Below are positions 1 through 64,000 of a stretch of 64,000 bases of DNA, in pieces. The stretch lies in assembly GCF_900109545.1 (NCBI RefSeq), contig NZ_FOAP01000012.1:1-64000 (forward strand). Reading direction: 5' to 3'. Position numbers and translations under genes: made by a program. A model generated the notes under the pieces. That model saw only the letters and a list, made by a program, of their open reading frames with translations. It made no database searches and had not been told where the DNA came from. How positions within the stretch are numbered: the stretch's first letter is position 1; every line of letters starts with the position of its first letter. This DNA is from Stigmatella aurantiaca. Lineage in GTDB: Bacteria > Myxococcota > Myxococcia > Myxococcales > Myxococcaceae.

Positions 1-159
1 ATCATCAACAACGCGGGCTTCGGGCAGACCATCCGCTCCATCAACGGGGCGCTGGAGTGCGACGGCAAGAACCCGGCCCAGGTCGACAGCCGCGTCAACA
101 ACTACAACCGCTTCCTGCAGATCCTGGGCGGCACCGCCGTCGGCAACAGCCGCTGCTAA
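1..159 (+). CDS. GH19-type chitinase, C-terminal fragment (cut by window start)
   Basis: The reading frame is open from base 1 and stops with TAA at 157-159, giving 52 residues of a protein whose start lies outside the window. The tail contains RSINGALECDG, then a run with VNNYNRFLQILG, and ends in Cys. This matches the end of family 19 chitinases and related lysozyme-like hydrolases, where an ING(G/A)LEC segment precedes a YxRFxxxLG segment. Such enzymes are secreted and cleave beta-1,4-linked GlcNAc polymers, which suits a predatory myxobacterium. The catalytic part is not visible, so the assignment rests on the tail alone. A strong hairpin follows 11 bases after the stop. Confidence 0.7.
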   Translation: MINNAGFGQTIRSINGALECDGKNPAQVDSRVNNYNRFLQILGGTAVGNSRC

Positions 160-170
160 GGCGCCTCCCA

Positions 171-200
171 CCGGCCTCTTCGGCAAAAAGAAGAGGCCGG
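171..200 (+). terminator. hairpin after the chitinase gene
   Basis: A perfect 10-bp inverted repeat, CCGGCCTCTT at 171-180 and AAGAGGCCGG at 191-200, with a 10-base loop. It starts 11 bases after the chitinase stop. No strong T-run follows on the plus strand, so termination efficiency is uncertain. The right arm is shared with the tRNA terminator on the other strand. Confidence 0.55.
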
Positions 201-236
201 ACTCCGCTGGGTTTCCCCCGCGAGGTCCGGCCTCTT
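184..236 (-). terminator. terminator of tRNA-Val
   Basis: Read on the minus strand just after the tRNA, the arms AAGAGGCCGGAC (225-236 on the plus strand) and GTCCGGCCTCTT (191-202) form a 12-bp perfect stem, followed by CTTTTTG (184-190). This is a standard rho-independent layout. Its distal arm also pairs with 171-180, so two alternative hairpins compete here. Confidence 0.7.
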
Positions 237-240
237 GAAG

Positions 241-312
241 TGGGCGCAGCAGGGTTTGAACCTGCGACCCCTGCCGTGTGAAGGCAGTGCTCTACCGCTG
301 AGCTATACGCCC
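241..312 (-). tRNA. tRNA-Val (anticodon CAC)
   Basis: The minus strand reads a complete 72-nt cloverleaf. The acceptor arms are GGGCGTA and TGCGCCC, the D arm is GCTC/GAGC, and the anticodon stem CTGCC/GGCAG encloses the 7-base loop TTCACAC. The T arm is GCAGG-TTCAAAC-CCTGC and the discriminator base is A. Anticodon CAC decodes GUG valine. The 3' CCA is not encoded. A TTGACA -35 box lies upstream and a rho-independent terminator downstream, so it appears to be a single-gene transcription unit. Confidence 0.95.
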
Positions 313-334
313 GTGCCGCGTTGCGACGGGGGGG

Positions 335-364
335 TAAATGCCATCCGCCCCCCCCGACTGTCAA
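335..364 (-). promoter_or_regulatory. promoter of tRNA-Val
   Basis: On the minus strand a perfect -35 box TTGACA (359-364) is followed after 17-18 bases by a weak -10 element, CATTTA or GCATTT (335-341). That is about 23 bases before the tRNA 5' end at 312. The -35 is a full sigma-70 consensus; the -10 is poor. Confidence 0.55.
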
Positions 365-409
365 CGCTATTTCTCGCCCCCCTCTTTCGAATCGTTCCCC
401 CGCCGGGGG

Positions 410-688
410 TCACTTCTGGGCGAGCTCGTCCAGCTTCTCGTCCAGCTCCCGGAGGCGGCGCTTGAGGCCCGCGAGGCGCTTGCCCACGGTCTTGAAGTCC
501 CCGGGGGTGGCGACGTGGAGCGTCCGCATCAGCTCCTCGTGCCCCTTGTCGAGGGCCTGCTTGCCCCGCTGCACCTTGCCGATGGCTTCGGCGATCTGCA
601 TGGCGCGCTTCTCGTCCGCCATGAGCCTCTCCACCGCCTTGGCGGAGAGCCCCAGGGCCCGCTTCTTCAGGTCACTGCCGATTCCCAT
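410..688 (-). CDS. small charged coiled-coil protein, unknown function
   Basis: A 92-residue protein. The C-terminal half (about 60-92) is a heptad-like run of Leu, Lys, Arg and Glu (for example LKRRLRELDEKLDELAQK) and should form a coiled coil. No signal peptide or membrane segment is seen. It is the last gene of a minus-strand group (Hsp70-like, then the SCP2-like protein, then this one), 19 bases after the previous stop, so co-transcription is likely. I do not recognise a functional family; a small cytoplasmic structural or adaptor protein is the most that can be said. Confidence 0.75.
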   Translation of the reverse strand: MGIGSDLKKRALGLSAKAVERLMADEKRAMQIAEAIGKVQRGKQALDKGHEELMRTLHVATPGDFKTVGKRLAGLKRRLRELDEKLDELAQK

Positions 689-707
689 CGAGGTGCCGTC
701 CCTTCCT

Positions 708-1133
708 TCACCGCTCGTCCGCGTATTCGGTCTGGAGCTGCGCGAACACGCGGTCCGCGATGCCCTTGAACCGCATCCGCTCGATGAGCGGCTGGAGATC
801 CCCCTTCACGGCGATGCGGCGCCGGAGCACCGCCTCCACCGGATCCAGGGTGCCCTGCAGCAATTGCTTCCACACCGAGAAGGGCGCCCGCGCCACATAG
901 GCGGGGTCGAACTCCTCCAGGTCGTCCGGATCCTCCAGGATCCGCAGCTTCACGATGCGGCCGTCCTTGGGCACGAGGTAGGCCACGAACGTCCGGTCCA
1001 GCTTCCCCGGCTCGGCGTCCACCACGGCCCCAAAGTCCCCCTGCCACCCCTGCCCGGCCTGGGCGGCCTCGGGGTCCGCGTTGGTGAGGCGCACCGCTTC
1101 CTCACACCATTCCTTCGACGGGAATCTCGGCAT
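708..1133 (-). CDS. SCP2/sterol-carrier-like small protein
   Basis: A soluble 141-residue protein. The stretch from about residue 60 to 120 (YLVPKDGRIVKLRI, then a segment ending in WKQLLQGTLDPVEAVLRRRI, then KGDLQPLIERM) follows the pattern of SCP2-type lipid-binding domains. In those a Trp-x-x-(L/I)-x-x-G-x-x-(D/N)-(P/A) segment precedes a G-D-(L/M) helix. The start is 9 bases downstream of the Hsp70-like stop, which indicates an operon with that gene. The ligand is unknown. The fold assignment is pattern-based and moderate in strength. Confidence 0.7.
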   Translation of the reverse strand: MPRFPSKEWCEEAVRLTNADPEAAQAGQGWQGDFGAVVDAEPGKLDRTFVAYLVPKDGRIVKLRILEDPDDLEEFDPAYVARAPFSVWKQLLQGTLDPVEAVLRRRIAVKGDLQPLIERMRFKGIADRVFAQLQTEYADER

Positions 1134-1142
1134 TTCGCCCTC

Positions 1143-2753
1143 TTAACGCCTGCGGAAGACCCGGGTGAGGCTCGACAGGAGCCCCCCGCTGGCCTTCTTC
1201 GGCTCATTCTCGGGAGGCACCTCGCGCGACAGGGCCTCCTCGATGGCCCTCTTCAATGCTTCGGGCGTGTCCCGGGTCGCCAGGGCCACCTCGTTGCTGG
1301 AGGTTCCATCGTCCACCAGCACCTGCAGGAGGCACTCCCCCGTCAGCTTGAAGTCGATCTTCCGCCCCGCCGAGGCCGCGGGGACCCGCACCGTCCCCAG
1401 GTACTCGTTGTCCACCATGTAGTCGCTGTCACCCTGGAAGATGTCCAGCTCGATGAAGGGCGAGCTGGGATCCATCGGGGACGGCAGGCGGAAGCTGCGC
1501 GTCAGGGGCAGTTGCAGGTTCTTCTCGATGATGTGCTTCACCCGCCCGTCCGGCAGCCCGTAGCCGATGGGCATGGACAGCACGTCCATCAGCGTCACCG
1601 AGTCGATGCTGCCCAGCGAGTCGCCCAGCAGCGCGGCGCCCAGCGCCACGCACTCGTCCGGGTGAACCCCCTTGCGCGGCGGCTTGCCGAAGTGCTCCTG
1701 GATCTTCTGCTGCACGAGCGGCATGCGGCTCTGGCCGCCCACCAGGATGATCTCGTCGATCTCCGAGCGCTTGATGCCCTTCTCTTCCAGCACCCGGTCG
1801 CAGATCTCGAAGGTGCGGTCCACCAGGTCTCCCGTGAGGGCGTTGAGCACCTCGCGGGTCAGGGGAATGCGCAGGTCCAGGGGCCTGCCCTTGCGCTCGC
1901 CGATGTAGGGCAGCTCGATGAGGACGTTGAGGCGCAGGGTGAGATCGATCTTCGCGCTCTCGGCGGCGTTCTTGATGCGCGGCAGGGCCACCGGGTCCTG
2001 CGAGAGGTCCACCTTGGTCTGCTCGCGGAACTGCTCCAGCAGGTAGTCCATCACCCGGTTGTCGAAGTCCGCGCCGCCCAGGAAGGTGTCCCCTCCGGTG
2101 GCCAGCACCTCGAAGACGTTGCCGGTGAGCTGCAGCACGGAGACGTCGAAGGTGCCCCCGCCCAGGTCATAGACGAGGATCTTCTGATCCAGGCCCCGGT
2201 TGAAGCCGTAGGCCATGGCCGCCGCGGTGGGCTCGCTGACGATGCGCTTGACGTCGAAGCCCGCCAGCAGCCCCGCCTCCTTCACCGCGTTGCGCTGGTT
2301 GTTGTTGTAGTAGGCCGGGACCGAGATGACCGCCTCGGTGATGGGCCCGCCGAGGAACTGCTCGGCGATGGTCTTGATCTGCTTGAGGATCAGGCTGGAC
2401 ACGTGCGGCAGGGAGTACATCGTCCCGCCGAGCATCACCGCCGCGTCCCCCTCCGGGCCCTCGACGATGTCGTAGTTGAAGTAGCCCTTGAGCTCCTCGA
2501 CCACCTTGGAGTGGTACTTGCGCCCGATGAGGCGCTTGGTGCCGTAGAGCGTGTTCTTGGAGTTGGTGACCATCTGATCCTTGGCCACCCCTCCCACCAG
2601 CAGATCCCCCTTGGGCGACAGCGCCACCACCGACGGCAGGATGAGGTTGCCGCGATCGGTGGGGACGATCTTCGGGATGCGGTTGCGCACAGACGCGACC
2701 AACGTGTTGGTCGTCCCCAGGTCAATCCCGACGATGCGTGGTTTGTCCGCCAT
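1143..2753 (-). CDS. DnaK-like Hsp70-family chaperone, shortened C-terminus
   Basis: 536 residues. The N-terminal ATPase domain (about 1-385) has phosphate-1 motif [12 protein letters not shown], phosphate-2 motif [14 protein letters not shown] and adenosine motif [10 protein letters not shown]. It is followed by a beta-sandwich-like segment. Canonical DnaK is about 640 residues; the helical lid is nearly absent here, replaced by a short acidic then Arg-rich tail ([10 protein letters not shown]). ATP-driven substrate handling is therefore plausible, but lid-dependent peptide capture is not expected. Myxobacteria carry many DnaK paralogues and some affect motility and development; that this one does is only inference. 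It probably heads the operon with the SCP2-like and coiled-coil genes. It is not linked to grpE or dnaJ, so it is not the housekeeping DnaK. Confidence 0.9.
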
Positions 2754-2841
2754 GGGTTTTCAGGGCCGGCCCCGGAAGCTCCCCGCCCGTCCTACTCTGT
2801 ATCATGCCGGGGTACGTTCTGCGCGTTTCTGTGCTGTCCTG

Positions 2842-4920
2842 CTAGTCCAGGGCCTCCGGGCCCGGCTTGGGGGCCTTCCCTCCCTCCAGGCGAGGAAGCT
2901 CCGGGGTCTCCAGTTCCTCCAGGATGAGCCGGTCGTAGGGGGCCTCGTCCCCCACCGGGAGCTCCTCGATGAAGCGGGACTGCCGGACGATGATGCGCGT
3001 GCCGTCCTGGGGGTTCGTTGTCAGCGGGTAGGTCAGCGCCAGCTCGTCCTTGGCCCGGGTCACCGCCACGTAGAAGAGGCGCCGCTCCTCCTCCTCTTCC
3101 TCCGCGTCCCGGGTGGCATTCACCATGGGAAAGCGCCCCTCGGCCAGCCAGATGACGAACACCGCCCCCCATTCCAGCCCCTTGGCCTGGTGGACCGTGG
3201 ACAGGGTGAGGAACTCGTCCGGCGCCTCCGTCTCCACGGTGTCCTCGGCGGCGAACTCGGACACCAGGGCGATCTCCGACAGGAACCGGGGCAGCTCCTC
3301 GAAGCGCCCGGCGTACTCCGCCAGCTGGCGAATGTCCTCCTCCCGGCGGCCGTCGGCCCCGAACTCCTCCCGGAGGTACTCCCCGTAGCCCCCCCGCAGC
3401 ACGTCCTCGATGAGCTGGCCCGGCGTCCGGGCCGCGTCCTCCCGGGTGAGCCGGGTCATCAGCGCCGTGAAGCGGGTGAACCCCGCCGTGGCCCGCCGGG
3501 GCACCTGGGCGCGCACGTCCGGGTGGCTCAACGCATCCTTGAAGGAAGGCGCCGAGGGCACCGCGCTCAGCGCGGTCCACAGGGCCTCCGCCGTGGCCTG
3601 CCCCACCCCGGAGACGAGCTTCACCACGCGCTTGAAGGCCAGCTCGTCTCCTGGGTTATGGACCAGCCGCAGGTGGGCGAGCACATCCTTGATGTGGGCC
3701 TGCTCGAAGAAGCGCACCCCCGAGCGCACCCGGAAGGGGATGCCCCGCCGGGTCAGTTCGATCTGGAGTTCCAGGGAGTGGCTGTGCGCCCGGTAGAGCA
3801 CCGCCATCTCCTCCAGGGGAAGCCCCTCCTCGCGCAGCTCCAGGACGCGCTGGGCAACGAACGTGGCCTGCTCGTCCGTGTCCCGGGTGGGCACCACCAC
3901 CGGCGGCACCCCGGGCTGCCGCGAGGCGGTGAGCTGCTTGTGGAACTGGCGCTGGTTGAGCGCGATGGAGGCGTTGGCCAGCGTGAGGATCTGCGGAGTG
4001 GAGCGGTAGTTGCGCGTGAGCGGGTACACCCCACACCCGGGGTAGCGCTGTGGGAAGTCGATGATGTTGGTGAAGTCCGCGCCCCGGAAGCTGTAGATGG
4101 ACTGGCAGTCGTCCCCCACCACCGTCAGGTTCTTGCGCTCGCCCACGAGCAGGTCCACCAGGTCTCCCTGGAGGCGGTTGGTGTCCTGGTACTCGTCCAC
4201 CAGCACGCACTGGAACCGCTCGGTGAGCTGGGTGCGCACCGGGGGGTGCTCGGCCAGCAGCCGCTTGAGGTGCAGCAGCAGGTCATCGAAGTCCATCAGG
4301 TTCATCTGCTGCTTGCGCTGCTGGAAGCGCTGCCCCACCGCCAGCACCTCCTCCGCCAGGGGCAGGAACTGCGGCCGGCGGTCCACCAGCACCTCCGCCA
4401 GGGACTTCTGCAGGTTGATGGCCGTGGAGACGAGATCCAGCACCACCTCGGCGCGTGGGAAGCGCCGCTCGCGGGACACCTTCCGCTCGGCGACGCACGA
4501 GGCCATCAGGTCCCTCGCATCCTCCCGGTCCAGGACCGTGAAGGACGGCGCGAACCCCAGCGAGGGGGCGAACTGGCGCAGCAGGGCGTGGGCCGCATGG
4601 TGGAAGGTGCCGCCCAGGATCCGGCGCACGTCCACGAAGCCTCCGGCCAGCTCCTCCACCCGCCGGGTCATCTCCCGGGCCGCCTTGTTGGTGAAGGTGA
4701 GCAGCAGCATCCCCTCGGGCGGCACCCCGCGCTCCAGCAGCCGCGCCACCCGGAATGTCAACGTGCGCGTCTTGCCCGTACCCGCCCCGGCGATGACCAG
4801 CACCGGCCCGTCCCCCGCCTCGACCGCCCGGAGCTGCTCCTCGTTGAGGAGCGCCGCGTAGTCGATCTTCAGGCGGGGCTTGGCCTGGGTGACCTTGAGC
4901 GTGTAGGTGCGGGTGGCCAT
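2842..4920 (-). CDS. UvrD/PcrA-type superfamily 1 DNA helicase
   Basis: 692 residues. After a short N-terminal extension come Q-motif-like LNEEQLRAVEA, Walker A GAGTGKTRT, motif Ia TFTNKAA, motif II VDEYQDTN, motif III GDDCQSIYSFRGA, motif IV NYRSTPQIL, motif V TVHQAKGLEW and motif VI YVAVTRAKDEL. All catalytic motifs of a 3'-5' SF1A helicase are present. Role: unwinding in excision repair, recombination control or replication restart. It is slightly shorter than E. coli UvrD because the C-terminal tail is reduced. It starts about 50 bases after the end of the upstream lipoprotein gene and is separated from it by a hairpin, so it may have its own promoter. Which paralogue (uvrD, pcrA or rep) cannot be settled. 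Confidence 0.93.
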   Translation of the reverse strand: MATRTYTLKVTQAKPRLKIDYAALLNEEQLRAVEAGDGPVLVIAGAGTGKTRTLTFRVARLLERGVPPEGMLLLTFTNKAAREMTRRVEELAGGFVDVRRILGGTFHHAAHALLRQFAPSLGFAPSFTVLDREDARDLMASCVAERKVSRERRFPRAEVVLDLVSTAINLQKSLAEVLVDRRPQFLPLAEEVLAVGQRFQQRKQQMNLMDFDDLLLHLKRLLAEHPPVRTQLTERFQCVLVDEYQDTNRLQGDLVDLLVGERKNLTVVGDDCQSIYSFRGADFTNIIDFPQRYPGCGVYPLTRNYRSTPQILTLANASIALNQRQFHKQLTASRQPGVPPVVVPTRDTDEQATFVAQRVLELREEGLPLEEMAVLYRAHSHSLELQIELTRRGIPFRVRSGVRFFEQAHIKDVLAHLRLVHNPGDELAFKRVVKLVSGVGQATAEALWTALSAVPSAPSFKDALSHPDVRAQVPRRATAGFTRFTALMTRLTREDAARTPGQLIEDVLRGGYGEYLREEFGADGRREEDIRQLAEYAGRFEELPRFLSEIALVSEFAAEDTVETEAPDEFLTLSTVHQAKGLEWGAVFVIWLAEGRFPMVNATRDAEEEEEERRLFYVAVTRAKDELALTYPLTTNPQDGTRIIVRQSRFIEELPVGDEAPYDRLILEELETPELPRLEGGKAPKPGPEALD

Positions 4921-4938
4921 GGGCCTGGAACTCTAACC

Positions 4939-4962
4939 GTCCCCCCGGCCGCCGGCAGGGAC
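4939..4962 (-). terminator. possible terminator between lipoprotein and helicase genes
   Basis: An imperfect inverted repeat with outer arms GTCCC/GGGAC and inner CCGG/CCGG pairing lies seven bases after the stop of the 4970-6661 gene, just before the helicase start. There is no clear T-run, so function is uncertain. Confidence 0.35.
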
Positions 4963-4969
4963 AATCCGT

Positions 4970-6661
4970 TCAGTGCCCCGGGCGCTCCAGGGCAGCCAGG
5001 CGGGCGGCGGCCGCGGCGCGCACCTCCGGCACCGGATCCCGCTCCTTCACCACGGCCAGCAGCTGGTGGGCCAGCTTCGGCAGCTTCGTGCCCACCGCCT
5101 CCAGCGCCGCCGTGCGCTCCTTCACCGCGCTGTCCAGGCGCTCGCGCACCTGCCGGTCCCGGCACAGCCGGGCGTGGGGGTTGCGCTCCCGCAGCAGCAG
5201 CTCCGCGTCCGCCAGCCGGGCCTCCGACAGCCGCACCGCGTCCGCCGCCAGCAGGCCGAAGCCCTCCACGTCCTCGGGGAACTCCGTCGCCGTCTGGCGG
5301 ACCTGGGCGATGACGCCCGCGGCGAACCGCGCGTTCTCCGCCGCCGCGCAGAGCTGCCGGGCCGAGGCCAGGGGAATGCCTCCTTCGGGGGACACCACCT
5401 CCTCGCGCGCCGCCCCGAGCGCCCACAGCGAGAGCTGCCGCGCCGCCACCGCCGCCGAGAAGGCCTGGCGCCGCTCCTGGCGGAGCTGCACCCAGCGCCG
5501 CAGCACCACCGGATCCGGCGCCCCCGCGTCGAAGGCCCGCTGGTACTCGGTGGCCGCCTGCTCGAGCTGCCCTGTCAGATCCAGCAGCGCCGCGATGGTG
5601 AGGTACACCTCCGCGCTGCTCGCGCGCTCGCGCAGGCCCTCCAGCCGCGAGGCCACCTCGTACTCGGCGACCTCCCGGGGCAGGGCCCGGAGCACGCTCT
5701 GAAGGCTCTCCAGCGCCCGCAGGCGGATGAGCGGGTTGCGCGCGGTCCGGAAGGCCGTCAACAGTGGCTCCAGGGCCCGCACCGAGACGTGCTGCCCCAG
5801 CTCCTCCGCCGCCTCCCACCGGTCCAACGGATCCGGCGCGCCCAGCGCCCGTTCGAGGTCTCCCAGCTCCCGGAGGTAGTACCCGGCCTGGACCGCCTGG
5901 GCCAGCGGCTCCCGGGACTCCCGCGCCTCGCGCTCGGCCCGCGCCCGGGCCATCCGCTGGGGCCAGTCCGGCAGCTGGGGCGCCAGCGGGTTCGTCTTCA
6001 ACCGCGCCTCCACCTCTTCCAGGAGCCCCGACACGAGCAGCCCTTCCAGCTCCAGGCGCAGCAGCGCCACCTTCGCCTGCTCCCGGTGGCTGCCCGCCGG
6101 GAACTCCCTCAGGTACGCGAAGAGCTTCGACGCCCCCGAGGCCCGTGCCTGGGCGAAGGCCTGCGCATCCAGCCGGTCCTCGACCTCCAGCCGCCGGGGA
6201 TCCCCTTCCGCGCCCTTCAGAAAGGACGAGAGCTGCCGCGTGTCCTGGGTCGAGGCCAGCTCCGCGCGCTCCGCCTCACCCAGCAGCCGCTTCGCCTCGT
6301 CCCGCTGGGCGCCCTCCGGGTGGTCCGCCAGGAACTGCCGCCACCCCGCCACCGTGTTCGTCTCCTTCGCGGCGTTGAAGCGCAGCCCCTCCAGCAGCGT
6401 ACCCGCCGCCCGGGCCTGCGCCGCCTCCGGGTAAGCCTCCAGGAAGCGCTTGTAGGCCACCACCGTGTGCAGCTTCCGCGCCTCGGCGAACTCCAGCTCC
6501 TCGATGCGCACCTGCACCGCCTCAGAGAGCGTGTCCTTCGGATGCTCCCGGAGAAAGGCCCGGTAGGCCTCCACCGTGTCAGCCTCCTTGGCCCGCTGAT
6601 AGGCTCCGGACGCACAGCTTGTGAGCAGCAGCAGGACCACCAGGGGCAAGAGCTTGGCCAT
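4970..6661 (-). CDS. outer-membrane-type lipoprotein with TPR- and HEAT-like helical repeats
   Basis: I place the start at the ATG at 6661, because it gives a clean lipoprotein signal (MAKLLPLVVLLLLTSC, lipobox LTSC). Upstream in-frame starts would run into the divergent gene. The product is 563 residues. From about 20 to 190 it repeats a unit of the type tAxxYRxFLxxhP, as seen in VEAYRAFLREHP, VVAYKRFLEAYP and VAGWRQFLADHP; these are TPR/Sel1-like helical hairpins. A later part (about 300-360) resembles HEAT repeats. This suggests a periplasm-facing scaffold; no enzymatic motif is seen. The partner is unknown. It diverges from the NlpC/P60 gene, about 130 bases apart. Confidence 0.85.
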   Translation of the reverse strand: MAKLLPLVVLLLLTSCASGAYQRAKEADTVEAYRAFLREHPKDTLSEAVQVRIEELEFAEARKLHTVVAYKRFLEAYPEAAQARAAGTLLEGLRFNAAKETNTVAGWRQFLADHPEGAQRDEAKRLLGEAERAELASTQDTRQLSSFLKGAEGDPRRLEVEDRLDAQAFAQARASGASKLFAYLREFPAGSHREQAKVALLRLELEGLLVSGLLEEVEARLKTNPLAPQLPDWPQRMARARAEREARESREPLAQAVQAGYYLRELGDLERALGAPDPLDRWEAAEELGQHVSVRALEPLLTAFRTARNPLIRLRALESLQSVLRALPREVAEYEVASRLEGLRERASSAEVYLTIAALLDLTGQLEQAATEYQRAFDAGAPDPVVLRRWVQLRQERRQAFSAAVAARQLSLWALGAAREEVVSPEGGIPLASARQLCAAAENARFAAGVIAQVRQTATEFPEDVEGFGLLAADAVRLSEARLADAELLLRERNPHARLCRDRQVRERLDSAVKERTAALEAVGTKLPKLAHQLLAVVKERDPVPEVRAAAAARLAALERPGH

Positions 6662-6790
6662 CGCCCCCACCCTTATCCCACCCGCCCGGCGAGGGAAAAC
6701 CTGAGCACTGACGGACGGTTGCCTGGGTAGGTTTTTTGACGACAATGCCTCCCCCCCTGACCATGGGCCCTGGATTCGCTGGGAGGTCCC

Positions 6791-7633
6791 ATGAGGCTCA
6801 TCTCGCTGGTGGCTGGGATGTTGTGGATGACGGGGTGTGCCACGGGCGGCCCGCTCGGCGGCCAGATGGCCTTCGAGGGCCTGCGCTACCGCCCCCTCAC
6901 CCCCTCCGCGGCGCCCCGCGACATTCCCGACGAGGTGGAGCCTTCGGAGCCCGCCCTGGCCCAGGCGCCAGCGGCGGAGTCCCCGCGCGTCCCCGTTTCC
7001 GCCCCCAAGCCCGCCCCCCGCGTGGCCCGGACCGCCGCGAAGAAGAAGGCCGCCCCCGCCAGCCCCCGCGTGTCCGCCTCGGCGCGGGAGACGGTGCTCG
7101 CCACGGCCCGGAGCCTGGTGGGCCAGTCCAAGGTGACGGTGAAGGGCCGCCCCTACCCGGCCGACTGCACCGGCCTCGTCGAGGCCGCCTACTCCTCGGC
7201 GGGCATCTCGTTCCGGGGCAATTCGAAGCCGGGGGACAACGGCGTCACCGCGATCTACCGGTACGCCCAGGCCCAGGGCCGGGTGTACACCCGCGGCACG
7301 CCCACCCCCGGGGACATCGTCTTCTTCCGGGAGACGTACGATCAAAACCGCGATGGGCGGCGCAATGACGGGCTCACCCATGTGGGGGTGGTGGACAAGG
7401 TGGCGGCCGATGGCACCGTCACCGTCATCCACCGCGTCCAGCGGGGCGTGGTCCGCTACCGCATGAACCTGGCCCGCCCGAACGCCGCCAAGGACGCGCG
7501 CAGCGGCCAGGTCCTCAACGACACGCTGCGGGCTCCCAGCTCCGGGAGGCCCTTTGCCCTCACCGGACAGCTCTTCGCCGCCTACGCCACCGTGCTGCCT
7601 GCTCCCGCGCCGGTGGCCGTGGCCAGCCGGTAA
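6791..7633 (+). CDS. NlpC/P60-type peptidoglycan hydrolase lipoprotein
   Basis: 280 residues. The N-terminus has a lipoprotein signal with lipobox MTGC, followed by an Ala/Pro/Lys-rich linker (about 45-95). The C-terminal papain-like domain has the nucleophile at Cys126 (PADCTGLVEAAY) and a His at 197 (DGLTHVGVVD). This is the Cys/His order of NlpC/P60 and CHAP amidases that cut stem peptides in peptidoglycan. Expected location: outer-membrane-anchored, periplasmic. The gene ends exactly where the convergent glycosyltransferase gene ends, with no base between the two stop codons. Confidence 0.85.
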   Translation: MRLISLVAGMLWMTGCATGGPLGGQMAFEGLRYRPLTPSAAPRDIPDEVEPSEPALAQAPAAESPRVPVSAPKPAPRVARTAAKKKAAPASPRVSASARETVLATARSLVGQSKVTVKGRPYPADCTGLVEAAYSSAGISFRGNSKPGDNGVTAIYRYAQAQGRVYTRGTPTPGDIVFFRETYDQNRDGRRNDGLTHVGVVDKVAADGTVTVIHRVQRGVVRYRMNLARPNAAKDARSGQVLNDTLRAPSSGRPFALTGQLFAAYATVLPAPAPVAVASR

Positions 7634-8818
7634 TCAGGACGAGGCGCGCGCGGTGCGATCCCACGCGGCCTTCTGCGCATTGCGCAGGAACCGCCAGAAG
7701 CCCACCACGATGGCCAGGTTCATCGTCACGAAGTAGTACGCCACCGAGGCGATGCGCTTGCCCGTGCCCGTCAGCACCCCGGCCTTGCCCAGGTACGCCA
7801 GCGCGTAGAACAGCGCCTGGAAGAAGAGCGTGAACTGGTAGAAGAGGCTGTCCATCAGGAAGAGGTTCGCCAGCAGCGCCACCGCCATCAGCGCCGGCGC
7901 GCACCAGCGCAAGAGCTTGTGCGACCAGAAGGCGAAGGCCGGGAAGCCCGCGGTGGGCAGCAGCAGCCCCGGCACCATCTTCAGGCTCTGGAAGTTCCCG
8001 GCCGCGATGCGCGCCCGGCGGCCGAACTCCTTGCCGTAATCCTCCGTCGTCTCCTCGTGGGCCACCGCTCCGGCCTCGTAGACGACCTTGTAGCCGTTCT
8101 CCAGGATGCGCAGCGGGATGACGAAGTCGTCCACGATGGTGGACGGCGGCAGCTGCGTGAAGAGCGTCCGGCGGATGGCGTACAGCCCGCCGTTGGCCCC
8201 CACCACCGACCCGCGCTTGCCCTCGTAGAACTTGATGAACGACTCGTAGTTCCAGTAGGCGCTCTCCTCGTAGTCCTGCTTCGTCGGGTTGTAGAGCCGC
8301 AGCTTGCCGCAGACGGCGCCTACCTCCGGATCGTCGAAGTGGCGCACCAGCGCCTCGATGGCGCCCGGTTCGATCATCGTGTTGGCGTCCGACAGGACGA
8401 TGATGTCCCCCTTGGCCATGGGGATGCAGCGGTTGAGCACCGTCGTCTTGCCGGCACGGGGCGCGGGCGACAGCCGCACGCGCGGATCCGTCCACTGACG
8501 GACCAGCTCATCCGTGCCGTCCGAGGAGCCGTCCGAGCCGATCAGCACCTCGAACCGGTCCTCCGGGTACTTCAGCGCGAAGCTGTTCTGCAGCTTCTGC
8601 TGAATGCAGCTGGCCTCGTTGTAGGCCGCCACCACCAGGCTCACCGACGGTTGCGGCCCCGTGGACCGCTCCCGGCGCCGGTTGGAGCCTGTCCGCATGA
8701 AGCGGATGGACTGAAACACCTGGGCCATCCCATCCATGGCGCACAGGATGAGCGGGTAGAAAAAATATGTGTGCAAAAGCAGCAGGGCGGCACACCAGAA
8801 AAGACCTTCCGCCATCAC
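7634..8818 (-). CDS. membrane family-2 glycosyltransferase
   Basis: 394 residues. An N-terminal membrane helix (about 5-25) precedes a GT-A domain with VSLVVAAYNEA, the diphosphate-binding GSDGSSDGTDE, DxD-type LSDANTM, acceptor-side GANGGLYAIRR and (Q/R)xxRW-like KLLRW. Three to four hydrophobic segments follow at the C-terminus. This is the layout of processive or polymer-forming inverting transferases (cellulose synthase/hyaluronan synthase/PgaC-like). Sugar and product are unknown; an exopolysaccharide is likely by family. It stands alone, with 162 bases upstream that can hold its promoter. Confidence 0.88.
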   Translation of the reverse strand: MMAEGLFWCAALLLLHTYFFYPLILCAMDGMAQVFQSIRFMRTGSNRRRERSTGPQPSVSLVVAAYNEASCIQQKLQNSFALKYPEDRFEVLIGSDGSSDGTDELVRQWTDPRVRLSPAPRAGKTTVLNRCIPMAKGDIIVLSDANTMIEPGAIEALVRHFDDPEVGAVCGKLRLYNPTKQDYEESAYWNYESFIKFYEGKRGSVVGANGGLYAIRRTLFTQLPPSTIVDDFVIPLRILENGYKVVYEAGAVAHEETTEDYGKEFGRRARIAAGNFQSLKMVPGLLLPTAGFPAFAFWSHKLLRWCAPALMAVALLANLFLMDSLFYQFTLFFQALFYALAYLGKAGVLTGTGKRIASVAYYFVTMNLAIVVGFWRFLRNAQKAAWDRTARASS

Positions 8819-8980
8819 CTTGCCTCCATGAGCTGGGTTCTTGAACCCGACCCGGAGGTAGCAAGGGATGTGCCGAGCCCCAGACGCTGGGGCCGCTCGG
8901 AGAAGTCCTCTCTCACGCGCTGAGACGGCGTGTGACTCTGAACTTCTTCCAGCCCCGGGTGCCGGGAGGCTGAAACCGCG

Positions 8981-10831
8981 TCAGGGCGCCGGGGGGGCGG
9001 ATTCCTGGGCCGAGGCAGCCCAACCCCGGAGCTTGCGAGCAAGCGTGTGGTTCGGGTTGAGCGCCACCACGGAATCGAGCAGGGCCCTCGCCGCCGAGGG
9101 GTCTCCCTCCCTCAAGGAGATTCGCGCCTCCAGGACATAGACGCGCAGGAAGGTGCTGTCCCGGCCCCGCACCCGCGTCAGCTCGTCCGACGCCTTCGCC
9201 AGCGCCTCCAGCGGCACGCGGGCATTCAGGCCATGCTCGGCGATCGCCACGGCACTCCAGTGCGGCGGGTTCTCCACCTTGCGAAACCGCTCGGCCATCG
9301 ACAGGCCCAGGGGGGTGCCCATCACACCGCCCTGGAGCGCCTGCGCCTTCAGCCGTGCCAGCACATCGGAGGCAGGCTCCGTCTCGGGCGCCTTCCGGAT
9401 GACGGCGAAGGCCGCCTCCAACTGCTGGGTCAACTGCACCACGGAGGCCTCCAGCGGCGCCCGCTGCTTGCGCAGCCCGTCCAGCTCCCCCCGCTGTGCG
9501 TTGACCCGGCTGCTCCAGTCCGGCCGGGACTTCTCCTTCTCCATGGCGAAGAGAACCTGGCGCAGCCGCGTCTCCTCGTTTCCGAGCCACTCCAGCTCGG
9601 CCTTCGCATCGTCCAGGCGCAAGGCGAGCACGGCCACCAGCTCCGCCTGGGCCTCCGTGTATTTCGGATAGCGGCCCACCAGCTCGCGCAGCCGCTCGGT
9701 GGCTTGGGAGAGCGAGGCCGGATCATCGCGCCGCAGCAGGAGCACCGCCTCGTCCTTGATGCTGACGGCTTCGGAAGGCAGCTCGGACGCCCGGTTGCGC
9801 CAGGCTGGATAGGTCAGCCAGGCCGTCAGGCCCAGCACCACCGCGGCGGCCACGGCAATCAGGAGCCGCTCCCGCCCGCCGCCCGCGTCCACGGCCTCCC
9901 GGGGCGCGCCCCCTCCCGCCGGCCGGCTCGGGACGAGCAGCTCGGGAGGAAGCTCCAACGCCGCGCTCCGGTGCGGCGGGGGCGGGGCGGGAGGACCTCC
10001 CCAGGAGCCCGCGGGCTCCGGAGGCAGCGAGGGCCGAAGCTCCCCGCTCCCTTCCGGCGTGCTCCAGGGCACATCGGCCGTGGACTTCTTTTCACGCAGC
10101 CCCGGAGGAAGGACCTTGTCTGCCTCTTTGACGCCACTGGCCGAGCCAGCCGCCTTCTCCGCGGACCGGATCTGCGCCACGCCAAAAGCCTGGGTCGCCC
10201 GGGGGGAAGGGGCCTGGGGAATGGAGGCCGCACCAAACGCCTGGGTCGTGCTGGGCGAAGGGGCCTGGGGAATAGAGGCCGCGCCAAACGCCTGGGTCGT
10301 GCTGGGGGAAGGCGGCGTCCGGGGAATGGAGGCCGCGCCAAACGCCTGGGTCGTGCTGGGGGAAGGCGGCGTCCGGGGAATGGAGGCCGCGCCAAACGCC
10401 TGGGTCGTCTCGGCGGTGGGGCGTGCCGGGGGCCCGCCGAAAGTCTGCGTCTTGTTCAGAGCAGCGGCGGCGGCCTGCGGCGGGTGCGCCGTCCCAAAGG
10501 CGGGGGTCTTCTCCCCTTCCTCGGCGCCTGCCTGAACGGAGGTGCCGTACACCGGCGTCACGTCCTCTGGAGGGGCCGGGCTCGCAGGGGCTGCGGGCCT
10601 CGCGGGAGGCGCGCCAAAGAGCAAGGTGCTGTTGAGCACCGACGGGGGGACACCTCCCGTGGCTTTGGGCGCGGCGGGGCTCGACGGCTGGCCCGGGAGC
10701 AGTACCTGGCCCGACGGGGTCGCCGTGAAGACAAAGCTGCAACGCGTGCACTGCACCGATGCCCCGGTGGGCGGCAACAACCGCGGGTCGAGGTCATACC
10801 GCATCGAGCATTGAGGGCATGCGATCTGCAC
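8981..10831 (-). CDS. zinc-ribbon protein with Thr-x-x-Phe-Gly repeat linker and one membrane helix
   Basis: 616 residues. The first 35 form an MJ0042-type zinc ribbon with two CxxC pairs (CPQC and CTRC). A long low-complexity Pro/Ala/Thr linker (about 40-290) carries repeated T-x-x-F-G motifs, including five near-identical copies of TQAFGA(A)SIP. A single membrane helix follows (LLIAVAAAVVLGLTAWL, near 330). The remaining C-terminal part is helical and probably periplasmic. The architecture (cytoplasmic Zn ribbon, disordered linker, one helix, external domain) resembles myxobacterial motility and polarity proteins such as GltJ in outline, but no GYF domain is seen. The phosphorylatable Thr in each repeat could be an adaptor target; that is inference. 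Confidence 0.85.
   Translation of the reverse strand: MQIACPQCSMRYDLDPRLLPPTGASVQCTRCSFVFTATPSGQVLLPGQPSSPAAPKATGGVPPSVLNSTLLFGAPPARPAAPASPAPPEDVTPVYGTSVQAGAEEGEKTPAFGTAHPPQAAAAALNKTQTFGGPPARPTAETTQAFGAASIPRTPPSPSTTQAFGAASIPRTPPSPSTTQAFGAASIPQAPSPSTTQAFGAASIPQAPSPRATQAFGVAQIRSAEKAAGSASGVKEADKVLPPGLREKKSTADVPWSTPEGSGELRPSLPPEPAGSWGGPPAPPPPHRSAALELPPELLVPSRPAGGGAPREAVDAGGGRERLLIAVAAAVVLGLTAWLTYPAWRNRASELPSEAVSIKDEAVLLLRRDDPASLSQATERLRELVGRYPKYTEAQAELVAVLALRLDDAKAELEWLGNEETRLRQVLFAMEKEKSRPDWSSRVNAQRGELDGLRKQRAPLEASVVQLTQQLEAAFAVIRKAPETEPASDVLARLKAQALQGGVMGTPLGLSMAERFRKVENPPHWSAVAIAEHGLNARVPLEALAKASDELTRVRGRDSTFLRVYVLEARISLREGDPSAARALLDSVVALNPNHTLARKLRGWAASAQESAPPAP
10181..10409 (-). repeat. tandem repeat, 51-54 bp units, in the zinc-ribbon gene
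   Basis: Four and a half units start at 10181, 10232, 10283, 10337 and 10391 (lengths 51, 51, 54, 54, partial). Each encodes 17-18 residues of the type TQAFGAASIP-x(7-8). The two 54-bp copies are nearly identical at the DNA level, which suggests recent expansion by slippage or unequal exchange. Confidence 0.9.
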
Positions 10832-10840
10832 CCTGCGTGC

Positions 10841-11257
10841 TTACCACACACCTCCCGAGGGTGGCGGCTCTCGTAGCTCCGTGGTTGCCCGGAGGGTCTC
10901 CAGCTTGCCAGGGCCCACCCCCGAGACGGCGTCCACCTCGTCCCAGCTCGTGAAGCGGCCCTGGGCCTCGCGCGCCTCCACCAGCTTGCGCGCCAGGGAA
11001 CGTCCAACCCCCGACAGCTGGGCCAGCTCCGCCTCCGAGGCGGTGTTGAGATCCAGCTTCAGGCCCAGCGCCACCGCCTGGGCCCCCGTGGGGACAGCGC
11101 CCTCGCCACACCGGGCCACGCCCCCGGCCATGCGGACGGCGGCGGGCTCACAGTCCAGCGCGGGCGAGGCACCCGGCCACTGCCACCGCGCCAGGCCGCC
11201 CAGCACCAGCAACCCCAACGTGGCGGCGGCGAGTGAGCCCGTGCGGTTCACACTCAC
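10841..11257 (-). CDS. ComEA-like helix-hairpin-helix DNA-binding protein
   Basis: 138 residues. An N-terminal hydrophobic segment (about 8-27, signal or membrane anchor) leads through a short linker to a ComEA-type (HhH)2 domain. That domain shows [20 protein letters not shown], then [14 protein letters not shown] and a second hairpin [12 protein letters not shown]. Proteins of this type bind double-stranded DNA in the periplasm during natural transformation; short versions also occur outside competence loci. Its ATG overlaps the stop of the aspartate kinase gene by 4 bases (ATGA), so translation is probably coupled. No other com genes are nearby. Confidence 0.85.
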
Positions 11258-12510
11258 CTCTTGAGGGAGACGACCTCGGACTCCTGCGCCGCCTCCTGCT
11301 TGTCCAGGCCGAACGCGGTGTGCAGCGAGCGCACCGCCAGCTCCGTGTAGTTCGAGTGGATGACGCAGGAGACCTTGATCTCCGAGGTGGAGATCATCTG
11401 CACGTTGACGCCGGCGCCCGCGAGCACCGTGAACATCTTCGCCGCCACGCCCGAGTGGTTGCGCATGCCCACGCCGACGATGGACACCTTGGAGACCTGG
11501 TCATCGGTCTCCACGCCCTCGGCCTTCACGGCCTTGGCGATCTTCTTCACCACGTCCTTGGCCTTGGTGAGGTCCGCCTTGCCCACGGTGAAGGTGACGT
11601 CCGTGCGGCCATCCTTGGAGACGTTCTGGACGATGAGGTCCACGACGATGCTCTGCTCGTCGAGCGCCCCGAAGATCTTCGCCGCCACGCCCGGAACGTC
11701 CGGCACGCCCCGGATGGCGATCTTCGCCTCGTTCTTGTCGTAGGCGATCCCACTGACCAGCACGTCTTCCATCGCAGCGTCCTCCTCACACACCAGCGTG
11801 CCGGGATCGTCCGTGAACGAGGACTTCACCCAGAGCGGCACCTTGTACTTCATCGCGAACTCGACCGAACGGATCTGCAGCACCTTGGCGCCCACGCTGG
11901 CCAGCTCCAGCATCTCCTCGTAGGAGATGCGCTCGAGCTTGCGCGCCGCGGGGACCATGTTGGGGTCGGTGGTGTAGACGCCGTCCACGTCCGTGTAAAT
12001 CTCGCAGGCATCCGCTTTGAGCGCGGCCGCCAGCGCCACCGCCGTGGTGTCCGAGCCTCCCCGGCCCAGCGTGGTGACGTTGCCCTGCTCGTCCTGGCCC
12101 TGGAAGCCCGCCACCACGACGATGTTCTTCTTCTTCAGCGCATCGACGATGCGCTCCGCGTCGATGCTCTTGATGCGGGCCTTGGAAAAGGTGCTGTCGG
12201 TGGTGATGCGCACCTGGTGCCCCAGGAAGCTCACCGCCTTGCGCTTCTGAGCCTGGATGGCCAGCGCCACCAGCCCGATGGAGACCTGCTCCCCGGTGGC
12301 CACCACCACGTCCTGCTCGCGCTCGTTGGGCCGGTCGGTGATCTGCGACACGAGCTTGAGCAGCCGGTTGGTCTCTCCGGACATCGCGGAGACCACTACC
12401 ACCACGTCATGCCCGGCTTTCTGGGCGGCGATGCAACGCTTCGCCACATTCTTGATGCGCTCGGTGTCGCCAACCGAGGTACCACCATACTTCTGGACGA
12501 TGAGTGCCAA
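11254..12510 (-). CDS. lysC: aspartate kinase
   Basis: 418 residues from a TTG start at 12510, chosen because the conserved N-terminus is [14 protein letters not shown] and a purine-rich GGAAGGGG stands upstream. The catalytic domain has [20 protein letters not shown] and the FTTD-like YTTDPN loop. The C-terminus holds two ACT domains (about 270-410), the usual site of feedback inhibition by lysine and/or threonine. It phosphorylates L-aspartate in the first step to lysine, threonine, methionine and diaminopimelate. It diverges from hutH and is translationally coupled to the ComEA-like gene, a pairing with no obvious functional reason. Confidence 0.95.
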
Positions 12511-12615
12511 GGCGCTTGTGCCCCTTCCTGCTTGACGCGCGGACCCTATTGGGCGCATCCCCCGCGTGTCAAAGCCCGTCGTTGCCTATCAGTACCGTGA
12601 ATCCTTGGAGTGCCT

Positions 12616-14148
12616 ATGTCCCGCCCCCGCTTACTCATTGATGGAGACACCCTGAAGCTGGAGGAGATCCTCCAGGTGGCCCAACACGCCGTCACCGTGG
12701 AGCTGGCCCCCGAGGCCGCCGCGCGCGTGAAGGCCTCGCGCGCGCTGGTGGACCGGGTGGCCGCCGGCGATGCCCCCTCCTACGGCATCAACACCGGCTT
12801 CGGGACGCTGGCCGAGGTCCGCATCGACAAGAAGGACCTGCGCGAGCTGCAGCGCAACCTCATCCTCTCGCACGCCGCCGGGGTGGGCTCGCCCCTGCCC
12901 CTGCCCGAGGCCCGGGCCCTGCTGCTGCTGCGTTGCAACGTGCTGGCCAAGGGCTACTCCGGCATCCGGCCGGAGACGCTGGCGCTGGCGCTGGAGATGC
13001 TCAACCGCGGCGTGGTGCCCGTGGTGCCCGAGCGCGGCAGCGTGGGCGCCTCGGGGGACCTGGCCCCGCTGGCGCACCTGGCGCTGGTCTTCATCGGCGA
13101 GGGCGAGGCGTTCTACCAGGGCGAGCGGCTGCCGGCCGCCCAGGCCCTGGAGCGCGCGGGGCTCGAGCCGGTGGTGCTGGAGGCCAAGGAGGGGCTGGCG
13201 CTCGTCAACGGCACCCAGGCCATGTGCGCGGTGGGCACCCTGCTCCAGCTGCGCGCCGAGATGCTGGCGGAGCTGGCGGACCTCGCCGGGGCGATGACCC
13301 TGGAGGGCCTGCTGGGCAGCCACAAGCCCTTCATCCCGGAAATCCAGGATGTGCGCGCCCACGAGGGCCAGAAGGCCTGCGCGGCCCACCTGCGCGAGCT
13401 GCTGGTGGACAGCGCGCTGGTGGAGAGCCACGTGAACTGCAGCAAGGTGCAGGACCCCTACAGCCTGCGCTGCATGCCCCAGGTCCACGGCGCGGCGCGC
13501 GAGGGGCTGGGGTTCGCCCGGCGCATCCTGGAGGTGGAGGTCAACAGCGCCACGGACAACCCGCTGGTGTTCGTGGAGACGGAGCGCATCGTCTCGGGCG
13601 GCAACTTCCACGGCCAGCCGGTGTCGCTGGCGCTGGATGTGACGGCCATGGCGCTCACGCAGCTGTCGGCCATCAGCGAGCGCCGCGTGGAGCAGCTCGT
13701 CAACCCGTCGCTGTCCGGGCTGCCGCCGTTCCTGGCGAAGAACTCGGGGCTCAACTCGGGCTTCATGATCGCCCAGGTGACGAGCGCCGCGCTGGTGGCC
13801 GAGTCCCGCGTGCTCAGCCACCCCGCCTCGGTGGACTCCATCCCCTCCTCCGCGGGGCGCGAGGACCACGTCTCCATGGGCATGACGGCGGCGCTCAAGG
13901 GCCGGCAGGTGGCGGACTTCACCCGCTCGTGCCTCGCCATCGAGCTGCTGGTGGCCGCGCAGGCGCTGGACTACCGCCAGCCCACGCGGGCCGGCAAGGG
14001 CCCCCAGGCGGCCTACGAGCTCATCCGGAGCAAGGTCCCCACCATGGAGAAGGACCGGGAGCTGCACCGGGACATCTCCGCCGTGACCGCGCTCATCGAC
14101 TCGGGTGAGCTGTTGAACGCTGTGCGGGCCGCGACCCGCCGCGCCTGA
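12616..14148 (+). CDS. hutH: histidine ammonia-lyase
   Basis: 510 residues from the ATG at 12616, which has TTGGAG five bases upstream; a GTG six bases earlier is possible. The MIO-forming triad Ala145-Ser146-Gly147 is intact ([12 protein letters not shown]). Other lyase motifs follow, such as the TDNPLVF and QDPYSLRC segments. It deaminates L-histidine to urocanate, the first step of histidine degradation. No hutU, hutI or hutC is adjacent, so the pathway is dispersed or the gene serves another use. A phenylalanine/tyrosine ammonia-lyase cannot be fully excluded, but the length and motif context favour HutH. Confidence 0.93.
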
Positions 14149-14159
14149 CGGGCGTGACT

Positions 14160-14210
14160 AGGATGGAACCTCAACGCAGGACGTTGGGTCCGCCGGAGGG
14201 GTTCCATCCT
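14160..14210 (+). promoter_or_regulatory. nested inverted repeats in front of the small lipoprotein gene
   Basis: AGGATGGAACC (14160-14170) and GGTTCCATCCT (14200-14210) are perfect 11-bp arms. A smaller hairpin, CAACG/CGTTG (14172-14186), lies inside. The right arm ends immediately before the ATG at 14211 and the loop holds the GGAGGG ribosome site. It could be a hutH terminator, a translation-controlling leader, or both. Confidence 0.5.
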
Positions 14211-14474
14211 ATGAAGAAGCTCGTGGCCGCAGGTCTGCTTGGTGTCATCGCGGTGCTGGGAACGGGGTGCTCGGACGCGTGCGAGAAGACCGGCAACGCC
14301 ATGGAGGACAGGTATAAGGATTGCGGCATCGACTACAGCGATGGCGACGGCAACGCGGAGACGGACACCGAGTGCACCGACGAGGCGGCCGAGGCGGACA
14401 AGCAGGTGGCCGAGTGCATCGAGAGGGCCAGCTGTGACGCCATGCGGGATGGCTCCTACCTGAGCCAGTGCTGA
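14211..14474 (+). CDS. small Cys-rich lipoprotein, unknown function
   Basis: 87 residues from ATG 14211, with GGAGGG 10 bases upstream. The signal peptide MKKLVAAGLLGVIAVLGTGC carries lipobox GTGC. The mature part is acidic and has several Cys (SDACEKTG, KDCGIDY, ECTDEA, AECIERASCD, final Cys), suggesting disulfides in the periplasm. Its composition resembles small myxobacterial lipoproteins of unknown role. It could be transcribed from the hutH promoter or from its own. Confidence 0.8.
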   Translation: MKKLVAAGLLGVIAVLGTGCSDACEKTGNAMEDRYKDCGIDYSDGDGNAETDTECTDEAAEADKQVAECIERASCDAMRDGSYLSQC

Positions 14475-14527
14475 CAGCGGAACCGCATTCCTTGGAAAAC
14501 AAGTAATATTGGCTTAAGGAGACGGCC

Positions 14528-17380
14528 ATGACCCCGTCTCCTCTCTCCTGGATGCGCTGGGCTCCTGCCTTCGCCGTGGTGTTCGCGGCGGCGGAGCTGC
14601 TCTTTCCCCTGCCCGCCTCGGCCGCGGGACTCACCTGGCCCCAGGGCCAGGTGCTTCCCTCCTTCTCCGCGCCCGCGGCGACGATGGACCTGATGGACCT
14701 GACCGACACCGAGTACCGGTTCGAGGCGGAAGGGTCCCAGCTCCGGCATTCCACGGGCCGCCTCGATGGCAATGGCTGGGTCGCCCAGGTGTCGATCGAC
14801 GCCGCCAACCAGTTCCTCATCTACGGCCCCTACACCCCCCAGCTTCCGGTGGGCGGCAACACGGCCTACTTCGATCTGAGCATCGACAACAACACGGCCA
14901 ACAGCGACCTCGTGGCGACCGTGGATGTCCGCAACAACGTGACGGGGGCCGTGCTGGCCACCCGGGACCTCCTCCGGACGTCGTTCAAGCGGGCGGGCAC
15001 CTTCGAGCGGTTCGAGCTGCCCTTCAACAACCCGGTGGCTGGGCAAGGCATCGAGTTCCGGGTCTTCTGGTACGGCAGGGCCTACATCAAGGCCGACGCC
15101 GTGGGGGCCATCGCGCCCGTGCCCGAGGACGAGGCGGCGCTCTTCACGACGCTCAAGGGCATCGTCAACCGGACGCAGCCCCGCATCTTCACCTACGACG
15201 GCGCGGTCCGGGGCCAGGATGGCCGGTACGGCTGGCTGAACGCCCTGGGCCTTCGCTACACGGACATCGCCGACCGGTGGAGCCTGGTGACGAAGTACCG
15301 GAACGAGCTGGCAGGCATCGTCATCTACGACCCGGCCGTGCCGGACACGTTGAACCTGGCCACCACCATCGCGGGCCTGAAGAAAGGCGTGGTCGCCTCC
15401 CCGGCCCTCGCCGCCAGGTTGACGGCCGCGCCGTACAACTTCCCCGTCCTGATGGACCTGCGCGGCGCCTTCACCTCCAAGCTCCAGGTCTACCAGCACC
15501 TGTATGACTATTACTGGTCCCAGGTGACGCATCAGCTGATCGTCGGCCTGTCCCCGTCCATCAAGGGCTTCCTGCGGGACTACGCCACGGCGCTCCCGGT
15601 GGCCGTCGTGTGGCTCGATCCGAAGATCGCCGCAGAGGATGCGATGTTGCGGAAGTTCCTGTCCGCCATGCCCTATGGCAATGGCGGCATCTACATGGGC
15701 TGGTGGCCGGAAGAGGCCGCTGGCATCGAGCGGGTGTCCGAGTACGGCATCTCTACCCTGGCCAGCGACTTCGCCTCGAACCTGACGGTGTTTGGCGGCA
15801 CGCCCCGGACCGTGAACCCCAAGCCCATTCCCAACAAGCCGCCGCTGGGCAACAAGATCTACGTGTCCCTCATCCTCAGCGATGGGGACAACCTCCAGTA
15901 CGTGGAGCACCTCTTCAAGAAGCTCTGGGACAGCCCCAACCGCGGACAGGTGCCGCTGGGCTGGACGATCTCCCCGGCGATGCTGGATGCCATGCCCGGG
16001 GTGCTCAACTACCTGCACGCCACGTCCACGCCCAATGACAACCTCATCTCCGGCCCCACGGGCCTGGGCTACACCTATCCCAACTACTGGGGGAACGCGG
16101 CCTACCTGGACAAGTACGTCGCCCTGACGAACGACTACATGAACCGCTCGGGGCTGAAGGTCCTCACCGTGTGGAACAAGATCGACGGCGCCACGAACAC
16201 GAACGTGGGCAACAGCTTCGCGGCCCATGCGCCCTCGCTGCTGGGATTGACGGCGCAGAACGCGGGCGGAGGCATCACCGTCTACAACAACGCGATGCCC
16301 AGCCAGGGCCTCAACGCCACGTACTGCCCCACGGAAGCCTCCATGATCTCCGAGATCAACCGCGCCATCTCGGGGTGGAACGGCACGAGCCCCCGGTTCG
16401 TCAGCATCCAGGCCAACCCCTGGGAGGGCAACAGCTACCAGAGCTTCGTCAACGTGGTGAACGCCTTCAAGAGCAACACCAACATCGTCTTCGTGCGGCC
16501 GGACAATTACTTCCAGCTCATGCGGGAGCACTCCAACCTGGCGGTGGATCCCTCCACCCTCGTGAGGATCCAGGAGGCGGAGAACACGAGCTACGCCACC
16601 TCGCCGTTCTCGCATGCCGTCGGGCGCGCGAGCGACAACGGGTGGACCGCGAACGTCTCGCAGGACAACGAGGGGCTGATGCTGTACGGCCCCTATGTCA
16701 CGGCCTTCCCCGCGGGGCCCCTGACCACGACGTTCAAGATGAAGATCGACGCGGTGTCCGGCAACAACGACCATGTCGTGACGCTTGATGTCCGGAATGC
16801 CACCACGGGGGCGGTGCTGACGTCCTTCGATGTCTACCGCAACCAGTTCAAGGCCGCGGGCGTCTACCAAGACTTCAGCCTCGCCTACCTGAACACCGCT
16901 GGGCACTCGCTCGAGTTCCGCGCCCTCTACAAGGACAAGGCGGCGATCAACATCGACAAGGTCACGACCACCACCCGCCTCGGCCAGTACGAGTCGGAGG
17001 GCACCATGCAGGGGCACCACGCGGGCCGGGTGAGCGGAGACGGCTGGCAGGCCGCGCCCTCGCTCGAAGGCGCCGGGCACATGGTCTATGGCCCCTACGA
17101 CGGCAACGTCCCCGTGGGCACGCGCCGGGTGACCTTCCGCCTGAAGACCGACAACACCTCGCTCGGCGCCCAGGTGCTCGCGACCCTCGACGTGCGGGAT
17201 GACACCTCGGGAGCGGTGCTCGCCAGCATGGACGTGACGGCCCAGCAGTTTACCGCCGCCAACCAGTATCAGGACTTCACCCTGGCCTTCCCGCAGACCA
17301 CGCCCCGCCGGGTCCTGGAGTACAGGATCTATTTCCACGCGAGGGCGGCCCTCACGGCCGACAAGATCCTCATTCACTGA
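14528..17380 (+). CDS. secreted GxGYxYP-type putative glycoside hydrolase with three beta-sandwich modules
   Basis: 950 residues with a cleavable signal peptide (ends near PASA-A, residue 33). The central part (about 190-660) carries TGLGYTYPNYWG near residue 511, the signature of the GxGYxYP family, a putative carbohydrate-active group with little biochemistry. Three homologous beta-sandwich modules flank it: one before (about 55-200) and two after (about 680-825 and 830-950). Each repeats the pattern EAEG, GNGW/GDGW, YGPY, LDVR or VDVR with Leu/Ala-rich strands, like carbohydrate-binding modules. It probably acts on extracellular polysaccharide. Catalytic residues cannot be named. It is monocistronic, with a Shine-Dalgarno-like AAGGAG before the ATG. 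Confidence 0.85.
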   Translation: MTPSPLSWMRWAPAFAVVFAAAELLFPLPASAAGLTWPQGQVLPSFSAPAATMDLMDLTDTEYRFEAEGSQLRHSTGRLDGNGWVAQVSIDAANQFLIYGPYTPQLPVGGNTAYFDLSIDNNTANSDLVATVDVRNNVTGAVLATRDLLRTSFKRAGTFERFELPFNNPVAGQGIEFRVFWYGRAYIKADAVGAIAPVPEDEAALFTTLKGIVNRTQPRIFTYDGAVRGQDGRYGWLNALGLRYTDIADRWSLVTKYRNELAGIVIYDPAVPDTLNLATTIAGLKKGVVASPALAARLTAAPYNFPVLMDLRGAFTSKLQVYQHLYDYYWSQVTHQLIVGLSPSIKGFLRDYATALPVAVVWLDPKIAAEDAMLRKFLSAMPYGNGGIYMGWWPEEAAGIERVSEYGISTLASDFASNLTVFGGTPRTVNPKPIPNKPPLGNKIYVSLILSDGDNLQYVEHLFKKLWDSPNRGQVPLGWTISPAMLDAMPGVLNYLHATSTPNDNLISGPTGLGYTYPNYWGNAAYLDKYVALTNDYMNRSGLKVLTVWNKIDGATNTNVGNSFAAHAPSLLGLTAQNAGGGITVYNNAMPSQGLNATYCPTEASMISEINRAISGWNGTSPRFVSIQANPWEGNSYQSFVNVVNAFKSNTNIVFVRPDNYFQLMREHSNLAVDPSTLVRIQEAENTSYATSPFSHAVGRASDNGWTANVSQDNEGLMLYGPYVTAFPAGPLTTTFKMKIDAVSGNNDHVVTLDVRNATTGAVLTSFDVYRNQFKAAGVYQDFSLAYLNTAGHSLEFRALYKDKAAINIDKVTTTTRLGQYESEGTMQGHHAGRVSGDGWQAAPSLEGAGHMVYGPYDGNVPVGTRRVTFRLKTDNTSLGAQVLATLDVRDDTSGAVLASMDVTAQQFTAANQYQDFTLAFPQTTPRRVLEYRIYFHARAALTADKILIH

Positions 17381-17428
17381 AGTGGGGTATAGAGGGCGCA
17401 CGCCGCGCCCTCGTCCCCAGGAGAGCCC

Positions 17429-18121
17429 ATGTCCGCCGTGAAGTGCCCGAAGTGTGGAACCGAGATCGACGTGCGGGGCGTCAAGCCCGGCTCCACCCTC
17501 ACCTGCCAGTGCGGCAACGTGGTGGCGGTACCCGCGGGCGGCATGAGCCGCAAGATGCGCAACCTGCTCATCGCGGGTGGCCTTGTGGCGCTTTCCTGTC
17601 CGTGCCTGGGCATCATCGCGGCCGTGGCCATCCCCAACTTCCTGCAGTACCAGGGCCGCGCGAAGCAGGCCGAGTGCAAGGTCAACCTCAAGGCCTTCTA
17701 CGCGGCGCAGGCCATGCACAGCGCGTCCGAATCCGGCTACGAGCCCGTTCTCTCCAAGGTCCAGTTCTCTCCCGAGCGCGGCAATCGCTATGCCTACTTC
17801 GCGGGACCGGGGCCGATGGAGGAGCGGGCAAGCGCCCAGGCCACGGGGACCGAGGAGGCCCAGGCCATCGGCCTCGACACCTTCAAGTTCGCCGGTCAGC
17901 CCCCCATTACCTTTGAGTCGCTCCCGCCCGAGGTGGCTGGACTGGTGGGCCTCTCCGGAGAATGCCCTGACTGCGACATCACCATGGTGTGCGCGGGAAA
18001 CATCGACCAGGATCCCTCGCTGGACATCTGGAGCATCTCCCTCAAGGACCGCGCCCTGACGGACGGCACCTCCATTCCCGCAGGGCAGCCCTTCCAGCAC
18101 GTGAACGACGTCCTGGAGTGA
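17429..18121 (+). CDS. zinc ribbon fused to a type IV pilin-like domain
   Basis: 230 residues. The N-terminal zinc ribbon uses Cys6, Cys9, Cys26 and Cys28 (CPKCG, TCQCG). A hydrophobic helix (about 44-70) ends with GIIAAVAIPNF followed by LQYQGRAKQAE and KVNLKAFYAAQ. This matches the segment right after the processing site of type IV pilins. The leader and the Gly-Phe prepilin peptidase site are replaced by the zinc ribbon, so processing by PilD is not expected. The protein is probably held in the inner membrane with the ribbon in the cytoplasm and a pilin-like globular domain outside. Function unknown. Confidence 0.85.
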   Translation: MSAVKCPKCGTEIDVRGVKPGSTLTCQCGNVVAVPAGGMSRKMRNLLIAGGLVALSCPCLGIIAAVAIPNFLQYQGRAKQAECKVNLKAFYAAQAMHSASESGYEPVLSKVQFSPERGNRYAYFAGPGPMEERASAQATGTEEAQAIGLDTFKFAGQPPITFESLPPEVAGLVGLSGECPDCDITMVCAGNIDQDPSLDIWSISLKDRALTDGTSIPAGQPFQHVNDVLE

Positions 18122-18172
18122 CGGGGGCCCTGAGCCCCCTCATGAAGCCTCTGGGCTGCGCCGCGGGCCCGC

Positions 18173-18319
18173 CTACTTCGCCTTGGCGGAGTTGGCGGGC
18201 TTCTTCTTGTCCTGGCGCGGAATCTTCTCGGCCTTGTTGCGGCCCTTCCGCGTCCGGGTGTTCTGGCTGGCGGCCTTCTCCTGCATCTTCGTTGCTTTCT
18301 GTGCGCGAACTCCGGACAT
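18173..18319 (-). CDS. very basic 48-residue protein
   Basis: 48 residues from ATG 18319, with AAAGGA and AGGA eight to fifteen bases upstream. It is extremely rich in Lys, Arg, Gln and Ala (for example NTRTRKGRNKAEK and QDKKKPANSAKAK) and has no hydrophobic core. It is probably disordered and able to bind nucleic acid; nothing more can be said. The open frame extends further upstream, but that part overlaps the start of the divergent DcrB-like gene and looks non-coding. Real-gene status is likely but not certain. Confidence 0.5.
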   Translation of the reverse strand: MSGVRAQKATKMQEKAASQNTRTRKGRNKAEKIPRQDKKKPANSAKAK

Positions 18320-18485
18320 GTCCTGATCCTTTCCAAGCAGAGGAAGCGGTTCTCCCAGGAGCCTGTCCATGCTCGCCTGGACAGGCATCTGGTCCTTCTG
18401 AACAAGGGCGCGCGCCGCTCCGTCCAGCGGCCAGGCGGCCACGCAGAGCACGCCAGCCGCCCGCCCGCCCAGGTATGGTCCGGGC

Positions 18486-18959
18486 ATGAGTTCACACTTC
18501 ATCCGGCATGGCGCCTTGCAGCTCTCCCTTCCCGAAGGATGGTTCGACGCGAGCCAGGTCGTCGCGGTGGGCCCCGAGGACAACGGCTTTCGCGCGAACC
18601 TGGTGGTGTCGATCGAGCCCACCGCCCCGGGTGAGACGGTCCAGCAGTTCGCGGCGAGGACCCTCGCGGGCGTGCGTCAATCGTCCGAGGCCTTCGCGCT
18701 CGGGGAGGAGCGGGCAGCCACCTTTGGCCCGCACACGGGCGTCCTGCGCGAGTGCACCTTCAACCTCCAGGGCACCCGCCTGTCCCAGCTGCAGTTCATC
18801 GTGGTGAAGGAGCTGGTGGGCTACCTGTTCATCTACACCCAGCGCCCCGAGAAGCTGGCCCAGACGCGCCACGTGGCCGAGACCTTCTTCACCACGGCCC
18901 AGCTGGACTCCAAGGCGGCCCCGCCCAAGACCGAGAAGGGGCTTGGCACCTTCTGGTGA
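18486..18959 (+). CDS. DcrB/DUF1795-like protein
   Basis: 157 residues, no signal peptide. The pattern LSLPEGWFD near residue 13, then two beta-rich halves with Q-x-x-F/I-V-V strands (LQFIVVKELVGYLFIYTQRP) and a final FFTTAQ helix, fits the DcrB/DUF1795 fold. Relatives include type VI effector chaperones (EagR) and small housekeeping proteins. No type VI genes are visible here, so a chaperone role is not supported. It is followed about 115 bases later by the SDR gene and may share a transcript with it. Confidence 0.7.
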   Translation: MSSHFIRHGALQLSLPEGWFDASQVVAVGPEDNGFRANLVVSIEPTAPGETVQQFAARTLAGVRQSSEAFALGEERAATFGPHTGVLRECTFNLQGTRLSQLQFIVVKELVGYLFIYTQRPEKLAQTRHVAETFFTTAQLDSKAAPPKTEKGLGTFW

Positions 18960-19074
18960 CCTGCCTGTCCCCTCAGGGGGAAGGCAGAACGGCCCCTCTC
19001 CCCGAAGGGTGGTCATCCCCCCGGGCACTGCACACCCTCCGCCTGGACACGGATGCCAGGACCTGGAGGCGGGC

Positions 19075-20127
19075 ATGGCCAAGCGAGCGGCGCTCGGGGC
19101 AGCAGGAATCGTGGGCATGGCGGTGGGAGCGGGCGTGTTCCTGTCGGCCGCGGCCCGGCGGGCACGGCGCATCGAGCTGCGCGGACGCGTGGTGATGATC
19201 ACCGGCGGCGGGCGCGGCCTGGGGCTTGCCATCGCCCGCGAGTTCCTCCAGCGCGGCTGCCGGCTCGCCCTCTGTGGCCGGGATGGGGAGGTCATCGCCC
19301 GGGCCACGGAGGACTTCCGGCGCCAAGGCGCCGACGTCTTCGGCGCGGCGTGTGACGCGAGCGATCCTGTCCAGGTGGAGGCCTTCGTCGCCCAGGTGCT
19401 CGAGCGCTTCGGACGAATCGATGTGCTCGTGAACAACGCGGGCCAGTGCTTCGTCGGGCCCGCGGCCGAGCTGCAACCCGTGGACGTCGAGGAGGCCCTG
19501 CGCCACATCTTCTGGACGCACTACCGGCCCACGATGGCCGTCCTGCCCCACATGCGCTCACGCCGCTTCGGGCGCATCGTCAACATCACCTCCATCGGCG
19601 GAAAGATTCCCACCCCCCACCAGGCCGCCTACGCCATCGGCAAGTACGCGGCCACGGGCTGGTCCGAGACCCTCACCGTGGAGTTGGCCAAGGACGGCAT
19701 CCACGTCAGCACCCTCACCCCGCCCCCGCTGAGCAACGGAGCGCCGCTGCACGTCCACTTCAACGGACGCGAGGAGGAGGAGTTCCAGTGGTTCACCCAG
19801 GTCCTGACCTCGCCCTGGACGGCCACCCGCGCCGAGCGCACCGCGCGCGTGGCCGCTGATGCGGCCGAGCATGGGGATGCGCAGCGGGCCGTCTCGGCCG
19901 TGTCATGGCTGAGCGCCCGGGCCCAGGGCCTGGCGCCCAACCTCATGGCGCGGATCTTCTCCTTCGTCGACCGCAAACTCCCTCCCTCGGCGCCCCCGGG
20001 CCAGACCACGAAGATGCGCCTGGGCCGCGAGGTGCTCGCCAGCAGCCAGAACGCGCGGGTTCAGGCGCTGGGCGCGGCGGCCCGGGCCGATGAGCGGCGC
20101 TATCAGCCCTCGCCCGGCCGGGAGTGA
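19075..20127 (+). CDS. short-chain dehydrogenase/reductase with N-terminal membrane segment
   Basis: 350 residues from ATG 19075 (GGAGG nine bases upstream). A hydrophobic N-terminus (about 5-25) may anchor it. The Rossmann domain has cofactor motif TGGGRGLGLAIA (about 44-55), NNAG (DVLVNNAGQ), a Ser in NITSIGG and the YxxxK pair in AAYAIGKYAA. All catalytic residues of a classical SDR are present. The substrate is unknown; the extra C-terminal 70 residues resemble those of membrane-associated lipid or steroid SDRs. The upstream in-frame start at 18943 overlaps the previous gene and lacks a ribosome site. Confidence 0.85.
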   Translation: MAKRAALGAAGIVGMAVGAGVFLSAAARRARRIELRGRVVMITGGGRGLGLAIAREFLQRGCRLALCGRDGEVIARATEDFRRQGADVFGAACDASDPVQVEAFVAQVLERFGRIDVLVNNAGQCFVGPAAELQPVDVEEALRHIFWTHYRPTMAVLPHMRSRRFGRIVNITSIGGKIPTPHQAAYAIGKYAATGWSETLTVELAKDGIHVSTLTPPPLSNGAPLHVHFNGREEEEFQWFTQVLTSPWTATRAERTARVAADAAEHGDAQRAVSAVSWLSARAQGLAPNLMARIFSFVDRKLPPSAPPGQTTKMRLGREVLASSQNARVQALGAAARADERRYQPSPGRE

Positions 20128-20143
20128 CGGGGGATAGGCCCTT

Positions 20144-20887
20144 TCACGTCCCGAGCGTCCGGCCCAACAGGGCCAGCAGGGTCTGCCAGTGCCACTTGGC
20201 GGCCTCCTTGTCGTAGGCCGGTGAGCCCTCCACGGCGAACCCATGGCGCGCGCCCGTGTAGAGCTCGGACTGGTGTTTGACGCCCGCGGCCTTCAAGGCC
20301 GCCTCCAGCCGCGCGATGGCTTCGGCGGGCATGAGCGCATCCTGGTCGGCGTGCCCGAAGTAGAGCTCCCCCTTCAGCTGGCCCGCGAGGAGGTGGGGAC
20401 TGTCGGGGGCGTCCGTGGCGAGCCGGCCGCCATGGTAGGAGGCCGCCGCGACGACCCGGTCCGGGAAACCGGCCATCATCCGCACGGAGATGGAACCGCC
20501 CATGCAATAGCCCACCACCCCCACCCCCGGCCCCTTCACCCGGCCGTGTCCGGCGAGGAAGCCGAGTTCCGCGGCGGCATCGGTCTGGATGCGCTCGGGG
20601 GTCAGCGTGCTGATGAGCCCCATGATGCGATTGCGGAAGGCCTCATCCGCGAATGAGCCTTCCATGCCCGGCAACGGCGCGCGGCCCTCCCGGTAATAGA
20701 CGTTGGGAAGGAGCACGGTGTACCCCGCCATGGCCACCCGCTCCGCCATGGCGTCGAACACGGGACGAATGCCCCCCGCGTCGGTGATCATGATGACGGC
20801 GGGCCACTGCCCCGGGCCATCCGGGTGGAAGAGCTTCGCATCGAGCGTTCCTGCGGGCGTCTGGATATCGATGGCCTGCACAGGCAT
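20144..20887 (-). CDS. dienelactone hydrolase family protein
   Basis: 247 residues from ATG 20887, with AGGGAG upstream. This is an alpha/beta hydrolase with the Cys nucleophile in GYCMGGS, Asp in the strand before the last helix (HADQDALMPAE) and His in GARHGFAVE. Cys-Asp-His is the dienelactone hydrolase triad; these enzymes open lactones such as 4-carboxymethylenebutenolide, and many act on other esters. The true substrate is unknown. It diverges from the glucan-synthase-like gene and converges on the SDR gene 16 bases away. Confidence 0.85.
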   Translation of the reverse strand: MPVQAIDIQTPAGTLDAKLFHPDGPGQWPAVIMITDAGGIRPVFDAMAERVAMAGYTVLLPNVYYREGRAPLPGMEGSFADEAFRNRIMGLISTLTPERIQTDAAAELGFLAGHGRVKGPGVGVVGYCMGGSISVRMMAGFPDRVVAAASYHGGRLATDAPDSPHLLAGQLKGELYFGHADQDALMPAEAIARLEAALKAAGVKHQSELYTGARHGFAVEGSPAYDKEAAKWHWQTLLALLGRTLGT

Positions 20888-20979
20888 GGGGTTCTCCCTG
20901 AGGGCGTTGACGGCACCTGACGCGGAAACACACCTGATGTGCTCACCCATGCCAAGGGGAAAGTGGGAGACTCCATCGC

Positions 20980-23900
20980 GTGCACCCTCTCTCGCAGGAC
21001 CTTGGCCGGATTCTCCTGAGCGATCCATCGGGCACATACACCACGATGGATGCGCCCACCCGCGAGCGCTATGGGCGCGCGTGCTGGGAGTTGGCGGCCT
21101 GGTCGAAGCGCTCCCCTGACGAGGTGGCACACGCGGCGGTCCAGCTCAGCCAGGCGCATGACGCAGGCGACGCCCGCGGACGGCACGTGGGCACCCAGCT
21201 GCTTGCCGAGGGCCGGCCCCGGCTGGAGGCCCACCTGGGTTGCCGGGTGCCCTGGCGCGTGCGCATCGCCCGCGGGGTGAAACGGCACGCCGCAGGCGCC
21301 TACGTGGGCGCCATCCTCCTGCTGTCCCTGCTGCTCCTGGGCGGCATCGGGTGGCTGCTCCCCTGGGAGGAGCCCCTGCATCGCGCGCTGTTCCTGGCCC
21401 TCCTCGCGCTGCCGGTTCTCCGGTGCGTGCACGATCCCCTCGATGCGCTGCTCGCCTCCTTGCACCCAAACCTCGAGCCCCTCCCCCGGCTGGAGCCAGA
21501 ACAGGTCCTGACCCAGGACACGCGCACCCTGGCCGTCACGCCCCTGCTCATCACGAGCGTGGAGGACATCGACGCCCAGCTTCGCAAGCTGGAGATCAAC
21601 TACCAGGGCAACGTCTCCCCCCACGTGCTCTTCGCGGTGCTGACGGACTTCGCCGACGCCCCGGCGAAGGACATGCCTGGCGACCAGGAGCTTCTTGCCC
21701 GGATGGAGCGCGGCATCCGTGAGCTCAACGAGCGCCATGGACACCGCGAGCACCCACGCTTCCTGTGCCTCCATCGCGAGCGCCGTTGGAACCCGGTGGC
21801 GGACCGGTGGATGGGATGGGAGCGGAAGCGTGGGAAGCTCGAGGAGCTCAACCATCTCCTCCTCGGCGCCAGCGGCACCAGCTACACGGGCGGCCTCCCC
21901 GCCGCCCTGCACACCATCCGCTACGTCATCACGCTCGATGCGGACAACCAACTGCTCCCGGGCAGTGTGGCCTCGATGGTCGCGATCCTCCACCATCCCT
22001 TGAACCAGGCCCGCTTCGATGCATCCGGCAAGCGGGTGACCGCGGGCTATTCGATGCTCCAGCCCGGCCTGGCGGACAGTCCCTCGCGGGAGAAGTGGCT
22101 GACCTCGGGCGCATGGCCCCTGTCCATCATCCACAGCAAGCGAGGCCACCGGACCCCTGCCGCGACGCACCTGAGCCAGGCGCTCTTTGGCGTGGGAGAC
22201 TTCCTGGGCAAGGGCCTCTATGACGTGGCGGCCTTCACGCGAAGCCTGGAGGGCCGGATCCCCGAAAACAGCGTCCTCAGCCATGACAAGCTCGAAGGGA
22301 TGTATGCGCGCGTCGCGTTGGCCTCCGACGTCGTCCTGTTCGAGGGACAGCCCGCCAACCTCTCAAGCGCCGCAAGCATCTGGCACCGGTGGATTCGGGG
22401 CGATTGGCAATTGCTGCCCTGGCTCTTGCCCTGGGTGCCCTCCCGGGAAGGCCGCTGGGTTCGCAATGACTTGTCGCTGCTCGATCGCTGGAAGCTGTTG
22501 ACCGACATTCTGCGAAGCCTGAACAGTCCCGCGAGCCTGGCCACGCTCGTCGCTGGGTGGTTGATGTTCCCAGCCCACCAACTGGGCGCCTGGACGCTCA
22601 TCGCGTCCCTGTGGATTGGCCGCGACATCCTCATGTTCCGGGCGGGCAAGCTGCTCTCCGCGTTGCGCCGGGGCTCGTTCGCCGCAGGGGTGCGCCGCAC
22701 CGTTCTCACCCTTCCCCAGCTCCTCGGGGGCTTGCTTCTGGCCGTGGGGCTCCTGGTGCCCACCAGTTGCATCGTGCTCGATGCCACGGCACGCGCCTCG
22801 TACCGGCTCGTGGCCAACCGGCGCCGGATTCTGGATTGGACAACGCATGCCCAGTCGGCCCGCGCGGGCAAGGGCGGCGGGCTGCGCATGACCCCGGAGA
22901 TGCGGCAGGCGGCCGTCCTGAGCCTGCTCATCCTCGGGGTCCTGGGAGGATTCAAACCGGCCGCCTTGCCGTGGGCCTTGCCCCTGCTTCTCGCGTGGCT
23001 CCCGCTCCTCGCCTTGAATGCCCGTAAGCCTCAGACGGCTTCGCCGGGTCCTCTGGCGGTGCTCTCCCCCGGCATCGAGCCGATGCGCGTCCTGGCCCGG
23101 CGCTCCTGGGCCTTCTACGAGAACCTGGACACGACGGGCCGCGAGCTCCCCCGGCTCACCCTCTCCGAGGATGGAGTCCGCAGCGATGCGGCCGGGGTGT
23201 CCCCCACGGACATCGCCCTGTGGCTCGTGGCCCCCCTGAGCGCCTACCACCTGGGCTACCTGACACGGGAAGAATGGGTGGCCCGGCTGGGGGAGTCTCT
23301 CTCCGCCGTGGAGGGCCTCGAGCGCCACCACGGCCACCTGTTCGTGCGGTACGACGCCCGTGGCCTGCAGCCTCTGGACCGGCGTACCTCCCCCGCCGAG
23401 AGTGGCATGCTCGCCGCTGCCCTCATCGTCATCGAGAGCGCGCTGCGGTCCGCGCGGAGCACCCCCGCCTCCTCCCAGGTGCTTCGGCAGGGACTGGCCG
23501 ACACGCTCGGGGTTCTTTGCGAAGAGCTCCAAGCCGCGCCGGGCGCCCACCTGCTGAGCGCACTCCCCGCCCTTCGCGCCAAGGCGGTTGAACGCACGGC
23601 CTCGACGGAGGAGGTGATCGCGGAGGTCCAGCGCCAGCTCGCCCCTCTGGCGGAGCCCCCTTCCGCGCCGGTGAAGCGCGTCCAGCAACAGCTTGCCCGG
23701 CTCGAGCAGGTGTCGCGGCCCGTGGCGGCCCGTGACGCGGAGCACTTTGCCGGGCAGTTGGAGGAAGCCGAGGCCCGGGTCCGTTCGCTGCGCGAACAGA
23801 TGGACTTCGCACGCGTCGATGCGACGCCCTTGGCGGGATTTCTGGCCATCTCACGCCGGGAAGCCGCCACCGCCACCTGGCTGGAGATGCTCACCCCCAC

Positions 23901-24369
23901 CTCCCCTGCGCACGCCGTGGACCGGCACGCTCTGACCGGCTGCGTGCTGCCCAGCCTGTTCCTCTGGTACCCCCCCGCCACGTTGCTCGGACAGACCGCG
24001 CTGACAGCGGTCGATGCGGCCATTGCCCAGGGAGCCACCCGCAGCCTGCCCTGGGGCATGGAAGACGCCCTCAAGCCCTCCCTGACCCTGCTCGCGCTGC
24101 GTTTCCGGCCCACGCAGGCCCGCGAGAACCTCGACCGGTTGATCGCGCTGGGGGCGCGTGGAGGCTATGGACTTTATGACTCGCTCCAGGTGCCTCCAGG
24201 CGCTGGACACGCGGTGGCCCAGCACGTGTACACGTACCGGGCCCAGGCCATCACCCTCGCGGCCGTGGCGAACCTGGCCTGCAACGATGTCCTGGTGGAC
24301 CACTTCCACCATCACTGGCAAACAGGATGGGTGGAAGGCCTGGTCTACGAAACGGCGGACGCGCTGTGA
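20980..24369 (+). CDS. cyclic beta-1,2-glucan synthase-like membrane glycosyltransferase lacking the phosphorylase domain
   Basis: 1129 residues. The family-84-type transferase shows VLTDFADAPAKDMPGD, a signature ending in MGWERKRGKLEELN, the DxD segment ITLDADNQL, SHDKLEG and the (R)GDWQLLPWL segment. Hydrophobic helices lie near 105-150 and between about 515 and 690. After them comes a region matching the glucoamylase-like part of cyclic glucan synthases (SPTDIALWLVAPLSAYHLGY, RYDARGLQPL, ARGGYGLYDSLQ). Full synthases (NdvB/Cgs) are near 2800 residues and end with GH94 phosphorylase domains; those are absent here, so the ring-size-control step is probably missing. The catalytic His-rich motif of the glucoamylase-like part is poorly kept. 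It overlaps the ABC exporter gene by 4 bases. Confidence 0.85.
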   Translation: MHPLSQDLGRILLSDPSGTYTTMDAPTRERYGRACWELAAWSKRSPDEVAHAAVQLSQAHDAGDARGRHVGTQLLAEGRPRLEAHLGCRVPWRVRIARGVKRHAAGAYVGAILLLSLLLLGGIGWLLPWEEPLHRALFLALLALPVLRCVHDPLDALLASLHPNLEPLPRLEPEQVLTQDTRTLAVTPLLITSVEDIDAQLRKLEINYQGNVSPHVLFAVLTDFADAPAKDMPGDQELLARMERGIRELNERHGHREHPRFLCLHRERRWNPVADRWMGWERKRGKLEELNHLLLGASGTSYTGGLPAALHTIRYVITLDADNQLLPGSVASMVAILHHPLNQARFDASGKRVTAGYSMLQPGLADSPSREKWLTSGAWPLSIIHSKRGHRTPAATHLSQALFGVGDFLGKGLYDVAAFTRSLEGRIPENSVLSHDKLEGMYARVALASDVVLFEGQPANLSSAASIWHRWIRGDWQLLPWLLPWVPSREGRWVRNDLSLLDRWKLLTDILRSLNSPASLATLVAGWLMFPAHQLGAWTLIASLWIGRDILMFRAGKLLSALRRGSFAAGVRRTVLTLPQLLGGLLLAVGLLVPTSCIVLDATARASYRLVANRRRILDWTTHAQSARAGKGGGLRMTPEMRQAAVLSLLILGVLGGFKPAALPWALPLLLAWLPLLALNARKPQTASPGPLAVLSPGIEPMRVLARRSWAFYENLDTTGRELPRLTLSEDGVRSDAAGVSPTDIALWLVAPLSAYHLGYLTREEWVARLGESLSAVEGLERHHGHLFVRYDARGLQPLDRRTSPAESGMLAAALIVIESALRSARSTPASSQVLRQGLADTLGVLCEELQAAPGAHLLSALPALRAKAVERTASTEEVIAEVQRQLAPLAEPPSAPVKRVQQQLARLEQVSRPVAARDAEHFAGQLEEAEARVRSLREQMDFARVDATPLAGFLAISRREAATATWLEMLTPTSPAHAVDRHALTGCVLPSLFLWYPPATLLGQTALTAVDAAIAQGATRSLPWGMEDALKPSLTLLALRFRPTQARENLDRLIALGARGGYGLYDSLQVPPGAGHAVAQHVYTYRAQAITLAAVANLACNDVLVDHFHHHWQTGWVEGLVYETADAL

Positions 24370-26171
24370 CTCCAACAAGCACGAAGGCGGGCACGTCCTC
24401 GCTCAAGAACATCCTCCCGGTGCTGCGGATGGTCTGGGACGCGGGCCCTGGCGTGGTGGTGGTCAACCTGGCCCTGCGCATGACCGCGGCGCTGATTCCC
24501 GTGGCGGTGCTGGCCGTGTCGCGCTGGATCGTCGATGCGGCGGTCGCCCAGGCGTCCTCGGAAAGGGAGATGACCCGGCAGTTGGTGGGGCTGGTCGCGC
24601 TCGAGTTCGGTCTGGCCGCCCTCGGAGGAATCCTCTCCCGCGCCATCCAGTACGCCAACGTCGTGCTCGCCGAGAAGTACACACGGCACGTCAGCCTGCG
24701 CCTGATGGAGCATGCCTCCCAGCTGGACCTGGCGACCTACGAGGACCCCTCCTTCTACGACCGGCTGGAGCGCGCACGCGTACAGGCCACGGACCGGCTC
24801 GTCATGGTCGAGGCCATTGCCCGCTTTCTGCAACAGGGGGTCACCACGGTGAGCCTCTGCATCGGCATCTTCGTGTTCTCGCCGTGGATCCTCCTGAACA
24901 TCATCGTCTGTCTCATCCCGGCGACGCTGGCCGAGGCCCGCTTCGGCGCCCAGCTCTACGCCATGAACTTCCGGCACACGCCCAAGCGGCGTGAGCTCGA
25001 ATACCTGCGCCAGCTCGGGGCCAGCAAGGAGAGCGCCAAGGAGCTCAAGCTCTTTGGCCTGAGCCCCTTCCTGATGCAGCGCTACGAGACCCTCTCGGGG
25101 AAGATCATCGAGGACGTCCTGGGCCACTGGAAGCGCGCCTTCCCGCGCCTGTCCCTGCTGGCCATGCTGGGCACCCTTGGCTACTACGGCGCCTATGCCT
25201 TCGTCGTGTACCAGACCGCGCACGGTGAACTGACCGTAGGACAGCTCACCTTCTTGATTGGCGCGATCGCCGGAGCGAACCGCACCTTTCAGGACCTCTT
25301 CGTCTCCGCGGTGGGCATCATCGATCAGTCCCTCTACATCAGCGACATGCTCGCGTTCTTCGCGATGCGGCCCGTCATCCGCTCGGGAGAGAAGGCGCTC
25401 AAGGTCCCGCGGCCGATCCGGCAAGGCTTCGAGTTCCGGGAGGTCTCCTTCACGTATCCAGGCCGGACGCAGCCCGTGCTCCAGGGCGCGAGCTTCCGGC
25501 TGGCTCCCGGCGAACGCATCGCGCTCATTGGCGAGAATGGCCAGGGCAAGACGACCCTCATCAAGCTCATGATGCGGCTTTATGATCCCACCTCGGGCCA
25601 GATCCTCCTCGATGGCATCGACCTGCGGGAGTACGACCTCCAGGATCTCTGGAGCCAGATCGGTGTGATCTTCCAGGACTTCGCCCGCTACGAGATGACG
25701 GCGTCCGACAACATCGCCGTGGGCCGCATCGAGTGGCGCACCGACCGGGAGCGCATCACGGACGCGTCCCGGAAGAGCCTCGCCAACACGGTGATCGACA
25801 AGCTCCCCCTGGGCTACGAGCAGATGCTGGGCCGGCGCTTCGAGGGCGGCGTCGACCTCTCCGGTGGCGAGTGGCAGAAGATCGCGCTCGGGCGGGCGTA
25901 CATGCGCGATGCGCAGTTCCTGGTGCTGGACGAGCCGACGGCCGCGCTGGATGCCCAGGCCGAGCTCGACGTCTTCAACCGCTTTGGCGAGCTGACGAGC
26001 GGCAAGATGGCGCTCCTCATCTCCCACCGCTTCTCGACCGTGCGGATGGCCGATCGCATTCTCGTCCTCAGAGACGGACGGATCTCCGAGGAAGGCTCTC
26101 ACGACCAGCTCATGGCCCGTGGAGGCGGTTATGCGGCCATGTATGAGCTTCAGGCCTCACGGTACCGCTAA
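24366..26171 (+). CDS. type I ABC exporter, fused membrane and ATPase domains
   Basis: 601 residues from a GTG at 24366 that overlaps the previous stop (GTGA), so translation is coupled to the glucan-synthase-like gene. The N-terminal half has about six membrane helices. The ATPase half has Walker A GENGQGKTT, Q-loop VIFQDF, signature LSGGEWQ, Walker B FLVLDEPTAAL and the H-loop SHRF. The size and pairing are like NdvA/ChvA, which export cyclic beta-1,2-glucan, so export of the neighbour's glycan is a reasonable inference. By sequence it could equally be a lipid or peptide exporter. Confidence 0.9.
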   Translation: MTPTSTKAGTSSLKNILPVLRMVWDAGPGVVVVNLALRMTAALIPVAVLAVSRWIVDAAVAQASSEREMTRQLVGLVALEFGLAALGGILSRAIQYANVVLAEKYTRHVSLRLMEHASQLDLATYEDPSFYDRLERARVQATDRLVMVEAIARFLQQGVTTVSLCIGIFVFSPWILLNIIVCLIPATLAEARFGAQLYAMNFRHTPKRRELEYLRQLGASKESAKELKLFGLSPFLMQRYETLSGKIIEDVLGHWKRAFPRLSLLAMLGTLGYYGAYAFVVYQTAHGELTVGQLTFLIGAIAGANRTFQDLFVSAVGIIDQSLYISDMLAFFAMRPVIRSGEKALKVPRPIRQGFEFREVSFTYPGRTQPVLQGASFRLAPGERIALIGENGQGKTTLIKLMMRLYDPTSGQILLDGIDLREYDLQDLWSQIGVIFQDFARYEMTASDNIAVGRIEWRTDRERITDASRKSLANTVIDKLPLGYEQMLGRRFEGGVDLSGGEWQKIALGRAYMRDAQFLVLDEPTAALDAQAELDVFNRFGELTSGKMALLISHRFSTVRMADRILVLRDGRISEEGSHDQLMARGGGYAAMYELQASRYR

Positions 26172-26203
26172 CCGCCTCACGGCCCCCTGGGGGCGGGAGC
26201 GCG

Positions 26204-27325
26204 CTACTTCGCGCCGAGCTTCTCGCCCACCGCGGAGAGGAGCTTGTCGAAGGACTCCTCGAACAGCCGGATGCCGTCGGTGGCCAGCTCCTCGGTGACT
26301 TTCTTGATCGAGATGCCGCTCGTCTCCAGTTGGCGCATCGTCTCCTCGGCGCCCGCGAGATCCTCCTCCAGGCTCGGGCGCACCTTCCCGTGGTCCCGGA
26401 AGGCATCGATGGTGGCCGGCGGCAGGGTGTTCACGGTGTCGCGGCCGATGAGCTCCTCCACGTAGAGCACGTCCCGGAGCTGGGGATTCTTGGTGCTGGT
26501 GCTGGCCCAGAGCACGCGCTGCACCCGCGCCCCCTTGCCCGAGAGCGCCTTCCAGCGCGCGCTGCTGAAGAGCTCCTTGTAGGTGCGGTAGGCCAGCTTC
26601 GCGTTGGCGATGGCCACCTTGCCGCTCAGGGCGTCGAGCGCCTTCTTCTGCTCGGCGGTGACGCCCGCCTTCACCTTCTTCTCCACCTCCTTGTCGACGA
26701 TGGCATCGATGCGGCTGATGAAGAACGACGCCACGCTGGCGACCTTGCTCACGTCCCCGCCGGAGGCGGCGAGCTTCTCCAGCCCGGAGATGTAGGCCTC
26801 GGCGATCTGCCGGTACCGCTCCTGGCTGAAGAGCAGCGTCACGTTGACGTTGATGCCCTCGGCGGTGAGCTGCTCGAAGGCCGGTACCCCAGCCTCGGTC
26901 CCCGGGACCTTGATCATCACATTGGGCCGGGAGAGCGTCTTCCACAGCCGCCGGGCCTCCTCCAGCGTGGCCTGGGTGTCGTGCGCGAGCAGGGGGGAGA
27001 CCTCCAGCGAGGCATAGCCGTCCTGGCCCTTCCGGGCGTCGTAGACCGGGCGGAGAATGTCGGCCGCGCCCTGAACGTCGCGCACCGCCAGCTTCTCGTA
27101 GAGGTCATTGCCAGACAAGCCCTTGCCCTTCGCCTCGTTGAAGAGGTCCTCGTAGTCCTCGCTGCCCGACACCGCCTTCTGGAAGATGGTGGGGTTGGAG
27201 GTGAGCCCCGTGAGCCCATCCTCATCGATGAGCTTCTTCAGGGTGCCCTTCGTGATGTAGCTGCGCTGGAGGTTGTCCACCCAGATGGATTGGCCAAGCT
27301 CGGCAAGCTGTCGAAGCGGGTTCAT
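26204..27325 (-). CDS. tal: transaldolase
   Basis: 373 residues, long (TalA/actinobacterial-type) form. N-terminal motif GLTSNPTIFQKAV (about 40-52), the Schiff-base strand PNVMIKVPGTEAG with the catalytic Lys, and the substrate-binding NVNVTLLFS and LWASTSTKNP segments are all present. It transfers a dihydroxyacetone unit between sedoheptulose-7-phosphate and glyceraldehyde-3-phosphate in the pentose phosphate pathway. It converges on the ABC exporter gene. Upstream lies a 155-base gap with nothing recognisable except room for a promoter. Confidence 0.95.
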   Translation of the reverse strand: MNPLRQLAELGQSIWVDNLQRSYITKGTLKKLIDEDGLTGLTSNPTIFQKAVSGSEDYEDLFNEAKGKGLSGNDLYEKLAVRDVQGAADILRPVYDARKGQDGYASLEVSPLLAHDTQATLEEARRLWKTLSRPNVMIKVPGTEAGVPAFEQLTAEGINVNVTLLFSQERYRQIAEAYISGLEKLAASGGDVSKVASVASFFISRIDAIVDKEVEKKVKAGVTAEQKKALDALSGKVAIANAKLAYRTYKELFSSARWKALSGKGARVQRVLWASTSTKNPQLRDVLYVEELIGRDTVNTLPPATIDAFRDHGKVRPSLEEDLAGAEETMRQLETSGISIKKVTEELATDGIRLFEESFDKLLSAVGEKLGAK

Positions 27326-27480
27326 GGGTTCTCCCTAGCGTTATCTCAAGATGCTCATGTCCAGCCCCCAGGTCCGGGCGGGCGGACAAGCACTCGCGGA
27401 TTCTGCCTGGGCCCGGGGCTGGCGGGTAGCACCCTTGCGAGGAACCAGGCCAGTTAACACACCGCCTGGGCCCCCACCGC

Positions 27481-28038
27481 TCAGGACGCCGGGGATTCCA
27501 GCCGGGTGGCCGAGCGCCGTGCCCCGAGTGCCCGGGCATAGTCCAGCGCCGTGCGCTGGTCCGCGTCCCGATGCTCCCGGCTCGCGCCGCGCTGGAGCAG
27601 CAGCTCCACGATGTCCAGCTTGTCGAACATGGCAGCGAACATCAGCGCCGTGCGCCCATCGTCTCCCGTGCCATCCACCCGCGCCCCATGGTCCAGGAGC
27701 AGCATGGCGATGGCGGCCTCACCCTTGAAGGCCGCCCCGGCCAGCGGCGTCTGCCCGGCATCGTTGGTCTGCTCCGGATCCGCTCCGCGCTCCAGCAGCA
27801 GGCGGACCGCCTCCAGGTGGCCGTAGTAGCTGGCGAGCATCAACAGCGAATCGCCCCGCTCGTTGCGCAGCCTCACGGGCAGTCCCGCGTCGAGCATCGC
27901 GGTCAGAGGCGGGACGTTCCCCGCGCGTGCATGGGTGAAGGCGGTCCTTGCCAGGTCCAGCACGGCGCTGTCGCCGTCATCGGCCAGGTTCTTGGCGGAC
28001 AGGTCGCTGCTGCCCTTCGTCACGGTCTTCGGGTTCAT
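27481..28038 (-). CDS. ankyrin-repeat protein next to catalase
   Basis: 185 residues with about four ankyrin repeats (about 40-175), each with the GxTxLxxAxxxGxxxxVxxLLxxGA pattern (for example SLLMLASYYGHLEAVRLLLE and TALMFAAMFDKLDIVELLLQ). It starts 15 bases after the catalase stop and is certainly in its operon. In Pseudomonas aeruginosa the ankyrin protein AnkB, downstream of katB, is needed for full catalase activity; the same arrangement suggests that this protein protects or assembles the catalase. No signal peptide is seen. Confidence 0.92.
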   Translation of the reverse strand: MNPKTVTKGSSDLSAKNLADDGDSAVLDLARTAFTHARAGNVPPLTAMLDAGLPVRLRNERGDSLLMLASYYGHLEAVRLLLERGADPEQTNDAGQTPLAGAAFKGEAAIAMLLLDHGARVDGTGDDGRTALMFAAMFDKLDIVELLLQRGASREHRDADQRTALDYARALGARRSATRLESPAS

Positions 28039-28053
28039 CGTGCGGTGTCCTTT

Positions 28054-29526
28054 CTAGCGTGCGCGGCGGAGCTGCTGGACGGCGGTGGCGATACGGGAGC
28101 CGTACTCCTCGTCGGCGGCCCGGAAGTGGGCGATGGCGCGGGTGATGATGTCCTCGCGGCTCACCTGCGCGAGGCTGCCGGAGATGTTCTCCACCAGCCG
28201 CTGCTTCTCCGGGGCCGTCATCCGCCGGTAGAGGGCGCCGGCCTGCACGAAGTCGTTGTCCTCCGCGTGCTTGCCGTGGACGTAGGTGCCCGTCCTCCCG
28301 CTGGCCTCGTACCCCACGCCGGGGGCCTCGTCCGTCTGCGCCGGGCCGTTGAAGCTGTTCGGCTCGTAGTTGGGGCCCCGCCCGCCGTTGCCATCGAAGC
28401 GCATGGCCCCGTCCCGGCCGTAGTTGCGCGCGCCCCCCTTCACGCCCTTGGGGGAGTTCACCGGCAGCTGCGTGCTGTTGATGCCCAGCCGGTAGCGGTG
28501 CGCGTCGCCATAGGCGAACAGGCGCGCCTGGAGCATCCGGTCCGGGGACGGGCCAATGCCGGGCACGAAGTTCGCGGGATCCAACGCCGCCTGCTCCACC
28601 TCCGCGAAGAAGTTGTCCGGGGTGCGGTGGAGGACGAGCTTGCCCACCTCCATGAGCGGGTAGTCCTTGTGGGGCCACACCTTGGTGAGATCGAACGGGT
28701 TGAAGCGGTAGTTCGCGGCCTCCGCCTCCGGCATCACCTGGACCTTGAGCGTCCACGAGGGGACCTCGCCGCGCTCGATGGCCTGGTACAGGTCGCGCTG
28801 GTGGTGTTGCGGATCCTTGCCGCCGAGGGCCTCCGCCTCCGGGGTGGTGAGGGTGCGGATGCCCTGGTCCGTCTTGAAGTGGAACTTCACCCAGAAGCGT
28901 TCGCCCTGGGCGTTCACCCACTGGAAGGTGTGCGAGCCGAAGCCGTCCATGTGCCGCAGCGTCGCCGGGATGCCACGGTCACCGAACAGCCAGGTGAACT
29001 GGTGCGTGGCCTCCGGCGAGTAGGAGAAGAAGTCCCAGACGTTGTTGGGCTCCTGGCGGTTCGTGTACGGGTCGTACTTCTGCGAGTGGATGAAGTCCGG
29101 GAACTTGATGCCGTCGCGCAGGAAGAACACCGGCGTGTTGTTGCCCACCAAGTCCCAGTTGCCGTCCTCCGTGTAGAAGCGCACGGCGAAGCCCCGGGGG
29201 TCTCTGGCGGTGTCGGGCGCGCCCTTGGAGCCCGCCACGGTGGAGAAGCGCAGGAAGACCTCGGTCTTCTTGCCCACCTCGCCGAAGAGCTTCATGCGCG
29301 TGTAGCGCGGCACGTCCTTGGAGGTCACTTCGAAGGTGCCGTAGGCGCCAGAGCCCACCGCGTGCACCACGCGCTCCGGGATGCGCTCGCGGTTGAAGCG
29401 GGCCAGCTTCTCCAGCAGGTGGTGGTCCTGCAGCAGCACCGGGCCATGGGGTCCCGCCGTCTGCGAGTGCTGGTTGTCGGAGACAGGGGCTCCCGCTTCG
29501 GTAGTCAGGGTGGGACGCTGGGACAT
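28054..29526 (-). CDS. katA: monofunctional heme catalase
   Basis: 490 residues from ATG 29526, where the protein begins [15 protein letters not shown]. Distal heme His lies in [12 protein letters not shown], Asn in the [11 protein letters not shown] region, and the proximal heme ligand Tyr in [12 protein letters not shown]. Length and motifs fit the small-subunit clade of bacterial KatA-type catalases, which convert hydrogen peroxide to water and oxygen. It is cytoplasmic, since no signal is visible. It diverges from an oxyR-like gene with a 128-base shared promoter region and precedes the ankyrin gene, so peroxide induction through OxyR is the expected control. Confidence 0.95.
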
Positions 29527-29583
29527 GGGCTCGCTCCTTCGTGAGGGCTTCGGGGTGCTTCGACGTTGGGAAAAGTAGAGAGT

Positions 29584-29619
29584 TCCCATCAATCGGGCCA
29601 AGACATCGTTTGGATGGGA
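29584..29619. promoter_or_regulatory. candidate OxyR operator between katA and oxyR
   Basis: Within the 128-base katA/oxyR gap, TCCCATC (29584-29590) and GATGGGA (29613-29619) are perfect inverted arms 29 bases apart, centre to centre. Half-sites on the same DNA face in a divergent regulator/target gap fit a LysR-type operator, though the arms do not match the ATAG-rich E. coli OxyR consensus. Confidence 0.4.
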
Positions 29620-29654
29620 GTGATAGGCAGGGCCTCTCGGTTCCTGGAGGACCC

Positions 29655-30566
29655 ATGGCCTCGCTCAACGACATCTCCCTGCGGCAGCTCCAGTACGTGG
29701 TGGCGGTGGCGGACCTGCTGGGCTTCCGGCGGGCGGCCGAGCACTGCCACGTCTCCCAGCCTGCCCTGAGCGCCCAGATTCAACAGCTCGAGGCGGTGCT
29801 CGGCGTGAAGCTGTTCGAGCGCGATGCGCGCCGGGTGATGCTCACGCCCGCGGGCGAGGAGCTGGTGGGCCGGGCGCGGCGGGTGCTCACCGAGGCGGAG
29901 GACATCCTCAAGGCCGCCGCGCGGATGGGCGACCCCTTCGCGGGCCCGCTGCACCTGGGGGCCATTCCGACGGTGGCGCCCTACGTGCTGCCCGAGGTGA
30001 TTCCGGCGCTGGTGAAGCACTACCCGAAGCTGCAACTGCGGCTGTACGAGGAGAAGACGGCGCTGCTCCTGCGCGACATGGCCGAGGGCCGGCTGGACGC
30101 GGCGCTGCTGGCGCTGGATGCGGAGATGGAGAAGGCGGTGGAGCACGAGGTGCTCTCGGAGGACCCCTTCGTGGTGGCGGCGCCCCCGGGGCACCCGCTG
30201 GAGCGCAAGAAGCAGGTTCAGCTCCGCGACCTGGACGGCAAGGACGTGCTGCTCCTGGAGGACGGGCACTGCTTCCGCAGCCAGACGCTGGCGCTGTGTA
30301 CGCGGGTGGGGGCGCACGAGGTGGACTTCCGGGCCACGAGCCTGACGACGCTGGCCCAGATGGTCATGGCGGCTGGCAGCGTCACCCTGCTGCCCCGGCT
30401 CGCGGTGTCCAGGGAGAACCGGCAAGGGCAGCTCGTGGTGCGGCCCTTCGCCCCTCCCGGGCCCGGCCGGACACTCGTGCTGGCCTGGCGCACGGGCCAC
30501 CCCCGGGCGGAGGCGCTGCGCTCCATCGCCGGGACGCTGCGCCCCGTGTGGCCCCGCCCATCTTGA
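29655..30566 (+). CDS. oxyR: OxyR-type hydrogen-peroxide regulator (LysR family)
   Basis: 303 residues from ATG 29655 (GGAGG upstream). The N-terminal winged helix-turn-helix contains [20 protein letters not shown]. The effector domain has the peroxide-sensing pair Cys206 and Cys215 in [14 protein letters not shown], the same nine-residue spacing as E. coli OxyR Cys199/Cys208. It senses peroxide by disulfide formation and activates antioxidant genes. Its position, divergent from katA, supports the role directly. Confidence 0.95.
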
Positions 30567-30669
30567 CGGGTCAACACAACCCTCGTACCCCGGTCCGTGG
30601 ACGCCATCTCCCCTCCTCTGTCATGGCGGTTCGCCAGACGCGTTCCCGCACGGAGGAGGGTTTCAGCCC

Positions 30670-32682
30670 ATGGGCGATACATCCCGTTGCACCTGGCTTC
30701 TGGTGGCGCTGACGCTGGGAGGTTTCTCCTGCGCGGGGAGAGAGCGGCGCTCCTCGGAGCCAGCCGCTCAGGCCCTGCAGCCTGACCACCCGCTGTCGGC
30801 CTTCTCCCAGGCGGAGTTCAAACAGGCCCTTCAGCTCCTGCGCGCCCAAGGGCACGTGACGGAGACCACCGTGTTTCCCCTGGTGGTCCCCCGGGAGCCC
30901 TCCAAGGAAGAGCTGGAAAGCTTCCAGGCGGGAAGCCCCGTCCCCCGGCGAGTGCTCGTGGTGGCCTATGAGCCGGCTCAGAACCAGACCTTCGAGGCGG
31001 TGGTCCGGTTGACGCCCCCGGGAACCGTCGAGAGCTGGACGCTCATCCCCGGTGTCCAGCCGCCCCTGAGCAAGCACGCATTCGACCAGGCGAAGGAGCT
31101 GGTGTGGCGCGACGAGCGATGGACCGCCGCCTTGCACCGGCGCGGCGTGGACCGCCCCGACCACATCTACCTCGACATCTGGGCCATGGGGCCTTCGGAG
31201 GATCCCCAGCGGAACAGCCACCGGCTGGTGAAGGCCTTGCCCTTCTTCAAGGGTGACACGCACTACACCTACGCGCGGCCCGTGGAGGGGTTGATCGCGC
31301 TCGTCGACCTCACGGAGCAGAAGGTGGTGGAGCTCATCGACCAGGGGAATGTCCCGATTCCCAGGGACGTGGGGGCTTATGACGAACAGTCCGTGGGGCC
31401 GCTTCGGCCTCGTCCCCACCCGGTCGTCCTGACCCATCCGGAGGGCAGGAACTTCTCCCTCGCGGGAAATGAAGTGCGCTGGCAGAACTGGCGCTTTCGC
31501 GTGGACGTTCATCCGCGCGAAGGCCCCGTCCTCCACCTGGTCACCTACGCGGACCAGGGCCGGGAACGGAAGATCCTCCACCGCCTCTCGCTCTCCGAGA
31601 TGGTGGTGCCCTACGGCGACCCCCAGGGCACGTGGTCCTGGCGAAGCGCCTTCGATGTGGGCGAGTACGGCTTCGGAGACAAGATCAGCCCTCTGGACCC
31701 GGGAGCCGACGTCCCGTCGAACGCCACCTTTCTCCCCGCTGCATTCGCGGATGACTCGGGCAAGGCCCAGGAGACCCCTCGCGCAGTGGCCCTCTATGAG
31801 CGGGACGGAGGAGTGCTCTGGAAGCACTACGACGCACACCTGAAGCGCAACGAAGCCAGGCTGGGAATCGAACTCGTGGTGACATTCGGGGTCGTCGTCG
31901 AAAACTACGACTACCTGCTCAACTACATCTTCAAGCAGGACGGCTCCCTGGAGGTCGAGGCGGTCCTGACGGGCATCATGCTAGCCAAGGCCGTGCCTCC
32001 GCACGTGGGCACGGCCGGGCATGCGGAGCATGACCTGTACGGCCACCGGGTGGCTGAAGGCGTGGTCGCGGTCCACCATCAGCACTTCTTCAGCTTCCGG
32101 CTCGACTTCGACGTGGATGGACGCCGCAACTCCGTCCTGGAGATGAACTCCGCGCCCATCCCGCCCGGCCCGGCCAACCCCCAGGGCAATGCCTTCTCCA
32201 TGCGGATGGAGCCCTTGCGCACGGAGATGCAGGCCCAGCGCGACATGAGCCTCGCGAATGCCCGGCGGTGGCTGATCATCAACCCTCAGGAACGCAATGG
32301 GCTGGGACATCCCACCGGCTACGCACTCTTGCCGGGCGAGAACTCCCTCCCCTTCGCCGCCCCGGACAACCTGTCCCGCAGGCGGGCGGGCTTCATCAAC
32401 CACGCCTTCTGGGCCACGCGTTACGCCCCCGGCGAGCTGAGCGCCGCAGGGGCCTACCCCAATCAAAGCCAAGGGGGCGATGGGCTTCCCACCTGGGTGA
32501 AGGACGACCAGCCCCTGGTCAACGAGGACGTGGTGGTCTGGTACACCCTGGGGGTGACGCACACCCCTCGTCCCGAGGAGTGGCCTGTCATGCCCACCGC
32601 GCACGCGGGCTTCAAATTGTTGCCCGTGGGCTTCTTCACGCGCAACCCCGCGCTCGACCTCCCCGAGGGGCCTCCCCGGTAG
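30670..32682 (+). CDS. copper amine oxidase, lipoprotein
   Basis: 670 residues. An N-terminal lipoprotein signal has lipobox GFSC (near residue 20). The catalytic domain keeps the topaquinone precursor Tyr413 in ENYDY, the catalytic base Asp329 in FDVGEYGFGD, copper ligands His470 and His472 in HHQHFF, and the third His645 in TAHAGF, with the terminal NPALDLP signature. All known active-site residues are therefore present. It oxidises primary amines to aldehydes, releasing hydrogen peroxide and ammonia. Bacterial forms are usually periplasmic and not lipid-anchored. It lies close to the oxyR/katA group, which would cope with the peroxide; that link is inference. A hairpin spans its stop codon. 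Confidence 0.93.
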   Translation: MGDTSRCTWLLVALTLGGFSCAGRERRSSEPAAQALQPDHPLSAFSQAEFKQALQLLRAQGHVTETTVFPLVVPREPSKEELESFQAGSPVPRRVLVVAYEPAQNQTFEAVVRLTPPGTVESWTLIPGVQPPLSKHAFDQAKELVWRDERWTAALHRRGVDRPDHIYLDIWAMGPSEDPQRNSHRLVKALPFFKGDTHYTYARPVEGLIALVDLTEQKVVELIDQGNVPIPRDVGAYDEQSVGPLRPRPHPVVLTHPEGRNFSLAGNEVRWQNWRFRVDVHPREGPVLHLVTYADQGRERKILHRLSLSEMVVPYGDPQGTWSWRSAFDVGEYGFGDKISPLDPGADVPSNATFLPAAFADDSGKAQETPRAVALYERDGGVLWKHYDAHLKRNEARLGIELVVTFGVVVENYDYLLNYIFKQDGSLEVEAVLTGIMLAKAVPPHVGTAGHAEHDLYGHRVAEGVVAVHHQHFFSFRLDFDVDGRRNSVLEMNSAPIPPGPANPQGNAFSMRMEPLRTEMQAQRDMSLANARRWLIINPQERNGLGHPTGYALLPGENSLPFAAPDNLSRRRAGFINHAFWATRYAPGELSAAGAYPNQSQGGDGLPTWVKDDQPLVNEDVVVWYTLGVTHTPRPEEWPVMPTAHAGFKLLPVGFFTRNPALDLPEGPPR

Positions 32683-32692
32683 CGGGGAGGCC
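32669..32692. terminator. hairpin over the amine oxidase stop codon
   Basis: Perfect 10-bp arms GGCCTCCCCG (32669-32678) and CGGGGAGGCC (32683-32692) with the loop GTAG, which contains the TAG stop. It sits between converging genes and could end transcription from both sides, though no T-run follows on either strand. Confidence 0.5.
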
Positions 32693-32700
32693 TTGGGACG

Positions 32701-33372
32701 TCAGCCGGACGTGACCCGTGCGAGCGCCAGGCCGTCGTAGCCTTTGCTGCCCACCGTCTGGATGGCCGTGGCACTCACGCGGGGCTCGGCGGCCACCGCC
32801 TCGAAGAAGCGGCGCATGCCCTGGACCCTCGCGTCGGTGCTCGCGGCATCGGCCACCGCGCCCCTGCGCACCACATTGTCCGTGATGATGAGGCTGCCAG
32901 GGCGTGAGAGTTTCAGAGCCCACTTGAAATACTCCGCCGTGTTCTCCTTGTCCGCGTCGATGAAGGTCAGATCAAACGGCCCCTGCCCCTCTGCGACGAG
33001 CTGAGGCAGGGTGTCGAGCGCACTCCCGAGCCGGACCTCCACCGTCTGCGCAAGCCCCGCGCGGGCGATGTTCTCGCGGGCCACCTCCGCGTGCTTCGGC
33101 ACGGACTCCAGCGAGAGAACCCGGCCTCCCGGAGGCAGCGCCCGCGCGAGCCAGATCGTGCTGTACCCACCCAGCGTGCCGATCTCCAGGATGGTCCGGG
33201 CGCCATGCAGTTGCGCCAGCAGCATCAGCAGCTTGCCCTGGTTGGGCGCCACGTTGATGGCAGGCAGGCCCGCTTGCGCACTGGCTTCGAGGGCCGCCTC
33301 CAACACGGGATCAGGCGGCACCAGCAAGCCGGTGATGTAACGGTCCACCTCGGTCCAAGTTTCCTCGCTCAT
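32701..33372 (-). CDS. class I SAM-dependent O-methyltransferase (family 3)
   Basis: 223 residues from ATG 33372; longer in-frame starts overlap the upstream esterase gene. SAM motif I is TILEIGTLGGYSTIWLA, an acidic residue ends strand 2 (LSLESVP), and the metal-binding FIDADKENTAEYF and later ITDNVVRRG match cation-dependent catechol/caffeoyl-CoA-type O-methyltransferases. These methylate hydroxyl groups of small phenolic compounds. The substrate is unknown. It is 16 bases downstream of the esterase gene, so they form one transcript. Confidence 0.9.
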   Translation of the reverse strand: MSEETWTEVDRYITGLLVPPDPVLEAALEASAQAGLPAINVAPNQGKLLMLLAQLHGARTILEIGTLGGYSTIWLARALPPGGRVLSLESVPKHAEVARENIARAGLAQTVEVRLGSALDTLPQLVAEGQGPFDLTFIDADKENTAEYFKWALKLSRPGSLIITDNVVRRGAVADAASTDARVQGMRRFFEAVAAEPRVSATAIQTVGSKGYDGLALARVTSG

Positions 33373-33388
33373 GGAGTCCTCCCCTTCC

Positions 33389-34153
33389 TCAGTACCCGAG
33401 CCGCTCCGAGACGTAGTGGTCGAGCTGCCGGTACCAGGTGGGCCAATCGTGGGGCATGTCCTCGCCCCAGATGTCCAGGTTGTGCGGGATGCCCCGCTGG
33501 TGTAACAGGTGGCTGAGGTGCTCGGAGTACTCTGGGTACTCCCAGGCGCCACGGCTCGTCACCAGGTGGATCCGGCTGTGGTGCCGGAGGAGGTCCATGT
33601 TGGAGCCCTCGGGCAGGTTCGGCACGTAGGATACGGGGTTGTTGAAGTAGACCTCGTCGCTCCAGAACCCGTGGAGGAACTCTGGCTGGAGATCGTAGAA
33701 GCCGCCCAGGCCGAGGAGCAGCTCGAACAGGTCCGGCCGCCGGAAGAAGGCGTTGGCGGCGTGGAACGCCCCGAAGCTGGCCCCCGCAGCGCCGATGCGC
33801 GCGTGGCCATTGCCCAGGCAGCCTCGGATATGCGGCACCACCTCCTGCTCGACATAATCCGAGAAGCGCGCCTGGTTGTGGGCCTTCTCATGCACGGGGA
33901 TGCCTGGGTTCATCCAGGCCCAGGGGTTGATGCTGTTGATGCTGAAGATCTGGAACCGGCCGGAGAGCAGGTGGTGCGCCACGGACTGGATGAGCCCCAT
34001 GCGCTCGGCTTCCAGGAAGTCTCCTCCCGCCGTGGGGAAGAGCAACATCGCCGGGCCCCAGTGGCCGTAGCGGACAACGGGCATGTCCATGCCCAGCCGG
34101 TGGCTGTACCAGCCGAAGACTTCCCGGCGCAGGTTCGGATCGACGGATGACAT
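33389..34153 (-). CDS. putative esterase (alpha/beta hydrolase)
   Basis: 254 residues, no signal peptide. The nucleophile elbow is GAAGASFGAFHAANAF with Ser as the likely nucleophile, preceded by an oxyanion-side MLLFPTAGGDF. The C-terminal His is in DMPHDWPTWY. The Asp of the triad is not certain. This matches the short esterase-D-like or feruloyl-type esterases without a lid. It is probably transcribed with the downstream O-methyltransferase. The start at 34153 lies beside the left edge of the low-G+C island. Confidence 0.8.
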   Translation of the reverse strand: MSSVDPNLRREVFGWYSHRLGMDMPVVRYGHWGPAMLLFPTAGGDFLEAERMGLIQSVAHHLLSGRFQIFSINSINPWAWMNPGIPVHEKAHNQARFSDYVEQEVVPHIRGCLGNGHARIGAAGASFGAFHAANAFFRRPDLFELLLGLGGFYDLQPEFLHGFWSDEVYFNNPVSYVPNLPEGSNMDLLRHHSRIHLVTSRGAWEYPEYSEHLSHLLHQRGIPHNLDIWGEDMPHDWPTWYRQLDHYVSERLGY

Positions 34154-34216
34154 GAGGGCGGCTTTCGCAGGTGTGGAGGTTCTCGACGCAGGCTCTTACC
34201 AGTTCCCATCCCCAAC

Positions 34217-34357
34217 TCAAGAGCGACTCCGGCGCACGAGGGGGGGCTTTGCACGGGCATACGTTTGTTTCTTGATCAGCCGCCCCTCGGCGAAGTGCAA
34301 CACGTCCAGGCCCTCCCACTCGAACGTCCAGCCATATAAGGCGCGATGCCGGGCACC
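34217..34357 (-). pseudogene. remnant of an NTF2-like/SnoaL-family gene (C-terminal 46 codons)
   Basis: On the minus strand a frame reads ALYGWTFEWEGLDVLHFAEG, continues RLIKKQTYARAK and ends at TGA (34217-34219). This is the end of an NTF2-like small protein (SnoaL-type), with its usual F-x-G-G/E-R-I/V-x-x-x-x-x-Y tail. A TAG in the same frame lies directly upstream and no start exists, so only the tail survives. It lies immediately left of the toxin cassette and probably marks a deletion or insertion junction. Confidence 0.7.
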
Positions 34358-34410
34358 CTACCATGGGCTTTGTGCTCCAACGGTGGAGCGAGGCCTGATA
34401 GGTAGTAGAG

Positions 34411-35037
34411 ATGCGCTTCCGAGCTTGCAGCACACTCCTCTTGCTCTCCGCGTGTGCTACGGCAGAGCCGAAGCCTCAAAACCAGGTGGCCATTCCCTGG
34501 GTTGCTCCGCTCGCCGCACCGAAGCCCATCGCGCTTCCAGTCCCAGCGGGACTGACGCCCCCCATGACCGTCATGGTGGAGCCCGATACTCAGAAAGCAC
34601 AGGATCCTAAAGAGCAAACGGAGGGCTCTAAAGCCAATCGAAGCTCACGTGCCCCACTGACTTCGTCCCGCCGCCCAGAGTGCATTCCCAAGATTGTTCC
34701 TCACCGGGGTGGAGACCCTCTCCACGACCAATGCGCTGACAAAGTTCCGCAGAACAGTTTCCCTGGCTTTGATGCGCTTGTTAATGGCAAGCACTTTGAC
34801 GCGCTCCAATCCAGCGCGGGCGTCCTGTGGGAGATCAAGACCGACAATTTCGATCCATACACGATCCCTCTTCAAAGAATCGTGGTCGCCAAGCAGGTGC
34901 CGGAACTGCAACACGAGCGCAACATCGCGAGAAGTTGCGGATTTGATTTTCGGACTGGAGTCCGCAGCGCCGCTCACAAGCGAGCACTGGAAGCCATCGA
35001 TATCACCCTCAAAGTCATTGTCATGGATTGGTGCTGA
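34411..35037 (+). CDS. SitA-like lipoprotein toxin with a PD-(D/E)xK nuclease-type C-terminus
   Basis: 208 residues. The signal peptide MRFRACSTLLLLSAC has lipobox LSAC (Cys15). A Pro/Ala-rich spacer (about 18-90) follows. The C-terminal part (about 91-208) has Asp130 in GKHFDAL and Glu141/Lys143 in VLWEIKTDNF, the D...ExK core of restriction-type nucleases, with four other Cys. Myxococcus SitA toxins are lipoproteins with varied C-terminal nucleases, moved between kin by outer-membrane exchange, each followed by an immunity gene; this gene has that plan. I recall this C-terminal family as DUF6310, unverified. The next gene starts 1 base after its stop. Codon use is less G+C-rich than in flanking genes. 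Activity is inferred. Confidence 0.75.
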   Translation: MRFRACSTLLLLSACATAEPKPQNQVAIPWVAPLAAPKPIALPVPAGLTPPMTVMVEPDTQKAQDPKEQTEGSKANRSSRAPLTSSRRPECIPKIVPHRGGDPLHDQCADKVPQNSFPGFDALVNGKHFDALQSSAGVLWEIKTDNFDPYTIPLQRIVVAKQVPELQHERNIARSCGFDFRTGVRSAAHKRALEAIDITLKVIVMDWC

Positions 35038-35038
35038 C

Positions 35039-35797
35039 ATGACGGCTCCGCACCGCTCTCTCGTCCTCAGCATCTACGCGCCTGCTCTTGGAGATGACAC
35101 CGGCCGCACCCTTTCCGTAGTGCGAGGACTGGAATATGCGCTCCCTGGCTTGCGCCTAGGATGGACCATTTCTGACAAGGGAGAGTTCATCCCAGTACCA
35201 CAGCGCGATGAATGGCTCGCTCAGGCAGAAGCGAAAAAAACGCTCCCGATGCTCTGCAATGGCAAAGAGGACGATCTCGTGACGGTTTCTGGATGGGAAC
35301 GTCCTGCCGGTATCTCGTCAGGAGGTCAGCCACAATTTGAAGTCCACGCAGAATTGCCGCTCGATGCAACCAGAATCGCGGCGTCGGTGGCTGTGCTGGA
35401 GACCATGGCAGAGGGCGCACATGCCTTTTGGGGGCGCCTGATGCCGTCCAGCGTGGCGGCTGAAATGGCTCAGCAGGTTCGCCATTCGACGAAGGAGTTA
35501 CATGCTCCGCCCCGGGGGTTGCCAGCACTCAACCTCACGGAGGACATCCCTTCACCTGAGATACCGCATCACCTGGGATGGTTGAATTACTGGTCAGCCG
35601 CTACCTCCCGGGCCCTCGGCTTCCCGGCCCACGATCGCGACGTAAACTTACTCTCACGGTCGCGACGCACCGCAACAGGTGGGTGGGTGCTCCGGCTCAC
35701 AGATGAACCGCTTGATCTCGACAACCCCGCTCACCTCGACGCACTCTTACGTGCTTATGAGCGCTTTCCGGGGATTGGTGGGCGCTTCATCCCCTGA
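35039..35797 (+). CDS. probable immunity protein for the adjacent lipoprotein toxin
   Basis: 252 residues from ATG 35039, one base after the toxin stop (TGACATG); longer in-frame starts lie inside the toxin gene. No signal peptide, membrane helix or enzyme motif is seen. The C-terminal part (HHLGWLNYWSAATSRALGFP) resembles myxobacterial immunity-type proteins of the Imm52/DUF5953 kind, recalled and unverified. Cytoplasmic immunity proteins of this kind bind and block the toxin in cells that receive it. Position and tight coupling are the main evidence. Confidence 0.7.
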   Translation: MTAPHRSLVLSIYAPALGDDTGRTLSVVRGLEYALPGLRLGWTISDKGEFIPVPQRDEWLAQAEAKKTLPMLCNGKEDDLVTVSGWERPAGISSGGQPQFEVHAELPLDATRIAASVAVLETMAEGAHAFWGRLMPSSVAAEMAQQVRHSTKELHAPPRGLPALNLTEDIPSPEIPHHLGWLNYWSAATSRALGFPAHDRDVNLLSRSRRTATGGWVLRLTDEPLDLDNPAHLDALLRAYERFPGIGGRFIP

Positions 35798-35892
35798 TGA
35801 AGACCGGGCAAGTTGCGTGGAAGCAGAGCGCATACACACACCTGCAACCAGGCCGGCCCTGGGCACGTAACGGCTGGTCTCTTCGCTGTCCA

Positions 35893-35908
35893 TACCCCTT
35901 AAGGGGTA
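35893..35908. promoter_or_regulatory. 16-bp perfect palindrome upstream of the SNIPE-like gene
   Basis: TACCCCTTAAGGGGTA is a perfect palindrome at 35893-35908, 95 bases after the immunity stop and about 113 before the next gene's likely start. It could be an operator (dimeric repressor), or a 6-bp stem with a TTAA loop acting as a weak terminator. The rest of the 224-base gap holds nothing recognisable. Confidence 0.45.
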
Positions 35909-36021
35909 CAGCCTGAGCCCAAACCCGGAGGCACTTGCCATGAAAGGGGGTAACGGCCGACAATTGGGCATCCATGCTGATCATGCCCGGCGGTCCAGCA
36001 TGTACAAGTGGGGGTTTTGAG

Positions 36022-37656
36022 ATGGTCGTCATCATGGCAGTGTTGATTTTTGCTTTGACAATAGCGCTCACGGTCTTCCAGACAAGGGCCCGCTCCGCCA
36101 ACGCCTTACTTCAACAGGCACGCGAAGAGACCGGCTCACTGCAGGAGCGAGTGAGCAAGCTGGAGGCCGACAATAAAGTCCTTGAGCAGTACCGCCGGAT
36201 TCCGAACGCAGAGCAGCACGCTCAAGAAATCATCCAGGCTGCCGAGCGGCGCGCAGAAGAGGTGCAAGCGCGTGCTCAAGAGAACCAAGAGCGGATGCTG
36301 GCCGCAGTTCTGGCGGAGAACGAGCGGACCCGCGCCGCGCTCCAGACGGATCGGGATCGGGCAACTGCCGAATTCCAGGTGACCAAGAACAAGGCCAGCG
36401 CCATCCTTACGGACGCCGCCGCAGAAGCAAGTGCAGTGGTCGAGACCGCCTACAAACGCGCCCGGGAGCTGGAGGCAGAGTCCTCCTTGACGGTGCAGAC
36501 CATCGAGGAACTGAAGCGAACCATCGAGGCGCTCAAGAACGTCATCGAGGGATACGGCAATCAGTATGTCATACCGACTTATGGCCTCCTGGATGAACTC
36601 GCCGAAGAGTTCGGGCACGCGGAATCCGGCCAGCGGCTCAAGTCCGCCCGCGACTCGATGCGCCGGATGATCAAATCCGGGACGGCCGCTACGTGCGACT
36701 ACGTCGAGGAAAGCCGCAAGAGCACGGCCATCGACTTCGTTCTCGACGCGTTCAACGGCAAGGTGGACACCATCCTCCTCAGCCTCAAGAGCGACAACCA
36801 TGGGACCCTCGCTCAAAAGATCCGGGATGCCTTCAACATCGTGAACAACAACGGCAAAGCGTTCCGGAACGCCCGCATCACACCCGAGTATCTCCAAGTC
36901 CGTCTCGATGAACTCCACTGGGCCGCAGTCACACAAGAACTCAAGGAAAAAGAGCGAGAAGAACAGCGTATTCTCAAGGAGCGGATCCGAGAAGAAGAGA
37001 AGGCCCAGCGCGAGTACGAGCGCGCGATGAAGGAAGCCCAAAAAGAGGAAGAGGTCTTGCGCAAAGCCATGGAGAAGGCTCAACGCGAGATTGAGAAGGC
37101 GAGCGATGAGCAGAAAGCCCGGTATGAGGACCAGCTCCGCGAGTTGCAGGAAAGGCTGAAGAGCGCGGAAGAAAAGAATCAGCGTGCGCTCTCCATGGCG
37201 CAACAGACCAAGACTGGGCACGTCTATGTCATTTCCAATATTGGTTCCTTCGGCGAAGACGTTTACAAGATTGGGCTGACGCGGCGGTTGGAGCCTCTCG
37301 ACCGCATCAAAGAGCTAGGCGATGCCAGTGTTCCTTTCGAGTTTGATGTCCACTCGCTCATCTCGAGCGAAGACGCTCCAGCCCTTGAGCGGGAACTCCA
37401 CAAACGGTTTGTCCGAACGCAGGTAAACAAGGTCAACCCCAGAAAGGAATTCTTCCGGCTGACCCTCCAGGACATCCGCCGCGAACTGGAAGGCATGGGC
37501 ATCCACGCCAAATGGACCCTGGCCGCCGAGTGCAGAGAGTACAAGGAAACGCGCGCTATCGAGCAAGCCATGGTCGACAAGACCTTCCATGAAAGCGCAT
37601 GGATGGAGAAGCAACTTCAAGAGCAGGACGCAGATCCGCAAAGGCTGGCAGGATAG
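36022..37656 (+). CDS. SNIPE-like membrane-anchored GIY-YIG nuclease (anti-phage)
   Basis: 544 residues from ATG 36022 (a start at 35974 would add 16). A single N-terminal membrane helix (about 2-20, MVVIMAVLIFALTIALTVFQ) is followed by a long coiled coil (about 25-165). A middle domain (about 165-310) fits DUF4041 (FVLDAFNGKVDTILLSLK). More charged coiled coil follows (about 310-390). The C-terminal T5orf172/MUG113-type GIY-YIG domain (from about 399) has GHVYVISNIG, DVYKIGLTRR, a Glu in LERELHKRF and NPRKEFF. SNIPE, the known protein with this order, sits in the inner membrane and cuts incoming phage DNA. The family match is strong; activity here is inferred. It stands alone inside the accessory island. 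Confidence 0.85.
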   Translation: MVVIMAVLIFALTIALTVFQTRARSANALLQQAREETGSLQERVSKLEADNKVLEQYRRIPNAEQHAQEIIQAAERRAEEVQARAQENQERMLAAVLAENERTRAALQTDRDRATAEFQVTKNKASAILTDAAAEASAVVETAYKRARELEAESSLTVQTIEELKRTIEALKNVIEGYGNQYVIPTYGLLDELAEEFGHAESGQRLKSARDSMRRMIKSGTAATCDYVEESRKSTAIDFVLDAFNGKVDTILLSLKSDNHGTLAQKIRDAFNIVNNNGKAFRNARITPEYLQVRLDELHWAAVTQELKEKEREEQRILKERIREEEKAQREYERAMKEAQKEEEVLRKAMEKAQREIEKASDEQKARYEDQLRELQERLKSAEEKNQRALSMAQQTKTGHVYVISNIGSFGEDVYKIGLTRRLEPLDRIKELGDASVPFEFDVHSLISSEDAPALERELHKRFVRTQVNKVNPRKEFFRLTLQDIRRELEGMGIHAKWTLAAECREYKETRAIEQAMVDKTFHESAWMEKQLQEQDADPQRLAG

Positions 37657-37709
37657 GATCGGCCCCAGGCTCGATATCGATGACTCAGCCACTGCTCTGC
37701 AACTTCACA

Positions 37710-38712
<1,003 letters not shown>

Positions 38713-38732
38713 CCCCATGCTTGCCGTTTGTC

Positions 38733-41303
38733 TCACTCCTCCTTCACCATGGATTTGAGGAAGCTCTTGAGGAAAGGCGCGGTGCGGCTCTTGGGTGACT
38801 TGGAGACGTCTTGGGGGGTTCCTGCGGTGACCACCCTCCCCCCTTCGTCTCCTGCCCCTGGACCGATGTCGATGACCCAGTCGCTCTGGGAGACAACGCG
38901 CATGTCGTGCTCGACGAGGATGACGGTGTTGCCCTGGTCCACCAGCCCGTTGAGCTGCACCAAGAGCTTCTCCACGTCCGCTGGGTGCAGTCCCGTCGTG
39001 GGCTCGTCCAGGACGTAGAGCGTGTTGCCTCGCTGCACCCGCTGCAGCTCGGTCGCGAGCTTGATTCGCTGGGCCTCTCCTCCAGAGAGTTCCGTGGCGG
39101 GCTGGCCCAGCCGCAGGTAGCCGAGACCAACTTCCCTCAGCACTCCCAGGGCCCGGCGCAGGTGCGGCTCGTCCTCGAAGAAGGCGTAAGCCCCGTCCAC
39201 CGTCAGGCCCAGGACGTCCGCGATGTTCTTGTCCTTGTAGAGGATCTCCAGCGTCTTCGCGTTGTAGCGGGCGCCGTGGCACGTGGGACAAGGCGCGAAG
39301 ACGTCCGGCAGGAAGATCAGCTCGACGCTGACGAATCCCTCGCCTTCGCACGTCTCGCAGCGTCCCTTGGGGACGTTGAATGAGAACCTCCCCGCATCGT
39401 AGCGCCGGGCCTTCGCGGCCTTGGTCGCGGCAAAGAGCTTTCGCACGCTGTCGAAGAGCCCCGTATAGGTCGCCAGGTTGGAGCGCGGGGTCCGCCCGAT
39501 GGGCTTCTGGTCGACGCGCACCAGCCTCGTGACGCCTTCCATTCCCGCCGCGATGCGGCCTCCCTCGGTGAGGGTGGGCGTGCGCTCCAGCTCCTCTCCC
39601 TCGTCCTCTTCCTGTTCAAGCTCGTGGCCCAGGTGCTTCGACACCAGCTCCACCAGCACCTGGCTCACGAGGCTCGACTTGCCCGAGCCTGAAATCCCCG
39701 TCACGGAGGTGAAGACGCCCAGCGGGAAGCTGGCATCGGCGCCGCGCAGGTTGTTGCGGGTGACGCCTTCCAGGCGCAGCCACCCCGTGGGCTGGCGCGG
39801 CGTCCGTCTCACCGCCCCGCCGTGCCCCAGCAGGTAGCGGCGCGTCTGGGAGGCCTCGACGGCTATGAGCCCTTCCGGCGGACCGCTGTAGAGCACGTGT
39901 CCCCCCTGCTCCCCCGCTGCCGGTCCCACGTCCACGATCCAGTCCGCCTCGCGGATGACGTCCACCTCGTGCTCGACCACGAAGAGCGAGTTGCCCGCCG
40001 CCTTCAGTTGTCCGAGCGCCGCCAGGAGCGCCTGGGTGTCCGCCGGATGGAGGCCCGCCGAGGGCTCATCGAGCACGTACACCACCCCGAAGAGCTGGGA
40101 GCGGATTTGCGTGGCCAGCCGCAGCCGCTGGAGCTCTCCGGGCGAGAGCGTGGGCGTGCTGCGATCCAGCGAGAGGTAGCCCAGCCCGAGATCCGTCAGC
40201 ACCCGGATGCGTCCCAGCACATCCTGGGTGAACCGCTCGGCGACAAGCGCCTTCTCCGGGTGCTCCTTCCTCAGCTTCGTCAGCCCGGGCGCGGTTCCCT
40301 CCGCCGTGGGGCGCAGCACCTCGGCCACGCGGGCCAGCGGCAGCTTCGACAGCTCGCCGATGTCGAGCCCCGCGAAGGTCACCGAGAGCGCCTCGCGCCG
40401 CAGCCGCTTGCCCTCGCACTCCGGGCACTCGGTGCTCAGCAGGTACCGCGACACCCGCTTCTTGATGGACGCGCTCTCCGTGGTGGCGAAGGTCTGTAGG
40501 ACGTACTTGCGCGCGCTCGTGAACGTCCCCATGTAGCTGGGGGTCTCCTTGCGCTTGAGCGCCTGGCGCGTCTCCGCCGGCGTGAAGCCCGCGTACACCG
40601 GCACCGTGGGCTGCTCCTCCGTGAAGAGGATCCAGTTCCGGTCCTTCTGGGGCAGCTCCCTCCAGGGACGGTCCACGTCGTAGCCCAGGGTGACGAGGAT
40701 GTCGCGGAGGTTCTGCCCGTGCCACGCGGGCGGCCACGCGGCCACCGCGCGCTGGCGGATGGTGAGCGAGTCGTCCGGCACCATCGAGCGCTCGGTCACC
40801 TCGTACACCCGGCCCAGCCCGTGGCACCGCGGACAGGCCCCCGCGGGCGTGTTCGGCGAGAACGCTTCCGCCGCCAGGTGCTCCTGCCCGGGCGGATAGT
40901 GTCCCGCCCGCGAGTAGAGCAGGCGCAGGGAGTTCGACAGCGTGGTGACACTGCCCACCGAGGAGCGCGTCGTGGGGCTGCCGCGCTGCTGTTGCAGCGC
41001 CACGGCCGGGGGCAGGCCCTCGATGGAATCCACCTCGGGCACACCCACCTGATCCATCAGACGCCGCGCATATGGGGCCACCGACTCGAAGTAGCGCCGC
41101 TGCGCCTCCGCATAGAGCGTCCCGAACGCGAGCGAGGATTTGCCCGAGCCCGAGACGCCCGTGAACACCACCAGCGCATCGCGCGGAATGTCCACGTCGA
41201 TGTTCTTGAGGTTGTTCTCGCGGGCTCCTCTCACCTTGACGGAGGACGTGACGCCTCCGCCCGCCGGAGGGTTCCTGGACGCGTCTGAGTTGTGTTTGGG
41301 CAT
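38733..41303 (-). CDS. UvrA-like excision-repair ATPase, class II (UvrA2)
   Basis: 856 residues. Two ABC ATPase halves: N-half Walker [13 protein letters not shown], signature [13 protein letters not shown], Walker [14 protein letters not shown]-half Walker [10 protein letters not shown], signature [13 protein letters not shown], Walker [13 protein letters not shown]. Zinc-finger pairs occur ([27 protein letters not shown]). It is about 80-90 residues shorter than canonical UvrA (near 940), consistent with loss of the UvrB-interaction region, as in UvrA2/DrrC-type proteins. Those contribute to tolerance of DNA-binding compounds. No biosynthetic cluster is adjacent. It converges with the SitI6-like gene at the right edge of the island. 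Confidence 0.93.
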
Positions 41304-41307
41304 GGCG

Positions 41308-41727
41308 TTACGGCATGGGGGGGAGCACGCCCAATTGCTGCAACAGCGACAGCGCGTCCGTGCAATCCCAGAGCTCGGCGATCTTGCCTTCGTGCAGCCG
41401 GTAGTGCGTGTGCGCGATGGCCTGGATCTTCTTCCCCGTCGGCGGGATTCCCATGTAGGGCCCCGTATGGGTTCCCGTGACGGTGAGCCGCGCCGCGATC
41501 ATGTTGTCCGCGTAGAGGAATGGCCCCGGCGTCACCCGGAAATCCGAAAACCCTTCCACCAGCATCTGCGTCGCGCCCCTCACCCCGGCAAAGGACAGCT
41601 CTCCCGGGAAGGGGGGATGGACCACCAAACTTTCGTGGAAGAACCGGGGGAATTCGCTGAGCCGGCGCTCGTGGTAGAGGGTGTCCAGGTACTGCTGGTA
41701 GAACTCGCGGGCTTGCTCGGTATTGAT
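41308..41727 (-). CDS. SnoaL-like ester cyclase/NTF2-fold protein, apparent ATC start
   Basis: Read from 41727 the frame begins with ATC (Ile codon) just after AGAGGACGCC, a good ribosome site, and continues [14 protein letters not shown]... for 139 codons. The usual start codon in this frame is only a GTG at 41628 (106 residues), which would remove the first helix of the fold. The C-terminal part ([40 protein letters not shown]) is typical of SnoaL-type ester cyclases, often predicted in polyketide or stress metabolism. Either ATC initiation, an ATG-to-ATC change, or GTG use is possible. It ends five bases upstream of uvrA. Confidence 0.7.
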
Positions 41728-41790
41728 GGCGTCCTCTCGGGTGGTGAATCCGAACGACCATACCCTGACGCAACTTGCTAGTGTGTCTTC

Positions 41791-43596
41791 ATGGCACTAC
41801 CCAGTGATGAACAGAAGGGCTCCGCCGAGCCCTCCTCGAATGTCTGGACACACATCGCCCGGACCGAAGAGCTGCGCGGCCCCGGCCCCTTCGCCCTGTC
41901 CGTGGATGGCATTGATCTGGTGGCGGTCCGCGCCCCCTCTGGCCTGAAGGTGTTCGAGGGGCGCTGCCCCCACCAGGGCGCGCTCCTCGGCGAGGGCGAG
42001 CAGCATGGCACCGAGCTCGTCTGCCGGAACCACCGCTGGCGCTTCGACACCACCTCCGGCCAGCGACTGGAGGGGCCCCAGTGTCTGCGCGCCTGCCCGG
42101 CCCAGGTGCGCGAGGACGGTCTGTTCGCGGATGTCCGGGCGCTCCGCGAGGCCGCGGGCCCCCAGCGCGCCGCCCGCCTCCGGGCCATCGCGGAGCTGCC
42201 GGGCCCCTCGGGCTATCCCCTCGTGGGCAACGCCCTGGAGCTCCTCTCGGACCGGATGCACCAGGTCATCGAGGGCTGGGAGACGACCTATGGCTCCATC
42301 TTCCGCTTCCGCCTGGGGCCCCGGGACGTCGTCGCGGTGTCCAAGCCCGCGCTCGTGCAGCAGATCCTCCGGCAGCGCCCCGAGAACTTCCGGCGCATGA
42401 GCAGCTTCGCCACGGTGTTCGCCGAGATGGGCACGCCGGGCGTCCTGTCCGCCGAGGGCGCCCCCTGGCGCTCGCTGCGGCGGCTCACCATGGTGGCGCT
42501 CTCGAACCGCAACCTGAAGACCTTCTATCCCACGCTCAAGGACGTCGCCGAGCGCCTCCACCGGCGCTGGAAGCAGGCCGCCGACAGCGGGCAACCCGTG
42601 GCGTTGTCCGAGGACCTGCAGCGCTTCGCCGTCGATGTGACGACGCAGCTCGCCTTCGGCCACGACGTCAATGCGCTCGGCGGCGGCGAGGACGAGCTCC
42701 AGCGCAAGTTCGATGAGATCTTCGCGGCCTTCAACCGCCGGCTCACCGCCATCGTCCCCTACTGGCGCTTCCTCAAGCTCCCCGTCGACCGCCGGTTGGA
42801 CCGGGTGCTCGATGAGCTTCGCACCTGGGTGTCCGGGCTCGTCGATGGCGCGAGCGCCCGCCTCGCCGCGGACCCCTCCCGGGCCGAACAGCCCGCCAAC
42901 TTCCTGGAGGCCATGGCCTGTGCCCGGGACGAGGCGGGCCAGCCCTTCCCCAAGCAGACCATCCTGGGCAATGCCCTGCAGATTGTCGGCGGCGGCGAGG
43001 ACACGACCGCGCACACCCTGGCGTGGGCCGTCCACGAGCTCTGCAACCGTCCCCAGGCGGTGGCCGCGCTGCGCGAGGAGCTGGGCACCGTGCTCGGCGA
43101 GGCCATTGTTCCCGGGGACATCGACACCGCCGGGAAGCTTTCCTACGCCAATGCCATCGCCAACGAGGCGATGCGGCTGCGCCCCGTGGTGCCGGTGATG
43201 TTCATGGAGACGAACACGGACCTGGTGCTGGAGGATGTCGTCCTGCCCAAGGGCACGGCGACCTGGGCCCTCCTGCGCCCGGTGTCCCGCAGCGCCTCGC
43301 AGTTCGCCGAGCCGGAGACCTTCCAGCCCGAGCGCTGGCTGGCCCAGCCCGGCGGCGGCTCCTCGGATCCGATGGGCCACTTCGCCTTCGGCTCAGGCCC
43401 CCGGATGTGCCCGGGCCGGACCCTGGCGCTGCTTGAGATGCGGGTGGTGCTCGCCACGCTCTTCCAGAACTTCGACGTCGAGCGCATCGGCCCCCCGGAC
43501 CAGGTCCGGGAGGTCCTCTCGTTCACCATGCACCCGAAGGGGCTCTCGGTGCGCCTGCGTCACCGGGGCGCCCCGTCCGCTGCGCCCAGCGCCTAA
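41791..43596 (+). CDS. Rieske ferredoxin fused to cytochrome P450
   Basis: 601 residues. Residues about 15-115 form a Rieske 2Fe-2S domain: CPHQGALLG with Cys59 and His61, then CRNHRWRF with Cys78 and His81. A linker leads at about 130 to the P450 (PGPSGYPLVGN). It has I-helix GGGEDTTAHT, ExxR in NEAMRLRPVV, and heme-binding FGSGPRMCPGRTLAL with Cys540. All catalytic signatures are present. The built-in Rieske cluster probably delivers electrons to the heme. Fusion in this order is rare; P450s usually use separate ferredoxins or other reductase fusions. Substrate unknown. It converges on UbiA (stops overlap by 3 bases) and diverges from the ester cyclase. Confidence 0.93.
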   Translation: MALPSDEQKGSAEPSSNVWTHIARTEELRGPGPFALSVDGIDLVAVRAPSGLKVFEGRCPHQGALLGEGEQHGTELVCRNHRWRFDTTSGQRLEGPQCLRACPAQVREDGLFADVRALREAAGPQRAARLRAIAELPGPSGYPLVGNALELLSDRMHQVIEGWETTYGSIFRFRLGPRDVVAVSKPALVQQILRQRPENFRRMSSFATVFAEMGTPGVLSAEGAPWRSLRRLTMVALSNRNLKTFYPTLKDVAERLHRRWKQAADSGQPVALSEDLQRFAVDVTTQLAFGHDVNALGGGEDELQRKFDEIFAAFNRRLTAIVPYWRFLKLPVDRRLDRVLDELRTWVSGLVDGASARLAADPSRAEQPANFLEAMACARDEAGQPFPKQTILGNALQIVGGGEDTTAHTLAWAVHELCNRPQAVAALREELGTVLGEAIVPGDIDTAGKLSYANAIANEAMRLRPVVPVMFMETNTDLVLEDVVLPKGTATWALLRPVSRSASQFAEPETFQPERWLAQPGGGSSDPMGHFAFGSGPRMCPGRTLALLEMRVVLATLFQNFDVERIGPPDQVREVLSFTMHPKGLSVRLRHRGAPSAAPSA

Positions 43597-44501
43597 CCGA
43601 GGATCGCCCCGGCCGCGAGCGAGAGGCACGACACGCCGAGCTGGAGCCGGATCGTCTTGAAGGACAGGAGCCGGGAGTCCGCATACCGGCCCGCGAAGGC
43701 CCAGCGGAGCACACGCACGTGGTTGGGCAGCAGCACCAGCCACGTGATGACCGCCAGCGGCAACGTGCGCGTGGCCAGGCCCGCCACGAACAGCCCCCAG
43801 AACAGCCCGAGGAGCGTCAGGGCAATCCAGGGCGCGCGCTGGGGACCGACCATCACCGTCAGGGTGCGTCGGCCGCTGGCCTTGTCCCCGTCGTAGTCCA
43901 CCGCGTTCGAGATGGCGATCTGCGCGGCGTAGGGAATGCCGGCCATGAGCGCGACCCAGATCGTCGCCGTGTCCAGGTGGCCTCGCAGCAGCCACACCGG
44001 CAGCAGCACCGTCATTGTCGCCCCGTAGATGACGACCAGCTCGCCCAGGCCCCGGTAGGACAGCTTCGTGCCCCACGAGTACTGGATGACGCCCGCCATC
44101 GTCACCACCAGCAGCCCCAGCGTCGCTACCGCCGGCGCGGGGGTCAGCCACACCAGCCCGGTGCCCGTCACCGCCGCGAACAGGACAATGGCCGCCGCCG
44201 CCTTCCAGGCCTCCGGCAGCGTCAGCTCCCCGGTGAGCAGGGGTTTGGTGATGTTCCGCTTCGCGGCCAGCGCATGCGTCTGGTCCACGCCGTCGCGGTA
44301 GCCCTCGATGTCATCCAGCACGATGGACAGCGTGGAGCAGCACAGGCTGAACAGCAGGAACGCCAGACACAGCTGCCAGGGCCTCGCGCCCTGGATGTCC
44401 GCCGCCAGAATCCCGAAGCCAATCAGGGGAAACAGGCCGAGTTCGGGGAGGTTGAGCTTCAGGAGCCGGGAGTATGCGCGTAAACGTCCAGATTCTAACA
44501 T
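43593..44501 (-). CDS. UbiA-type membrane prenyltransferase
   Basis: 302 residues with about nine membrane helices. The two Asp-rich motifs are LDDIEGYRDGVDQ (about 62-74) and NAVDYDGDKASG (about 195-206), as in UbiA enzymes that bind prenyl diphosphate with Mg. Relatives attach isoprenoid chains to aromatic or quinone-type acceptors, or make chlorophyll, heme O or other lipids. The particular acceptor is unknown; the motif set is not that of heme O synthase (CtaB). It has a promoter with a palindrome over the start codon and stands next to, but convergent with, the Rieske-P450. Confidence 0.9.
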   Translation of the reverse strand: MLESGRLRAYSRLLKLNLPELGLFPLIGFGILAADIQGARPWQLCLAFLLFSLCCSTLSIVLDDIEGYRDGVDQTHALAAKRNITKPLLTGELTLPEAWKAAAAIVLFAAVTGTGLVWLTPAPAVATLGLLVVTMAGVIQYSWGTKLSYRGLGELVVIYGATMTVLLPVWLLRGHLDTATIWVALMAGIPYAAQIAISNAVDYDGDKASGRRTLTVMVGPQRAPWIALTLLGLFWGLFVAGLATRTLPLAVITWLVLLPNHVRVLRWAFAGRYADSRLLSFKTIRLQLGVSCLSLAAGAILG

Positions 44502-44510
44502 GGACGTTTA
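44481..44510 (-). promoter_or_regulatory. perfect palindrome over the UbiA start codon
   Basis: TAAACGTCCA (44481-44490) and TGGACGTTTA (44501-44510) are perfect 10-bp inverted arms, 10 bases apart. The right arm overlaps the last base of the start codon's triplet on the plus strand; the left arm is inside the first codons. It reads as a dimeric repressor operator placed at the start of the transcript. Confidence 0.7.
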
Positions 44511-44538
44511 TATTGTAATCCTGTTATTTCACAGTCAA
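44510..44538 (-). promoter_or_regulatory. promoter of the UbiA gene
   Basis: On the minus strand -35 TTGACT (44533-44538) is followed, 17 bases on, by CAATAT (44510-44515) or, at 15 bases, by TACAAT (44512-44517). The segment is unusually AT-rich for this genome. It would start the RNA almost at the ATG, possibly leaderless, in the middle of the palindrome. Confidence 0.65.
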
Positions 44539-44582
44539 GCAAGAATTCCTGGGTTCTACGGAATGCCCGATGTTTCCCTGGC

Positions 44583-45860
44583 TTAGCGCTCGAACCGGAT
44601 GAGGCGCTCCACGCGCCACAGGCCGGGCGCGGGGGCCGCGCGCAAGAGCATCAGCTCCGCGGGCTGACCCACCCGCACCGTGCAGTTCCCCCGCGGCGGC
44701 AGCGGCACCGTGTCGCCCTCCTTCGGCGGCTCGGGGGGCAGCGGCACCACGGTGAGCCCGGCCCCGTCCACCGTCTCCAGCGCCCCGAAGACGCGCAGGT
44801 CTCCCAGCTCCGCGATCTCGCCCGCCATCACCGCCACGGCCGCTCCGGCCCTCTTCCGCACCGCGGGGCTCGCCGCCACCCCCAGGTCCGCCGTGAAGGC
44901 CTCCCCGGCCTCGCCGAACACCTGGGCGCCCTTCACCACGAGGCGCAGCAGGCCCTTGCTCTCGTTCAGGGGAATCGAGTCGTAGCTCCCCAGGTCCGCC
45001 GCCTCCGCCTGCCCGTTCACCAGCGCCTCCAGCGCCGTGACGAGGGCCACGAAGTTCAGCCGGCGCAGCGCCTCGTCATGGTCCGCCGTGGGCCAGGGGC
45101 CCGTCTCGATGAGCACCGTGGGCGTGCCCCAGCGGCCGATGTTGTCCCCGAAGGCACGGACCTCGAAGGCATCGCTGTACCGGCCAATCTGCCCCGGAAT
45201 GAAGGGCTCGAGCGCGTCCCGGATGACCGCACAGACCTTCTTGGCGAGCACCCGCCCCGGGTTGTCGCCGCGCGCCTCGTCGAAGGCCGGCGCCAGCAGC
45301 GAGATGGAGGCCGGCTTGCGCGTCTTCTCCACCGCCGTCCGCCAGTCCTGGTTGTGAAGGTTGAAGCCCAAAGAGGGCTGGAGCCGGTCGCGCAGGGCCT
45401 TGAGGGTGCGGCCCTCCGGCGTCTGGAGCATGAGCGCGTCCCGGTTGATGTCGATGCCCTGGGCGTTCACCCGCTGGAAGCGCTCGGCCCCATCCGGGTT
45501 GAGCATGGGCACCGCATGCACGGTGAGCCCCGCGAGCAAGGCCTCCACCCGGGGGTGCTCGCGGTCCCGCCGGATGTATTCAAACAGCTCGAACAGCGCC
45601 GTCGTGGCCGTGGGCTCGTCGCCATGCATCTGGGACCAGAGCAAGACGTGCCTCGGCCCCCGGCCAAACCAGACATGGTGAAGTGCCCGGCCCTCGACCG
45701 AGTGCCCCGCGGTCTCCACCTGAAACACGTCCGGGGCTTCCTCCCGGAGGCGGCGCACCCAGGCCTCCACCTGCGCGTGGCGCACGAGCGGCAACGGCGG
45801 CAATTCGTGGAAACGGACGGTGTTCCAAATATCGGTGATCAAAGGGGCTGGAGCAGTCAC
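44583..45860 (-). CDS. M14-type zinc carboxypeptidase
   Basis: 425 residues from the GTG at 45860; longer in-frame starts (up to 45965) run toward the divergent lipoprotein gene. Zinc-binding HGDEPT (HxxE) and the third ligand His in NLHNQDW, plus catalytic Glu in LIETGPW, identify the M14 fold. PNxDG-like MLNPDGAERF is also present. Such enzymes remove C-terminal residues or cleave murein stem peptides. No signal peptide is seen, so it is probably cytoplasmic. Its C-terminal 120 residues are a beta-rich extra domain. Confidence 0.88.
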   Translation of the reverse strand: MTAPAPLITDIWNTVRFHELPPLPLVRHAQVEAWVRRLREEAPDVFQVETAGHSVEGRALHHVWFGRGPRHVLLWSQMHGDEPTATTALFELFEYIRRDREHPRVEALLAGLTVHAVPMLNPDGAERFQRVNAQGIDINRDALMLQTPEGRTLKALRDRLQPSLGFNLHNQDWRTAVEKTRKPASISLLAPAFDEARGDNPGRVLAKKVCAVIRDALEPFIPGQIGRYSDAFEVRAFGDNIGRWGTPTVLIETGPWPTADHDEALRRLNFVALVTALEALVNGQAEAADLGSYDSIPLNESKGLLRLVVKGAQVFGEAGEAFTADLGVAASPAVRKRAGAAVAVMAGEIAELGDLRVFGALETVDGAGLTVVPLPPEPPKEGDTVPLPPRGNCTVRVGQPAELMLLRAAPAPGLWRVERLIRFER

Positions 45861-45989
45861 GGGTTTGAGCCAGGAAAAGGGCGGTGACACAGCAGAGAGT
45901 AGGTGAAGACACTCACAATTTGGTATGGGTTCGCGGGGGCTTCCCCCCAATCCTTTGAATTGCAAGCTTTATCCGCAGGAGAATCCATC

Positions 45990-46820
45990 ATGAAGTCACT
46001 GTTTCATCCCGTGATGCTCGTGGCCGCGGTCTCGTTGACGGCCGCTGGCTGCCAGAAGGTCGAGAAGATCGACGTCAAGCCCGCGCAGGTCTCACTCTCT
46101 TCCGCCGGGCAGAAGGAGGCCCTGAAGGCCCGCGCGCTCACCGCCGACGGCAAGCCCGTCGAGGACTCCAAGTTCGAGTACGCCTCCAGCGACGGGAAGG
46201 TGGCCCAGGTCGACCCCTCGGGCACCGTGACCGCGGGCAAGAGCGGCTCGGCGTCCATCACCGTGAAGAGCGGGGAGAAGAGCGCCACCGTGCCCGTCAC
46301 CGTGAGCATCCCCGCCAGCATCGCCGTGAAGGGCGCGCCCCTGTCCCTCACGGGGCTGGACACCACGGCCGCCGTGGACAGCCAGGTGCTGGACGACGCG
46401 GGCCAGCCCGTGAAGGACGCCCCGGTGGCGTTCACCAGCGCCGACCCCGCCATCGTCGAGGTCCAGGGCAACCAGCTCGTCGCCAAGGGCGTGGGCACCA
46501 CGTCCGTGACGGCCACCTCCGGTGAGCTCAAGCAGGCGTTCGAGGTCGTCGTGGCCCTGCCGGAGATCTCCGCCGTCGCCCTCGAGACGGTCCCCGCCAC
46601 CCTGAAGGTCGGCGAGACGGCCACCCTGGCCGCCGTGGCCAAGGGCACCGACGGCGCCGCCATCAAGGGCGTCAGCTTCTCGTTCACCTCCAGCGACGAG
46701 AAGATCGCCACCGTGGATGCCACCGGCAACGTGAAGGCCGTCAAGCCCGGCTCCGCCACCATCACCGCGGCGGGCGCGGGCAAGACCACCGAGGCGAAGC
46801 TCACCATCAAGAAGAAGTAG
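45990..46820 (+). CDS. lipoprotein with bacterial Ig-like (Big_2) domains
   Basis: 276 residues from ATG 45990 (AGGAG upstream). Lipoprotein signal with lipobox AAGC. Three Ig-like domains (about 28-105, 108-190, 195-276) each carry the Big_2 motif (A)xVDxxGxVxAxxxGxAxIT (for example VAQVDPSGTVTAGKSGSASI and TVDATGNVKAVKPGSATITA). Surface or periplasmic adhesion/structural role by family; no ligand is known. Confidence 0.88.
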   Translation: MKSLFHPVMLVAAVSLTAAGCQKVEKIDVKPAQVSLSSAGQKEALKARALTADGKPVEDSKFEYASSDGKVAQVDPSGTVTAGKSGSASITVKSGEKSATVPVTVSIPASIAVKGAPLSLTGLDTTAAVDSQVLDDAGQPVKDAPVAFTSADPAIVEVQGNQLVAKGVGTTSVTATSGELKQAFEVVVALPEISAVALETVPATLKVGETATLAAVAKGTDGAAIKGVSFSFTSSDEKIATVDATGNVKAVKPGSATITAAGAGKTTEAKLTIKKK

Positions 46821-46839
46821 GGAGCCCCGCGGGCGGCGG

Positions 46840-47043
46840 CTACTCGCCGAACACCTTGCGGAAGAAGCGGATGATCGACCGGGAGATGGGCGTGGCCACC
46901 GCCCGGACCGACTCATTCGTGTCCAGCACCACCTTGGGCTTGCGGTCCGGGTCGATGGAGAAGGTGCTGAACTCGTCATCTCCCTGGAGCGCCGTGTAGA
47001 CCTTGTCCGCACGGCTCTTGGGGGGCGGTTTGGGATGCGACAT
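46840..47043 (-). CDS. small conserved-looking protein, unknown function
   Basis: 67 residues, no signal peptide. It starts MSHPKPPPKSRADKVYTAL and ends in a basic amphipathic segment (ISRSIIRFFRKVFGE) that may touch membranes. It has no motif I recognise. It lies between the Big_2 lipoprotein (convergent) and the M28 peptidase, with 33 bases to the latter. Confidence 0.65.
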   Translation of the reverse strand: MSHPKPPPKSRADKVYTALQGDDEFSTFSIDPDRKPKVVLDTNESVRAVATPISRSIIRFFRKVFGE

Positions 47044-47076
47044 GGCCTGGAGCCTACCTCAACCGCCCTCCTCCCA

Positions 47077-49851
47077 CTACCGGGGCCGCTTGCTCTCCTG
47101 GAAGGTCACCGGCAGGGGCACTTCCTTGCCGTCGCGGAGGACCACCGCCGTCACCGTCTCGCCCGGCTTGGCGCTGTTGAGCACGTACATCAGGTCCTCC
47201 ACGCTGCCCACCGCGTGCGTGCCGAGCTTCACGAGGATGTCCCCCCGCTTCAGGCCCGCCTGTTCCGCGGCGCCCCCGGCGCGCACCCCCGCGAGCAGCA
47301 TGCCCTTCTGCCCGTTCGGCGGCCCCGCGTAGTCCGGCACCGTGCCGAGCGAGGCGTTGAAGCTGCGCATGTCCCCCTGCGGCGCCGGCGAGGGCAGCTT
47401 CCGATAGGTCAGCGCGGGGCGCTCGCCCAGCCCCCGGGCGATGGCGGCCGTGATGTCCGCGACCCGGGAGATGCCGGCCACGTTCAGCGCCTGCACCGTG
47501 TCCGAGGGCTTGTGGTAGTCCGAGTGCGTCCCGGTGAAGAAGTGCAGCACCGGCACGCCCGCCGCGTAGAACGGGGAGTGGTCGCTCGGGCCGTAGCCGT
47601 CCCCGCCCGTGGTGCACTGCACCCGGGCCTGCTCGCAGGCGGCGGCGACGAGCGGCTTCCACTCCTCGGCCGACTCCGCCCCCAGCACCGAGAGCGTGTT
47701 GCCGCGCAGCCGGCCCACCATGTCCAGGTTCAGCATCGCGGCCACGTCCTTCATCCCCGCCTCCCCCCGCGCGCGCGTGAAGTACGAGGAGCCCAGCACC
47801 CCCGACTCCTCCCCGGAGAAGGCGAGGAAGAGTACGTCCCGGCGCAGCTCCGCGCGCTTCTCCGTCAGCTGCCGGGCGATCTCCAGCAGCGCCGCCACGC
47901 CCGAGGCGTTGTCATCGGCCCCCACGTGCGGCTCGCGCTTGTCCGGGGCCAGGGAGTTCCGTCCACCGAGCCCCAAATGGTCGTAGTGGGCGCCGATCAC
48001 CACCACTCCGGGCTGCTTGCCCTCCCCTGCTTCCAGCAACCCCGCCACGTTGAAGGTCTGCTGCGTCTCGCGCTCGAGCTGCACCTCCAGGCGCGCCTCC
48101 ACGCGCTTGCCCCCGCTCAGCCGGGCCATGAGCGGCTCCAGGGCCGAGCGCTTCACGACGATGACGGGGATGCCCGCGTCGCCCGGTCCCTCGATGGAGG
48201 GGGACGGCAGGGCGGCCTCGGTGGGCATCGCCCAGTCCTTCGGCTGCGGCGAGGGGGCCACCGGCCAGTCCACCACCACGAGCGCCTTGGCCCCCTTCTC
48301 CCGCGCCACCCACGTCTTGTGCCGCAGGTCGCCGGAGCGGCGCTGCTTCTCCGTCTCGGCGAACTCCGGGCTGTCCGGGACGAAGCGGCGCACCACGGCG
48401 ATCTTCCCCTTCACGTCGAGCTTCGCGTAGTCGTCCACCTTCAGCGAGGGCTCGGCGATGCCATAGCCTGCCAGCACCAGCGGTCCCTGCACCGCCCCCT
48501 GCGCCGAGAAGCCCAGCACCGTGTACGCGTCCGCCGGGAGCGCCGTGCCGCCCAGGGACACCTGGGTCTTCGGGCCCGGCTTCGCCGAGACCGTCACCGG
48601 GAACGCCTGGCGGAAGGTGCCGCCGTCACCGGCCGGCTTCAGGCCCAGGTCCCCGAAGCGCTTCTCGATGTAGGCCCCCGAGGCCTCCAGGCCCTTCGTG
48701 CCGATGCCCCGGCCCTCCTGCTCCGGGGCCGCGAGGAAGGCGGCGTCCTTCGCCACCTGGTCCGCGGGGGTGGGGACGGCCGCCACCGGCTTGACGTCCT
48801 CCACCCAGCGCGCCAGGAACACGTTGGTGTCCCCCTTGCCCGGCTCCGTGGCCCGGTTGCTGGAGAACGCCAGCCACTTGCCGTCCGGCGAGAACATGGG
48901 GAAGCCGTCGAAGCCCGGCGCGGTGGTGATGCGCTCCAGGTTCGAGCCGTCCACGTTCACCGCCCAGATGTCGAACTCGCGGCCCTTCGGGTCCCCGTAG
49001 TTCGTCGAGAAGAGGATGCGCTGGCCGTTGGGGTGGAAGAACGGGGCGAACGAGGCCGCGTTGAGATAGGTGATCTGCCTGGCCTCCGAGCCGTCCGCGT
49101 TGGCCACGAACAGCTCCAGCTTCGAGGGCCGCACCAGCCCCCGGGCGAGCAGCCCCTGGTAGTCCTCCAGTTCCTTGCCGGGCTTCGGGCGTGAGGCGCG
49201 CCAGACGATCTTCGAGCAGTCCGCGCTGAAGAACGCACCGCCGTCATAGCCGGGGGCGTCCGTCAACCGGCGCACGTTCCCCCCGTCCTTGTCCATGCGG
49301 TACAGGTCGATGTCCCCGTCCCGGGTGGAGGTGAAGAGGATGGAGCCATCCTTGCCGCAGACGGTGCCCTCCGCGTCGTACCCGGGCGTCTCCGTCAGCC
49401 GCGTCACCCCGCTGCCATCCACGTTCGACTTGAAGATGTCGTAGCTGTCGTAGAGCGCCCACACGTAGCCCATGGAGCGGTCCGGCTTGGGCGGGCACGC
49501 CTCGCCCCCCAGGTGCGTGGAGGCGTAGATGAGCTCCTGGTCCCCCGGCAAGAAGTGGGCGCACGTGGTGGCGCCCTTTCCGCTGGAGACCTGGGCCTCG
49601 GAGAAGGGGTCCACCGTCATCCGGAAGATGCGGTCACACCCCATGTCCCCCCGGTTCGCCTGGAACGAGAGGTGCTTCCCGTCGAAGGACCAGTAGGCCT
49701 CGGCGTTCTCCCCGCCGAAGGTGAGCTGGCGCAGGTCCGCCAGGTGGACTTCCTCCGGCCGCAGGGCCGCCGCGGGGGCGCCCGTCGCGGGGCCTGGGGT
49801 GGAGGGGGTGGCACAGGAGATCAGGGCAAGCAGGGGCAGGGAACGCTTCAT
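47077..49851 (-). CDS. M28-type peptidase lipoprotein with WD40/TolB-like propeller and PDZ domain
   Basis: 924 residues. The lipoprotein signal has lipobox LISC. Residues about 35-330 are beta-propeller repeats of the PD40/TolB type (FSPDGKWLAFSSNR, FHPNGQRILFSTNYG). The middle shows a PA-like insert and an M28 zinc peptidase: HYDHLG, GADDNASGVAALLE, FSGEESGVLGS and DHSPFYAAGVPV supply the metal ligands and Glu bases. A C-terminal PDZ domain (about 840-910) is present. It is probably a periplasmic or surface aminopeptidase that processes peptides, plausible for a predator. Confidence 0.9.
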   Translation of the reverse strand: MKRSLPLLALISCATPSTPGPATGAPAAALRPEEVHLADLRQLTFGGENAEAYWSFDGKHLSFQANRGDMGCDRIFRMTVDPFSEAQVSSGKGATTCAHFLPGDQELIYASTHLGGEACPPKPDRSMGYVWALYDSYDIFKSNVDGSGVTRLTETPGYDAEGTVCGKDGSILFTSTRDGDIDLYRMDKDGGNVRRLTDAPGYDGGAFFSADCSKIVWRASRPKPGKELEDYQGLLARGLVRPSKLELFVANADGSEARQITYLNAASFAPFFHPNGQRILFSTNYGDPKGREFDIWAVNVDGSNLERITTAPGFDGFPMFSPDGKWLAFSSNRATEPGKGDTNVFLARWVEDVKPVAAVPTPADQVAKDAAFLAAPEQEGRGIGTKGLEASGAYIEKRFGDLGLKPAGDGGTFRQAFPVTVSAKPGPKTQVSLGGTALPADAYTVLGFSAQGAVQGPLVLAGYGIAEPSLKVDDYAKLDVKGKIAVVRRFVPDSPEFAETEKQRRSGDLRHKTWVAREKGAKALVVVDWPVAPSPQPKDWAMPTEAALPSPSIEGPGDAGIPVIVVKRSALEPLMARLSGGKRVEARLEVQLERETQQTFNVAGLLEAGEGKQPGVVVIGAHYDHLGLGGRNSLAPDKREPHVGADDNASGVAALLEIARQLTEKRAELRRDVLFLAFSGEESGVLGSSYFTRARGEAGMKDVAAMLNLDMVGRLRGNTLSVLGAESAEEWKPLVAAACEQARVQCTTGGDGYGPSDHSPFYAAGVPVLHFFTGTHSDYHKPSDTVQALNVAGISRVADITAAIARGLGERPALTYRKLPSPAPQGDMRSFNASLGTVPDYAGPPNGQKGMLLAGVRAGGAAEQAGLKRGDILVKLGTHAVGSVEDLMYVLNSAKPGETVTAVVLRDGKEVPLPVTFQESKRPR

Positions 49852-49905
49852 GGCGGGCCGACCATGGCACCGCCTCCCGGGCCTCTCAACGCTCTTTGCT
49901 CGCTG

Positions 49906-50121
49906 TTACCTGCGCTTATGGCCCCCGCCGCCGAACAGCACCAGCAGAATTCCACCGGCCAGCGCCGCGCCCCCACCGGCCAGGTACAGCGTGGTCCGCT
50001 CCGTGTAGCCGCCGGTGAGCAGTTCGCTGGCGCGCTCGGTGAGCGAGTCCTTCGCCTTCAATCCCATCCACAGCACCACTGCCCCCGCGACGGCGAGCAT
50101 CACTCCCACGAGCCGGGCCAC
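49906..50121 (-). CDS. small two-helix membrane protein (DUF3185-like)
   Basis: 71 residues from a GTG at 50121 with AAGGAGGGG directly upstream. Two hydrophobic helices (about 3-20, 46-63) flank a short charged loop with the DSLTERASELLTGGYTERT segment, and the tail is Gly- and Lys/Arg-rich. This pattern resembles the DUF3185 family of small inner-membrane proteins. Function unknown. It diverges from the Nudix gene. Confidence 0.7.
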   Translation of the reverse strand: MARLVGVMLAVAGAVVLWMGLKAKDSLTERASELLTGGYTERTTLYLAGGGAALAGGILLVLFGGGGHKRR

Positions 50122-50176
50122 AGCCCCTCCTTCTTCGAGTTGGTGCCGCAAACTACCCCATCCCGGCGGATCCGGT

Positions 50177-50677
50177 ATGCAGCGCGCCATGCCCTACACC
50201 CCCATCATCGGCACGCTCGGCTATGTCCTGTCCCCCGACGGGAGCCGGGTGTTGCTCATCCACCGCAATGCCCGCCCCCAGGATGCGCACCTCGGCAAGT
50301 ACAACGGCCTGGGCGGGAAAATGCAGCCGGACGAGGATGTGGTGTCCTGCATGCGCCGGGAGATCCGCGAGGAGGCCGCCCTCGAGTGTGTGGATCTGCG
50401 GCTGCGGGGGACGATCAGCTGGCCCGGGTTCGGCCCCAAGGGCGAGGATTGGCTGGGGTTTGTCTTCCTGATCGACCGGTTCACCGGCACCCCGCTGGAG
50501 CGCAACCCCGAGGGGGAGCTGTCCTGGGTGCCTGTTCAGGACATCCTGAAACTGCCCCTGTGGGATGGGGACCGGCACTTTCTTCCCCTGGTTTTCGATA
50601 ATGATCCACGGGCTTTCCATGGGGTCATGCCCTACGCCCAGGGCCGCGCGGTGAGCTGGTCCTATGCCCGAATTTGA
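50177..50677 (+). CDS. Nudix hydrolase
   Basis: 166 residues from ATG 50177 (ATG 50189 is an alternative). The Nudix box is intact: GGKMQPDEDVVSCMRREIRE followed by EAAL, i.e. the GX5EX7REUXEE core for Mg-dependent pyrophosphate cleavage. MutT/8-oxo-dGTPase-like relatives and ADP-ribose or NADH pyrophosphatases are all possible; nothing in the short sequence fixes the substrate. Confidence 0.9.
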   Translation: MQRAMPYTPIIGTLGYVLSPDGSRVLLIHRNARPQDAHLGKYNGLGGKMQPDEDVVSCMRREIREEAALECVDLRLRGTISWPGFGPKGEDWLGFVFLIDRFTGTPLERNPEGELSWVPVQDILKLPLWDGDRHFLPLVFDNDPRAFHGVMPYAQGRAVSWSYARI

Positions 50678-50754
50678 GAAGTGAACCAGAGATCACCTAC
50701 TCTGAGTGGAAGCACTGCCGTGAGACACTGCCCTTAACTGCCATCGAGCCCTCA

Positions 50755-51252
50755 ATGCCCAAGAAGCCCGAAGCCAAGATCCAAAAGACCTCCTCCGCCC
50801 GCCCGGTGAAGCGCACGCCGGCCCGTACCGCGAAGGCCGCCAAGTCCGCCGCCCCGAAGGCCGCCGCCAAGAGCAGCCCCAAGGCGAGCCCGGCACGTGC
50901 TGGCACCAAGGCTCCGCGGGCTCAGTCCTCCCAGGCCGTGACGCAGCTGGTCGACGCGCTCAAGGGCCACCCCCAGCAGAAGGATCTCGTCACCGCCGGG
51001 CAGCAGCAGAAGGATCAGCTCCTGCGCTCGCTCATCCCGCTCTACCTGGCGCGCGCCCTCAACCTGGAGGTGACGTCCGGCACCACCTCGCGCTTCTGGG
51101 GCACCTTCGGCGTCAGCTACGCCGCCCCCAACGCCGCCAAGGCGCTGCGCATGAACACCGGCTATGCCCAGGAGACGCGCAAGGGCAAGGCCATCACCTC
51201 CAAGGGCGTGCGCTACGTCGAGCAGGCCCTCAAGCAGATCCGGCCGAACTGA
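50755..51252 (+). CDS. basic protein with histone H1-like N-terminal tail
   Basis: 165 residues from ATG 50755. The first 55 are Lys/Ala/Pro-rich (KRTPARTAKAAKSAAPKAAA), like bacterial histone H1-type tails. The remainder (about 60-165) is a conserved-looking globular part (GTTSRFWGTFGVSYAAPNAA). DNA association is a reasonable guess from charge; no known DNA-binding fold is recognised. A GC-rich hairpin follows the stop. Confidence 0.75.
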   Translation: MPKKPEAKIQKTSSARPVKRTPARTAKAAKSAAPKAAAKSSPKASPARAGTKAPRAQSSQAVTQLVDALKGHPQQKDLVTAGQQQKDQLLRSLIPLYLARALNLEVTSGTTSRFWGTFGVSYAAPNAAKALRMNTGYAQETRKGKAITSKGVRYVEQALKQIRPN

Positions 51253-51269
51253 AGTCCGCCTCCCGGGTG

Positions 51270-51295
51270 GCCGCCTCCCGTACTCCGGGGGCGGC
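51270..51295 (+). terminator. possible terminator after the basic-protein gene
   Basis: GCCGCC...GGCGGC with inner CCCG/CGGG pairing forms a GC-rich hairpin 17 bases after the stop and just before the convergent oxidoreductase gene. No T-run follows. Confidence 0.4.
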
Positions 51296-51309
51296 TTGCC
51301 AGGAACGCG

Positions 51310-52350
51310 TCAGGCCAGTGAGACGCGCCGGCCCTCGCTGGCGCTGCGCTGGGCCGCTTCGATGACGCGGATCACCTCCGCGGCGCTCTCCGCCGTCACA
51401 GGCACGGGCCCCTGGCCCGCGATGGCGGCGGCCAGCTGGCCATAGAACCGTCCGTAGCTTCCCGGCGCCGTGGGCACGCTTCCGCCCTGGCTCAAGCGGC
51501 CGTGCCGCTCCGGGGGCTCCACGCCCCAGCCCGGGGCGCCCGGCAGCAGGCCCGCCTTGAGCTGCTCCTCCTGGGGATCCAGCCCGTATTTGACGAAGGC
51601 ATCCGCCTCGCCGTGCAGCACGAAGCGCGGCCAGGGCTCGTGCACCACCGAGCCCGAGCGCAGGATGACGCGCAGCTCGCCGTAGCGCAGCAGCAGGTGG
51701 AACCAGTCCACGGCCTGGGCGCCGGGGCGCTGCAGGCCCAGGTCCGCCATCACCGACTCGGGCAGGCCGAACAGTTGCAGGGCCTGATCAATCAGGTGGG
51801 CGCCGAGATCCCACAGCAGCCCCCCTCCCGGCACCGCCTCCTCCTTCCAGCGCTTCTTCACCTGGGGGCGCAGGCGGTCGAAGTGGCTCTCGAAGCTGTA
51901 CAGCGTGCCAAGCCGCCCCTGCGCCAGGAGCTGGCTCACGGTGAGGAAGTCCCCGTCCCAGCGCCGGTTGTGGAAAACAGCCAGGCACAGGCCGCGCTCC
52001 CGGGCCAGGGCGCCCAGCTGGAGCGCCTCACCCGAGTCCAGGGTGAAGGGTTTTTCCACCACCACGTGCTTGCCGGCCTGGAGCGCCCGCCGCGCCAGCT
52101 CCGCGTGGCTGTCATTGGGCGAGGTGACGATGGCGACCTCCAGGGTGGGGTCCGTCAGCAGCGCGTCCACGGACAGCACCCGGGCCGAGGGCCAGTCCCG
52201 GGCCACCGCCTCGGCGTTCCGGGTGGAGACCGCATCCAGGACGAAGGCGGGCTCGGCCGCGAGCAGCCGGGCGTGGAACGTGGCACCGGACAGGCCGTAG
52301 CCAATGAGGCCCACGCGCAGGGGTTTTCGAGGAGAAGGAAGGTCCGCCAT
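51310..52350 (-). CDS. Gfo/Idh/MocA-family oxidoreductase
   Basis: 346 residues from ATG 52350. The N-terminal Rossmann motif is VGLIGYGLSGATFHARLL; the conserved EKP of this family is kept as VVVEKPFTLD, followed by the AVFHNRRWDGDF and DLGAHLIDQAL segments (catalytic His). It reduces or oxidises a sugar or cyclitol with NAD(P). Substrate unknown. It diverges from the giant TPR gene about 180 bases away. Confidence 0.9.
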   Translation of the reverse strand: MADLPSPRKPLRVGLIGYGLSGATFHARLLAAEPAFVLDAVSTRNAEAVARDWPSARVLSVDALLTDPTLEVAIVTSPNDSHAELARRALQAGKHVVVEKPFTLDSGEALQLGALARERGLCLAVFHNRRWDGDFLTVSQLLAQGRLGTLYSFESHFDRLRPQVKKRWKEEAVPGGGLLWDLGAHLIDQALQLFGLPESVMADLGLQRPGAQAVDWFHLLLRYGELRVILRSGSVVHEPWPRFVLHGEADAFVKYGLDPQEEQLKAGLLPGAPGWGVEPPERHGRLSQGGSVPTAPGSYGRFYGQLAAAIAGQGPVPVTAESAAEVIRVIEAAQRSASEGRRVSLA

Positions 52351-52534
52351 GGGGCCCGACCGTAGCGTGGGGCGGGCGCCATCCCAAGCCCTCGCTTGCT
52401 TGTCTCCAGGGGGTTCAGACACTCATTTCATCAAGGAAGTCGGGAACTTGAGGGGTTGGCTGGCCGCATGTTACGACCCCCAGGCCGGGGGCCCCCGAGG
52501 CCCCGCATTTTTCACTGCCGGAGCCTGCTTCCCG

Positions 52535-55500
52535 ATGAGCGAGCCGACTGATCTCACGAAGACCTCGTCCTTCGTCTCCCCCCCCGTGCCGCCCGCGAAG
52601 CCCGCGACCGAGGTGCTCGCCCAGAACCTGGGAACCTTGCCTCCCGTGACGGCCGAGGAGGAGGCCCGGGAGCGCGTCGCCGCGCTGGACCGGGAGGCCC
52701 GCGCCCTGAGCGCCACCGAGCCGCAGCAGGCCGCCCTGCTCTTCCATGAGCTGGGCCTCATCTGGGAGGAGACGCTCAAGAACCCGCGCAACGCCGCCGT
52801 CGCCTTCCAGGCCGCCTACAAACTGGCGCCGAAGTTCCTGGTGAACATCCGCGCCGCGCGCCGCCTCTTCGCGGATGTGGGCAACTGGCAGATGGTGCTC
52901 CAGCTCCTGGACGCGGAGCTCAACGGCACGGACGAGCCCCGCCAGAAGGCCGCGCTGCTCTTCGAGAAGGCCACCATCCTGGAAGAGCGCCTGTCCCGCG
53001 AGGCCGATGCCAAGGCCACCTGGCAGCAGTGCCTGGAGCTGAAGCCCACGGAGGTGGCGCTGCTCACCCAGCTCGAGGCGCACTACGCGGCCCGCAACGA
53101 CTCCGAGGCCCTGGTGGAGGTGTACCGGCTGCTCTCCGCCGCCCTGGAGACGCCCGCGCTGCGCGCCCACTACCTCACCTCCGCCGGCCTGGTGCTGGAG
53201 GAGCGCCTCAATCAGCCCGAGGCCGCCGCGGCCTGCTTCCGCGAGGCCTTCACCCTGGACCGCTCGGACCTGCTGCTGCTCGCCTCGCTCAAGCGCGTGG
53301 CCGAGCGCGAGGGCCGCACCGACGAGATGCTGGCCGCCCTGGCCTCCGAGGCCCACCTGCTGGGCACCCAGGCCACCCCCGCGTACCTCCAGATCGCCAA
53401 AATCTACGAGCGCCTGGGCCGCAAGGACGACGCCCTCGCCGCGCTGCTGGCCGCCCGCCGCGTGACGCCCCAGGAGCCGCTCGTCCTGTCGGAGCTGGCC
53501 GGCATCTACGAGACCCAGGGCCGCTACGAGGAGCTGGCCGACGTGCTGCTCTCGTGGGTGGGCTCCATCAACGACGAGAGCGAGCTGGTGGCCATCAACC
53601 TGCGCCTGGCGGCCCTCTACGAGGAGGACCTCAAGCGGGAGCTGGATGCCATCGCCCGCTACCAGGCCATCCTCGCGCGCATCCCCGGCCACGCCTCGGC
53701 GCTCGCGGGCATGGGCAAGCTCTACCACCGGCTCCAGAACTGGGAGGGGCTCGTCTCCGTGTTCGACGCGGAGATCGCCGCCGGCGATGAGCCCAAGCAG
53801 AAGGCCGCCCGCATGTACAAGGCGGCCGAGGTCCTGGAGGAGCGGCTGGGCCGCCAGGAAGACGCCATCACCCGCTACAACGCCTGTCTCCAGCTCCAGC
53901 CGGGCTACCTGCCCGCGCAGAAGGCGCTGGCCCGCCTCTACGAGCGCCAGGGCCGCTTCGCCGAGCTGGTGGCCATGTACGAGCAGGATCTGCTCCAGAC
54001 GGCCGACCGCGATCAGCTCATCACCACCCTCAACAAGATGGCGGGCATCTACGAGGACCGCCTGAGCGATCTGGCCCACGCCATCGATTGCATGAAGCGC
54101 ATCCTGGATCTCGCCTCGGATCACCTGCCCACCCTCCGCAACCTGTCGCGCCTCCACGAGCGCGCCGGGCAGTACCGCGAGCTCATCGAGACCCAGGAGC
54201 TGGAGGCCTCCTTCGCGGGCGACACCAAGCAGGTGCTCTCGCTCTACCACCGCAACGCGGAGATTCTCGACGAGCACCTGAAGGACCGCCCCGGCGCCAT
54301 CACCGTCTACGAGCGCGTGCTCGCGCTGTCCCCCTCGTACCTGCCCGCGCTCAAGGCGCTGGGGCGGCTGTACGCGCAGGAGGGCCGCTGGAACGAGCTC
54401 ATCAAGATGTACCGGGCCGAGGCGGAGATCGCCTCCTCCACCGAGCAGGCCTCCACGCTCATCTACAAGATCGGTGAGCTGTACGAGCACCGGCTCAAGA
54501 GCGAGAACGAGGCCATCGCCTCGTACCAGGAGGCGCTGACGCTGGCGCCCAGCTACTTCCCCGCCCTGCGCGCCCTGGCCCGCATCTACCGGACCCAGAA
54601 CGCCTGGGAGAGCCTCATCGAGGTGCTGCGCTCCGAGGCCGCCAACCGCATCGACCCGGCCGAGCGCGCCAACGCCCTGTTCCAGGCCGCCGCCATCTGG
54701 GAGGACCAGCTCCAGCGGCCGGGGCTCGCCATCGAGGGCTACCAGGAGGTGCTGCGCGTGGCCCCCAGCCACGCCGCCTCCCTGCGCGCCCTGGAGCGCC
54801 TGTACGTCACCCAGGACAACACCAAGGAGCTGGTGGCCATCCTCGACCGGGAGACCCAGGTGGGCCACTCGCCCGGGGCCAAGGTCGCCGCCTACCTCAA
54901 GCTGGCGCGCCTCTACATGGACCGCTTCCAGGAGCCCACCCGCGCCGCCCAGTGCTGCGAGGCCGTGCTCCAGCTCGAGCCGGGCCAGCTCTCCGCCCTG
55001 AAGATGCTGGAGCGCATCCGCTCCGGGGACCGCGCCCGCCGCGCCGAGCTGCGCGCCCGCCTCGCCGAGCGCGTCACCGACACGCGCCTGCGCACCGCGC
55101 TGCGCCTGTCGGCCGCCGTGGACCAGGACCAGACGCTCTCCGAGAGCACCCTGGACGAGTACAAGCTGGCCTTCCAGGAGGACCCCGCCGACGTGCGCGT
55201 GAGCTTCGCCCTGGAGCGCGCCATGCGCCAGGCCGGGGACGCCTCGGGCCTGGCGTGGCTGTACGCCCGCCGCCTGGAGGCGGTGACGGACCCCTACGAG
55301 CGCGTGGAGCTCCTCCTGCGCGCCGCCGACGTGGCCGAGACCAAGCTGGGAGACCTGGAGCGCGCCGCCCAGCTCTACCAGTCCATCCTGGACGGCCAGC
55401 CCACGTGCCTGCCCGCCCTCATGGGCGCGCGCCGCGTGCAGCTCAAGCAGGGCAACCCCGCCGCCGCCCGCGCCAGCCTGGAGGCCGAGGCCCGCGCCAG

Positions 55501-57580
55501 CAAGGACTCGCGCAGCGCCGTGGAGGCGTTCATCGCCGCCGCGAAGCTCTCCTCCTCCCGGCTGAATGATCTCGACGGGGCCGCCCTGCTCTACCGGCAG
55601 GCCCTGGAGAAGGATCCGTTCAACGCCGCGGCCACCACCGGCCTGGAGGACCTGCTCGCCCAGCGCGGCGGCACCGCGGACCTCGCCGCCCTGCACGAGC
55701 GCCGCGGCGAGGCCCGGCTCGTCAAGCGCGATGCCGCCGGGGCTGCCTCCGCGTTCGTCAGCGGGGCGAAGCTCTTCCTCACCGCGCTCGATGACCGCGC
55801 CAAGGCCCTGGCCCTGGTGGAGCGCGCCCTCCAGGCGCACCCGAGCTTCCCGGATGCCCTGGAGCTGAAGGGCCGGCTCCTGCTGGACTCCCAGAATTAC
55901 GCCGAGGCCGCCGCGGCGCTCGCCCAGCGCGTGCAGCAGGGCGGAGACCCGCGCCTGCTGGCCCAGCACCACCTCACCCTGGGCGGGCTCTACCAGACGC
56001 ACCTCAATGAGCCGGGCCGCGCCGCCGCGCACCTGCAGACGGCGCTCGCCACGCTGCCCAAGAACACCGAGGCCCTGGACCGGCTGGCCACCCTGCACCT
56101 GCAGGGCCGCAACTGGACGGGCGCCGTGGACTGCCTCAAGCGCCTGCTGGAGCAGGACCTGCCCAACGAGGACCGCGCCCGCCACACCGTGGAGCTGGCG
56201 CGCGTGCACGACGAGGGCCTGAACGACATGGCGAGCGCCTCGCTGCTGTACCGCAAGGCCCTGGAGCTGGTGCCCGGCGATTCGGCGCTGGTGGACCGGC
56301 TCGTCATCCTCTACGAGCGCTCCGCCAACCTCCCCGAGCTGGCGCAGATGCTGGAGGCCCAGGTGGGGGCGCTCGCCTCGGAGCCCAAGCGCGCCCAGTC
56401 CGTGCGGATGCGCCTGGCGGAGCTGTATGCCCGCTCGCTGGAGCAGCCTGCCCGCGCCATCGCCGTCTACCGCCAGGTGCTGGAGCAGGAGTCCTCGCAC
56501 CTGGCCGCGCGCGCGGCCCTCGCGGACCTCTACACGCGCGACAGCAGCACCACGCCCATGGCCATCGAGGAGCACCGGCAGCTGCTCAAGCTGGACCCCT
56601 CGCGCGTGGAGAGCCTGCACGCCCTCTTCAAGCTGTGGGAGGGCCTCAAGCAGTACGACAAGGCCTTCTGCGCCGCCGCCGTGCTGCAGTTCCTCCGCTC
56701 GGCCAACGAGGCCGAGGGCGTCTTCTACAGCGAGGCGAAGAACCGCCTGCCCCACGAGGCCCAGGAGCGCCTGGCGCTGGCGGACCTGGACAACGCCCTG
56801 CTGCCGCCCTCCGCCCGGGGCCCCCTGCTGGAGGTGCTGCGCGCCGTGGGTGACCAGGTGGGCAAGCTCTACCCGCCCCAGTTCGAGATGCTGGGCGTGG
56901 ACCGCAAGGTGGACCGCCTCAAGCCGGACTCGGCCGTGTTCAAGGCCATCCTCTCGGTGGCCAAGGTCTTCGGCGTGGAGGAGTTCGAAGTCTACCAAGC
57001 CCGCCGCGGGCTGATGACGCTGGAGACCACCGAGCCCCTGTGCGTGTGCGTGGGCCAGGACGTGGTGCGCAAGTTCAACGCCCGCGAGCAGAAGTTCCTC
57101 ATCGGCCGCGCGGTGCTGGGGCTGCTCAACCGGACGGCCATGCTCTCGAAGCTCTCCCAGGGCGAGACGGCGGACCTGCTGGGCAACTCCATCCGCATCT
57201 TCGCCCCCCAGTTCTCCGCGCTCGGCCGCAAGAACGACGAGATGGTGAAGCAGCTGCGCAAGGCCTACACGCGCAAGGCCCTCAAGTCCCTGGAGATGCC
57301 CGCCATGGCCCTGGGCGATGCCACCCGGGTGGATGCCAAGGCCCTGGCCGAGGCCCTCTCGCTCTCCGCGGACCGCGCCGGCATGCTCATGTGCGGCGAT
57401 GTCTCGGTGGGCCTCGGGGTGGTGCTGCGCGAGGACCCCGCCATGTCCAACTCGAGGATCGACTCCATGGATCCGGTGTTCGCGGCGCTCAAGCACCGCG
57501 AGGACCTGCGCGAGATGCTGAACTTCTCGCTCTCGGACGACTTCTTCCGGATGCGGCAGCGGCTGGGGATGTCGCTGTAG
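52535..57580 (+). CDS. giant tetratricopeptide-repeat protein
   Basis: 1681 residues from ATG 52535; an upstream in-frame extension to 52304 overlaps the oxidoreductase gene. No signal or membrane segment. Most of the length (about 50-1450) is TPR-like helical hairpins in which Ala-, Leu- and Tyr-rich units repeat (for example YERQGRFAELVAMYEQDLLQ and YAQEGRWNELIKMYRAEA). The last about 230 residues are a distinct globular part with no recognised fold. It is a scaffold-type protein. Proteins of this size and kind are common in myxobacteria; the partner is unknown. It ends three bases before the convergent CinA-like gene. Confidence 0.88.
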   Translation: MSEPTDLTKTSSFVSPPVPPAKPATEVLAQNLGTLPPVTAEEEARERVAALDREARALSATEPQQAALLFHELGLIWEETLKNPRNAAVAFQAAYKLAPKFLVNIRAARRLFADVGNWQMVLQLLDAELNGTDEPRQKAALLFEKATILEERLSREADAKATWQQCLELKPTEVALLTQLEAHYAARNDSEALVEVYRLLSAALETPALRAHYLTSAGLVLEERLNQPEAAAACFREAFTLDRSDLLLLASLKRVAEREGRTDEMLAALASEAHLLGTQATPAYLQIAKIYERLGRKDDALAALLAARRVTPQEPLVLSELAGIYETQGRYEELADVLLSWVGSINDESELVAINLRLAALYEEDLKRELDAIARYQAILARIPGHASALAGMGKLYHRLQNWEGLVSVFDAEIAAGDEPKQKAARMYKAAEVLEERLGRQEDAITRYNACLQLQPGYLPAQKALARLYERQGRFAELVAMYEQDLLQTADRDQLITTLNKMAGIYEDRLSDLAHAIDCMKRILDLASDHLPTLRNLSRLHERAGQYRELIETQELEASFAGDTKQVLSLYHRNAEILDEHLKDRPGAITVYERVLALSPSYLPALKALGRLYAQEGRWNELIKMYRAEAEIASSTEQASTLIYKIGELYEHRLKSENEAIASYQEALTLAPSYFPALRALARIYRTQNAWESLIEVLRSEAANRIDPAERANALFQAAAIWEDQLQRPGLAIEGYQEVLRVAPSHAASLRALERLYVTQDNTKELVAILDRETQVGHSPGAKVAAYLKLARLYMDRFQEPTRAAQCCEAVLQLEPGQLSALKMLERIRSGDRARRAELRARLAERVTDTRLRTALRLSAAVDQDQTLSESTLDEYKLAFQEDPADVRVSFALERAMRQAGDASGLAWLYARRLEAVTDPYERVELLLRAADVAETKLGDLERAAQLYQSILDGQPTCLPALMGARRVQLKQGNPAAARASLEAEARASKDSRSAVEAFIAAAKLSSSRLNDLDGAALLYRQALEKDPFNAAATTGLEDLLAQRGGTADLAALHERRGEARLVKRDAAGAASAFVSGAKLFLTALDDRAKALALVERALQAHPSFPDALELKGRLLLDSQNYAEAAAALAQRVQQGGDPRLLAQHHLTLGGLYQTHLNEPGRAAAHLQTALATLPKNTEALDRLATLHLQGRNWTGAVDCLKRLLEQDLPNEDRARHTVELARVHDEGLNDMASASLLYRKALELVPGDSALVDRLVILYERSANLPELAQMLEAQVGALASEPKRAQSVRMRLAELYARSLEQPARAIAVYRQVLEQESSHLAARAALADLYTRDSSTTPMAIEEHRQLLKLDPSRVESLHALFKLWEGLKQYDKAFCAAAVLQFLRSANEAEGVFYSEAKNRLPHEAQERLALADLDNALLPPSARGPLLEVLRAVGDQVGKLYPPQFEMLGVDRKVDRLKPDSAVFKAILSVAKVFGVEEFEVYQARRGLMTLETTEPLCVCVGQDVVRKFNAREQKFLIGRAVLGLLNRTAMLSKLSQGETADLLGNSIRIFAPQFSALGRKNDEMVKQLRKAYTRKALKSLEMPAMALGDATRVDAKALAEALSLSADRAGMLMCGDVSVGLGVVLREDPAMSNSRIDSMDPVFAALKHREDLREMLNFSLSDDFFRMRQRLGMSL

Positions 57581-57583
57581 CGG

Positions 57584-58315
57584 CTACTCCTGGCGGACGA
57601 TGGCATCCGCGGGCAGGCCGCCGCGGATGCGCGCCACGGCCTGCTCCACGGGCGCCGCCTCGGCGGCCTCCACCGTCACCTTCACCCGGTAGTCCAGCGT
57701 GGCGTCGAACACCGGGTAGGAGCCGATGGCCACGTGGGGCATGTCGAGCGCCACCCGGTCCAGCACCGCGGCGATGGCGCTCTCGCCCAGCCGCAGGTAC
57801 AGGTTGCACAGGTGCACCGGCGTGCCGCGCAGCCGCGCCAGCACCGTCTCCAGCTGCAGCTTGAAGAGCTGCGGCACCCCGGGCAGCAGGAAGATGTTGT
57901 CCACCGTCAGCACCGGGAACCAGGTGCCCTCCTGGGGCAGCAGCACCGCCCCCTCGGGCGCGTCCGCCAGCCGCAGGGCCTCGGCGGTGAGGTTCTCCGA
58001 GCGCCTGCGCACCAGCTCCACCATCTCCGGCAGCCGCACCACCTGCCGCCCCAGCGCCAGCGCCACCGCGCGCACGGTGACATCGTCGTGCGTGGGGCCG
58101 ATGCCCCCGCTGGTGAACACGTAAGGGGCGCGCGCGCGGGCCCGGGCCACCGCCTCCACGATGATGTCCACGTCGTCGGGGATGATCTCCACCGAGCGCA
58201 GGGGGATGCCCACCTCCCTCAGCCGCCGGATGAGCAGCGGACCGTTGGCATCCACCACCTTCGCGGTGAGCACTTCGTTGCCGATGATGACCGCCGCTGC
58301 GCCGGTACGCTCCAT
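57584..58315 (-). CDS. CinA/MoaB-type molybdopterin-binding domain protein
   Basis: 243 residues. The molybdopterin-binding fold shows AAVIIGNEVLTAKVVDANG and the hallmark FTSGGIGPTHDDVT, as in the N-terminal domain of competence/damage-inducible CinA; the PncC amidase half is absent. The role of stand-alone versions is unclear (possible nucleotide pyrophosphatase). It lies 13 bases downstream of dTMP kinase in the same direction. Confidence 0.85.
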   Translation of the reverse strand: MERTGAAAVIIGNEVLTAKVVDANGPLLIRRLREVGIPLRSVEIIPDDVDIIVEAVARARARAPYVFTSGGIGPTHDDVTVRAVALALGRQVVRLPEMVELVRRRSENLTAEALRLADAPEGAVLLPQEGTWFPVLTVDNIFLLPGVPQLFKLQLETVLARLRGTPVHLCNLYLRLGESAIAAVLDRVALDMPHVAIGSYPVFDATLDYRVKVTVEAAEAAPVEQAVARIRGGLPADAIVRQE

Positions 58316-58328
58316 GGGAGCGCCGAGT

Positions 58329-58991
58329 CTAGCGCACGCGCTTGCGCCCGAGCACGGAGTGAATCTCCGCCAGCGCCGCCTCCGTCACGGCCTCCACAGA
58401 GGCCTCCCCGTCGATGCGGACGATGGGCTCCTGGGACTCGCGCCGCCGGATGGCCTCCTCGTACTGCCGGGCGATGCGCCGCTGGAGCGTGTCCTCCTCG
58501 AACAGCTCCTTCGCCCCACCCCGCGCCGCGCGCCTGCGCGCCGCCACCGCCGGGGACACGTGGACGAACAGCGTCAGGTCCGGGGACACCGCGTGGCCGT
58601 TCACCGCCTCCACCCACGCCATGGCCAGCGCCGCGCCCTGGTAGGCCAGCGAGGACAACACGTACCGGTCGCTCAGGACGATGTGCCCGGCCTCCAGCGC
58701 GGGGAGCACCTTGGCCTTCAGGTGGTCCGTGCGGTCGGCCGCGTACAGCAGCGCGAGCGTCTCCGGCGCCAGCGGCCCGCCCCCCTGGGGCAGGACGAGC
58801 CTGCCCGTGAGGGCCTGGCGAATCATCGTCCCGATGGGCCCATCCGAGGGCTCCCGGGTGGTGAGCACGGTGTGGCCCTCGGCGCGCAGGGCGGCGGCGA
58901 GGCGCTCGGCCTGCGTGGTGGTGCCCGCCCCATCCAGCCCCTCCAGAACGAAGAAGCGCCCCTTGCCCGGCTTGCGGCGCACGGCACTCAC
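58329..58991 (-). CDS. tmk: dTMP kinase with Thr in place of the P-loop Lys
   Basis: 220 residues. The fold and motifs are those of thymidylate kinase: LEGLDGAGTTTQAE (P-loop), TREPSDGPIG, DRYVLSSLAYQGAA (the DRY/S motif) and a Arg-rich lid (VAARRRAARGG). The usual P-loop Lys (GxGKTT) is Thr here. Phosphorylation of dTMP for DNA synthesis is the expected job, but activity may be changed or the variant may be tolerated as in some other bacterial Tmks. Its ATG overlaps the stop of the upstream membrane protein (ATGA). Confidence 0.85.
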   Translation of the reverse strand: MSAVRRKPGKGRFFVLEGLDGAGTTTQAERLAAALRAEGHTVLTTREPSDGPIGTMIRQALTGRLVLPQGGGPLAPETLALLYAADRTDHLKAKVLPALEAGHIVLSDRYVLSSLAYQGAALAMAWVEAVNGHAVSPDLTLFVHVSPAVAARRRAARGGAKELFEEDTLQRRIARQYEEAIRRRESQEPIVRIDGEASVEAVTEAALAEIHSVLGRKRVR

Positions 58992-59341
58992 CGGGGCAGC
59001 AACAGGGAAGGATTGTCCAGGCGCAGCCGGCGCCGCAGCTCCAGCAGATCGCCGTAGCGCTTCAGCTCGCCGGCGAGCTCCCGGCGCCCCTTGAGGTAGT
59101 GCGTGAGGCCATAGACGACGAGCCCCAGGGCCACCGCCGCGGCCACAAAGCCCAGCACCGGCGTCCGGAGGGAGTCCCAGAAGAGCTTGGCGGCCGCTCC
59201 CCCCAGGATGAAGGCCACGAGGGTGGCCACGCCCGCGTGGGCGAAGTGGAGGATGCTCTGCCGGGCGGCCAGGCTGCCCTGGAGCTGCTCGAGCTGAGAC
59301 CGCAATTCATCGGGGTTGTCGGCGTTCACGGGGCGGGGCAT
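58988..59341 (-). CDS. small two-helix membrane protein
   Basis: 117 residues. A charged N-terminal helix (about 8-28, likely coiled coil) is followed by two membrane helices (about 35-50 and 60-80) and a basic C-terminal tail (KGRRELAGELKRYGDLLELRRRLRL is the region, here named only by residues 84-108). No known family. Overlaps dTMP kinase by 4 bases, so the two are co-translated. Confidence 0.75.
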   Translation of the reverse strand: MPRPVNADNPDELRSQLEQLQGSLAARQSILHFAHAGVATLVAFILGGAAAKLFWDSLRTPVLGFVAAAVALGLVVYGLTHYLKGRRELAGELKRYGDLLELRRRLRLDNPSLLLPR

Positions 59342-59392
59342 AGCGCAGCCCCTGCCCGCCGTCGAGCCGGCAGCCCGGCTTTCCGGGCCGCC

Positions 59393-60726
<1,334 letters not shown>

Positions 60727-60730
<4 letters not shown>

Positions 60731-61293
60731 GGCTCGGCCGCCACGCGCGTGCCACACACCGTGCAGAGCTTCCCGGGCCGGGTGGGCGTGCGGCACTTCT
60801 GGCAGGGCTTCCACGCGTCCTCCTCCGAGCCCGCCTTCCGGGCCTCGGCGGCCGGGGCCAGGCGCGCCCGGGGCAGCCGCATGCCGCAGCGGTCACACAC
60901 CAGGCCCTCCGCCTGCACGTTGCGGCAGTACCGGCAGACGACGGCCCCCGTGGGCGCCGCCGTGCGCACACCATCCGCGGCGGCCCGGCCCGTGTCCAGA
61001 TCCTGCACGGGCTGAAGGGGGACGTGGGCCACCGGGGCCGACCGCGTCGTCTCCATCTCCGGGAGCACCTGGGCGGGAAGATCCGGCCCCGCCTTCTGGC
61101 GCGTGAAATCCAGCTCGGGAATCAGCTCGCTGGGCACCGCGACCCGGCCACCCGCGTGGTGCGTCTGCTCCAGCTCCGGCAGCGGTGCCACCGCCACGGG
61201 GGCCGCTTGCCGCGGCTGCTGGAGCTTCTTGCCACAGTTCTCGCACTCGCTCCCCTGCGCCTGGGAGTGCTCGCACATCGGGCAGATGATCAT
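60727..61293 (-). CDS. triple zinc-ribbon protein
   Basis: 188 residues from ATG 61293 (MIICPMCE; ATG 61317 is an alternative that adds 8). Three zinc-knuckle regions: CPMCEHS..CENCG, CRYCRN..CDRCG and CQKCRT..CTVCG, the last two near the C-terminus, joined by a Pro/Glu-rich linker with three copies of a hydrophobic-Glu-x-(T/L) pattern (LPELEQT, IPELDFT, LPEMETT). It may be an adaptor or nucleic-acid contact protein. Translationally coupled to thrC. Confidence 0.85.
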
Positions 61294-61344
61294 GCCGTGA
61301 AGGTTAACGGGCGACATGCCCCGGGAGCAACGCTGCGCCGTGCG

Positions 61345-61980
61345 CTAGCCCAGGGATTGGACTTCGCCCGTCATCGGCACGAAGCGCACGGGCAACAGGT
61401 GCTCGACCCGGGGCAGCAGGCCTTCCGGGGAGCGGGTGATCCGTAGCAGCTCCTGCGCCCCCCCTTGAGGCCCCACGGGGATGACCATGACCCCCCCCGG
61501 TTGAAGCTGGGCCAAAAGCCGGGGCGGCACGGCTTCCGGGGCCGCCGTGGCGATGATGACGTCGAACGGCGCCGTTTCGGGCCACCCCTGGCCCCCGTCC
61601 CCCTCGCGCAGGAAGACGTTCGAGAAGCCCAGGTCCTTCAGCAGGAGGCTCGCGGAGCGGGCAAGCGCGGGGACGATCTCCACCGAGTAGACCTCCTTGC
61701 ACAGCTGCGCGAGGACGGCCGTCTGGTAGCCCGAGCCCGTGCCGATCTCCAGCACCCGCTCGCTTCCCCGCAGGCCGAGCGCCTGGGACATCAGCGCCAC
61801 GACGTACGGCTGGCTGATGGTCTGCCCATGGCCAATGGCCAGGGGGAAATCCTCCGTGGCCGCATGGCGCAGGGCCTCGGGGATGAAGGCGGCGCGGTCC
61901 AGGCGCGCGATGGCCTCCAGCACACGGGAATCCTGAATGCCCTTCTTGGCCAGCGCCTCCGCCAGGACGCGGTCTCCCAT
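61345..61980 (-). CDS. pcm: protein-L-isoaspartate O-methyltransferase
   Basis: 211 residues. Family motif I VLEIGTGSGYQTAVLAQL, the substrate-side ISQPYVVALMSQAL, motif post-I VYSVEIV and the later FDVIIATAAPEAVP are all as in Pcm. It methylates abnormal isoaspartyl residues with SAM so that they can return to aspartate, a repair of aged proteins. It lies between recG and the zinc-ribbon gene, all on the minus strand. Confidence 0.95.
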   Translation of the reverse strand: MGDRVLAEALAKKGIQDSRVLEAIARLDRAAFIPEALRHAATEDFPLAIGHGQTISQPYVVALMSQALGLRGSERVLEIGTGSGYQTAVLAQLCKEVYSVEIVPALARSASLLLKDLGFSNVFLREGDGGQGWPETAPFDVIIATAAPEAVPPRLLAQLQPGGVMVIPVGPQGGAQELLRITRSPEGLLPRVEHLLPVRFVPMTGEVQSLG

Positions 61981-62050
61981 GGGTGCCTCCTCCTTCCCTA
62001 TATAAGGATACGCATGCCCCCGGGATGGACAGGTAGGATGCGCGCCTCCC

Positions 62051-64000
62051 CTATCCTACCCGGGCCAGCGCCAGACGGCCTTCCCAGCGTTCCTCCAGGG
62101 CCTTCACGAGCCCCAGGTGCTCGGGCGCCTGGAGGTGGGCATCGCGTTCGAGAATCTTCCGCGCCTCGATCTGGGCCAGGGAGAGCAGGTCCCCGTCCCG
62201 GACGAGGTTGGCCACGGCCAGCTCCGGCAGGCCGCTCTGGCGCGTGCCGAGAAACTCCCCGGGGCCGCGAATCTCCAGGTCCTTCTCGGCGATGACGAAG
62301 CCGTCGCTGCTGTGCTCCATCACGGACAGGCGCTCGGTGGACTCCCAGGAGCGCGCGAGGCTGGCGATCAGGAAGCAGAAGCTGATGGCGGCGCCGCGCC
62401 CCACCCGGCCCCGGAGCTGGTGAAGCTGCGAGAGCCCGAAGCGCTCGGCGGCCTCGATGACCATGACGGAGGCATTGGGCACGTCCACGCCCACCTCCAC
62501 CACGGTGGTGCACACGAGGATGTGAATCTGCCGCTCGCGGAACGCCTCCATCACCGCGTCCTTCTCCTCGGGCTTCATCCGCCCATGGAGCAGCCCCACG
62601 CGGGCGTGCGGAAACACCTGCTGGAGCTTCTCCGCGCCCTGCGTGGCGTCCTCCAGGTCCAGCTTCTCGGACTCCTCCACCAGCGGATAGACGATGTACG
62701 CCTGGTGCCCCTTGGCGATCTCCGCGCCGACGGCCTCGTACACGCGGGCTCGCTGCTGGGCGTTGAAGACGCGGGTGGACACGGGGGTGCGCCCCGGGGG
62801 CAGCTCGTCGATGATGGAGACGTCCAGGTCCCCGTAGAGCGTCATCGCCAGGGTGCGGGGAATGGGCGTGGCGGTCATCACCAGCACATCCGGCGTGGGG
62901 CCCTTGCTCATCAGCGTGTGGCGCTGGAGCACCCCGAAGCGGTGCTGCTCGTCGATGACGGCGAGCCCCAGCTTCTCGAAGGCCACCCCGCCCTGGATGA
63001 GGGCATGGGTGCCCACCGCGAGGTGAATCTCCCCCCGGGCCACGGCCTCGCGCACCTCGCGCTTGTGCTTCGCCGTCCCGGCGGCGCTGACCAGCCCCAC
63101 GCGGAAGCCCAGCGGCTCCAGGAGCCGGCGGAAGCTGCGCTCGTGCTGCTCGGCGAGGATCTCCGTGGGGGCCATGACGGCCACCTGGTAGCCGTCCTGC
63201 AACGCGAGCAGCGAGGCCACCACCGCCACGGCCGTCTTGCCCGAGCCCACGTCCCCCTGGACGAGCCGGTTCATGGGCTCGGCGCGGGCCATGTCCTCGG
63301 CCAGCTCGTCCACCACGCGCGACTGCGCGCCGGTGAGCTGGAAGGGCAACGCCCCCCGCGCCCGGGCCATCCGCTCCCGGGAGACATTGAAGGCGATGCC
63401 CCGCTCCGTCTTCACGTTCTGGCGCTTGAGCCCCATGCCGAGCTGCAGGAAGAACAGCTCATCGAAGGCGAGCCGCCGGTGCGCGGGGCTCTGGTGTGAA
63501 TCCAGCGCCTCCAGGTCCGCGGTGTCCGGAGGAAAGTGGATGCTGCGCAGCGCCTCGGGCAGCGTCACCAACCCGAGCCGCTTGCGCAGCGCCTCGGGCA
63601 GCGGCTCCTCGAGCTGCTGGGCGTAGTTCTCGCTCACCCGGGCGGCCACATCGCGGAACGAGCGTTGATCCCCCCGCTCGAAGCCGGGATAGATGGGGAC
63701 GATGCGGTTGAAGTGGACCGAGGAGGACTCCAGATCCTCCGCGGGCTCGATCTCCGGGTGCGCCATCTCCCGGCCGGACATGGAGGCGCGGACCTCGCCG
63801 GAGAGCACGAGCCGCTTGCCCACGGTGAAGCGGCTCTTGAGCCACGGCCCGGCGTGGAAATACGTGGCGGCGATGCTACCCGACGGGTCGGCGACCACGG
63901 CCTTGAAGTAGCGCTTGCCGTTGCGGCCGGCCACGTAGTCCGCCGACTTCACGGTGCCCACGGTGACGCCGCGCCTGCCCGGCTCCAGCCCGGCGATGGT
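62051..64000 (-). CDS. recG: ATP-dependent DNA helicase RecG (5' end cut by window)
   Basis: The frame is open to the right edge, so the N-terminus (and start) lies outside; about 649 residues are visible. Present: wedge/OB-fold part (about 1-130 of the visible protein), Walker A VQGDVGSGKTAVAV, DEQHRFGV (DEAH-type box), TATPIPRTLAM, the C-domain motif VGVDVPNASVMVIE and QLRGRVGRG, and the RecG-specific TRQSGLPEL. It remodels stalled forks and Holliday junctions. A short gap separates it from pcm. Confidence 0.97.
   Translation of the reverse strand, partial: TIAGLEPGRRGVTVGTVKSADYVAGRNGKRYFKAVVADPSGSIAATYFHAGPWLKSRFTVGKRLVLSGEVRASMSGREMAHPEIEPAEDLESSSVHFNRIVPIYPGFERGDQRSFRDVAARVSENYAQQLEEPLPEALRKRLGLVTLPEALRSIHFPPDTADLEALDSHQSPAHRRLAFDELFFLQLGMGLKRQNVKTERGIAFNVSRERMARARGALPFQLTGAQSRVVDELAEDMARAEPMNRLVQGDVGSGKTAVAVVASLLALQDGYQVAVMAPTEILAEQHERSFRRLLEPLGFRVGLVSAAGTAKHKREVREAVARGEIHLAVGTHALIQGGVAFEKLGLAVIDEQHRFGVLQRHTLMSKGPTPDVLVMTATPIPRTLAMTLYGDLDVSIIDELPPGRTPVSTRVFNAQQRARVYEAVGAEIAKGHQAYIVYPLVEESEKLDLEDATQGAEKLQQVFPHARVGLLHGRMKPEEKDAVMEAFRERQIHILVCTTVVEVGVDVPNASVMVIEAAERFGLSQLHQLRGRVGRGAAISFCFLIASLARSWESTERLSVMEHSSDGFVIAEKDLEIRGPGEFLGTRQSGLPELAVANLVRDGDLLSLAQIEARKILERDAHLQAPEHLGLVKALEERWEGRLALARVG

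Follow-up and report, generated by a model that had tools for sequence, protein, structure and literature searches.

The gene at positions 36022-37656 (+ strand) of the window, the 64,000-nucleotide stretch of Stigmatella aurantiaca DNA analysed here, raises the question of whether a SNIPE-like protein encoded among genes of cell-cell competition in a myxobacterium is a member of the SNIPE family, and whether it would serve against phages or in the contests of its neighbours. The Escherichia coli protein SNIPE, or PD-lambda-1, is described in PMC13190303 and PMC9519451, both available in part. Anchored in the membrane, it cuts phage DNA during injection, and it represents a recently described way of distinguishing virus from self that relies on the site of DNA passage across the membrane. 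The window locus brings a member of a SNIPE sister lineage from a social bacterium into view.

Domain order and identity of the protein

The open frame extends over 35974-37656 (+) and, from the ATG at 36022, encodes 544 amino acids. Judging from the sequence, this ATG is the likely start, with an alternative ATG upstream at 35974. Scans for sigma-70 promoters and terminators yielded no more than shuffled sequence. The PADLOC model PDLC03976 (PD-Lambda-1) spans residues 7-521 with an E-value of 3.9e-114 (the PD-Lambda-1 search gave 3.9e-114 and 2.1e-111), compared with 1.9e-198 for the E. coli reference. That reference is the 500-residue PD-lambda-1 annotated in the record of phage PhiR26_1, and is thus also a phage-borne copy. 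All nine residues named in the available part of PMC13190303 (E223, N250, L253, W257, E264, K305, I308, T319 and E414) are present in it, so it can be used as the published SNIPE. BLASTP aligned the window protein to this reference with 43% identity over residues 161-486 (E 1e-74). By region, identity is 66% in the GIY-YIG domain, 49% in the linker (residues 301-397), approximately 26% in the DUF4041 region and 13% in the first 160 residues. Both proteins have a membrane helix, a coiled coil, DUF4041, a linker helix and a GIY-YIG domain in the same order, and the catalytic Glu is kept; they differ in length (544 against 500 residues) and belong to separate lineages. These data bear out the preliminary description, which had called the protein SNIPE-like from the sequence alone. 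The S. aurantiaca genome has one DUF4041 match and one PD-Lambda-1 match.

The individual parts are readily located. The membrane helix occupies approximately residues 1-20 (36022-36081), where a single N-terminal hydrophobic stretch with a mean hydropathy of 2.90 over residues 1-19 agrees with the helix proposed earlier. Because basic residues come after this helix, the protein probably has the N-out/C-in topology of SNIPE. According to the available text of PMC13190303, 59% of the published SNIPE homologues have one membrane helix and 7% have two. A coiled-coil helix covers residues 63-176 (36208-36549), within the fast-evolving part of the protein. DUF4041 (PF13250), which the preliminary description had placed within residues 165-310, was found at residues 239-294 (36736-36903), with 51 bits against a Pfam cut-off of 27 at the protein level (E 1.3e-13) and 55 bits when searched on DNA. 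The linker helix, residues 288-395 (36883-37206), leads to the GIY-YIG nuclease domain at residues 399-489 (37216-37488). The T5orf172-type end read from the sequence is matched there by both MUG113 (residues 415-489; 63.7 bits, cut-off 22.3, E 2.5e-17) and T5orf172 (residues 399-489; 55.2 bits, cut-off 20, E 1.1e-14).

The Tyr, Arg and Glu expected of a GIY-YIG core are kept as Tyr402, Arg422 and Glu456. None of the three varies in an alignment of 13 rows, E. coli SNIPE among them, and all three belong to the 65 columns invariant in 41 aligned homologues. In the 13-row alignment, Glu456 falls on the catalytic E414 of E. coli SNIPE, and changing E414 to alanine abolishes defence (PMC13190303, in its available part). 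The positions of E. coli E223 and N250 are occupied by Ala264 and Gln292. At the position of W257, the 12 rows of lineage A, the lineage that includes the window protein (see below), have K (8), R (2) or H (2), the window protein having H. The same portion of PMC13190303 reports that W257R in E. coli SNIPE strengthens both tape-measure binding and defence against phage Bas14.

An AlphaFold2 model built from 41 homologous sequences (mean pLDDT 83, pTM 0.59) fits the SNIPE order of parts. In the model, helices at residues 2-58 and 63-176 are followed by a helical DUF4041 region at approximately 180-287 and a further helix, interrupted at 360-361, at 288-395. The alpha/beta GIY-YIG domain starts at residue 399. 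Since the pTM is modest, the placement of the parts in space is only tentative. Foldseek with this model found no solved structure at E 0.001 or better, and a sequence search for solved-structure relatives gave coiled-coil proteins at a best E of 0.055. Against BFVD, Foldseek found nine viral proteins at E 0.001 or better; their TM-scores over the whole length are low, and several bear the name T5orf172 or Bro.

The preliminary description had also singled out the coiled coil as long, and this did not hold. The distance from the membrane helix to the GSFG motif of the nuclease is 388 residues. Viral copies, 75 of 80 of which were measured, have a median of 412 (quartiles 387, 412 and 412; range 323-470). 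The distance is 366-454 residues in lineage A (7 of 8 loci measured, L034 being dropped because the ATG-only start rule shortened it), 305-406 in lineage B (28 of 32) and 341 in E. coli SNIPE.

Judged by its sequence, then, the product of 36022-37656 is a true SNIPE-family protein of a sister lineage, and the sequence features required by the published mechanism are present; its anti-phage activity is what we infer by analogy. Proteins of this type are a kind already known, since homologues from many phyla have been reported (PMC13190303, in its available part).

Lineages, phage-borne relatives and divergence

A PD-Lambda-1 match at E 1e-20 was found in 37 of the 145 genomes of the order, at 41 places. 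Forty of these myxobacterial loci were placed in a tree (the short piece G061:C147 was left out), where they split into lineage A, with 8 loci in 8 genomes including the window, and lineage B, with 32 loci. Lineage A is set off by a branch of length 1.74 with support of 100/100, and is sister to the lineage of the tested E. coli SNIPE. Lineage B groups on the E. coli side; it includes the broken copy L040, whose branch is very long and whose placement is unsure. This split is a sub-lineage matter, the available part of PMC13190303 defining SNIPE homologues more broadly. Lineage-B proteins from other genera of the order share the domain order of the window protein, with 42-49% identity over residues 226-490, the broken copy aside.

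Phage, prophage and plasmid copies also fall on the lineage-A side of the tree, together with Bacteroidota and Spongiibacter proteins. The share of viral sequences on this side is not a census, because the query that collected them consisted of 12 lineage-A rows plus E. coli SNIPE. Relatives are encoded in 367 of 443 pattern-matching viral stretches in IMG/VR, with 80 kept, and relatives of either lineage occur in 37 records of a phage collection and 184 of a plasmid collection. The DUF4041 proteins of E. coli phage vB_EcoM-813R9 and Synechococcus phage Ssp-JY37 lie on the same side of the deep branch as the window protein, with 52-53% identity over 72-73% of the query, and the viral copies measured resemble it in the distance from helix to nuclease motif. 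In the P2-like phage vB_EcoM-813R9, the gene sits between the repressor cI and the integrase. These copies are on phage genomes, whereas that of the window lies in the chromosome with Sit genes around it.

Comparison with a second species of the genus (genome G077) revealed an uneven rate of change. The two SNIPE homologues are 96% identical in the nuclease and 54% identical over residues 1-160. Pairwise dN/dS is 0.11 overall, 0.28 for residues 1-160 and 0.02-0.12 for the remaining regions, of which the GIY-YIG domain has 0.03, so the gene is a real, maintained one under purifying selection in the two species. Relative to silent change, the N-terminal part changes approximately nine times faster than the nuclease. 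Positive selection on this part is unsupported, the pairwise dN/dS of 0.28 being below 1. PMC13190303, in its available part, proposes that the N-terminal region of SNIPE is an adapter to differing host or phage proteins, and the faster N-terminal change seen in the sequences fits this proposal of changing partners. With a conserved nuclease and a faster-changing N-terminal part, the proteins of these two species lend themselves to swaps as a test of the published idea that phage specificity lies in the N-terminal region.

The partners and phages of the window protein are likely to be other than those of E. coli SNIPE. The target phage is not transferable from the E. coli protein because the window protein belongs to a sister lineage and its DUF4041 region is only approximately 26% identical; for the same reason, the tape-measure binding of E. 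coli SNIPE may not extend to it. A limited literature search found no report of an experimentally tested lineage-A SNIPE, and no paper was found pairing PD-Lambda-1 with Myxococc-.

Sit-type neighbours and the role of the gene

The gene lies, as the preliminary description had recognised, among genes of cell competition. Upstream are a DUF6310 lipoprotein-like gene (34411-35037, +; PF19829, E 4.7e-55) and a DUF5953 gene (35039-35797, +, its ATG start judged from sequence; PF19378, E 5e-111). Downstream are a shortened SitA6-type lipoprotein gene (37710-37976, +) and a gene for a double-CXXCG immunity protein of the SitI6 family (37990-38712, +; TIGR02264, 326 bits against a cut-off of 100.15). 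The shortened gene encodes approximately 88 amino acids from the chosen ATG and matches positions 2-39 of the 187-position DUF2380 profile, compared with 240 amino acids for a full-length relative (L051). Beyond SitI6 lies a gene that we take to be uvrA. The SNIPE homologue matches no Sit model; only its neighbours do. Sit toxin/immunity cassettes belong to outer-membrane exchange (PMC5562445 and PMC12077181, in their available parts), and the latter gives PF09533/TIGR02269 for the SitA6 family of toxins and double_CXXCG for the adjoining family of immunity proteins.

The DUF6310 and DUF5953 genes at 34411-35797 and elsewhere in the genome (18 and 20 places, fragments counted) form a large paralogous set of a lipoprotein plus a partner that looks like a Sit-type toxin/immunity family. 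The motif [FY]DA...LWE[IV]KT occurs in 16 of the 17 DUF6310 frames read, the remaining one being a fragment, and a simple pattern found a lipobox-like stretch in 14 of the 17. From this motif, which we presume on general knowledge to be of the PD-(D/E)xK nuclease type, the DUF6310 protein is probably a nuclease-type toxin, and the DUF5953 protein is its probable immunity partner. A literature search found no paper naming DUF6310 or DUF5953, and a sequence search found no solved-structure relative of DUF6310 (best E 0.4).

The SNIPE gene sits in a low-GC exchange site that contains outer-membrane-exchange toxin/immunity genes. G+C is 57-61% across 34-39 kb, against 65-72% in the surroundings. 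In the closest relative compared (G079, UvrA 97% identical), the segment 34242-37972 has no BLASTN counterpart; in place of these 3731 bp, G079 has 1912 bp of other DNA, and the flanks on either side are homologous. Other relatives have other genes at or near this site (L049 12527-13453 and L050 12140-13890), two examined genes of L050 lacking an NCBIfam match, and protein-kinase-like genes adjoin uvrA in relatives (one L051 gene by search, others by eye). In G077, the DUF6310-DUF5953-SNIPE block is collinear with that of the window and 75-79% identical to it. Both blocks have a homologous copper amine oxidase gene on the corresponding side; the uvrA counterpart of G077 lies approximately 38 kb from the block. 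Between the window and G077, dS is 0.94-1.22 for the three genes of the block, against 0.42 for uvrA and 0.47 for copper amine oxidase. Simple vertical inheritance of the block is therefore doubtful, while the dS contrast is not decisive because the stronger codon bias of the latter two genes lowers their dS (GC3 of 0.84-0.90, against 0.61-0.75 for SNIPE, DUF6310 and DUF5953).

Across lineage A, four of the eight loci (the window, G077, G099 and G076) have a SitA5, SitA6/SitI6 or DUF6310/DUF5953 gene within approximately 1.1 kb, according to tblastn searches of flanks at least 7.5 kb long; the other four have no such gene in flanks of this size. NCBIfam confirmed the SitA5 genes beside SNIPE in G099 and G076. 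In lineage B, with sites that mostly differ from that of the window, one locus of 32 (L065) has such a neighbour, several of the 32 being shortened by contig ends (Fisher P 0.003, or 0.014 with 3 of 7 in lineage A). Uniform placement would give 0.17 of eight lineage-A loci (P 1e-5; without G077, 3 of 7, P 2e-4). HsdR was dropped as a control family because it is too rare (2 matches in 8 genomes), and phage integrases were taken instead. They occur at 47 places in the same eight genomes, from which the 15 strongest were set aside as Xer-like by score alone, leaving 32. One of the 15 with flanks has a Sit-type neighbour (P 0.03, or 0.08 with 3 of 7). A comparison of coordinates, in which SitA5 was not covered, added two of the 17 without flanks, where a DUF5953 match (in one case a fragment) lies 0.2 and 0.8 kb away. 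This makes at least 3 of the 32 places (P 0.02, or 0.06 with 3 of 7). The markers were picked after the neighbours had been seen, and the sample is small, so the linkage is suggestive. SNIPE and cassette follow one another in tandem at two loci (the window and G077), whereas G099 has them head to head and G076 tail to tail; with no fixed place or strand, they form no fixed operon. The most likely reading is a shared mobile hotspot, with SitI6 and a SitA6 remnant in the window and SitA5 beside two relatives, in which no functional coupling is needed. If the linkage is upheld in larger samples, it would mean that viral and social defence spread together.

In our judgement, the window protein is very probably a SNIPE-type anti-phage protein of a second, often phage-borne lineage, acting by membrane-held GIY-YIG cutting of incoming phage DNA. 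By analogy with E. coli SNIPE, the single N-terminal helix would serve as an inner-membrane anchor. From there, the coiled coil and DUF4041 would extend into the cytoplasm, where they would dock on DNA and on the machinery of phage injection (host entry protein, tape measure protein or both), and the C-terminal GIY-YIG domain would cut phage DNA during entry. The chromosome is proposed to be spared because the nuclease stays at the membrane.

An unrelated coiled-coil protein that happens to end in GIY-YIG has virtually no chance of being the explanation. Coiled coils do draw spurious matches, and weak FtsL, SMC and JetC matches were seen, but DUF4041 and GIY-YIG both score above curated cut-offs, the invariant columns in 41 rows include the three core residues, and the Pfam, PADLOC and BLASTP results together refute a look-alike. 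A different beneficiary with the same biochemistry is conceivable though unlikely: the gene could be a superinfection-exclusion gene from a former prophage or mobile element that now contributes little to host defence. The many phage, prophage and plasmid copies in lineage A, a G+C below that of the surroundings and the absence of the segment from G079 would all agree with such a relic. However, none of the eight phage-integrase matches in the genome (PF00589, E 1e-10 or better) is on the contig of the window, C12, no phage family was found among seven neighbouring frames scanned, and purifying selection keeps the gene in two species of the genus.

The Sit-type neighbours invite readings in which SNIPE takes part in social conflict. 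As a functional part of the cassettes, the protein would act at inner-membrane entry on cargo delivered by neighbouring cells, or shield the cassette-bearing host in contests. The linkage of lineage A, set against uniform placement and against lineage B, speaks for this role, but orientation varies between loci, half of them lack a Sit-type gene in their flanks, the markers were chosen post hoc and mobile integrases of the same genomes adjoin such genes too, which makes it highly improbable. A bolder proposal, which we consider a long shot, is that a phage-derived SNIPE lineage was adopted into the mobile hotspots of kin discrimination in myxobacteria. It would move together with the toxin genes of outer-membrane exchange as a combined defence package, social and viral at once, and its N-terminal part would have switched to inner-membrane entry proteins possibly common to phage DNA and contact-delivered toxins.

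Lineage-B loci elsewhere in the order

Many lineage-B loci have a serine dehydratase or an Hhe helicase beside SNIPE. At eight loci of genera g5 and g6 (L039, L066, L071, L073, L076, L079, L080 and L081), helicase-nuclease genes belonging to one cluster precede SNIPE by 13-33 bp; the one examined, in L071, matches PADLOC PDC-S37 and Hhe (1.3e-286). In L066, L073 and L079, SNIPE is in turn followed after 42-43 bp by genes that all fall in one cluster, SIR2-like in L079, the one examined; a three-gene defence operon of helicase-nuclease, SNIPE and SIR2-like gene is possible. Beside the helicase-SNIPE pair of L071, two genes at 3965-7833 resemble an SbcD/SbcC-type nuclease pair by eye, from their first residues. 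In the genus of G111, 18 of 27 species genomes have a SNIPE match, a figure counted differently from the "up to 10%" of genomes within clades given in the available part of PMC13190303. A gene of one cluster lies downstream of SNIPE in 15 of these 18 (a serine dehydratase in L069, the one examined), so SNIPE is widespread at one site in this genus.
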